From a bacterium (GTDB lineage: Bacteria; CSSED10-310; JAJRTK01): a stretch of DNA of 36,393 nucleotides. The stretch spans positions 1 to 36,393 of the forward strand of contig JAJRTK010000389.1 in NCBI GenBank assembly GCA_024278345.1, written 5' to 3'. This document shows positions 1 through 36,393 of this stretch, piece by piece. Made by a program: the position numbers and the translations under genes. The notes under the pieces are model-generated. The model made no database searches and was not told where the DNA came from. It saw nothing but the letters and a program-made list of their open reading frames with translations. Every line of letters starts with the position of its first letter. Position 1 is the first letter of the stretch.

Positions 1-140
1 CTGGAACCCGGCGGAGGCTCCGCCTCCGGACCTCCGCTGGGAGCGCCGCTCCCAGACCCACGCCAGGGAGCCAGCTCCCTGGACCCACATCTTTGTGCGC
101 TGCGCGCTTTTTTCGGGTGGCCGGTACCATGACCGAGGCC
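1..140 (-). repeat. Family C palindromic element, cut by window edge
   Basis: This is the reverse-strand copy of the element at 32117-32382. It ends with ATGACCGAGGCC at 129-140, the same 12-nt terminal repeat as the complete copy, and carries the shared core CCAGGGAGCCAGCTCCCTGG plus hairpins GGCGGAGGCTCCGCC and TGGGAGCGCCGCTCCCA. The other end lies left of the window. Positions 141-231 continue with degenerate repeat sequence and no gene. Confidence 0.75.
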
Positions 141-228
141 TTCGCATGATTTGGACCCGGCGCTAAACGGTTACCCTCCGCCCGTTCGCCTTCGGTGGTT
201 CTCCGCTGCGCTCCGGTTCTCATCCCGC

Positions 229-270
229 GCCTCAGACTACCTCGTGACGATCCTCGATGAGATATCCGGG
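229..270 (-). repeat. Family D repeat overlapping the GT2 3' end
   Basis: On the minus strand this reads GATATCTCATCGAGGATCG followed by TCACGAGG. It matches the copies at 25027-25087 and 31854-31920 (core CTCTCATCACGGATCGTCACGAG). It encodes the last residues and the stop region of the GT2 gene, so the protein's C-terminus derives from repeat sequence. Confidence 0.55.
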
Positions 271-1344
271 TCTATCGCGGACAAGTCTCTTCGTATCTTT
301 TCGCCTGGCCATCTTCTGTCCAATTCGCCGAAAAGCCCAAAACGGGGAAATGCCCAGCCGGGCCGCAAGCCACAATTGGGCGACCACTTTTCGAAGCGTG
401 GACAAGTTTGGCCTGGATCGTGAAAAAAAGAAAGCATCTAGGCTTCGCAGACTTCGTAGGCTCGCAAGAATCTTCTCGAAAAATACTTCCCGATCAGAGG
501 ATGAAACAGAAGCCGCACTGTTGAGATAATATCGACCTGCCGAAAAACGGTACCTTCGATCAAATTTCCGGAGATAGCTTGGAGGAAACAACTGACTCCC
601 ACTTTCCCGAATGAAATCCAATGCGTTCCGGAGATAGTCGAGGAAACTATCGATGTCCTTGTAGGTGGAATTGAGGTACCCTGAGGGTAGGTTTCTCCAG
701 GATGCCAGCGGCTCGGGAATGAAACAGGCTCCGTAGCGCAGCATGAGCGTTTGTTGAACGACCCCATCGCAGAAGGGGCCCAATTCAGGGCGAAATCCGC
801 CTGCTTCCATAAGCGCTGCCCTTCGGTAGATGACAGCACTCCCAGTGACCCAAACTCCGTGCCGGTACAGAATCTTCAGGCATCGTCCTGGAGGAATATA
901 ACCCGGTGCCTTTAACGGCGAATAAAGTGGAACCAGCCCTGTGGTTTTCCCGGCGGCATCAATTTCAATGGTTGGGCAGGCGCAAAGCCCCGCCTCGGGA
1001 TACTCCTCCAAGAGGTCCATGTACCGCTGAAAAAAACCGGGAAGAATCTTGTCGTCGGCGGCGGTTCCAAAAATATAATCACCCTTCGCCATTTCCACAA
1101 GATGTGCGGTTGCAGGGCCGACTCCGCGGTTGATTTCGTTCCGATGAAGATGGATATGGGAATACTGTTGGGCAAATTCCTCAATGATCGCGACGCTATC
1201 GTCAGTCGATGCATCATCCAATACCAAGATTTCCATCGGCTGATAGCTCTGACGAACCAGGGCCCCCAGCGATTCCCGCAAGTAGCGCCCATGATTGTAG
1301 TTGGGCATGAAGACGGACAACGTGGGCTTCTTTTTCGGATTCAT
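232..1344 (-). CDS. Family 2 (GT-A) glycosyltransferase
   Basis: The 370-aa protein has the GT2 architecture: an N-terminal nucleotide-binding start (LSVFMPNYNHGRYL, residues 9-22), the DDAS motif near residue 43, and an AADD metal-binding equivalent of DxD near residue 95. The family transfers a sugar from a nucleotide-sugar donor at the cytoplasmic face, usually in polysaccharide or glycan assembly; the acceptor is unknown. The ATG at 1344 is chosen over the longer ORF start because it follows the epimerase stop by only 5 nt (TAG-ACCCG-ATG), indicating an operon. The C-terminal 20 residues or so (ending LIEDRHEVV) come from a family D repeat, so the ancestral stop may have been lost. It is the last gene of an eight-gene minus-strand run. 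Confidence 0.9.
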   Translation of the reverse strand: MNPKKKPTLSVFMPNYNHGRYLRESLGALVRQSYQPMEILVLDDASTDDSVAIIEEFAQQYSHIHLHRNEINRGVGPATAHLVEMAKGDYIFGTAADDKILPGFFQRYMDLLEEYPEAGLCACPTIEIDAAGKTTGLVPLYSPLKAPGYIPPGRCLKILYRHGVWVTGSAVIYRRAALMEAGGFRPELGPFCDGVVQQTLMLRYGACFIPEPLASWRNLPSGYLNSTYKDIDSFLDYLRNALDFIRESGSQLFPPSYLRKFDRRYRFSAGRYYLNSAASVSSSDREVFFEKILASLRSLRSLDAFFFSRSRPNLSTLRKVVAQLWLAARLGISPFWAFRRIGQKMARRKDTKRLVRDRPGYLIEDRHEVV

Positions 1345-1349
1345 CGGGT

Positions 1350-2417
1350 CTACACCTTGAAAAGCGCTTTCCAGTGGTCCGGATCGCCGTGGATCCAATC
1401 ACGGATCTCCGACGCGATCTCTAACACCTTTTTTCGCGGGCTCCAGCCGAACCACTGCCTTGCTTTCCCCGTGTCCGACACGTAGCAGGGAATATCCACG
1501 GAACTCGTCTCGGCCACCGAGGCGATGGGAATCTCCCGGCCCGTGACTTCCTTGCAATAACCCGTCCACTCCAATAGCGATGTCGAACACCCCCACCCAC
1601 CGCCGACATTGAAGACCTCCCCTGCGCATCGCTCCAACTGCTCCACCTGGAGGAGAAGCAGCCGGAACAGGTCCTCCGGATGCAAAAGATCCCGCACCTG
1701 CTTCCCCGTGCCTCCATACCCCGTGTACCGCAATGGCCTGCCATAGTAGTGCCGGGCGACCCAGTAGGTGAAGACTCCCTGCTCCACCTTGCCGAACTGC
1801 CCCGGCCCCGCGATGACTCCACAGCGGTCGATGACCGCCCGGAGACCATAGGTTTCCACGTATTCCTGGAGAATCAGTTCCGACGCGAGCTTTGTCGCGC
1901 CGTACAGGGATCGGGGAAGATGGGTGGGAAACGTCTCCGCAATCCCCGCCGGCCCGGCTCCCGGCACCGATTGTGCCCGCCGGATCTCGAAGCGGGTCTC
2001 CGTCTCCCGGATCCCTAGCTCCTGGAGCGGCCGGATGGAGTAGACACGGGAACTCGACAAGAAGACCAGGTTCTTGGCACGGTGTCGCGCCAGTTCCAGG
2101 CAGTTGAGCGTTCCGCACAGGTTGGTCTCCACCACGTAGTGGGGCGATCCATCGAGGCCAGCCAGAACGCTGGGCTCCGCCGATGCCTCCACGAACAGGT
2201 CGAACGTTCCCGGCAGCGCTTCGAGATCGCGCCAAGAACGGATGTCGCCGTGGACAAACTCGATCCCGCGCCGGGCAAAGCGCGACAGGTTTTCCTCCGA
2301 CCCACGCCGCCGAAGGTTGTCGAAAACGACCACCCGGTTCGCGGGATTCTCCTCCATGAACGCCAGCGCCAGCGACGAACCCACGAAGCCTGCGCCACCG
2401 GTAATGAGGATTCTCAT
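1350..2417 (-). CDS. NAD-dependent epimerase, CDP-paratose 2-epimerase-like
   Basis: This 355-aa short-chain dehydrogenase/reductase of the extended type starts with the Rossmann motif MRILITGGAGFVGSS, has LSSSRVYS and the catalytic YGATK (Tyr-x3-Lys), and a C-terminal half (QVRDLLHPEDL, EVFNVGGG) typical of CDP-paratose/CDP-tyvelose 2-epimerases. It likely epimerises or modifies a nucleotide sugar for the flanking glycosyltransferases; exact substrate specificity cannot be read from sequence. The ATG at 2417 follows an AGGAG ribosome site (AGGAGCGAAGTGGC-ATG), and the Rossmann motif begins at residue 2, so the longer ORF start is rejected. The GT2 gene follows 5 nt after its stop. Confidence 0.85.
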   Translation of the reverse strand: MRILITGGAGFVGSSLALAFMEENPANRVVVFDNLRRRGSEENLSRFARRGIEFVHGDIRSWRDLEALPGTFDLFVEASAEPSVLAGLDGSPHYVVETNLCGTLNCLELARHRAKNLVFLSSSRVYSIRPLQELGIRETETRFEIRRAQSVPGAGPAGIAETFPTHLPRSLYGATKLASELILQEYVETYGLRAVIDRCGVIAGPGQFGKVEQGVFTYWVARHYYGRPLRYTGYGGTGKQVRDLLHPEDLFRLLLLQVEQLERCAGEVFNVGGGWGCSTSLLEWTGYCKEVTGREIPIASVAETSSVDIPCYVSDTGKARQWFGWSPRKKVLEIASEIRDWIHGDPDHWKALFKV

Positions 2418-2493
2418 GCCACTTCGCTCCTGTCCCCCAATCTGCTTCCAACTTCTTCCCAAGGACCGTGACCTACCCCAAACAGGTTTCCTG

Positions 2494-3921
2494 TCAGCTT
2501 GAGGTCCGCTCACGTCGGGCGCCCTCCGGCTCCCGCCGCTCGCCCTCCAGGCCCCCCGGATTGCTCTCTCTCACCGCCCGGCCGCCTCCAGAACGCTTTG
2601 CCAGCGCCCGTTGGTAGGCGGCCTCCAGGAAATCGACGCTCCTCTCCCACGTCAACCAATTCGATACACGATTCCTGGCCTTTTGTCCAAGTTCCCTCCG
2701 TCGTTTCGGGTCTCTGGCGAGCCCCGCCAGTTTTTTGCCAAAATCCACGGGATCCCCGGTCTTCGCAATCTCGCCGCCCTCTCCCAGCATCCATCCCATG
2801 TCCCCCACGTCGCTGGTCACCACGGGCAGACCGCTGGCCATGCACTCCAAGAGAGTCAACGACGATTTCGAGCGGTTCAAGGGCGTGTCCGCCAGAGGAA
2901 CGGCCGCGAGATCGCACGACGCGATGTGGCGGGGCATTTCGTGGTGGGGAATGAAGCCCTGGGTCATGACGACGCACCCTTCCAGGCCTCGGACCCGGAG
3001 CAGAGCTTTGAGTTCGGATCTCCCGGTGCCGCCGCCAATCACCAGGCATTTTCCGGCTGGAGCTTCCCGGGAGAACGTTTCCAGGATGTCGGCGAAAAAG
3101 AAGAGGTCGGCGGTTCCGCCCAGATGTCCCGAGTAGAGAAAGGTGGGTCCATCGAGGCCCAGTTTTTCCCGGAGTCCCTCGTCGCGGAGCCCGGGTCCGA
3201 ACTTGTGGAGATCGACCCCGACTCTGGCGGGGAAGAGAGCGTCGAGGGGAGTTCCGAACCGGAGGCTCTTTCGGCGGAGCCACATACTGGCGCCTCCCAT
3301 GGTTTCCACGAGCTTCGGAACGAGCCATTCGAGAGGCGCGATGACGAAGAGGCCACCGATCCCTTTGATGGCGAGCTTGAGCCTCTTGCCCAAGGATGCG
3401 CCGGACGGGGCGAACGCATCTTGCAAAGTTTCCCAGCAAAAGGCCGTCTCGTCGTCGTCCCAGTCCTGGTGGAGAGGATTTCGGTGGAGGCGGGCGGCAA
3501 GAAACGCGGCGACGGTCGTGGCGGGGCGCATCTTTTGGAAGTGGATGAGATCGGCCCAGGCCGCAGACCGGCGGAGAGAATTCCAGGAGCTCTTGGAAAA
3601 GAGTTTCAGAGGTTCGACGGGAATGGAGGCGGGGAGTTGCTGGTGGATCGGCTTGGAACCGCGTTTCCTTTTGGGGAGCGGTCGATGGAAGATGCGGATG
3701 GCGTGCCCCCGGGAAACCAGGTGGCAGGCGAACATGATGGTGCGGATGGTGAAGGGCTGGTACCGGAGGTCGTAGGGGATGATCATCAGGATCCGGAGGT
3801 GTTTCCCGGGGGGATGGGACCTGGGCGGGATGTCTGCTAGGGGGGCGTGGGGCTTGACGGCCTCAGCCGATTGAGGGGCGTGTTGCCCGGGGGCGGGAAT
3901 CGATGGCGGATGGTCGTTCAT
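2494..3921 (-). CDS. Family 4 (GT-B) glycosyltransferase
   Basis: The 475-aa protein has a two-Rossmann GT-B layout: an N-terminal acceptor domain starting at LRILMIIPYDLRYQP (about residue 42) and a C-terminal donor domain with GTGRSEL and the GT4 EX7E-type segment (SKSSLTLLECMASGLPVV). It presumably adds a sugar to a lipid- or peptide-linked acceptor at the inner membrane. Start choice is uncertain: the ATG at 3921 lacks a clear Shine-Dalgarno, and the first 40 residues are Pro/His-rich and not family-like. The longer ORF (to 3999) runs into a degenerate family A repeat. The C-terminal tail (GGGRAVRESNPGGLEGERRE...) is low-complexity and lies outside the fold. Confidence 0.87.
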   Translation of the reverse strand: MNDHPPSIPAPGQHAPQSAEAVKPHAPLADIPPRSHPPGKHLRILMIIPYDLRYQPFTIRTIMFACHLVSRGHAIRIFHRPLPKRKRGSKPIHQQLPASIPVEPLKLFSKSSWNSLRRSAAWADLIHFQKMRPATTVAAFLAARLHRNPLHQDWDDDETAFCWETLQDAFAPSGASLGKRLKLAIKGIGGLFVIAPLEWLVPKLVETMGGASMWLRRKSLRFGTPLDALFPARVGVDLHKFGPGLRDEGLREKLGLDGPTFLYSGHLGGTADLFFFADILETFSREAPAGKCLVIGGGTGRSELKALLRVRGLEGCVVMTQGFIPHHEMPRHIASCDLAAVPLADTPLNRSKSSLTLLECMASGLPVVTSDVGDMGWMLGEGGEIAKTGDPVDFGKKLAGLARDPKRRRELGQKARNRVSNWLTWERSVDFLEAAYQRALAKRSGGGRAVRESNPGGLEGERREPEGARRERTSS

Positions 3922-3939
3922 GGTGGGTCGTGGGAGGAG

Positions 3940-4010
3940 GATTGGGGTTACCGGGCGGACAGCGTGCGCCGGATGGCGTACGATGGGAGCAGGACGCAAC
4001 CTTGAGAAGA
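3940..4010 (-). repeat. Degenerate family A repeat upstream of the GT4 gene
   Basis: The plus strand shows TACGATGGGAGCAGGACGCA, matching the family A core CGATGGGAGCGGAACNCAACC seen at 18531, 27888 and 35951. It lies in the 153-nt gap between the radical SAM and GT4 genes. Its hairpin is eroded. Confidence 0.4.
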
Positions 4011-4074
4011 TGGGTGGGGGGTCTTCTTGTGATTGGGGGCTTGGGAAGAGGATTCTGGTGGCTGCAGGTTTTCT

Positions 4075-5550
4075 TCAGCTTCGAGTGATGAATCCCGCCA
4101 GGTATTGTTTGGCCTGTTTTGGATTTGCCATGGCGAGCTTGAGGGATGCGACGGGGTTTTTCAGGACACGACGGAGAAAGCCCTTTCGGCGTGCTTCATG
4201 CTTGCGCCAGGTTTCGTAAGCGTGGCGGAGGAAGTCCTCGAGTTCTTGAGCAGAAACCCGGTCGGCTCGCACGACGCACTGGGACAGGCCATCATAGGCG
4301 CTGAAGTCCGTGGTCATGAGGAGGTTCCGTTCCCGGGCATACTCATAGAACTCCGTCCCTGGAAAGGGGGTGGAGATGGAGAACTGGACGGTATGAGGGT
4401 TGAGTTCCAGGGCGAGGTCTAGCGTTTCCTGCATGGTTTTGCGGGTTTCGCCGATGAGGCCGAAGGAGAAGGTCAGGTGGGTCTTGATGCCCAGGTCGTG
4501 GGTGAAGGCGACCGTATCCCGAAGAACCTGAAGGTTCAAACGCTTCCCGCAGTCATCGACGATCTTCTGGTTCCCCGATTCGACTCCGTATTTGACGGCG
4601 TGGAGACCGGCTTTTCGCAGTTTTTCCAGCACACTCTTTTTGAGTGTATCGGCGCGGCACATGGCGCCCCAAGGGATCTGCTCCAGGCCTCGGGAGATGA
4701 TTTCGTCGGCGAAGTCGCTGAGGCGCCTGTTGCCGATGTTCCACGTGTCGTCGTCGAAGTAGTAGGATTTGTAGGGGAAAGGATCGTGGCGGAACATCTG
4801 CTCGATTTCGTCGGCCATGTACTTGGCGGAAAAGACGCGGTAGCGGTGATCCTTGTAGACGACCTGGGGCCAGACGCAGAAGTTGCAGGTATAGGGACAG
4901 CCCCGGGAGCCGTGGAGCTGGAGAGAGGGGCTGGGGAGATCGCCGGGGTTGTCGTAGTAGAGGGACATATCCAGCGTCGAACGGTGGGGGAAGGGAAGCT
5001 GGTCCAGGGGCTCGATGTTGGGGCGGCGGGGCTCGTGGACGATGGAGCCGCCGGGGCCGTGGCGGTGGATGAGTCCCTGCAGGCCTTGCAAGTTCTTTTT
5101 GTCGCGGATGCGTTGGGCGGCTTCCAGAACGGTGTATTCCCATTCTCCACCGGCCAGGGCGTCGAGGAAGGCGTGTTTTTCGAGGCCGTCGCTCATTTGG
5201 TTCACGTGGTGGCCTGTCATGAGCAGGAAGGCGCTCGTCTTTTCCTTGATGCTCTTGGCCCACTGGAGGTCGGTCTCGATGGAAGCCGTGGCGTTTTCCT
5301 GGACGATGAAGTCGGGCGCGAAAGAGGTGACGTTGTGGAGGTAGGAGTCATCATTTTCCTTGGTGGCGCAGCCATCGAAAATCGCCACCTCGAAACCCTC
5401 CGGCTCCAAGAGAGCGGCGGCGTAGCCAAGGTAAAAGGGAAACGGCATGTAACGATTGCCATTTTCCATAAAATGCGGCCAGCGCGAACCGGCGCGAACT
5501 CCATAGTGGCCCGGTCGTTTCCACGGCGGGTTGAGAAGAGCTACTTTCAT
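4075..5550 (-). CDS. B12-binding-domain radical SAM protein (copy 1)
   Basis: The 491-aa protein has an N-terminal cobalamin-binding-like Rossmann domain (VALLNPPW at the start, GGEWEYTVLEAA near residue 140) and a radical SAM barrel with the cluster motif GCPYTCNFC near residue 215 (CX3CX2C). The classical DxHxxG cobalamin ligand is not visible, as is normal for class B enzymes. Such enzymes methylate or rearrange unactivated carbons of natural products, lipids or sugars; the substrate is unknown. The neighbouring gene at 5588 is a paralogue, 37 nt upstream, and both share RAGSRWP near the N-terminus. Glycosyltransferase and epimerase neighbours suggest a glycan or glycolipid target. The ATG at 5550 is preceded by AGAGAGGA. 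Confidence 0.9.
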   Translation of the reverse strand: MKVALLNPPWKRPGHYGVRAGSRWPHFMENGNRYMPFPFYLGYAAALLEPEGFEVAIFDGCATKENDDSYLHNVTSFAPDFIVQENATASIETDLQWAKSIKEKTSAFLLMTGHHVNQMSDGLEKHAFLDALAGGEWEYTVLEAAQRIRDKKNLQGLQGLIHRHGPGGSIVHEPRRPNIEPLDQLPFPHRSTLDMSLYYDNPGDLPSPSLQLHGSRGCPYTCNFCVWPQVVYKDHRYRVFSAKYMADEIEQMFRHDPFPYKSYYFDDDTWNIGNRRLSDFADEIISRGLEQIPWGAMCRADTLKKSVLEKLRKAGLHAVKYGVESGNQKIVDDCGKRLNLQVLRDTVAFTHDLGIKTHLTFSFGLIGETRKTMQETLDLALELNPHTVQFSISTPFPGTEFYEYARERNLLMTTDFSAYDGLSQCVVRADRVSAQELEDFLRHAYETWRKHEARRKGFLRRVLKNPVASLKLAMANPKQAKQYLAGFITRS

Positions 5551-5587
5551 GGTGGCGGAATCCTCTCTTGTCCTAGCCCTGTGCTTG

Positions 5588-7129
5588 TCAATCCTTACCC
5601 AGCGCCATGGCGTGGAGACTCTCCGGCCACAAAAGCCCGAATCCCCGCTTCAGGCGTCCTTTGAATCCCTTCCAACCCTGTCCTCGGAAGACGCGGCCCA
5701 TGGTGCGCATCTGCCGCAGCACCCACCGCGGTTGCCGGAGTTTGCGCCGGAGCCAGCGGCCTCCTGCCGTGAGCTCGAACTCCTCCATGAAGCGGGGATC
5801 GACTTCCGTGTAGCGGACCACCGAGGTGCTGGCGCCGTCGAATTCCGCCCAGTTCTCCGTGAGGAGGCGGCCTTCCTTTTTGACCTTCTCATAGAAACGC
5901 GTGCCGGGAAAGGGGGTCGTAATGCTGAACTGGACTGAATCGACGTCCAGGCGGCAGGCGTACTCGAAGGTCCGTTCGATGCTTTCGCGGGTGTCGCCGG
6001 AGAGCCCGAAGCTCACCGTCATGTGGGTCTTGATCCCTAGGCTCGTCGCGGTTTTTACCACTCGTTCCAGCTTGGGAAGCTTCACAGGTTTCTGGATCTC
6101 CTTGAGGATCCTTGGATCCGCGCTCTCCAGCCCGAATTTCATGCCGATGCAACCCGCAGCGGCCATGGTTTCCAGCATCTTTTCCGTCGACGCCATGGCG
6201 TCACCCATGACGGACCAAGGCACCTTGAGACCCCGGGACCGAATCTCGTCGCATAAAGCAAAGACGTGCTTGGAATTGACCGTGAACGTATCGTCGTCAA
6301 AATAGATCTCCCTGGCGCCGTATCGCTCCACCGCCTCCACCATCTCGTCCACGACGCGCTTAGGCGAAAAGACCCGGTAGCGCCCGCCGCCGTACATCAC
6401 CTGGATCCAGAGACAGAAATCGCACCGGAACGGGCAGCCCCGGCTGGCGTGAAGCTGGACCGCCGGCCGGTGCTGGCAAAACCCGTCGTGGTAGAGGCTC
6501 AGGTCGTTGCACTCGTTGGAGGGAAACAAATGGCGCGCCGGATGCGGTAGCTCATCGACGGGGTTGATCTCCCTGCCCCGCCGACCACCAGCCGGTTTCC
6601 CATCCGCGGCGCGGTAGGCGATGCCGTCCAAGTCGTCCAGGGAATTGTCGTCTCTCAGCCGCCGAGCCAGTTCCAGGAAAGTCATCTCGTATTCGCCTAC
6701 CAACACGAAATCCACGTGCTCGTGCTCCGAGAGGGTTTCCGTGGGGAATTCCGTCACGTGCGGCCCTGCCAGGGCGATCCGAGCTCCCGTGGCCTCCCGG
6801 AGGCGGGCCGAGGTTTCCACGTCCCGGTGGATCGTCGGGGTGCTGGTTTCAAACAAGATGAGGTCGGGCTGGATCGCCGAAACCCTCCGGTGGAACTCCG
6901 GTTCCGTCAAGTTCAGCGGAATCCCGTCCAGGGCCTGGACGTCAAAGTCGTCCCGTTCCAAGAGTGCCGCGGAATAGGCCAGATAGAAGGGAAAAGGAGC
7001 GTAGCGAGGCAGTTCGTCCACCCGTTTGACCAGCGACCAGGGCCAACGGCTCCCAGCCCGGATGAAAAAACGCTCCTTGCCGCCGCCCAGCGAGGTTCGG
7101 CAAGGAGGATTGGCCAGCAGGATTCGCAT
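5588..7129 (-). CDS. B12-binding-domain radical SAM protein (copy 2)
   Basis: The 513-aa protein is organised like its downstream neighbour: MRILLANPPC opens the cobalamin-binding-like domain, GPHVTEFPTETLSE and LVGEYEMTFLELARRL close it, and GCPFRCDFC near residue 230 supplies the three [4Fe-4S]-binding cysteines. Later FDDDTF, LESADPRIL and ITTPFPGT segments match the paralogue position by position. An internal signature RAGSRWPWS is shared near the N-terminus. The reaction is probably a cobalamin-assisted methylation or rearrangement; two copies may act in sequence on one substrate or at two sites. The start ATG at 7129 places the first motif at residue 2. Confidence 0.9.
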   Translation of the reverse strand: MRILLANPPCRTSLGGGKERFFIRAGSRWPWSLVKRVDELPRYAPFPFYLAYSAALLERDDFDVQALDGIPLNLTEPEFHRRVSAIQPDLILFETSTPTIHRDVETSARLREATGARIALAGPHVTEFPTETLSEHEHVDFVLVGEYEMTFLELARRLRDDNSLDDLDGIAYRAADGKPAGGRRGREINPVDELPHPARHLFPSNECNDLSLYHDGFCQHRPAVQLHASRGCPFRCDFCLWIQVMYGGGRYRVFSPKRVVDEMVEAVERYGAREIYFDDDTFTVNSKHVFALCDEIRSRGLKVPWSVMGDAMASTEKMLETMAAAGCIGMKFGLESADPRILKEIQKPVKLPKLERVVKTATSLGIKTHMTVSFGLSGDTRESIERTFEYACRLDVDSVQFSITTPFPGTRFYEKVKKEGRLLTENWAEFDGASTSVVRYTEVDPRFMEEFELTAGGRWLRRKLRQPRWVLRQMRTMGRVFRGQGWKGFKGRLKRGFGLLWPESLHAMALGKD

Positions 7130-7192
7130 GGTCCATCTCCGGATGGTTCAGGGTTTCCGCCCGCGAGGTTTCCGTCGCGGTTCGACGGATCA

Positions 7193-7711
7193 TCAGACGA
7201 ATAAGTACCGGCGCCACTTGTCCACGTCGGTCCGGTTGCAGCGAGTCGCCAACATCATGCAACGGGAGCCCGGCCGCTTTGGCGGGGAGCGGAGCACGAA
7301 GCCGCACTCCCCGGGCAGACGGTTGGCCTTTTTCCTGTTACAACCCCGGCAACAGGTTACCACGTTTTCCCACGTTGTCCGACCACCCCGGCTCCTGGGC
7401 AGCACGTGATCGATGGTCAGCTCCCCGGCAGGCCTTGTGACCCCGCAATACTGACACTCGAAATCATCGCGGAGAAAGACGTTTCGACGGTTGAACACCC
7501 ATTCCAGATAGGGAATCCGAACGTAGGCCAGAAGGCGGATCACCAGCGGCACCACCAGTTCCCTGGAGGTGGATCGAATGACCAGCTCCTCCCGCTCTTC
7601 CACCACCATCGCCTTTTCAGAGAAGAGCATCAGGATCGCCCGCCGCACGGTGCAGATGTGGATCGGTTCATAGCTGGCGTTCAAAACCAAAACCGGCATG
7701 TGAGTCAACAT
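7193..7711 (-). CDS. HNH endonuclease (McrA-like family)
   Basis: The 172-aa protein belongs to the small HNH family that starts VLVLNASYEPIHI. It shows zinc-binding CQYCG, the catalytic segment LTIDHVLPRSRGG (the His of HNH after Asp) and ENVVTCCRGCNRKKANR with the second CxxC and final Asn. All motif residues are present, so it should be an active metal-dependent nuclease; its cellular DNA target is unknown in the family. The ATG at 7711 is chosen because AAGGAAAG precedes it by about 7 nt; the track start at 7729 has no better site. It lies between the J-domain gene (174 nt upstream) and the radical SAM gene. Confidence 0.9.
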   Translation of the reverse strand: MLTHMPVLVLNASYEPIHICTVRRAILMLFSEKAMVVEEREELVIRSTSRELVVPLVIRLLAYVRIPYLEWVFNRRNVFLRDDFECQYCGVTRPAGELTIDHVLPRSRGGRTTWENVVTCCRGCNRKKANRLPGECGFVLRSPPKRPGSRCMMLATRCNRTDVDKWRRYLFV

Positions 7712-7884
7712 GGCGCTTTCCTTCCACAACCAGAGTTCGAACCATCCACCGCCGGAAATGGTTCATTCTGTATTGTGCATCCTGCCCGGTATCTTCGGCA
7801 ACGGTAAGTTGTTTTTGTGTTGTATTCCGCTCGCATCAGGCGCCGTCCGACGCCCGCACCTCGCCCTAGAGCTACCAGAGCCTC

Positions 7885-8502
7885 TTAAATATTGACCCAT
7901 CGAAGATCTTCCGAAAGCCTGGAGATGGCCCTTCGCTTCCGCCCGATGGCCGCCCGGGCTCCCTCTTCATCCCCGGCCGCCGCCGCCTTCTCCGCCAACT
8001 GTTGTTTCCGAAGCACTACTCCATAGCGCTTCTCCGCAAACTCCCTCTCGATCCCCGAAAGACGCAAGATCCTGGCCTTCAAAGCCATGAGCTCCCGGAT
8101 GGGGTCCCGGTAGAGCCAATGGCAGGTCGGGCACTGGAGCCGCTCAAGGGGGGCCACCGAGTGGGAGATCTTCTGCTGGGCGCGACATCGCGGGCAGCGG
8201 CTAGAATAACCCTTGCCCGGAGACCTGTTGAGGTCGAATTCCAGGAGGTCGTCCCAGACGGGGTTGCCAGTGTTCACGCCAACCCTGGAACTTTTTTCGA
8301 TGCACCGGTCGTAGAGCCGCCGCCTCCGGGAATCCTTCAGGGTGTCATAGGCGAGGTTGATGAGCTTCGCCTGCTCCTCGTCGCCGCCCAGGTCCGGATG
8401 GTGCCGGAGCTCCTGCATCAAGACGCGGTACACCCGCTCGATGACTTGCTGGGAAGCCCGGCGATCAACCTGGAGAATCTGATAGTAATCGAGATCGGTC
8501 AT
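7885..8502 (-). CDS. J-domain protein with zinc ribbon and coiled coil
   Basis: The 205-aa protein begins with a J domain (residues 4-65) carrying the HPD tripeptide (residues 35-37) that stimulates DnaK ATPase. A CPRCRAQQ...CPTCHW zinc-ribbon pair follows around residues 100-128, then a charged helical tail. The Gly/Phe region and the four CXXCXGXG zinc modules of true DnaJ are absent, so this is a type III J protein, probably a client-specific DnaK adaptor. It starts 28 nt after the uvrA stop, which suggests co-transcription; a role in repair is inference from position only. No strong ribosome site is visible before the ATG. Confidence 0.85.
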   Translation of the reverse strand: MTDLDYYQILQVDRRASQQVIERVYRVLMQELRHHPDLGGDEEQAKLINLAYDTLKDSRRRRLYDRCIEKSSRVGVNTGNPVWDDLLEFDLNRSPGKGYSSRCPRCRAQQKISHSVAPLERLQCPTCHWLYRDPIRELMALKARILRLSGIEREFAEKRYGVVLRKQQLAEKAAAAGDEEGARAAIGRKRRAISRLSEDLRWVNI

Positions 8503-8530
8503 GGGCCGGTTTCACATGTTGTCCTGAAGG

Positions 8531-11371
8531 TTATGCTTTCTGCAAGATCTTCTGGAGGAAACGGCCCGTGTGGGACTTCTCCACCTCCGCGACCTCTTCC
8601 GGGGTTCCCGCAGCCACAAGCCTGCCACCGCCATCGCCCCCTTCGGGGCCAAGATCTACAATATAATCCGCCGAGCGGATAACGTCCAGATTATGTTCGA
8701 TGACGATCACGGTATTCCCATATCCCACCAGGCGGCGGAGCACCTTCAAGAGCTTTTCGACATCGGCGAAATGGAGGCCCGTCGTCGGCTCGTCCAAAAT
8801 GTAGACCGTCCGGCCCGTGGAGGCCCGGGAGAGTTCCTTGGCCAGTTTCACCCGTTGCGCTTCGCCTCCCGAGAGCGTCGGTGCGGGCTGCCCGAGCTTG
8901 AGGTAGTCGAGCCCCACGTCGCGGAGAAGCCCCAGTTTGCGGCGGATGGCCGGATGGCTCTCGAACAGCTCCAACGCCTGCTCCACCTCCAGGTCCAGGA
9001 TGTCGGCGATGCTCTTTTCCTTGTAGCGGACATCGAGGGTCTCGCGGTTGAATCGCCTCCCCTTGCACTGCTCGCACCGAACGTAGACGTCGGCCAGGAA
9101 GTGCATCTCGATCTTCTTCATCCCGTCCCCCTTGCAGGCCGAGCAACGCCCTCCTTTGACATTGAAGGAGAAGCGGCCGGGCTTGTAACCCCGCATCCTC
9201 GACAGCGGCAACTTGGCGAAAAAGGCCCGGATATGATCGAAAATCTTGACGTACGTGACCGGATTCGACCGGGGAGTCCGGCCGATGGGCTTCTGATCGA
9301 TCCCGATGACCTTGTCGATCCGCTCCAGGCCGCGGATCTCCCGGTGCCGGCCAGGCCGCTTCCGGGCATTATGCAGCTTTTGCGCCAATGCGCGGTACAG
9401 GATCGCGTTCACCAGCGAACTCTTGCCCGATCCCGACACCCCCGTCACGCAGGTGAAGAGGCCAACGGGAAAGCGGACGTCGATTTCCCGCAGGTTGTTC
9501 TCGGCTGCGCCCAAGACTTCGATGTAACCGTTTTCACAGGGACTTTTTCGCTCCGCGGGCATGGGGATTTTCCTGGCGCCGGACAGATACTGCCCCGTGA
9601 GAGATGCCGGGTTCGTGGCGATCTCGTGAGGCGCTCCCGTGGCGACGATCCGGCCTCCACGGTGACCAGCGCCGGGCCCGAAATCCGCGATAAAATCCGC
9701 GCTCTCGATGGTCTCCGTATCGTGCTCCACGACGATCACCGTATTCCCCAACTCCTTGAGGGAGCAGAGCGTCTCCAACAGCGCCCGGTTGTCCCGCTGA
9801 TGTAGCCCAATGGATGGCTCGTCCAGGATGTAGAGAACCCCCATGAGGCCACACCCGATCTGCGACGCCAACCGGATGCGCTGGGATTCACCGCCGGAAA
9901 GCGTCGGCGCGCGGCGGTGGAGCGTCAGGTAGTGGAGTCCCACGTCTTCCAGAAATCTAAGCCGCCCGAGGATCTCTTTCAAAACCTCCCGGGCGATGGT
10001 CCTCCTCTGTCCTGTCAACTGGAGCTCCTCGAAGAACCGCCGAGCCTTGCCGATGGGAAGTTCCACGACCTCCGCGATGGATTTGCCGCCCACCCGTACC
10101 GCCAAAGCTTCCCGCCGGAGCCTGGTGCCCCCACACGCCTCACAAGGGAAGTCCCGCATCATTTCCATGCAGCTCTTCCGAACCGCGTCACTGGTGGATT
10201 GCTGGTAGAACCTCTGAATCTTTGGGATGACCCCCTCGAACTTCACCTGAAAGGTGCCCTTGCCATTTTTGCTCTTCCACTGGACCTCATACTTATTTCT
10301 TCCGGAACCGTGGAGAAGAATTTTCTTCGCCTCCTCCGGAATTTCGCGGTAAGCCGTGTTCAGGGTAAACCCGTATGCCTTGCCCAGAGATTTGATCGCC
10401 TGCCCCGTCCAGGACGACTTGCCATTCAGACTCTTCCACCAGCGCACGGCCCCTTGGGCCAGGGAGAGCGACTCATCCGGGACCAGGAGCGCCGGATCCA
10501 CCTCAAGGCCGGTTCCCAGACCTCCACACCCCTTGCAGGAGCCCTGAGGCGAGTTGAACGAAAAGAGCTGAGGCGCCAATTCCTCGTAGCTGATGGAACA
10601 ATGGGGGCAAGCGTTCTGCTCCGAAAAGAAGAGGTCTTCCGCGGCATGATGGTGGTGAACCAAGACCAGGCCATCGGACAGCCGAAGCGCCGCCTCCAGG
10701 GAATCGGCCAGCCGACTCTCCGTTCCCGGCCGCACCACCACCCGATCGACCACTGCCTCCAAGGAGTGCTTGAAATGTTTCTTGAGAGGCGGCAGATCCT
10801 CCAGGCGCACGATGGTTCCATTGTGCCGAACCCGGACGTAGCCCTGCTGGCGAACGCTTTCCAGAATCTGCTTGTGCTCGCCCTTCCGCCCCCGAACCAA
10901 CGGAGCCAGAAGACTCAGCTTCGAGCCTCCCCCAAGCTCCATGAGCACATCAACCATCTGACTGACGGTCAATCGGCTCACGGTCCGGTCACAGCGGTGG
11001 CAATACTGCGTTCCCACCCGGGCAAAGAGCACCCGCATGTAATCGTAGATTTCGGTGATGGTTCCCACCGTCGATCGCGGATTCGATCCCGCCGACTTCT
11101 GCTCGATGCTGATGGCCGGACTCAAGCCACCGATAAAATCCACCCGCGGCTTCTCCATCTGCCCCAGAAACTGCCGTGCGTACGATGAAAGAGATTCCAC
11201 GTAACGTCGCTGACCCTCGGCGTACAGCGTATCGAAGGCCAAGGAGCTCTTCCCAGAACCAGAAACCCCGGTAAACACAATGAACTGGTCCCGAGGCAGA
11301 TCGAGGTCGATCCCCTGAAGATTATGTTCCCGCGCCCCCCGGATCACGATCTTCTTCAATGCGGTTTGCAT
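8531..11371 (-). CDS. uvrA: UvrA, excinuclease ABC subunit A
   Basis: The 946-aa protein is full length for UvrA, the DNA damage sensor of nucleotide excision repair that loads UvrB. It has two ABC ATPase modules: Walker A GVSGSGKSS near residue 35 and again near residue 647, with signatures LSGGESQRIRLA and LSGGEAQRVKLA. The zinc fingers CPHC...CKGC and CSAC...CEQC are intact. The ATG at 11371 (MQTALKKIVIRGAREHNL) matches the family N-terminus; the ORF track extends 28 codons too far. It is the first gene of the minus-strand run, and a possible promoter and palindrome lie about 100 nt upstream. Confidence 0.98.
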   Translation of the reverse strand: MQTALKKIVIRGAREHNLQGIDLDLPRDQFIVFTGVSGSGKSSLAFDTLYAEGQRRYVESLSSYARQFLGQMEKPRVDFIGGLSPAISIEQKSAGSNPRSTVGTITEIYDYMRVLFARVGTQYCHRCDRTVSRLTVSQMVDVLMELGGGSKLSLLAPLVRGRKGEHKQILESVRQQGYVRVRHNGTIVRLEDLPPLKKHFKHSLEAVVDRVVVRPGTESRLADSLEAALRLSDGLVLVHHHHAAEDLFFSEQNACPHCSISYEELAPQLFSFNSPQGSCKGCGGLGTGLEVDPALLVPDESLSLAQGAVRWWKSLNGKSSWTGQAIKSLGKAYGFTLNTAYREIPEEAKKILLHGSGRNKYEVQWKSKNGKGTFQVKFEGVIPKIQRFYQQSTSDAVRKSCMEMMRDFPCEACGGTRLRREALAVRVGGKSIAEVVELPIGKARRFFEELQLTGQRRTIAREVLKEILGRLRFLEDVGLHYLTLHRRAPTLSGGESQRIRLASQIGCGLMGVLYILDEPSIGLHQRDNRALLETLCSLKELGNTVIVVEHDTETIESADFIADFGPGAGHRGGRIVATGAPHEIATNPASLTGQYLSGARKIPMPAERKSPCENGYIEVLGAAENNLREIDVRFPVGLFTCVTGVSGSGKSSLVNAILYRALAQKLHNARKRPGRHREIRGLERIDKVIGIDQKPIGRTPRSNPVTYVKIFDHIRAFFAKLPLSRMRGYKPGRFSFNVKGGRCSACKGDGMKKIEMHFLADVYVRCEQCKGRRFNRETLDVRYKEKSIADILDLEVEQALELFESHPAIRRKLGLLRDVGLDYLKLGQPAPTLSGGEAQRVKLAKELSRASTGRTVYILDEPTTGLHFADVEKLLKVLRRLVGYGNTVIVIEHNLDVIRSADYIVDLGPEGGDGGGRLVAAGTPEEVAEVEKSHTGRFLQKILQKA

Positions 11372-11463
11372 GGTCGAATATCCCCTCTCTCTAACACGGC
11401 ATCCCATGCGGCTCTCCAGCCCTCCTTCATCAAAAAATACCAGAGGGCAGTCCATTCTCTCGA

Positions 11464-11498
11464 CTTACTACCGTAAGAGCTTTTTCCGCGTTCGTCAA
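11464..11498 (-). promoter_or_regulatory. Possible uvrA promoter with palindromic operator
   Basis: On the minus strand TTGACG (11493-11498) is followed after 17 nt by TACGGT (11470-11475), a poor -10. A perfect palindrome CTTAC-TACC-GTAAG (11464-11477) covers that -10 and could be an operator. It does not match common LexA boxes, so SOS control is only a suggestion. Confidence 0.3.
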
Positions 11499-11634
11499 CA
11501 CTGCAACAGGAAGAGGCGGTGAGGTGATGCCTCCGGCATCTCGCCCAAACCCGGCCACCGAAAAAAACGCCCAGCGCACAATGATAGGGGATAGAATCTC
11601 CTCGGGGCATCATTTTTCAAGAAGCGCTTTTGCT

Positions 11635-11700
11635 TCTTATGGTTGGGGTCCGCTCCCGGCGGCGGCAATCCGTCCGCCGCCGTCCGCCCCTCCTCCCCAG
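11635..11700 (+). repeat. Family A repeat
   Basis: The sequence GGTTGGGGTCCGCTCCCGG is followed by the hairpin CGGCGGCGG-CAATCCGT-CCGCCGCCG. The same core and the same 8-nt loop recur at 16838 and, with one loop change, at 30885. The gap before it (11372-11634) holds only the uvrA leader and a run of degenerate sequence. Confidence 0.65.
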
Positions 11701-11781
11701 AAACCCGGGCTCTGTGCCCCAAAAGGTCCGCGAGTATCCGGCGGGACAGAGAACCACGTGGGTGGGGAACTCGTTGCCTTT

Positions 11782-12613
11782 GGGTATGCACCTAAGCCGG
11801 GACACACGACAAAACCAGAAAAAGCCGCGCAGCGTACAAAAATGTGGGCTGGGATCCCGTTGCCCTTCGTTGCAACGGGAAGATGAGCTAGCTCCCTGGT
11901 GGGTGCGGAGCAAAGCCCTGCCAGGGGACTGGGGACGGAGTCCCCAGACGACCGCCGGGGAACGCGAGGCGTGACCCTTCGAGTCACGGGGTATCCACGT
12001 AAGGCGGGACACTGAAGAAACGTAAGAAAAAGGCGTGCAGCGCACAAAATGTACGTCCAGGGAGCAAGCTCCCTGGTGGGTGCAGGGCGAAGCCTTGCCA
12101 GGGGACCGGGGACGGCGTCCCCGGACGACCGCCGAGCAACGCGAGGCGCCGGCAGAACGTAAAAGAGTATCGAATTGTCCCGCCTTAACGAGCATGATCC
12201 CGGCGACCACACCCCGGAAGATGAAAGTGGAAGGCGCGGAGCGCCATGACCACGCCGTCGAAGATGGATTCAACCATGTACTTTCATGGTACGTGGATAC
12301 CCGAGTCACGCAAACGTGACCCGCCGAGCAGCGCGAGGCGCTGCCCGGACGATTGGCATTACCACAATCCATGAAGTGTCCCGCTTTACGTGGATACCCC
12401 CCATTGTCCCGCCTTGAGTGGATACCCTTGCCTTTCATTGCAACGGGTCCCGCGAGCTCCCTGGTGGGTGCAGGGCAAAGCCCTAGGCGTGCGGGCCGGA
12501 AGGCCCGCACGCCAACCCCCGGTTTCCGGAGTCTCCGGACAACCGCTGAGCAAATCGAGGCGCCAGAGAGCCTCGAGTTGTCCCACCTTACGTGGATATC
12601 CGGGTCCGCCACA
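11782..12613 (+). repeat. Cluster of family B palindromic elements
   Basis: Three or four truncated or nested copies lie head to tail with no gene. Left ends read GGGTATGCACCTAAGCCGGGACA (11782) and GGGTATCCACGTAAGGCGGGACA (11988). Right ends read TGTCCCGCTTTACGTGGATACC, TGTCCCGCCTTGAGTGGATACC and TGTCCCACCTTACGTGGATATCC (around 12378, 12405 and 12582). Inside are the hairpins CCCGTTGC/GCAACGGG, CCAGGGAGC/GCTCCCTGG, CAGGGC/GCCCTG, CTGGGGAC/GTCCCCAG and a perfect 12-bp stem GGCGTGCGGGCC-GGAA-GGCCCGCACGCC (12486-12513). All copies point the same way. ORFs shown across this stretch are repeat translations. Confidence 0.85.
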
Positions 12614-13786
12614 TTAATCCCAGGTCACCCTCTTTTCCATCGACATGAACTTGCCCTTCCCGGTCCCCACCAAAACCAGCTTTCCGTTGGCCAGAGCTGC
12701 TCCCGTCACCCATCTGGGAAGGCCTTTTTCAACGCTTTTCCATTGACCAGCCTCCAGGCGGTGGATGGAGGTTCCGCCGTCCCTGGACACCAGGAAAAGC
12801 TCGCTCAGCCCGCCAGGGATCCGGAGCCTTCTGGGAGAAAGAGGCAAAGATCCCTCTTCACCGGCATCCACCACGACCTCCGGAGGCTTGTCGGGACCGT
12901 GAGACGCCAACAGCCGCCAACGACTGGCGGACCCATCCTTCCAAATCGCCCGGCCCTCCACCAGGATCGGCCCTGCCACGGGGCAGCCCTCAATCTTCCA
13001 AACCGGCGGGCTGGAGGGAATCGGATCGCTCATTCTCCCATCGGATTCGCCGTGGATGAAATAGATGTCCCGATACCCTTCGCTGGTGTTGCGGAAGGCG
13101 ATCTCCAGACCCCCGTCCGCCTTGGCCTCCATGAAGGGACGGCAGCAACCGCAAACGGAAGAGTCTTGGCGGGCCGTGAGGTTTTGTTCCGTGACCTTGC
13201 CGTCGGCGACTCGAGCATAGTAGAGGTCCGCGGGCTCATCCATCCCCTCCGGCGCAATCCGAGCATCGAGCCAGATGGCGTGAACGACCCCGTCAGGCGT
13301 AATGGCCAGCCGGGGCATGGTCTGGAGCGCCCTCCCGCCGTCCCGGTTCAGAAGAAAGGGCTGGTTCCAGGCGGCTCCGTGGGCACTCCCAAGAGCGGCC
13401 AGGATGTCGTCTTTCTGATCGACCCATGCCACGGCGACTCTTCCGCCGGGTCCTACCGCGATAGAAGGGCGTGCCTCGTCGCCAGTGTACTTCGACAGAG
13501 GTTTGCCCGTTTCGTTGATCATGACCGGTTCAGAGAAACTCTTGCCCGTCTTTCGGTGGGCCGCGAAGAGGGCTGTGCCGGCGGCTCCTTTTTCCACCCA
13601 CACAAGGATCAGCGTGCCGTCGGCCTCCAGAGCCACCTGGGTTTGAGCGATTTTTCCCCTGGAGAACAGAAACGAGAAACCACTGCCGGAAGCTGGTTGG
13701 GACGTTGGGGCGGCGGGGCTCGCCATGAGCGGCGCGGCGCAGGTGAAGCACCACAAAGAAATGGGTAAGAAAATAAACCGGTTCAT
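12614..13786 (-). CDS. Secreted sialidase-like beta-propeller with VCGCC motif
   Basis: The 390-aa protein has a Sec signal peptide (MNRFIFLPISLWCFTCAAPLMA) followed by repeated blades of the Asp-box/propeller sort (PSIAVGPGGRVAVAWVD, PRLAITPDGVVHAIWLD). It carries VCGCCRP near the middle and GCPVAGP later, a Cys pattern found in a recurrent, functionally uncharacterised family annotated as sialidase-like. Sialidase catalytic residues are not evident, so glycosidase activity is doubtful; the clustered cysteines suggest metal or redox binding. The ATG at 13786 has AGGA 8 nt upstream and gives a clean signal peptide; the longer ORF does not. It diverges from the porin operon and probably shares the palindromic operator at 13965. 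Confidence 0.75.
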   Translation of the reverse strand: MNRFIFLPISLWCFTCAAPLMASPAAPTSQPASGSGFSFLFSRGKIAQTQVALEADGTLILVWVEKGAAGTALFAAHRKTGKSFSEPVMINETGKPLSKYTGDEARPSIAVGPGGRVAVAWVDQKDDILAALGSAHGAAWNQPFLLNRDGGRALQTMPRLAITPDGVVHAIWLDARIAPEGMDEPADLYYARVADGKVTEQNLTARQDSSVCGCCRPFMEAKADGGLEIAFRNTSEGYRDIYFIHGESDGRMSDPIPSSPPVWKIEGCPVAGPILVEGRAIWKDGSASRWRLLASHGPDKPPEVVVDAGEEGSLPLSPRRLRIPGGLSELFLVSRDGGTSIHRLEAGQWKSVEKGLPRWVTGAALANGKLVLVGTGKGKFMSMEKRVTWD

Positions 13787-13839
13787 CTGGTTTTCCTGGT
13801 TCGAGGTGGAGGGAGTCGGTTCACGGCACGGGGATAAAA

Positions 13840-13890
13840 AGGCGACTGGCGGGCGGCGACCGCACGACGAGAACGGACCCAAATCCAAAA
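13840..13890 (-). repeat. Very degenerate family A repeat
   Basis: The plus strand shows GACGAGAACGGACCCAAATC, resembling the family A end GATGGGAGCGGACCCAACCC at 18532. It lies in the leader of the propeller gene. The similarity is short and may be chance. Confidence 0.25.
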
Positions 13891-13951
13891 AAACACTCTC
13901 TCAGAGTTCTTCCTGAAAAAGCAACCAGCTCTTTCCCAAAAAATTCGCTAC

Positions 13952-13982
13952 CCTATACATGGTTATTGACAATGAATGTCAA
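13952..13982 (-). promoter_or_regulatory. Possible leftward promoter of the propeller gene
   Basis: On the minus strand TTGACA (13977-13982) lies within the palindrome and TATAGG (13952-13957) follows after 19 nt, a longer spacer than ideal. It would give a leader of about 160 nt. The AT-rich stretch and shared operator make a divergent promoter plausible. Confidence 0.35.
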
Positions 13983-13983
13983 T
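13965..13983. promoter_or_regulatory. Fur-box-like operator
   Basis: The 19-nt palindrome ATTGACAATGAATGTCAAT has 7-nt perfect arms (ATTGACA/TGTCAAT). It matches the gamma-proteobacterial Fur site ATTGAGAATGATTCTCAAT at 16 of 19 positions. It covers the -35 hexamers of both divergent promoters, the classical place for an iron-loaded Fur repressor. Another Fur-family regulator (Zur, Mur, PerR) is possible. Confidence 0.6.
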
Positions 13984-13994
13984 TGCAATATCAA
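13966..13994 (+). promoter_or_regulatory. Sigma-70-type promoter of the porin-apbE operon
   Basis: A perfect -35 TTGACA (13966-13971) is followed by exactly 17 nt and TATCAA (13989-13994, four of six matches). Transcription would begin near 14001, leaving a leader of about 160 nt before the chosen porin start. The Fur-like palindrome overlaps the -35. Confidence 0.6.
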
Positions 13995-14162
13995 GGATCA
14001 AACCAAAGAACCTGGTCTTCCAGGCTGGTGATTGGAAGAGACGAATCGTCACGTGAAAACGAAAAGGAAACGGGCGTGCATCCGATGAAAAGCGAATCAA
14101 GCTTGGAAACAATGGAAAGCCGAGGGAAAAACAACCCGGCAACAGGGAATGGAGTGAAGCTG

Positions 14163-15650
14163 ATGAAAAGCGATGGCGTAATAAGCTTGGCAGGAAGAAA
14201 ACAGACCGCCTTCGGATCGGGATTTTCCCTGAAGAATCGGTCCCCGGGCTCTATTTTCTTATGTTTTTTGTTCCTTTGGGGGGCCGCGCCGACCTCCATG
14301 GCGAAAAGTGGAGCTTCCGCGCCGAGCGCCGGGAGCGGCGATACGGCGGTGGCTACCGGTGCCGCAAGTCTGGAAGAACGGCTGGTGAAAATCGAAGAGG
14401 AGTTGGCGGAGCTTGAGCGCTCCCGCACCAAGGAGAGTCAGGAGCGAAGGATCTCCCAGTTGGAGGGGAAGATCGCCATTCTGGTGAAAGAGCTGGAGAA
14501 GCTGCGGAGAGGGGCGGAACCCGAAGCGGCGGAAAAGTTTATGGGCGCCCGTGGGTTAGGTCCAGCGGCTTCCAAGGTCTACAGGATCAAGCGTGGAGCC
14601 TCCCTTTCCGGATACGGAGAGATGGTCTACCAGAATTATTCGGCCAACAGAGAGGACGGTTCCGCCAGCGGGAAGCCGGATCGCCTTGATTTCTTGAGGG
14701 CGATTCTTTACGCGGGGTTCAAGTTCAACGACCGGATCACCTTTAATTCGGAGATAGAATTCGAACATGCCACCACGGGCAAGGGGGGCGAGGTTTCGGT
14801 GGAGTTCGCCTACTTGGACTTCGTGCTCACCGACTATCTTGGTGTGCGAGCGGGAATGGTCTTGATCCCCATGGGTTTTGTCAACGAGCTCCACGAGCCG
14901 CCCATCTTCCGCGGCGTTCTCAGGACTGAGACGGAGAGGGCGATTCTGCCCTCCACCTGGCGGGAGAACGGACTGGGTGTTTTTGGAGAGGCAGGCCCGT
15001 TCGCCTATCGTTTCTACCTGGTGAACAGTTTCGATGCCACGGGGTTTTCCGCGTCCGGAGTCCGAGGCGGCCGGCAATCTGGTTCCAAGGCCCTTGCGGA
15101 AAACTTCGCCTTGACCGGCAGGATCGATTATGTGGGGAAGCTCGGGCTCGTGGCGGGGGGAAGTTTCTTCACGGGCAAGACCGGCCAGGGCCGGCTTTCC
15201 AGCTCCGGCAGCGAGATTGGCGGGCGCACGACGATTCTTGACCTTCACGGCAAGCTCGAGATGCGAGGTTTTCAGCTTCGAGGCATCGTTGCCTTCTCCA
15301 GCATCGAGGATGCCGCGGAGATCAATGAGCTCAACGGATTGGCGGGCATGGATTCCGTAGGAAGCCGATCTTTGGGAGGTTTTTTCGAAGCTGGCTACGA
15401 TGTCATGACGCTGGCCTCCGCCGGCCGCTGGTCGGTGATTCCGTTCGTGCGGTACGAAAGGGTCAACACCCAGGACCAAGTCCCCGATGGATTCCTGGCG
15501 GACCCCAAGAATGACCGGACGATTTGGACGTTTGGCGTCGATGCCAAGCCCATTCCCAATATCGTCTTCAAAGTGGATTATCAGATTCGAACACGAGGAG
15601 ACGAATCCGGAATCAATCAAATCAACGCGGGACTCGGCTATCTGTTCTGA
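14163..15650 (+). CDS. Outer-membrane porin (phosphate-selective O/P-like)
   Basis: With this start the protein is 495 aa: a hydrophobic export segment (SIFLCFLFLWGAAPTSMA, about residues 30-47), a periplasmic coiled coil (SLEERLVKIEEELAELERS...ILVKELEKLRR, about 70-120) and a beta-barrel of alternating amphipathic strands from about residue 145 to the terminal LGYLF, which ends in the aromatic residue typical of outer-membrane proteins. The coiled-coil plus barrel layout resembles trimeric O/P-type porins. It probably admits a small anionic or chelated solute. ATG 14163 is preferred because GGAG lies 8 nt upstream; ATG 14085 is an alternative giving a longer N-terminus. It is the first gene of the rightward Fur-box operon. 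Confidence 0.8.
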   Translation: MKSDGVISLAGRKQTAFGSGFSLKNRSPGSIFLCFLFLWGAAPTSMAKSGASAPSAGSGDTAVATGAASLEERLVKIEEELAELERSRTKESQERRISQLEGKIAILVKELEKLRRGAEPEAAEKFMGARGLGPAASKVYRIKRGASLSGYGEMVYQNYSANREDGSASGKPDRLDFLRAILYAGFKFNDRITFNSEIEFEHATTGKGGEVSVEFAYLDFVLTDYLGVRAGMVLIPMGFVNELHEPPIFRGVLRTETERAILPSTWRENGLGVFGEAGPFAYRFYLVNSFDATGFSASGVRGGRQSGSKALAENFALTGRIDYVGKLGLVAGGSFFTGKTGQGRLSSSGSEIGGRTTILDLHGKLEMRGFQLRGIVAFSSIEDAAEINELNGLAGMDSVGSRSLGGFFEAGYDVMTLASAGRWSVIPFVRYERVNTQDQVPDGFLADPKNDRTIWTFGVDAKPIPNIVFKVDYQIRTRGDESGINQINAGLGYLF

Positions 15651-15732
15651 GGCTCCTGCTCCCGGTGGTGAATCCCACGACCCAAACCAGGCCGCCAAAC
15701 GGTTCTTGATCTGCCTGACACAAGGAAAACCA

Positions 15733-16317
15733 ATGAAATATAGTGGGTTATGGAACCCTGCCGCCCAGTCGGCGAAAAGCATTTTCGCTGGCTTCTTCGC
15801 CCTTTCTATCGCCGTTTTCACTGCGTCTGGACCCGCGGAAGCGAAGTCCCTCCTGACTTTGGAGCAGGCCCTCAAGGAAACATTTTCCGGCCAAAGAATC
15901 CAAGAGGAAGCGCTCTTCCTCTCCGACGACCAGGTGCGACGGATCGAGAAAACGGCCCGGGCACGCCAAGAAAGTCGCGTCCTCACGCGGTACACAGCTT
16001 TTCAGGAACAAAAGATCGCCGGCTACGCCTACATCGACACCCACGTGGTCCGCACCATGCCCGAGACCCTCCTTGTGGTCCTCAATCCGGACGGCTCCAT
16101 CCGGGAGGTCCTCATTCTGGCCTTCGCCGAGCCCGACGACTACCGGCCCAGGCCCAGATGGCTCAAAACCCTCCGAGGCCGGGACCTTGGATCGGACCTT
16201 TGGCCCGGCCGCGGTGTTCCGAAAGTCACTGGGGCCACCTTGACGGTCCAGGCAATATCGGACGCGGTACGCCGGCTGCTCGCCCTCCATCAGGTCACTA
16301 TGGAGGATGGCTCGTGA
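15733..16317 (+). CDS. Exported FMN-binding domain protein, likely ApbE substrate
   Basis: The 194-aa protein has a signal peptide (AKSIFAGFFALSIAVFTASGPAEA) and a C-terminal FMN-binding domain with the flavinylation motif VTGATLT (about residues 165-171), where ApbE attaches FMN through a phosphoester to the final Thr. The domain is the one found in NqrC/RnfG and in many stand-alone extracytoplasmic flavoproteins. An RnfG-style transmembrane anchor is absent apart from the signal. It likely shuttles electrons in the periplasm. AGGA precedes the ATG at 15733. Its stop overlaps the next gene's GTG start (GTGA), and apbE follows one gene later, fitting a self-contained flavinylation operon. Confidence 0.85.
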   Translation: MKYSGLWNPAAQSAKSIFAGFFALSIAVFTASGPAEAKSLLTLEQALKETFSGQRIQEEALFLSDDQVRRIEKTARARQESRVLTRYTAFQEQKIAGYAYIDTHVVRTMPETLLVVLNPDGSIREVLILAFAEPDDYRPRPRWLKTLRGRDLGSDLWPGRGVPKVTGATLTVQAISDAVRRLLALHQVTMEDGS

Positions 16318-16799
16318 ACTACATGGCGAATGGCGGATTTCGGCGCAACCCGCTCATGCGGCTCACCCTGGCGTTGACTCTGGTCTTGCTGGCGGGCTTC
16401 GCCATCACCATGGCGGCACTTTATTTCGCCAAGATGGGCTTCTCTCCGGAGTCAGTTGTCGATTATTACCGCGGTTCCAACATCAGTTATCGCCCTCCTC
16501 GATCCTATCAGTCGATGTTGGAGGTGACCCACGGCCACCTGGCCATGATGGCCATGGTTCTCCTGGTTTTGACTCACCTGGTGATTTTCCTGCCCACGCG
16601 CCGCGGCGCGAAGGTTGCCATCATCGTGGCCACCTTTGGAAGCGCCCTTTTCGGGGAAGCCTCCAGTTGGCTGGTGAGGTTCGTCCATCCCGGATTCGCC
16701 CTCCTCAAGGTGCTGAGCTTCGTCACTCTGGAGCTCTGTTTACTTGGGCTTCTGGGAGCGTTGGCGGCCTTTCTTTGGCGCGGAGGAAACCGGTCATGA
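16314..16799 (+). CDS. Four-helix membrane protein with membrane-edge histidines
   Basis: The 161-aa protein is not one I recognise. It has four predicted transmembrane segments (about residues 16-37, 72-93, 98-120, 124-150) and a roughly 35-residue loop between the first two. Histidines sit at both ends of helix 2 (VTHGHLAMMAMVLLVLTH) and before helix 4 (RFVHPG), a spacing that could ligate b-type haem, by analogy with small cytochrome-b-like electron carriers. Start GTG 16314 overlaps the previous stop by 4 nt and has GGAGG 7 nt upstream; ATG 16323 is too far from that site. Its stop overlaps the apbE ATG (ATGA). Coupling on both sides argues that it partners the flavoprotein, perhaps passing electrons from quinol to FMN. 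Confidence 0.7.
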   Translation: MNYMANGGFRRNPLMRLTLALTLVLLAGFAITMAALYFAKMGFSPESVVDYYRGSNISYRPPRSYQSMLEVTHGHLAMMAMVLLVLTHLVIFLPTRRGAKVAIIVATFGSALFGEASSWLVRFVHPGFALLKVLSFVTLELCLLGLLGALAAFLWRGGNRS

Positions 16800-18460
16800 C
16801 CAAGATGAAGGGGGATCACCCCATGGGTTGCGCATTTCGTGTTGAGTTCCGCTCCCATCGGCGGCAATCCGTCCGCCGCTGTTCGCCATCTTCACCCCTC
16901 GTGGTATCCACTACCCTGGGGCCAAGGCACCATCGGGGTTTTTGCTCTCTAGCGGTGATTCCCCTTTTTCTGGTCTTCATGGCGGCCCACGCTTTCGCGG
17001 ATGGTGATGGCGGGGAACCGGTTCCCCGAAGTTCCGCGAAAGAGGAAGTCCCGCAACCCCAAAAGATGTGGGTCCAGGGAGTGAGCTCCCTGGTGGGTGC
17101 GGGGCAAAGCCCTGCCAGGGGCGGGAAGCCGAGCGTCAGCGAGACGCGGCCCACAGGGCCGCAGCCGGAGTCCCCGGACTCCCGCCGAGCAAAGCGAGGC
17201 GACGCTCCCGCACCCGAAAACGGAGGACTTATCCGAAAAAGAGAGCCTCCCCAAAAGATGTGGGTCCAGGGAGCGAGCTCCCTGGTGGGTGCAGGGCAAA
17301 GCCCTGCCAGGGGACGGGGGACGGAGTCCCCGGACTCCCGCCGAGCAAAGCGAGGCGAAAACCCCCGCCGAGCAAAGCGAGGCGAAAACCCCCGCCGAGC
17401 AAAGCGAGGCGAAAACCCCCGCCGAGCAAAGCGAGGCGCGGCTCAACGGGCCGCAGCCGGAGTCCCTGGACAACCGTCTTCTCCGGGGGGCCCGGGTGCC
17501 AAACTATTCAACCGAACCTGGTATATCATGGGGACATTGCTGGAAGTCCGTATAGAAGGCCTTCCCGCCCCGGTTGCCTCCAAGGCGGCCCGGATGGTAT
17601 GGAAAGCCGTCCATGAGGTGGATGGCAAAATGTCGACCTATCGTTCCGACAGCGACGTGAGCCTCCTCCAGGGGGACGAGTGCCGCCCGGTGAGCAAGGC
17701 GACGGCGGAAGTTATCCGTTTTTCCCTGGAGCTTTGTGAGAAGAGTGGCGGCGCCTTCGATATGACCGTGGGACCTCTGGTCCGGGCCTGGGGTTTCAAG
17801 GGCGGGAAGGGGCGGAGGCCTTCTCCCGTCGAACTGGAAACCGCCATGAAGCGGATCGGGTGCCACAAGGTAAGGCTTCAGTCCAGTCCGCTCGGTGTTT
17901 GTCTAGCCCGTGGCAGCGCCATCGACCTTGGAGGGGTTGCCAAGGGATATGCCCTGGATCGCGCCCGAGCCGTGCTCCGCCCACTTGGCGTGAAGCGGGC
18001 CCTTCTTGACTTTGGAGGGCAGATCCAGACGCTGGGAAAGAACCACGCCATCGCGGTGGCCGATCCTTTGGCGCCGGATCGAACACTGGCGGTTTTTGGG
18101 GTCTCGGAGCGTTCGGTGGCGACCTCATCGGCGGCGGAGCGATGGGTGGAGATTGATGGCGAGAGGTTCGGGCATTTGCTCGATCCCCGGACAGGCGGTC
18201 CAGCCAGCGGAATGCTGTCAGCGACGGTGGTTCATCCATCCGCCATGGTTGCCGATGGACTTGCCACGGCACTTTTCGTTTCGGGGTCCGCCGGTCTGGA
18301 ATGGGCCGTGGAGCAGTTTCCCAGGGCCGGATTCTTACTGGTCCGGGGCCAGCCCGGCCAAAGGTCCTTGGAACCTGAAGATATCGTTATCGCCGGGGTT
18401 CTCGGATCGGAACCTTCACTGAGACTTTTTCCCGGCGGCGAAAAATCTCTTGGACTTTGA
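16796..18460 (+). CDS. apbE: ApbE, FAD:protein FMN transferase, with repeat-derived N-terminal insert
   Basis: The 554-aa protein carries a complete ApbE domain from about residue 237 (FNRTWYIMGTLLEVRIEG) to the end, with DLGGVAKGYALDRA, GHLLDPRTGG and MVADGLATALF, all hallmarks of the Mg-dependent periplasmic enzyme that transfers FMN from FAD to a Thr in target proteins. Family members are usually about 330-350 aa. The extra residues are a family A repeat (about 15-30, VEFRSHRRQSVRR), a delayed signal peptide (about 44-68) and two family B repeats with 27-bp tandem units (about 88-230), all in frame. ATG 16796 overlaps the preceding stop and has GGAGG 9 nt upstream, so the long form appears real. 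The natural substrate is probably the FMN-binding protein two genes upstream. Confidence 0.9.
   Translation: MTKMKGDHPMGCAFRVEFRSHRRQSVRRCSPSSPLVVSTTLGPRHHRGFCSLAVIPLFLVFMAAHAFADGDGGEPVPRSSAKEEVPQPQKMWVQGVSSLVGAGQSPARGGKPSVSETRPTGPQPESPDSRRAKRGDAPAPENGGLIRKREPPQKMWVQGASSLVGAGQSPARGRGTESPDSRRAKRGENPRRAKRGENPRRAKRGENPRRAKRGAAQRAAAGVPGQPSSPGGPGAKLFNRTWYIMGTLLEVRIEGLPAPVASKAARMVWKAVHEVDGKMSTYRSDSDVSLLQGDECRPVSKATAEVIRFSLELCEKSGGAFDMTVGPLVRAWGFKGGKGRRPSPVELETAMKRIGCHKVRLQSSPLGVCLARGSAIDLGGVAKGYALDRARAVLRPLGVKRALLDFGGQIQTLGKNHAIAVADPLAPDRTLAVFGVSERSVATSSAAERWVEIDGERFGHLLDPRTGGPASGMLSATVVHPSAMVADGLATALFVSGSAGLEWAVEQFPRAGFLLVRGQPGQRSLEPEDIVIAGVLGSEPSLRLFPGGEKSLGL
16838..16900 (+). repeat. Family A repeat inside apbE
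   Basis: GTTGAGTTCCGCTCCCATCG is followed by the hairpin CGGCGG-CAATCCGT-CCGCCG. It is the same core as 11635 and 30885 and is read in frame between the apbE start codon and its signal peptide. Confidence 0.7.
17055..17475 (+). repeat. Two family B cores inside apbE
   Basis: CCCCAAAAGATGTGGGTCCA occurs at about 17057 and again at about 17248, each followed by CCAGGGAG..CTCCCTGG, GGGCAAAGCCC and GAGTCCCCGGACTCCCGCCGA. The terminal GTGGATACC-type ends are missing, so only the palindromic cores are present. The reading frame stays open throughout. Confidence 0.85.
17337..17438 (+). repeat. 27-bp tandem repeat, four units, in frame
   Basis: Units start at 17337, 17364, 17391 and 17418 with CCCGCCGAGCAAAGCGAGGC followed by GAAAAC; the last unit is partial. 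Each full unit encodes RRAKRGENP (nine residues), so copy-number change would not shift the apbE frame. Confidence 0.95.
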
Positions 18461-18464
18461 TCCG

Positions 18465-18565
18465 CTGAGGGGAACCAGGGCGAGCAGCGGCGGACGCGGG
18501 GAACTCGCGACGGAGGCGCGGGTCGGTGCCGATGGGAGCGGACCCAACCCAAAGAAAGAATTTCG
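18465..18565 (-). repeat. Family A repeat between apbE and the kinase-like gene
   Basis: The segment CCGATGGGAGCGGACCCAAC is the reverse-strand family A core. It lies in the 162-nt gap between the convergent apbE and kinase-like genes. No clear terminator with a T-tract is seen there. Confidence 0.55.
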
Positions 18566-18622
18566 GTCTGCTTTTTCTTCGGTGGCGAAGCCAGGTTCAA
18601 GCTCTCTTGAGCCCGAGAGGTA

Positions 18623-21600
18623 CTAGCCCGGAAGCTTCTCCGACGGGAAATCATCGATCTCCGCCCCGTCAAATTCCGGTGGAGCGAGAGGTTGGGCGAT
18701 TTCCGATGCGCGGTCGAGCCATTCCAGGAGGCGATTCTTGAGCCGCCGACCGTCGTTCCAAAGATTGGGGAGTCCCATGGCGCGGCGCTGCGTCTCATAG
18801 TCCTCGATTTGCCTCAAGGATTCTTCCAGGGCGGAGGCCTCACTTGCCTCCAGGGGCTGGACTCGCCGATCGATGGAACCGATGGCTATCGCGGCGGTGA
18901 TTTCGGCTCCCACAAGCAGGCTTTGAAGCTGCAGCCAACGGTTTTCGCATTGATCGATCCTGGCTTCGAGGTGAGCCAGACGTTCAGCCGCCATGTCCGG
19001 CGACCCACTCCGGGCAAGAGCCGTACAGTTTCCAAGGCGTGCGTCCAACTCTAGGAAAGGGCAACCGGCGGCTCGGGTCCGCTTGGCCACGTGCTCGAAA
19101 ATTTGGATTGCCCGGGCGTAGTCCTGGGATTCCAGGGAGACATATCCAAGTTGTCCAAGTTGCTCCAGCGCTTCCAGAACGAGCTTGGATTCAAAGAGTT
19201 GCCGAACGGAGCGGTTGAAGCTCTGTCGTGCCACGGAGGTTTGGCCATGCTTGTTCAGAAGGCGTCCCATCAGTCCCATGATGCGGGCGGAGCCAGGGAC
19301 GCAACCCACTTGCTTGTAAAGGCGGCGCGCCTGTTTGATCTCGGCGAAGGCCTCCCTTTCGTCTCCCACGTCAAGAAGGAGCTTGGCTAGCGCTTCCCGA
19401 GCGCGGGCCTCTGGGATCTTGAGGCCTAGCGCTCCGAACTCCTTTCGGGCCTCCCGCAGGATTGCTTGAGCTTCGCGCCATTCTCCCAGGCTTGCGGCGG
19501 CGCGGCCAAGGCCAAGGCGTGCCCGGGCGGCTTCTTCTTTCGCCTTTTCCAGTTGTGTCAGGCGCTCGTTGGCTCGGCGGTAGGCCTCCATGGCACGGCG
19601 GATTTGCCCCGATCCCAGCCAGGCATCGGCTTGCCGGCGGCGCGCCATCTCGATTCCCTGCTTCTTGTTTTGGTCGCCGAATAGGACGAAGCCTCGCTTG
19701 GCAAGACGTTCCGCCTCGCTGATCCAGCCCCCCAGCAGGTGAGCTGACGACAGCTCCACAAGACAGCCTGCCTTTTCCGCTGCCGCCGAGCCAAGTTGCT
19801 GGTAGAGTTCATCGGCTTTTCGGAGGGTTTCCAGGGCAAGGGGCACACGTTCCATCGCCAGGTGGAGACGCCCGATGCGCCGGAGGACCGAGGCCTCTTT
19901 CGAGGTGTCGTCAAGCCAGAGCCGGATTTGGCGGCACTGGTCAAGGTAGTGGAGCGCTTCCCCGCTTTGGCCCGCCATGGAGTAGAGCTCGGAGAGGCTT
20001 TCCAGGGTCCAGGCTTCGGCGATGCGCGAGCCCATGGAGCGGAAGCCCTGTCGCGCTTCTTTCTGGACTTCTATTGCCCGATCAATGCGCCCCAACTCTT
20101 GAAGGAGCTCTCCGAATCGGCTGAGAGTTTGAGCCCTCAGGTTGGTTTTAGAGAGATCGGCGAAGAGATCGGCGGCCGTTTCGAAGCATTGCACGGCCTC
20201 CTCGAACCGCTGAATGCGGTGGTAGACTCGGCCGAGCTCTTTGAGCATGATCGCCTTCCAAAGCGGGTCGTCGGCCTGTTCGGCCCTTTGGAGCCCCTGC
20301 TCGTAGGTTTCCATGGAAACCTCGATTTCGCCTTTTTGGGCGCGGAGGCGGGCAAGTTGTTGCAGAGCCTTAGCTTCGGCGATAGGGTCGTCGAGCTGCT
20401 GCGACAATAGGCGCGCCCGGGTGAGGGAGCGTTGCGCCGCGGCAAGATCGCCGACTCGCCGGAGTAGGTTGCCCAATTCCAGCTCGGCTCGCTGCTCCAA
20501 GGCGCCGCCCTCGTGGGTCTTGGAGCGCCGTGCGGCTAAAACGGCCCAGCGCAGGTGGAAGCGGGCCGTTTCATCGGCGCGGGTTGCCGCGGCCCAGCTT
20601 CCCAGTTCCAGGTGGAGCTCGGCAGCGACGGGCCACCGTTCCGTCTGGAGCGCCAGGCGGCCAAGGAGATCGGCCTCGAAGGGGTCGAGTCCTCCAGATC
20701 GACGAACCAGGGTCCAGACAGTACGCTCCGGGAGGTCGTCGCCGGTCCCTTTTGGAGGAGTGCCTTCGCTGTGGCCTGGAGCCCCGATCTCCAGAGAGCT
20801 TTTCCCAGTGGGAGTGAGTAGATCGGCAATGGAAGCGTGGGTCAACCCTAGGACAGTTCCTTCCTGTCGCGTGAGCTCCAGGCGGTTGAGGCGTTCGATG
20901 GCATCCAGCACTTCTTTTTCCGGGATTTCCAGGATCTCGCCCAGCAGGGCACAAGGGATTCGGCCTCCCACGCGGATGATGGCGGAGAGCAACCGTTTAG
21001 AGGCCGAGTCCAGGCCTCGGATCTCGGTGCGGAAAAAGAATTTCCAAAGCTCGTTTCCCTGCTGGAGCGGTCGAGCATCAATTTGCAGGACAAAGCGCCA
21101 GTTTTTTCGGTGCGTCAAATAGCCGCTCCTGGCGAGCCATCGAACGTAGCTCATCGCCAGCGCGGGATTGCCTTCGCTTCCGGAAAGGATCCTGGTGACC
21201 AGCGATTCCGGCGCTTTTTCGCAAAGAACGGCAGCCAGGTAGAGCTCCAGTTCTTCCCGGTTCATGGGCTCCAGCTTGAGTTGCCGGCAGCCCGGTAGTT
21301 TTTCCAGTTTTCGTGCCAGCTCCGAAGAAGCCTCGGCCTCTCGATCCAAGCTCAAGACCAGCAGCAAGGGGGGCGGGCTTTTTGTGTCGTGCTCTTTTTG
21401 CAGGATTTGCCGTGCAAGCCGATACCAAAGTTGACGGCTTCTTTCGTCGGCAAGGTGGCAATCATCGAGCAGAAGGGCCACGGGGCCGTGGGAGGCAAAT
21501 CGCTGGAGAAGCTCGTGGGCCACGCCTCCGATTTCGGCGAAGATGTCCCGATCCGATTCGTCCAGGGGTCGCTCTTCCGGTTCGGGCCAAATCAGATCTT

Positions 21601-23089
21601 CAATGGGCCGGAGGGGAGCCAGGAAGCTTTCTGGAGGCCGGAGCCCTTCCCCCGGGTTTCCGTGGATGCGAAGGCTTGGAAGAGCACGAAGCCGGGTTGT
21701 GGAGGCTGAGCTCTTGGACGACCGGTTTTCCGCGGTGTGGCCGCCCCGCCCAAACAGGGAGCGGCGACCTGTCTCCCGCGGGACGGCCGCGGGCTGCTGG
21801 CTGGCGCGGACTGCTTCAGCGATTCGCCTGGGCCACCAGGCGGGCGGCTCTTGCCAAACCGGACTCTTTTCGGCGGAGTCATCTTCTTTCGCCGCGTCTT
21901 CTTCTCCAAGAAGAGCCTTTGTCGCGGCCTGTTTCTCCTGTCTGTGCCGCGCCCATTCGGGATCCTCTAGGGCTGCAAGTTGTTCCAGTAACTCCCGAAG
22001 AAGCGGCCGGACGGTGCTATAGGCCAGCTTATCAACGTTGCGGCAGACCAGCCGGAAGACCCGGCAATTCCGCGTGGAGAGCCAATCTTCCGCGGCATCC
22101 AGAAGCGCTGTCTTGCCCATCCCGGGAGATCCTTCAACCAGAAGCACCGTGCGCCGGCCTTCCAAAAACGCTCCCAGGCTCTGTCTCACCGTTTCCACGG
22201 CCAGGTTTCTGCCTGCCACCCCAGGATTGGCCACGCGGAAACTGGAATCGGGCTCGGGCCGAGTCCGGCGTTGCATGGGACGATGCGTTCCCAAGGCTTC
22301 GAGGAGCGCCTGTCCAAACGCCTTCGCTGACTCGTATCGGTCGTTTGGTTTCTTGGCCAGAGCACGGGCAATGAAGTCGTCGAAAACCTCCGGTAGCATC
22401 GGATTCAAACTCGTGGGCGCCGGCACCGGCGCCGTCAGGTGCCGCAACCGAAGACCTTCGCCCTCCTCCCCGTCGAAGGGGTGCTGACCAAGGAGAAGCT
22501 CGAACAAGAGAATACCCGCGGCATAAAGGTCAGCCCTGAGATCCACTCTCCGGCCGAAAACCTGCTCTGGCGCAGCGTATGCCGGATCGGCGGGCAGCTC
22601 TCCCCTCGCACCGAGCTCGCTGCCGTAAGCTCCGAGCCCAAAATCGACAATCTGCAAGTTGCCTTGGGAGTCTGTGAGGATGTTCGACGGCTTCAGGGCC
22701 TGGTGAATGAAATGCTTCCGATGGAGGTCGTCTAGGATATTCAGAAGATCGGTGATGGCCAGTAACGTCCCATGCCAGGCCTCGGCGGAAAGCGCCCGAT
22801 CCTGCCGTTGCACCGCAACCTGAGAAAGGCTGATCCCTGTTAGGAGCGGCATGCTGTAGCCGAATTCACCGCCCTCCTTCCAGGACTCCAAAATAGGTGC
22901 GACGCCGGGGACCTCCAAAGATCGAAAGGCGTGGAGCCGGCGCTGGAACGCCCAGACAGCCTCGGGCGGAAGAGGCCGGATGAGCTTGACGGCAACCGAC
23001 GACCGCCGTTTTCGGTCGTAAGCCTTGTAAACCATCCCCAGAGTGCCACTGCCAAGTTTTTCCACAAGCTCCAAGTGGGACGGAATCAT
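18623..23089 (-). CDS. Ser/Thr kinase-like domain + AAA ATPase + TPR protein; HRD Asp missing
   Basis: The 1488-aa protein has three parts. Residues 6-270 form a Hanks-type kinase fold with glycine loop GSGTLGMV, the ATP-binding Lys35 in VAVK, DFG (149-151) and APE. The catalytic loop reads HQALKPSN instead of HRDLKPxN, so the proton-acceptor Asp is Ala131. Residues about 300-800 form an AAA/STAND-like ATPase with Walker A GSPGMGKTAL (near 322) and Walker B LLLDDCH (near 541), interrupted by a low-complexity linker. Residues about 815-1400 hold many TPR repeats. The layout matches large PknK-like signalling proteins. Loss of the Asp suggests a pseudokinase acting as a nucleotide-sensing scaffold. 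Start ATG 23089 overlaps the stop of an upstream ORF remnant (ATGA). Confidence 0.88.
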   Translation of the reverse strand: MIPSHLELVEKLGSGTLGMVYKAYDRKRRSSVAVKLIRPLPPEAVWAFQRRLHAFRSLEVPGVAPILESWKEGGEFGYSMPLLTGISLSQVAVQRQDRALSAEAWHGTLLAITDLLNILDDLHRKHFIHQALKPSNILTDSQGNLQIVDFGLGAYGSELGARGELPADPAYAAPEQVFGRRVDLRADLYAAGILLFELLLGQHPFDGEEGEGLRLRHLTAPVPAPTSLNPMLPEVFDDFIARALAKKPNDRYESAKAFGQALLEALGTHRPMQRRTRPEPDSSFRVANPGVAGRNLAVETVRQSLGAFLEGRRTVLLVEGSPGMGKTALLDAAEDWLSTRNCRVFRLVCRNVDKLAYSTVRPLLRELLEQLAALEDPEWARHRQEKQAATKALLGEEDAAKEDDSAEKSPVWQEPPAWWPRRIAEAVRASQQPAAVPRETGRRSLFGRGGHTAENRSSKSSASTTRLRALPSLRIHGNPGEGLRPPESFLAPLRPIEDLIWPEPEERPLDESDRDIFAEIGGVAHELLQRFASHGPVALLLDDCHLADERSRQLWYRLARQILQKEHDTKSPPPLLLVLSLDREAEASSELARKLEKLPGCRQLKLEPMNREELELYLAAVLCEKAPESLVTRILSGSEGNPALAMSYVRWLARSGYLTHRKNWRFVLQIDARPLQQGNELWKFFFRTEIRGLDSASKRLLSAIIRVGGRIPCALLGEILEIPEKEVLDAIERLNRLELTRQEGTVLGLTHASIADLLTPTGKSSLEIGAPGHSEGTPPKGTGDDLPERTVWTLVRRSGGLDPFEADLLGRLALQTERWPVAAELHLELGSWAAATRADETARFHLRWAVLAARRSKTHEGGALEQRAELELGNLLRRVGDLAAAQRSLTRARLLSQQLDDPIAEAKALQQLARLRAQKGEIEVSMETYEQGLQRAEQADDPLWKAIMLKELGRVYHRIQRFEEAVQCFETAADLFADLSKTNLRAQTLSRFGELLQELGRIDRAIEVQKEARQGFRSMGSRIAEAWTLESLSELYSMAGQSGEALHYLDQCRQIRLWLDDTSKEASVLRRIGRLHLAMERVPLALETLRKADELYQQLGSAAAEKAGCLVELSSAHLLGGWISEAERLAKRGFVLFGDQNKKQGIEMARRRQADAWLGSGQIRRAMEAYRRANERLTQLEKAKEEAARARLGLGRAAASLGEWREAQAILREARKEFGALGLKIPEARAREALAKLLLDVGDEREAFAEIKQARRLYKQVGCVPGSARIMGLMGRLLNKHGQTSVARQSFNRSVRQLFESKLVLEALEQLGQLGYVSLESQDYARAIQIFEHVAKRTRAAGCPFLELDARLGNCTALARSGSPDMAAERLAHLEARIDQCENRWLQLQSLLVGAEITAAIAIGSIDRRVQPLEASEASALEESLRQIEDYETQRRAMGLPNLWNDGRRLKNRLLEWLDRASEIAQPLAPPEFDGAEIDDFPSEKLPG

Positions 23090-23282
23090 CTCCTTGTCCT
23101 TTGCCTTCTCACCCAGTCCGCTCCTCCAAAAAATCCACCCCCATGCTCTATCATCTTATCAAGTTTGTCCATAGGCGTGTCCCACGGAAAAGGACTTGCA
23201 TCGAAAGAAGGAGGATCATCCAACAGCCATTGACTTTCAACAAATGGATTCCAACGGAAACCCGGCAAAATCAAGCAAAACA
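23086..23282 (-). pseudogene. C-terminal fragment of a broken gene upstream of the kinase-like gene
   Basis: The frame reads PGFRWNPFVESQWLLDDPPS...DTPMDKLDKMIEHGG...VRRQRTRR and ends in a TGA that overlaps the kinase-like gene's start by 4 nt, as expected of a coupled upstream gene. It is less GC-rich than its surroundings. Its 5' side is replaced by a family B repeat at 23283. TPMDKLDKMIEHGG could be a final ankyrin helix pair, but this is weak. Confidence 0.4.
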
Positions 23283-23473
23283 GGTACCCACCCAAGGTGG
23301 GACACGGCCAGAAAACAAAAGAGAAACCCGCGCAGCGTACAAAGGAGTGGGTCCAGGGATCTCGATCCCTGGTGGGTGCAGGGCAAAGCCCTGGGGACGG
23401 AGTCACCGGACGACCGCCGAGCGAAGCGAGGCGCAAAGGAGTGTCCAACTGTCCCGCTTTGCGTGGATACCCG
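23283..23473 (+). repeat. Family B element, copy 1 of a back-to-back pair
   Basis: The left end is GGTACCCACCCAAGGTGGGACA and the right end is TGTCCCGCTTTGCGTGGATACC. The central hairpin reads CCAGGGATC-TC-GATCCCTGG (23352-23371), a paired change relative to CCAGGGAGC/GCTCCCTGG elsewhere. It is about 190 bp long. Confidence 0.85.
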
Positions 23474-23478
23474 CGTAA

Positions 23479-23718
23479 GGTATCAACGTAAGCCGGGACA
23501 CCCGCCAAAACCAAGACGCAACGCGTCGTACATGAATGTGGGCAGGGATCCCGTTGCCCTTCGTTGCAACGGGAAGTTGAGCGAACTCCCTGGTGGGTGC
23601 AGGGCAAAGCCCTGCCGGGGACCGGGGCCGGAGGCCCCGGACGACCGCCGAGCGATAGCGAGGCGTTGGCGCTTGCAGTTCCACAGTCCTGGAATTGTCC
23701 CGCGTTGCGTGGATGCCC
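23479..23718 (+). repeat. Family B element, copy 2 of a back-to-back pair
   Basis: The left end is GGTATCAACGTAAGCCGGGACA, the right end TGTCCCGCGTTGCGTGGATGCC, about 240 bp. Stems include CCCGTTGC/GCAACGGG, CAGGGC/GCCCTG and CCGGGGCC/GGCCCCGG. Its left end and copy 1's right end form a 51-nt imperfect palindrome (23450-23500) with a 7-nt centre. It abuts an ankyrin remnant on its right. Confidence 0.85.
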
Positions 23719-23843
23719 GCCAGAAGCGCGTTCGACGTTTCGATACGCCCGTTGGCGGCGGTGTAGGCCAAAGGCGTCTCCCCGATTGGCCGGCGAGGAT
23801 CCGCGCCGGATCCAGGAGCAGGGTGACGATACGAGGTTCGCGT
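23719..23843 (-). pseudogene. Ankyrin-repeat gene remnant
   Basis: The minus strand encodes GADPRRPIGETPLAYTAANG followed by RIETSNALLAGI, a recognisable ankyrin repeat. The preceding helix (EPRIVTLLLD) is in another frame, so there is a frameshift. The repeat is cut at the family B end (GGGCATCCACGCAACGCGGG), and the other side runs into the stop of the Rpn-like gene. It and the fragment at 23086-23282 may be parts of one gene. Confidence 0.6.
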
Positions 23844-24761
23844 CTACGGGCGACGGCGGGACAGCTCTTTGTAAAGGATCTGCTCTAGCGCCTCCAAAGC
23901 CTCCAAGGATGCCGCGCCGTCCAGGCGCCGTGCCCAGAATTCCTCCCGCTCCGGAGCGAGGTGGGCAACCAGTTTTCGTAACGTGTCGCGTTTGCCTTCC
24001 AGCTTGCCTTCCAGCTTGCCTTCCAGCTTGCCTTTCAGCTCGCCTTCCAGCTCGCCTTTTTTGAGCGCTTGTTCCCAGAGGACCTCGTGGGTGGTCTGGA
24101 GCAACTCCTCGATGTTCTCCAGTACATCCCGGTTAAGAAGCGCTTTTTCGCTTGGCGTCATGGCTCTCAACCTCCTGTCAAAGCTTCGCAAAAGTTTAGC
24201 ATAGGGTTGCAGCTCTTCGGAAAAGACCTCTTCGATGGCTCTTCTACGCACTCCACCTCGAATCAGCAATCTGAAGACCAGTGTGTCCCGCCGCTCTTCC
24301 AAGAGATCGCCGCGGATCAAATAGACGGGATGCCGGAAATCCCAGCGCTGGACGCCGGGCTCGATGGCACTGCTTTGCTCCGACAAAACCGCGTTCAAGG
24401 GTTTTTTGCACTGGCCGGGAGTCAGGACCAGGAGGCAGAGGTCCGGGAACGACTTCTTTCCCTGGCCGGCCTGCTGGCGCAGCGTCAACCGAAGGGCCAA
24501 ATAGAGCTTTGCCACGGCGCCTGCAAGCTCCAGCGAGTCTGGTGGTGACGAGTACGGCTCGATGACGGCAAGGCGGCTGCCAACGAGCCGAGCCAAGAGG
24601 CTTGCCCCAGGGAGATCCGGGGGCAATGCGCCTCGAGGCCGCACCCAGAGGTCTGCCTTCAGAGAGCCGGGAAGAAGTTCCGTGCCGATCTCGACGTCGG
24701 CGTAAGGCTCCAAGAGATTTCCCAGCAGGAACTTGCCCAACCGGTCTTCGAACTGGTGCAT
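23844..24761 (-). CDS. Rpn / PD-(D/E)XK-like protein with LEGK tandem tail
   Basis: The 305-aa protein resembles the Rpn/transposase_31-type nucleases: KADLWVRPRG supplies an Asp on a strand, VIEPYSSPPD takes the place of the LLEHQS-type segment, and a helical region ends with KGELEGELKGKLEGKLEGK before a C-terminal helix. Rpn proteins are DNA nucleases that stimulate recombination in Escherichia coli. Assignment here is moderate because the core motifs are only approximate. The ATG at 24761 has GGAGAAGGA immediately upstream. A good promoter lies at 24904-24932, suggesting its own transcript. The gene's stop abuts ankyrin-gene debris. Confidence 0.6.
   Translation of the reverse strand: MHQFEDRLGKFLLGNLLEPYADVEIGTELLPGSLKADLWVRPRGALPPDLPGASLLARLVGSRLAVIEPYSSPPDSLELAGAVAKLYLALRLTLRQQAGQGKKSFPDLCLLVLTPGQCKKPLNAVLSEQSSAIEPGVQRWDFRHPVYLIRGDLLEERRDTLVFRLLIRGGVRRRAIEEVFSEELQPYAKLLRSFDRRLRAMTPSEKALLNRDVLENIEELLQTTHEVLWEQALKKGELEGELKGKLEGKLEGKLEGKRDTLRKLVAHLAPEREEFWARRLDGAASLEALEALEQILYKELSRRRP
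23992..24063 (-). repeat. 12-bp tandem repeat in the Rpn-like gene
   Basis: Six units of TTGCCTTCCAGC (plus-strand reading) start at 23992, 24004, 24016, 24028, 24040 and 24052, the later ones with point changes. On the coding strand each encodes a (K/E)LEG-type tetrapeptide, so slippage changes length without shifting frame. Confidence 0.95.
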
Positions 24762-24903
24762 TCCTTCTCCGTTTTTCTGACTCTTGTCGTCCTGATTTTT
24801 GGTCTTGCCGTGGCGTATGGAGCAAGGATCAGACACCCTCCAAACTGTGGCCGGCCCCGCTCCCGATCTTTCCATGGCACGCCAGAACAGGCAGGCAGAC
24901 GAA

Positions 24904-24932
24904 ACAATACAGACCTATTGCCAGGCTGTCAA
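24904..24932 (-). promoter_or_regulatory. Promoter of the Rpn-like gene
   Basis: On the minus strand a perfect TTGACA (24927-24932) is followed by 17 nt and TATTGT (24904-24909). The leader to the ATG would be about 135 nt. This lies in the 415-nt divergent gap to the DUF255 gene. Confidence 0.5.
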
Positions 24933-25026
24933 TTGTAACCATGCCTAGCTGGTGTGGGGAAATGTTTTCCTCGCCCCTTCGAGAAGAAAGATCCTGGTGC
25001 TGGAAACGCATGGGTGGGACATCGAA

Positions 25027-25087
25027 AGCAGGGACTCTCATCACGGATCGTAGCGAGAGAGTCTGCGCGGCTTTCCGCCAAGGGCAG
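25027..25087 (+). repeat. Family D repeat
   Basis: GGACTCTCATCACGGATCGT is followed by AGCGAGAGAGTCTGCGCGGC and TTTCCGCCAAG. It aligns with 31854-31920 along its length. The rest of the gap 24762-25176 holds the Rpn-like promoter and the DUF255 leader; no further gene is seen. Confidence 0.7.
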
Positions 25088-25176
25088 GGAGATGAATCTC
25101 CTCCTATTGCCCATGCGAGCGGATTTGTATACGGTATTGGTGGAAAATGTCCGCCCCAACATTCGAAGGTGATTTC

Positions 25177-27810
25177 ATGTTCACCACAAGAAGAATTGCC
25201 GTCCAGAGCTTGCTCCTCGGCTTCGTTGTCACTGCCGTTTCAGCTTGCGCCGCGGCGCCCGGGGATCGTGACGGGGAAGGCGAGAGCGCGGTCGGCGACG
25301 TTTCCGCCTCAAACCCTCGTTCGGTGCCAGAAAGAGATTCCACCGTGACCGACTTCCAAGACCCGTTGCCAAACTCCCAAGGGAAGCTCTCCGGTTCTCT
25401 TGATTCCGATTCGTTGATCACCGCCAATGATGCTGGCTGGGAGCCCCTTCCCGGCGCGACCGGTCTTTCCGCCGGCCTCCGGTCCAGACTTCAGCAGGCA
25501 CTCCAAGCGAAGGGCCCCGGCTACAGTCCCCGGACCGAAATCCGCCGGCCCAGCGGGGCTCCCCGTTTCATCAACCGGCTGATTTTGGAGGACTCCCCCT
25601 ACCTGCTCCAACACGCGCACAACCCGGTGAATTGGTATTCCTGGGGTCCCGAAGCCTTCGATGCCGCCCGGCTTGAAAACAAGCTGGTCTTCCTTTCCAT
25701 CGGTTATTCCACCTGTCACTGGTGCCACGTGATGGAGGTGGAGAGCTTTGACAACGTGGAAATGGCCCGCCTCATGAACGAACGGTTCATCAGCATCAAG
25801 GTTGATCGGGAACAGCGTCCCGATATCGACGAGGTTTACATGACTGCGGTGACGCTCATCTCCGGTCATGGCGGATGGCCGATGTCGAGCTTTTTGACTC
25901 CGGACGCCAAGCCGGTTTTCGGGGGGACTTACTATCCTCCCGACCGGTTTCGAGGGTTGCTCCTTTACATGAGCGGTGCCTGGGCGCAAAACCGTACCGA
26001 TCTCGAGGCGCAGGCCGACAAGATCGCCCGGGCCATCCAGCGGGTGACCGCTGCCCGGGGAGAAGCCGGGGAAGTGGGACGGCAAGCCATCGACCGTGCG
26101 GTTTCGCAGCTTCTGGAGAGGCATGATCCCTACGACGGCGGTTTTGGCGGCGCCCCGAAGTTTCCCCACGAATCCGAGCTCTTGCTGTTGCTCCAGACTG
26201 CCTTGCGAAACGGGAACGCTCGTGCCGTGAAAGCTGTAACGAAAACCCTTGACGCCATGGCCCGGGGCGGTATTTACGATCAGGTGGGCGGCGGGTTCGC
26301 CCGCTATTCTACCGATGGGCATTGGCTGGTGCCCCACTTTGAAAAAATGCTCTACAATCAGGCGCAACTGGCCCGAGTCTATCTTGAAGCCCATCGGCTG
26401 ACCGGAGCTCCATTCTACGAAAGAGTCGCCCGCCAGACACTGGATTACGTGCTCCGGGACATGACTTCGCCGGAGGGTGGCTTCTATTCCGCCACCGACG
26501 CCGACAGCGAGGGGGAGGAGGGACTCTTTTTCCTCTGGACTCCGGAACAGCTCGAAAAAGTGCTGACTCCCGATGAAGCTAAGCTGGCCATGGAGCTTTA
26601 CGCCGTGACCCGGGACGGGAATTTCGAAGGGAAGAGCATTCTGCACCTACCTCTCTCCTTCCGGCAGTTTGCCAAGAAGATCGAAACTCCCTTGCCGGAT
26701 CTACTCAGACGGGTTGACGCTATCCGGGAGAAGCTCTACCAGGCCCGGGAAAAGCGTGTTCATCCGTTGCGGGACGAAAAGATCCTCACATCCTGGAACG
26801 GAATGATGATCGCCACCTTTGCCATGGCGTACGAACAGTTGGGCGAGGAGCGTTACCTCGCCACCGCCCGTCGGGCCGCCGAATTTCTGTGGCGCGAAAA
26901 TCGCCCGGAGCCGGGCAAGCTCTGGAGAGTGCGCCTGGACGGGAGCTCGTCAGTGGCGGCGCTCCAGGAAGACTACGCCTATCTGGCCGATGCCCTTCTT
27001 CTTCTTCACGATGTCACCGGTGAAAGCCTCTGGCTAAGGCGATCCCGCCAGCTAGCCGACACCATGTTGACACAGTTTTGGGATGGGGAGCTCGGCGGCT
27101 TCTTCATGAGCGCGGTCCATGGCGATCCCCTTCTCATTGCCCGGCCAAAAAGTCCCAACGACGGGGCCATGCCTTCGGGGAATGGAGTGGGGCTTCGCTT
27201 GCTGGCCAGGCTGTTTGCGCGTACTGGCGTGGCCACCTACCGGATCCGCACGGAGGAAGGATTGGCGGCCTTCTCCGCGGCCATTGAGAAGCGCCCCTCG
27301 GCCCATTCCACCATGCTCATGGCCGCGGATGATCTGCTTCACGGGGAAGCCGGCCCCCGCCAATACGGGGCGTCCGGTCATCTGCTCGCCCTGGGGAACC
27401 TCGCCATCACCGAGCCGCGGAGCGGCCAACTGACCATCGACATCCGGATGGACGAAGGTTGGCACATCAACGCCCATGAGCCACTGGAGAGCGCCCTCAT
27501 TCCAACAACCCTGAGTATCGGGAAGAATCAACATGGATGGGAGCTCCGCCGAATCACCTATCCAGAGGCAAAGAATGTCCGCCTTTCCTTTAGCACGGGG
27601 CCGCTGGCCATCTACGAAAAGAGAGCCCGCATTACGGCTCAGGTGGCTTGGACGGATGCCGAGGAGAAGAACCCCGCGCCGGTTCTCCGGTTGGTGCTAG
27701 GTCTCCAGGCCTGTGATGAGAAAGCCTGCCTGAAACCGGAAAAGATGGTTCTGGAGGTTCCCATGGCCTTTGCGCGGGGGATGTCGGATTCGTTGTCTCA
27801 AGAGGATTGA
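25177..27810 (+). CDS. Lipoprotein DUF255/YyaL protein fused to a DsbD N-terminal-like domain
   Basis: The 877-aa protein has a lipobox signal (TAVSAC, Cys24), a linker, then the DUF255 thioredoxin-like domain (from about residue 125: [21 protein letters not shown]) with the active-site motif CHWC at about residues 180-183, followed by the six-hairpin-glycosidase-like barrel of YyaL/SPATA20 proteins ([25 protein letters not shown]). From about residue 750 it has a domain like the N-terminal domain of DsbD ([31 protein letters not shown]). The last Cys pair may receive electrons. Family YyaL proteins are about 680 aa and mostly cytoplasmic; export and fusion suggest periplasmic thiol-disulfide work. 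AAGGTGA precedes ATG 25177. Confidence 0.87.
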
Positions 27811-28435
27811 TGCGCGGTCTTTCCTGCATCGGGGGCAGTGGAAGGCGAGGGGGGTGAAAATGGCGGACAGCGCCGGCCGGACGGCCGGCGATGGGAGCGG
27901 AACGCAACACAAGAAGCCGGAGGGGTTTCCTGGAGCGATGCTCGGGATCAAGAACACCACCGGAGCGATGCCCTGGCGGGGAACGGATGCTGAGAGAGCT
28001 TTGGGCCCTGAAGGAAGGTTGGCCGGTGTAACTATTCGATCTACAATTGTGGGTTTTTGGCTATCTCTTTCTTTTGTTGGAGATTTATATGGATTGGAGC
28101 GGCTTTTGGCGCGGTTTTTTTGGGAATGTCACCAGGAGACTGACAAGGTTCTTTTCTTCCTGATTTTCCATCTATCGCCTATTTAGGGTATCCGGCTCTC
28201 ATCTCATTGGCGCCGCCAAAGTTGGCCTGTCTTTTGCTGCTTCTCCCGGTTTTGATTGTTGCCGGATCAGGAATGGCCCGGAAATGGTAGGACCATTGAA
28301 CCAATTGATTTTTTTGGTTTTTTGCGGAATAGATTTTGGGGGGAAGGCGTTTTTCTGCTAGAGGGAAAGCTTGTCTGAATAACCGTTCACTCTTTTTTGC
28401 TGCCCCCACTACGACCAAGAAGCTGGGAGACGACG
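27811..28435. other. Intergenic region with family A relic and AT-rich leader
   Basis: A family A core (GGCGATGGGAGCGGAACGCA, about 27886) with the perfect hairpin CGCCGGCC-GGAC-GGCCGGCG (27871-27890) sits at the left. From about 28020 the sequence becomes clearly AT-richer than neighbouring DNA and has no convincing gene. AACCAA-TTGATTTTT-TTGGTT followed by T residues (about 28297) is a weak terminator-like hairpin. A promoter for the following operon must lie here but none is clear. Confidence 0.5.
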
Positions 28436-29683
28436 ATGGCCAACATGGAGAAGATGATCGCGGAGCGGTTCGAGCTAGAGCGTTTGGGCGGGCGGGATGT
28501 GTTCGCGCGTTCTCGCGTGTTTTGGAAGACAATCGATGCGCTTCAGGAAAGCGAGATTTACTCTTATTTCCAGCCTTTGGAGCGGAACGACGGAGCCACG
28601 GCCATCTACAATGGGCAGACCGTGGTGATGCTGGGATCGAATAACTACCTGGGGCTCACCACGGATCCCAGGGTCCGAGAGGCGGCCATTGCGGCTGTGC
28701 GAGAGCATGGGACCAGTTTTACCGGTTCGCGGCTATTGAATGGATCTTCGGTGCTTCACGAGCAACTTGAGGCGAAGTTGGCGGCTTTTGTCGGCACGGA
28801 GTCCTGCACGGTTTTCACGACGGGCTACCAGGCGAATCTTGGGGTCTTGACGGCCCTTTGCAACGAAATGGCGGTCTCTGTGCTGGACAAGCTGGACCAC
28901 GCGAGCATTCTTGACGGTGCGCGGATGGCCAAGGGCAAAGTGCTTCGTTTCGAGCACAACGACGTGGAAGACCTGGATCGGGTTCTTTCCGGGATCGACC
29001 CCGACGTGGGGATTCTTGTGGTTGTGGACGGTGTCTATTCCATGGAGGGCGATATCGCGCCCTTACCTGAGCTCCTGGAGACTTGCAAGAAACATGGCGC
29101 CCGCCTTGCGGTGGATGATGCTCACGCAATTGGTGTCATTGGGAAGGGCGGCCGTGGGACAGCGAGCCATTTCCAGCTCAAGGGAGTCGATCTCACGGTG
29201 GGTACTTTTTCCAAGTCCCTGGCCTCCATCGGTGGTTTCGTCTGTGGAGACAAACAAGTCATCAAGTATATTCAGCACCATGGGCGTTCGATGCTTTTCT
29301 CGGCCAGTTTGGCGCCGCCCAACATCGCAGCCGCCACCAAGGCGCTGGACATCATGCAGGAAGAGCCCTGGCGCACCGAGCAGCTTGCGGAGCATGCCAA
29401 CTACATGCGAAAGGAGTTGCGGCTCTTGGGCTTTGATGTTGGTGAAAGCTTGACCCCGGTGATTCCCGTGCGTACTGGCAATGAGCCCTTGACGATCCTG
29501 TTTTGGAAATGCCTGGTGGAAGAAGGAGTTTACACGAATCCGGTTCTTTACCCGGCGGTGGCGAGGGATCAAGGGGCGCTCCGGACGAGTTACATGGCCA
29601 CCCACGAGCAAGAGCACCTAGACAAGGCACTTGATGCCTTCAAGACCGTTGGTGAGATGTTGGGAGTGATCAACGCATCATGA
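28436..29683 (+). CDS. Alpha-oxoamine synthase, probable serine palmitoyltransferase
   Basis: The 415-aa PLP enzyme belongs to the alpha-oxoamine synthase family, which condenses an amino acid with an acyl-CoA or acyl-ACP. Visible are GSNNYLGLT, the substrate-loop segment TSFTGSRLLNGSS, DDAHAIGV and the PLP Lys in TFSKSLASIGG (near residue 258). Sequence style (TFSKSLASIGGFVCGD and the FALLER-type leader FARSRVFWKTID) fits bacterial serine palmitoyltransferase better than BioF or Kbl. The next gene, overlapping by 4 nt (ATGA), is a GNAT-like protein of the bacterial ceramide synthase type, which supports sphingolipid synthesis. GGGAGA lies 6 nt before ATG 28436. BioF- or CqsA-like activity is the main alternative. 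Confidence 0.82.
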   Translation: MANMEKMIAERFELERLGGRDVFARSRVFWKTIDALQESEIYSYFQPLERNDGATAIYNGQTVVMLGSNNYLGLTTDPRVREAAIAAVREHGTSFTGSRLLNGSSVLHEQLEAKLAAFVGTESCTVFTTGYQANLGVLTALCNEMAVSVLDKLDHASILDGARMAKGKVLRFEHNDVEDLDRVLSGIDPDVGILVVVDGVYSMEGDIAPLPELLETCKKHGARLAVDDAHAIGVIGKGGRGTASHFQLKGVDLTVGTFSKSLASIGGFVCGDKQVIKYIQHHGRSMLFSASLAPPNIAAATKALDIMQEEPWRTEQLAEHANYMRKELRLLGFDVGESLTPVIPVRTGNEPLTILFWKCLVEEGVYTNPVLYPAVARDQGALRTSYMATHEQEHLDKALDAFKTVGEMLGVINAS

Positions 29684-30822
29684 GCAATGGAGCTTCTTTT
29701 GAAATCCGCCCAGTCCGGAGCCGAAAAGAGCGGAAGGCCTTTTTGGAGCTGCCCCACCTGCTTTATCGGGATGATCCCGCCTGGATCGCGCCACTCGACA
29801 TGGAGCAGAGCGACCTCCTGAATCCCAAGAAAAACCCATGGTTCCAGCACGCGGAGGCCGAGCTTTTCGTTGCGTGGCGAGATGGCCGGCCCGTGGGCCG
29901 GATCACGGCGCAAGTTGATGGAGAGCATCTCCGGGTCCAGAACGAGAAGGCTGGTTTCTTTGGGTTTTTCGAGTCTATCGATGACCAGAAAATCGCGGAC
30001 GCGCTTCTGGATAGCGCGGAGAATTGGGTGCGCCAGCGGGGCATGGAGCTGATCCGAGGCCCCTTCTCTTTTTCTATCAATGAGTATGCCGGCCTTCTTA
30101 TTGAGGGCTACGACAAGCCGCCCTTCATTATGATGGGCCACCACTTGCCCTACTACAGGGCGCTCATGGAGAAAGCTGGCTACGAAAAGGCCAAAGACCT
30201 CATCGCCTTCTCTTACGATGCTATTCGCCCGCCGCCGGAGATGTCGGCCCAGTTTGCCGACGAAGTGGCCAAGCACCCGGGCCTTGTCGTCCGTGAGGTC
30301 GATAAGAGGAACCTTTTGGCAGACCTCAAGATCGTCCTTGATGTCTTTAACGAGGCCTGGTCGAGGAACTGGGGATTCGTTCCTCTCACCGAGCCCGAGG
30401 TAGAGAAGACAGCCAAGGATCTCTCGCTCATCTTGGAACCGAAGCTGGCCCTCATCGCCGAAGTCGATGGCGAGCCGGCCGCCATTTGTATCGCCGTCCC
30501 CAACATCAACGAGGTCATCGCCGACCTGCGGGGTCGTCTTTTTCCTTTCGGTTTCCTTAAATTGTTGTGGCGCCTCAAGTTTCGCCCGCCGAAAACCGCT
30601 CGCCTCATGCTCTTGGGGGTGCGGCCCAAGTTCAGGGGCTCGGTTTTGGGAGGCCTGTCGGTGCTTCTTTACGTGGAGGCCCATCGCCGAGGGCAGGAGC
30701 TGGGGCTCGTGGGCGGCGAGCTTTCCTGGACCCTGGAAGACAACGAGAAGATCAACGTCGGAATCGAGATGATGGGCGGGGAACGATACAAGAAATACCG
30801 CGTCTTCGAAAAGCGGTTCTAG
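29680..30822 (+). CDS. GNAT-fold acyltransferase, candidate bacterial ceramide synthase
   Basis: The 380-aa protein opens with FEIRPVRSRKERKAFLELPH and LLYRDDPAWIAPL, then FAWRDGRPVGRI-type strands (ELFVAWRDGRPVGRITAQVD) of a GNAT domain, then RGPFSFSINEYAGLLIEGYD and a second GNAT-like half ending GGELSWTLEDNEKINVGIEM. This long two-half architecture next to a serine palmitoyltransferase is that reported for bacterial ceramide synthase (bCerS), which N-acylates the sphingoid base. No CerR-type dehydrogenase is in the window. The ATG overlaps the upstream TGA, so translation is coupled. A peptidogalycan-like acyltransferase role is less likely. Confidence 0.72.
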   Translation: MSNGASFEIRPVRSRKERKAFLELPHLLYRDDPAWIAPLDMEQSDLLNPKKNPWFQHAEAELFVAWRDGRPVGRITAQVDGEHLRVQNEKAGFFGFFESIDDQKIADALLDSAENWVRQRGMELIRGPFSFSINEYAGLLIEGYDKPPFIMMGHHLPYYRALMEKAGYEKAKDLIAFSYDAIRPPPEMSAQFADEVAKHPGLVVREVDKRNLLADLKIVLDVFNEAWSRNWGFVPLTEPEVEKTAKDLSLILEPKLALIAEVDGEPAAICIAVPNINEVIADLRGRLFPFGFLKLLWRLKFRPPKTARLMLLGVRPKFRGSVLGGLSVLLYVEAHRRGQELGLVGGELSWTLEDNEKINVGIEMMGGERYKKYRVFEKRF

Positions 30823-30884
30823 GAAGCCTCCGGCTGGAGAAAGCTCCTTGCCACGAGACGGCTCAAAACGCCCTCTTTTCTCTG

Positions 30885-30960
30885 GGTTGAGTTCCGCGCC
30901 TGGCGGCGGCAGTCCGTCCGCCGCCAGGCGCCTCTCCGGCCCCACGGGAAGAGGCGCCTG
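30885..30960 (+). repeat. Family A repeat with two overlapping perfect hairpins
   Basis: GCGCCTGGCGGCGG-CAGTCCGT-CCGCCGCCAGGCGC (30896-30931, 14-bp stem) overlaps CAGGCGCCTCT-N14-AGAGGCGCCTG (30925-30960, 11-bp stem). The two share the middle arm, so they are mutually exclusive. It sits in the 250-nt gap between the convergent GNAT and Uma2 genes and could act as a transcription barrier, although no T-tract follows. Confidence 0.85.
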
Positions 30961-31072
30961 GCCCCACGGGCCAAGCCAAATCCCCACTCCCCACGGACGG
31001 GATCTGGCGAGCTGCCTAGAAGACCGGAGGAGCCCCCGAAAAGGCGCCGGCGACGCCCGAGGGAGACGCCCT

Positions 31073-31810
31073 TCAGGATTCTTCCGGAACCAGCTCCGCG
31101 GGATCGAACCCCAGTTCCCGGAGCTTGCAGGCAAACCGCTCCGCTCGGATCTTTTCCCGCTCCGCTCGGATCTTTTCCCGCTCCGCGCGGGCTTTCTCCC
31201 GCTCCGCCCGTTCCGGGGAGGTCAGGAGCCTTTCCCCCGTAGCCGGATCGTAGAGGTAGAGCCAACCATCTCTTGCCTCCAGAAACAGATTCAGGCTCCT
31301 GGCCAGCAGGCGCCCCCGGTCCGTGGGCTCGATGGGCTGGTAATTTCGCCCGTCGAGGCGAAACCCCGCCAGGGGACCGTGGGGGAGCCATCCTCCCGTC
31401 CAGTCGAAAAGAAAGTACTCCGAAATCCCCAGGGAGTGGTAAAGAATCGGCTTCCGTACGTGGTCCGTCTGCCACGTCGTCTTGGAGGCCACTTCCAGGA
31501 CGAAATCCGGCGGCTTGCCCTCCTCCCAAAGCTTGTAGATATCGCGCCGGACCGCGGGGATCCCCATGGTCACCAGGACATCCGGGGCCACGCACTTCCG
31601 CGGGTTGCCTTCCTCGTAGTAGAGCAGGATATCTCCAGAGACATAGACGTTGGGATCGCTGGCGAAGTGGTGTTTGAGAGTATCGATGATGTCGAACATC
31701 AAGTCCCGGGCGGTATCGCTTTCAGCCATGGGTTTTCCATCTGATGAGGGATACTCAATCTCTGGCTCCCGGTGCGTCTTGGGTTTTTCCACCATCGCTT
31801 GGGCAGGCAT
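31073..31810 (-). CDS. Uma2 family (DUF820) PD-(D/E)XK nuclease-like protein
   Basis: The 245-aa protein has the Uma2 core: VYVSGDILLYYEEG, then VAPDVLVTMG with the catalytic Asp and FVLEVASKTTW with the Glu-x-x-Lys pair, followed by KPILYHSLGISEYFLFDW. Family members are predicted nucleases that multiply in environmental bacteria; no cellular role is established. The C-terminus carries heptad repeats (RAEREKI) encoded by 21-bp tandem units, a common Uma2 tail. ATG 31810 is preceded by AAGGGG 8 nt upstream; the longer ORF runs into a family D repeat and is rejected. Confidence 0.85.
   Translation of the reverse strand: MPAQAMVEKPKTHREPEIEYPSSDGKPMAESDTARDLMFDIIDTLKHHFASDPNVYVSGDILLYYEEGNPRKCVAPDVLVTMGIPAVRRDIYKLWEEGKPPDFVLEVASKTTWQTDHVRKPILYHSLGISEYFLFDWTGGWLPHGPLAGFRLDGRNYQPIEPTDRGRLLARSLNLFLEARDGWLYLYDPATGERLLTSPERAEREKARAEREKIRAEREKIRAERFACKLRELGFDPAELVPEES
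31138..31214 (-). repeat. 21-bp tandem repeat in the Uma2 gene
   Basis: Units of GCTCCGCTCGGATCTTTTCC plus one C (plus-strand reading) start at 31138 and 31159, a diverged unit at 31180 and a partial one at 31201. Each encodes one heptad of a charged helix. Confidence 0.9.
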
Positions 31811-31853
31811 GACAGATCCCCTTGAGACAAAAGTGGACGATGAGGCTCTCCAC

Positions 31854-31920
31854 CCAAGCCCGGAACTCTCATCACGGATCGTCACGAGGCGGTCCGAGGG
31901 GCGTTTCCACCAAGAGGAAG
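31854..31920 (+). repeat. Family D repeat
   Basis: GGAACTCTCATCACGGATCG followed by TCACGAGGCGGTCCGAGGGG is the cleanest family D copy. A short inverted piece (GTGATGAGAGTTCCCGCC) lies at 32065-32082. Between them (about 31999-32050) is a partial family C right end (GCGAGAGCCGCCGAAGGCGC). Confidence 0.7.
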
Positions 31921-32116
31921 GCCCCACCGGAGGCATCGGGGTGGGGTTTTCAACCCACCCGTGCGCACCGTCGAGGAGCTGGCCGACGAGGACGCCGGTG
32001 GGGGCCGAGCGTCAGCGAGAGCCGCCGAAGGCGCCACCGATGGATCGGCCGCCGCGGTAGAGACGTGATGAGAGTTCCCGCCATGGGTGGATATCCGACA
32101 ACTGTACTTAGATTAT

Positions 32117-32382
32117 GGCCTCGGTCATGGTACCGGCCACCCGAAAAAAGCACGCAGCGCCCAAAGAGGGGTCCAGGGAGCTGGCTCCCTGGCGTAGGTC
32201 TGATGCCGAGCGTAAGCGAGCCGCGGCCCAAGGGGCCGCGGCGCAAGCTCCCAGCGGAGGTCCGGAGGCCGCCTCCGCCGGGTTCCAGGGCTGGAAGCCC
32301 TGGCGCGGCGTTGAAATTCTGTACCGTGGCCGGGTCCGAGCGACAGCGAGAGCTGCCGAAGGCACCACCGATGACCGAGGCC
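32117..32382 (+). mobile_element. Complete family C element: 266-bp MITE-like, with target duplication
   Basis: The element begins GGCCTCGGTCAT (32117-32128) and ends ATGACCGAGGCC (32371-32382), perfect 12-bp terminal inverted repeats. It is flanked by a perfect 8-bp direct repeat TAGATTAT (32109-32116 and 32383-32390), a target-site duplication. Inside are CCAGGGAGCTGGCTCCCTGG, GCCGCGGCCC/GGGGCCGCGGC and CCAGGGCTGGAAGCCCTGG hairpins. It encodes no transposase and must be mobilised in trans. Ends starting GG and an 8-bp AT-rich duplication are typical of the ISL3 family; IS256-type is an alternative. Confidence 0.85.
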
Positions 32383-32495
32383 TAGATTATCATGGGCGGG
32401 CTCCAGCAAACAAAACAAGTCTGTTTCAGGCGCATCCAGGCCAGGCTCTTCGTCGCTTCGCCCCGAACATCTCGCCGCGGGTGGGTATCCCGGCC

Positions 32496-33662
32496 TCAGT
32501 GGCGGGCCAGGGAAGCGAGCAGCTCCACCAACCGCTCAAGCTCTTCCCGGGTGGTGCCGCGACCCAAGCTCAGACGGACGACGCGTCGCGCCTCTTCTTC
32601 GGAAAACCCCATGGCCAGAAGAACATGGGATGGCCCCATCGACCCGGATGAGCAGGCGGAACCGGTGGAAACATAGACCCCTTCGAGATCCAGAAGCACC
32701 AGAAGCTCGTCTCCGGGAAAGTTCGGCAAGGCCAGGGAAAGCGTGTTGGGAAGGCCGCCCTCCTCTTGCCCGTAAAATCGGATTCCGGCGACGCTCTCCC
32801 GCAGGTCGTCCACCAACCGGGCTCGGAGCCTCCGCATCTTCTCCGCCTCCGGTTCCACGTTCCGAGCAAAAAGCTCGCAAGCGGCGGCGAACCCGACGAT
32901 GGCCGGGAGATTCTCCGTACCGGCGCGACGGCCATCTTCCTGAGCGCCACCCACAAGAAGCGGCTCCAGGTCTACATTCGGCGCGATCCAGAGGGCACCA
33001 ATCCCAGGGGGCCCATGGATCTTGTGAGCGCTGACGGAAAGGAGATCGATTCCCAGGCTTTTCACGTCGATGGGCATTTTTCCCAAGGCCTGGATGGCAT
33101 CGGTATGAAAAAGAGCGCCCGCCTGATGGGCCAGCTCGGCCAGGCGACGGATAGGTTGCAGGCTCCCCACTTCGTTGTTGGCCAGCATGACGCTCACAAG
33201 AAAGAGGGTCTCGTCCATGAGGGGCGCGGCGGATTCAAGATCGACACACCCACGGGCATTGACGGGCAGATGCCGGATGCTCCAACCACGCCGCTCCAGA
33301 AGGCGGGCGGCGCCAAGGATGGAGGGATGCTCGACCCGGCTGATGGCGATGGAGTGACGAGCCCCCCCAGGCGCGGCACTACAACACCCCAGGAGCGCCA
33401 AATTGTTCGCCTCGGTCCCCGACCCGGTAAAAACGAGGCCCCGGGCAAGTTCCCGGCCCGTCCCGGCCGCTCCGTCCCCCAAGACCGCTGCCACCCGTTC
33501 CCGGGCGCGCTCCAGCTCCACCCGTGCCCGCCGGCCAAGAGCATGGACGCTGGAGGGATTGGCCGGAGAAAGCGAAAAAGCCGAGCTCATGGCCTGGAGA
33601 ACCTCTGGAGCCAAGGGTGTCGTGGCGTTGTGGTCCAGATAGATGGTGGGATTGGAGGTCAT
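32496..33662 (-). CDS. Cysteine desulfurase (NifS/IscS-type)
   Basis: The 388-aa class V PLP enzyme removes sulfur from cysteine for Fe-S cluster or thio-cofactor assembly. It shows YLDHNATTPL at the start, GSGTEANN, the PLP Lys in SVSAHKIHGPPGIG, and the active-site Cys loop STGSACSSGSMGPSHVLLAMG, all intact. No IscU, SufBC or ThiI partner is beside it, so the sulfur acceptor is unknown. Start ATG 33662 overlaps the stop of the upstream SGNH gene (ATGA), so the two are translationally coupled, an unusual pairing. Confidence 0.93.
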   Translation of the reverse strand: MTSNPTIYLDHNATTPLAPEVLQAMSSAFSLSPANPSSVHALGRRARVELERARERVAAVLGDGAAGTGRELARGLVFTGSGTEANNLALLGCCSAAPGGARHSIAISRVEHPSILGAARLLERRGWSIRHLPVNARGCVDLESAAPLMDETLFLVSVMLANNEVGSLQPIRRLAELAHQAGALFHTDAIQALGKMPIDVKSLGIDLLSVSAHKIHGPPGIGALWIAPNVDLEPLLVGGAQEDGRRAGTENLPAIVGFAAACELFARNVEPEAEKMRRLRARLVDDLRESVAGIRFYGQEEGGLPNTLSLALPNFPGDELLVLLDLEGVYVSTGSACSSGSMGPSHVLLAMGFSEEEARRVVRLSLGRGTTREELERLVELLASLARH

Positions 33663-34957
33663 GGGCAATCAGCGAGGGGTTTGCCGTGGAGGGGCGGTTT
33701 CAGGTTCCAGGTTCCCAGGTAGCGGGAAACGAGCTGGGCGCCCAGGCCATTGCCAGCCTCGTTCCAGTGGGTATCCCAGGGTTTGTAGAGCCGTTTTTTT
33801 CTGGCGGCCCGCCGAAAAGCGGGGAGGGGATCGACGGAATCGACCTGCAAACAGCGGAGTGTTTCCTTGAGGATCTTCCGTGGAAGGTCCATGTCAAGGG
33901 TTTCACGAGAAAGTTGGGCTCGCTGAAGAACGAATTGCAGGCGGTCCTCGTGGACTTGCAGTTCGTCGGGAATGATGAGCACCACGAAGGGAATACCCCG
34001 CTTTCGAAGCAGTTCCGCGATCCGTTGCAGATAGGTGTTGGTGTTACTGATCGCCCTTTTCGGGAATTTTTTACGGTCGTAGATGGCCAACCGGGGGATC
34101 TGGTAGTAGAGGTAGAATTTTCGAGGGTTGTCCTTTTTTCGGGGGGCGGAGGGAGTAGGAGACACTCCCGCCGGTCCTGGTGTAGGCGGGGAGACGCGAG
34201 CAATCAGTGGGCGATTTCCCGTCGCTAACAAACGGCGGCGGATGAAACGGAGGAGATGAAGCCGGTAGAACCAGCCAGTGAACCCATGGAGGAAATCGGT
34301 CGTCCCGACACTTGCGGCGGATGGTTTTGGCCAGATTGTCTCGCGCCAGTGGACGGTGTCCAAAGGGGCTTCCCGGGGGTTGGGCGGCTCGAAATGGGTA
34401 TCTTCCACAGCCTTGAAGGAGAGGATCTCGCCGTTATTGGCTGTATGAGAAATCCCCCTGATATTCTCCAGGAAGTCGTTCCCCACAAAGAAGCCTAGAA
34501 TCACGATCTCCGGTTCCAACCGAAGAAGCGTCCGGGCGAGCATTCCGGCTTCCTGGTACGTGCTGAAGCCGGGAAACCCGCCGTTGATGACCTCGATTCG
34601 CCGGTCCGGGAAATGGCGAAGCAACTTCGATTCAAGGAGCTTTGGCCAGGTCTGTTGGAACTTCGTGACCCCGAAGGTGAAGGAATCTCCCAAGGCCAGG
34701 ATTCGCGTCGTTCCTTCCGGAGGATGCAGGGAAAACTCACGCTCTCTCAAACCCAGAGAATTGGTCATGGGCTCTCCGCTTCTGGCGACGAGCGGAGCGA
34801 GGCGGAAACCGAGATCCCGATCTGGCTGAAAGAGGCCGATACCCTCAAACAAAAGCCGCTGGGGCCACCAGAAACGGAACCCCATTTCCAACGAGGCAAT
34901 CCCAAGGAAAAGGGAAAAACCCACGGAACAAAAAATCAGGAGCCTTCGCCTTGACAT
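33659..34957 (-). CDS. Membrane-anchored SGNH/GDSL-hydrolase-like protein
   Basis: The 432-aa protein has an N-terminal signal anchor (LLIFCSVGFSLFLGIASLEMGF), block I LALGDSFTFG with the nucleophile Ser, block III FFVGNDFLEN with the oxyanion Asn and block V DTHWNEAGN with the Asp-x2-His pair. It therefore has the full catalytic set and should be an extracytoplasmic esterase or O-acetyl transferase/hydrolase of the AlgJ/AlgX sort, often acting on polysaccharides. The middle (about residues 210-260) is Pro-rich. ATG follows the upstream TGA directly (TGAATG) and the stop overlaps the cysteine desulfurase start. Confidence 0.8.
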   Translation of the reverse strand: MSRRRLLIFCSVGFSLFLGIASLEMGFRFWWPQRLLFEGIGLFQPDRDLGFRLAPLVARSGEPMTNSLGLREREFSLHPPEGTTRILALGDSFTFGVTKFQQTWPKLLESKLLRHFPDRRIEVINGGFPGFSTYQEAGMLARTLLRLEPEIVILGFFVGNDFLENIRGISHTANNGEILSFKAVEDTHFEPPNPREAPLDTVHWRETIWPKPSAASVGTTDFLHGFTGWFYRLHLLRFIRRRLLATGNRPLIARVSPPTPGPAGVSPTPSAPRKKDNPRKFYLYYQIPRLAIYDRKKFPKRAISNTNTYLQRIAELLRKRGIPFVVLIIPDELQVHEDRLQFVLQRAQLSRETLDMDLPRKILKETLRCLQVDSVDPLPAFRRAARKKRLYKPWDTHWNEAGNGLGAQLVSRYLGTWNLKPPLHGKPLADCP

Positions 34958-35749
34958 TCAAGCCTCCATTCCCGCAATCCGCCGGAGGTCGTAGGCCAGT
35001 CTGGATGCAATGAGGCCCATGAGAAGCTCCCCGGGCACGTGGACGGCCACGCCGAAGAGCAGGATCTGCCGGAAATCCGGAGCCGTGGCCCCAAGCTCGA
35101 TGAGTGCCAGAAGCGGCAAGGCTATCAGGTGGATGCTGAAGACCGCCGCCGCCATTAACCAGAAACGGTACCGCAGAGCGCTCTTCCCAAAGTAGACCAT
35201 GAGCGCCACCACCACGGTAGCGAACAAGATCATTGCCAGGTGGGGATAGAGCTGGCTCAACCAAAGAGCCAAGGTCACGAAACCTACGGAGCCTACGGCC
35301 ACAATCGCCTTCCCTGGAGCCGGAAGCCGGTTCTTCGTCCGGTACCGGCTCACCAGGGAGACGGTTCCGCAGTAGCTCAAGGCAAAGATGACCTCGGGGC
35401 GAAACAAGCCCGGGATCCCAAGGGCCCAGTACCAGACGATGGCCGTCCAGGCTAGGTGCAGAACCTGGGATGCCAGGGCCGGATTCGGTCCCAGGACCAG
35501 ACCCGCCAGAAAAACCGCCAACGGAGCCAAGGAGAACCGAGCATAGTCCAGCTCGACGTAGAGTAGACTTCCACAAATCGTCAGCGCCGCCAAAGCCGCG
35601 GCGCTCAGGGTGGCTCTTCTCCCCAGCGGTACATTCTCCCAAAAACGGAGCAAGATGTTTTCGGGGGGCATTTCCCGGATCGATGGCGTGTCCGATTCGG
35701 AATTGGGCCGAGTTTGCGGTGTCACTGAGACCTCCATGATCCCATCCAT
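34958..35749 (-). CDS. Multi-pass membrane protein of unknown function
   Basis: The 263-aa protein is not one I recognise. It has a soluble N-terminus of about 45 residues and roughly seven hydrophobic segments (for example SLAPLAVFLAGLVLGPNPAL, AIVAVGSVGFVTLALWLSQL, FATVVVALMVYFG, ILLFGVAVHVPGELLMGLIA). The GP/GE-rich helix ends are loosely reminiscent of ECF-type S components or MreD-like proteins, without a decisive motif. ATG 35737 (MEVSVT) is an alternative start with GGATGGGA-like sequence upstream. It heads a three-gene operon with the SGNH protein (TGAATG junction) and cysteine desulfurase, so it may handle the SGNH enzyme's substrate. Confidence 0.65.
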   Translation of the reverse strand: MDGIMEVSVTPQTRPNSESDTPSIREMPPENILLRFWENVPLGRRATLSAAALAALTICGSLLYVELDYARFSLAPLAVFLAGLVLGPNPALASQVLHLAWTAIVWYWALGIPGLFRPEVIFALSYCGTVSLVSRYRTKNRLPAPGKAIVAVGSVGFVTLALWLSQLYPHLAMILFATVVVALMVYFGKSALRYRFWLMAAAVFSIHLIALPLLALIELGATAPDFRQILLFGVAVHVPGELLMGLIASRLAYDLRRIAGMEA

Positions 35750-35968
35750 TGAGTCCGGCCGTTCGGGTCAGGTCAGCGACTCGCCGACCAAACACTCTTC
35801 TACCAAGGTGGCCGTCACCGAGCAAAGCGAGAGTCGGTATTGCCCACCATCTGGCGTGAAAATCCGCTCTTCGGGCAATGGATCGAGAGCGGCGGCAATG
35901 GCGAGCAGCGGGTGCCGCGGGGAACTCGTGCCAAAGGCACGGGTCGATACCGATGGGAGCGGAACGGG
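35750..35968 (-). repeat. Degenerate family A repeat upstream of the membrane-protein operon
   Basis: GATACCGATGGGAGCGGAAC marks the family A core on the reverse strand near 35945-35968. The rest of the stretch is repetitive (CCGAGCAAAGCGAG, GGGTGCCGCGGGGAACTCGT) and shows no gene. Confidence 0.5.
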
Positions 35969-35969
35969 G

Positions 35970-36303
35970 TCTCAACGTAAGCCGGGACACCCGCCAAAAC
36001 AAAGACGCAACGCGTCGTACATGAATGTGGGCTGGGATCCCGTTGCCTTTCGTTGCAACGGGAAGATGAGCGAGCTCCCTGGTGGGTGCAGGGCGAAGCC
36101 CTGCCGGGGACCGGGGCCGGAGCCCCCGGATGACCGCCGAGTAACGCGAGGCGTGACCCGCCGAGTAACGCGAGGCGTGACCCGCCGAGTAACGCGAGGC
36201 GTGACCCGCCGAGTAACGCAAACGTGACCCGCCGAGCGATAGCGAGGCGTTGGCGTTTGCAATGCCACAATCCTCGAATTGTCCCGCGTTGCGTGGATGC
36301 CCG
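35970..36303 (+). repeat. Family B element expanded by tandem units
   Basis: The left end is TCTCAACGTAAGCCGGGACA (no clear GTATCC part), the right end TGTCCCGCGTTGCGTGGATGCCC. It is highly similar to the element at 23479 (GACGCAACGCGTCGTACATGAATGTGGGC in both) but longer owing to a tandem array. The stem CCGGGGCC/GCCCCCGG has one mismatch. Confidence 0.85.
36134..36249 (+). repeat. 24-bp tandem repeat within a family B element
   Basis: Five units of CCGCCGAGTAACGCGAGGCG followed by TGAC start at 36134, 36158, 36182, 36206 and 36229; the fourth is 23 bp. It expands the same GCCGAG-N-GCGAGGC module that is expanded at 27 bp inside apbE. Sequence from 36304 to the window end is AT-richer and holds no gene that can be seen. 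Confidence 0.92.
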
Positions 36304-36393
36304 CGGAACGTAAAGAAAGAGTGAGTAAACTCTAATTTGACAACAAATTACGACGGTTCAGTTCTTGCGTACCCCTATGTATTTCTAATCCCA

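Follow-up and report, generated by a model that had tools for sequence, protein, structure and literature searches.

A kinase-like head without the catalytic aspartate on a bacterial AAA_16-TPR protein, and its possible role as a contact output

Introduction

Bacterial kinase folds that have lost catalytic function are a known class, and we apply here the definition of a pseudokinase as a kinase fold that has lost one or more of its three catalytic residues (PMC12599244). Among the bacterial Ser/Thr kinases and pseudokinases of the CP1 family, which is linked to COG3899, about 40% are pseudokinases (O'Boyle et al. 2025, PMC12599244). The HRD and DFG aspartates are required for efficient catalysis but not strictly required for ATP binding (PMC4718504).

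A second group of relevance is formed by the STAND proteins. In those built like the protein described here, a repeat domain is the sensor, an ATPase the switch, and a terminal domain the effector, and binding of an inducer to the sensor converts a closed ADP form into an ATP-bound oligomer (PMC4381067). The effector domains occur at either end of the chain, and the Ser/Thr kinase PknK is a member (PMC4381067). In STANDs with a TPR sensor, contacts made by the arm and the sensor keep the closed form (PMC6468293).

We analyzed a 36,393-nucleotide stretch of bacterial DNA (GenBank assembly GCA_024278345.1, contig JAJRTK010000389.1, positions 1 to 36,393; hereafter, the whole of it, the window), which carries a gene for a protein with a kinase-like domain at its N terminus. 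Below, this domain is called the head.

Results

The protein combines the head, an AAA_16 ATPase that directly follows it, and a TPR array in one chain (Table 1). In a Pfam search of the protein, the head scored 106.8 bits with Pkinase (PF00069), for which the cut-off is 31.7, while the genome-wide survey gave 111.8 bits for the same domain (C321:22319-23071), and its best sequence match in the PDB was StkP (5e-30). As in STAND proteins of the PknK/MalT kind, a nucleotide-binding domain with both Walker A and Walker B is accompanied on its C-terminal side by repeats (TPR_12, seven stretches), which are presumed to be the sensor. The two Walker motifs lie 219 residues apart, compared with 116-131 in those paralogues for which both were scored, and about 90 extra residues thus separate them in the window ATPase. 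For residues ~560-860, between the ATPase and the TPRs, the Pfam search returned no separate match, and every NCBIfam equivalog scored far below its cut-off against the protein. PADLOC matches (PD-T4-6, mad6, and C3a189) fell on general kinase or TPR parts and carry no specific information on defence.

Table 1. Features of the window and their coordinates
Feature	Position	Strand	Basis or remark
Gene, 1488 aa: kinase-like head, AAA_16 ATPase, TPR array	18623..23089	-	stop-free ORF and Pfam matches
Protein-kinase-like domain, residues 7-257	22319..23071	-	Pkinase profile and AlphaFold2 fold
Lys35 (AAG), ATP-site lysine, kept	22985..22987	-	codons and alignment
alphaC Glu position, Arg51	22937..22939	-	alignments
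HQALKPSN, residues 129-136, replacing HRDLKPxN	22682..22705	-	codons and alignments
His129 (CAC)	22703-22705	-	
Gln130 (CAG), replacing Arg of HRD	22700-22702	-	
Ala131 (GCC), replacing catalytic Asp of HRD	22697-22699	-	
Asn136 (AAC), kept	22682-22684	-	
DFG, residues 149-151, metal-binding motif, kept	22637..22645	-	codons and alignment
P+1 Gly-Thr position, Ala167-Asp168	22586..22591	-	alignments
AAA_16 (STAND-like) ATPase, residues 292-561	21407..22216	-	51.6 bits, cut-off 32.6
Walker A, GSPGMGKT, residues 320-327, intact	22109..22132	-	sequence
Extra ~90 residues, low-complexity in look, absent from compared paralogues	approx. 21530-21892	-	sequence
Walker B, LLLDDCH, residues 539-545, intact	21455..21475	-	sequence
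TPR array, approx. residues 860-1340	19070..20512	-	TPR_12 103 bits, 7 stretches
ORF with ApbE domain (residues 408-669)	16307-18460	+	
Two adjacent B12-binding radical SAM-like proteins	4075-5550 and 5588-7129	-	HpnJ-related, far below its cut-off
Repeat CCGCCGAG[C/T]AA[A/C]GCGAGGCG	12129-12148; 17182-17201; 17338-17438; 36134-36201		

Among the neighbors of the gene (ApbE, DUF255/thioredoxin-like, and aminotransferase), we found no operon or functional partner, and a search for a promoter or terminator of the gene gave no convincing one. The window also carries 9 of the genome's 29 exact copies of a short interspersed repeat, CCGCCGAG[C/T]AA[A/C]GCGAGGCG, which is partly tandem, with 27-bp and 24-bp units; several of the copies outside the window lie less than ~600 bases from a contig start. 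In the ApbE frame, the repeat falls within a long N-terminal stretch, where it is translated as RRAKRG units, and the true start of this frame probably lies further in. At another place in the window, the pair of radical SAM-like proteins adjoins glycosyltransferases.

We then examined the active site of the head. The initial annotation had read HQALKPSN where HRDLKPxN is expected, with Ala131 in place of the Asp and Gln130 in place of the Arg, and had listed Lys35, Asn136, and DFG as kept. Codons and alignments bear out these statements down to the residue numbers: the HRD region aligns without gaps with the paralogues and with solved bacterial kinases, and the catalytic loop continues with Leu132 (CTG) and Lys133 (AAG). 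Thus, where an active Ser/Thr kinase has three catalytic residues, the head has the VAIK Lys (Lys35) and the DFG Asp (Asp149) but Ala131 for the HRD Asp, and, as a kinase fold with at least one of the three gone, it falls under the definition of a bacterial pseudokinase.

Two further lesions had been overlooked in the initial annotation. The alphaC Glu is replaced by Arg51, which makes the Lys-Glu salt bridge impossible in the head, and the P+1 Gly-Thr has become Ala167-Asp168; in addition, the His of the "HP" turn after alphaC is Val60. Kept are the G-loop, Lys35, Lys133, Asn136, DFG, APE, Asp187, and Arg251. The activation segment is rather short, with 27 residues from DFG to APE compared with a median of 32, a length that 6 of the 88 intact domains share or fall below. 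Since Walker A and Walker B are both intact, the damage concerns the head and spares the ATPase motifs.

To place these changes, we surveyed the kinome of the same genome (88% complete; about 100 domains in the genome list), in which 102 domains at the listed places were aligned besides that of the window. The Lys/HRD Asp/DFG Asp triad was intact in 88 of the 102. The alphaC position was E in 93 of the 100 other domains having a residue there, and, at the P+1 positions, 89 of 101 had G and 89 had T or S. Eight other domains had no HRD Asp; most of these read HGx, a convergent pattern in pseudokinases (PMC4718504), and all were widely decayed. Decay was scored at 25 positions that are at least 90% conserved among the intact domains. 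The window head departed at only four of them (E51R, H60V, D131A, and G167A), while the eight other domains without the HRD Asp departed at 6-13, so that the window head is the sole surveyed domain that lacks this Asp but has an otherwise whole-looking nucleotide site. An Asp at position 168 was seen elsewhere in one domain only, L160, which is decayed at other positions but keeps HRD; Asp168 is therefore not linked to the loss of the HRD Asp. The survey also turned up a frame of 1900 residues with two consecutive kinase-like domains (L191, G000:C509:5300-12800), the first badly decayed, with no Lys, HRD Asp, or DFG, and the second retaining HRD but decayed elsewhere.

The sequences nearest to the head were paralogues of the same kinase-AAA_16-TPR order, 33-35% identical to it, in which HRD and the alphaC Glu are kept. 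Four paralogues of its own genome (C248, C360, C262, and C454) and one locus of another (C219 of G003) are likewise kinase-AAA-TPR proteins, with ~30-34% identity over the head and the linker that follows; unlike the window head, all five have HRD, the alphaC Glu, and DFG. No orthologue of the whole protein was found in 40 relatives, none of the non-kinase part in 8 genomes of the phylum, and none in GTDB contigs, while the plasmid collection yielded, among the matches listed, just general kinases at less than 36% identity. A DNA pattern for loops of the HQA[aliphatic]KPxxN type occurred once in 386 genomes, at the window locus. In a tree of kinase domains, the terminal branch of the head measured 1.44 against a median of 0.65, about twice as long, and the head clustered with other decayed domains (support 0.74-0.94), shifting once those were omitted. 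Its place in the tree is unstable, as expected of long branches, and the long terminal branch also fits relaxed constraint.

The head was also modeled with AlphaFold2 from a shallow alignment of 4 sequences (the window protein and three related loci). Confidence was modest (mean pLDDT 66.5, pTM 0.65), with the N-lobe best. Among the best Foldseek matches to the model were PknB, PknA, and CaMKII (TM 0.67-0.74), with an E value of 1.8e-17 for PknB 6i2p. The predicted structure thus supports the kinase fold alone and is silent on ATP.

By a hand count that matched the frame lists, the genome contains ~37 kinase-AAA_16 frames. Besides the window protein, at least three of these, of the head-AAA_16-TPR order, have an HRD-less kinase head: L187 (G000:C218) and L188 (G000:C9), in which AAA_16-TPR follows the head, and L190 (G000:C56), in which AAA_16-TPR-GAF-PAS-histidine kinase follows. 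In L189 (G000:C154), an HRD-less head precedes TPR-sigma-54 activator-HTH. Other AAA_16 frames gave no kinase match (L200, C156; L201, C203; L202, C455; L203, C23), and, by eye, their N termini look nucleotide-cyclase-like, some apparently in two copies. The AAA_16/TPR chassis therefore seems to carry exchangeable heads: that the same chassis occurs with an active kinase, a dead kinase, or another head fits the notion of the head as a swappable output.

Discussion

We consider it reasonably probable that the window protein is STAND-like, with TPRs as sensor, AAA_16 as switch, and the N-terminal pseudokinase head as an output that works by protein contact. Judged by its residues, the head is predicted to be incapable of normal phosphotransfer, as it has none of the catalytic base, alphaC Glu, and P+1 Gly-Thr. 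Folding and the holding of Mg-ATP are probably preserved: binding of the nucleotide is plausible given the glycine loop, Lys35, Lys133, Asn136, and DFG, although it may be weak because the alphaC Glu is absent. With the residues for phosphate transfer lost and those for holding ATP kept, the head probably signals by binding partners and not by phosphorylating them. Since the HRD and DFG aspartates are needed for efficient catalysis but not absolutely for ATP binding, and since the STAND scheme assigns the action to a terminal domain, we propose a pseudokinase output that would come into play by contact once the ATPase is open. In such a sequence of events, the TPR part would bind an inducer, the ATPase would then open and oligomerize, and the exposed pseudokinase heads would engage another protein, acting as a scaffold or as an allosteric regulator. 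This partner might be one of the active kinases among the numerous paralogues.

The initial annotation had proposed an ATP-binding pseudokinase that gates the ATPase and TPRs joined to it. The label of pseudokinase stands, given that the HRD Asp, the alphaC Glu, and the P+1 Thr, all kept in the paralogues, are lost together here, while the direction of control does not find the same backing. In the STAND scheme, the repeats sense, the ATPase switches, and the terminal domain acts, which would make the head an output and not a gate. By this analogy, gating of the head by the ATPase and TPRs is more likely than the reverse, although gating by the head is possible.

A different view, which we regard as unlikely but worth serious weighing, is that the head is a functionless, decaying remnant of a large paralogue family, in early loss, and that the ATPase and TPRs do the work. 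The family does show a decay series, in that some of the eight other domains without the HRD Asp have lost 10-13 of the 25 conserved positions; the terminal branch of the head is long, and none of the searches for orthologues (40 relatives, 8 genomes of the phylum, GTDB contigs) lends support to its conservation. However, the frame is open across 4.5 kb, and the head keeps 21 of the 25 highly conserved positions, those for the nucleotide and the fold included. Moreover, its lesions are not random but lie in elements of phosphotransfer and substrate binding, few as these positions are.

It is rather improbable that the head is an active kinase in which a substitute base or a partner compensates for the missing Asp. 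WNK kinases, for instance, use a moved lysine. The head has Lys35, Lys133, Asn136, and DFG, and its Asp168 occupies the usual position of the P+1 Thr, which we take to adjoin the HRD Asp in known kinase structures (PKA Thr201/Asp166) and so to lie beside the place where the Asp has been lost. In addition, some pseudokinases later proved active (PMC4718504). Conversely, the alphaC Glu is gone too, the P+1 Gly is Ala167, and L160, the sole other domain with Asp168, keeps HRD. An elaborate form of the idea, in which Asp168 would act as a moved catalytic base from the activation segment, Arg51 would rewire the Lys35/phosphate site, and the kinase would be on only in the STAND oligomer, appears to us scarcely credible.

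Very doubtful, too, is catalysis of another ATP-dependent reaction by the head, such as the AMP transfer of SelO or the glutamylation of SidJ. The activities of SelO and SidJ did arise from such a pattern, in which the ATP and metal residues are retained and the catalytic Asp is lost (PMC12599244), but no resemblance to SelO or SidJ surfaced, ordinary kinases being the best matches, and the HRD region of SelO reads HGVMNTDN (PMC12599244), compared with HQALKPSN here. Finally, although the metagenome-assembled genome is in 550 contigs and a second copy of the locus was not found, deriving the head's residues from the canonical ones takes at least nine base changes (2+1+1+1+2+2) in six codons at four separate places, with the frame still open, which makes a sequencing error very unlikely, and we give an error of sequencing or assembly almost no credence.

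The pseudokinase output that we favor would offer a clean case of a pseudokinase with a near-whole ATP site, in a genome that encodes ~100 kinase domains, and would be well suited to testing if the heads of AAA_16/TPR proteins act by catalysis or by contact. General knowledge of pseudokinases is unchanged by it, and bacterial pseudokinases fused to predicted ATPases are already known, for example in the CP1 family. As in CP1, a soluble kinase-fold head is joined to a predicted ATPase, and the CP1 pseudokinases likewise have one or several motifs degraded; the likeness rests on the linked ATPase, here seen as the AAA_16 match. The window protein differs in having no FhlA/GAF or PAS, its ATPase being AAA_16 followed by TPRs. 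With Mycobacterium tuberculosis PknK and with MalT, it shares a terminal effector, an ATPase core, and a repeat sensor in a single chain (PMC4381067), but, unlike that of PknK, its head has no HRD Asp, alphaC Glu, or P+1 Gly-Thr. The pseudokinase domain of MviN (ActPs3) offers a parallel for a kinase fold that serves as a regulated site of protein binding and not as an enzyme, although MviN is a membrane protein in which VAIK and DFG are lost and ATP is not bound (PMC12599244). Against this background, the slightly unusual traits of the window head are its nearly whole ATP site and the Asp at its P+1 position.
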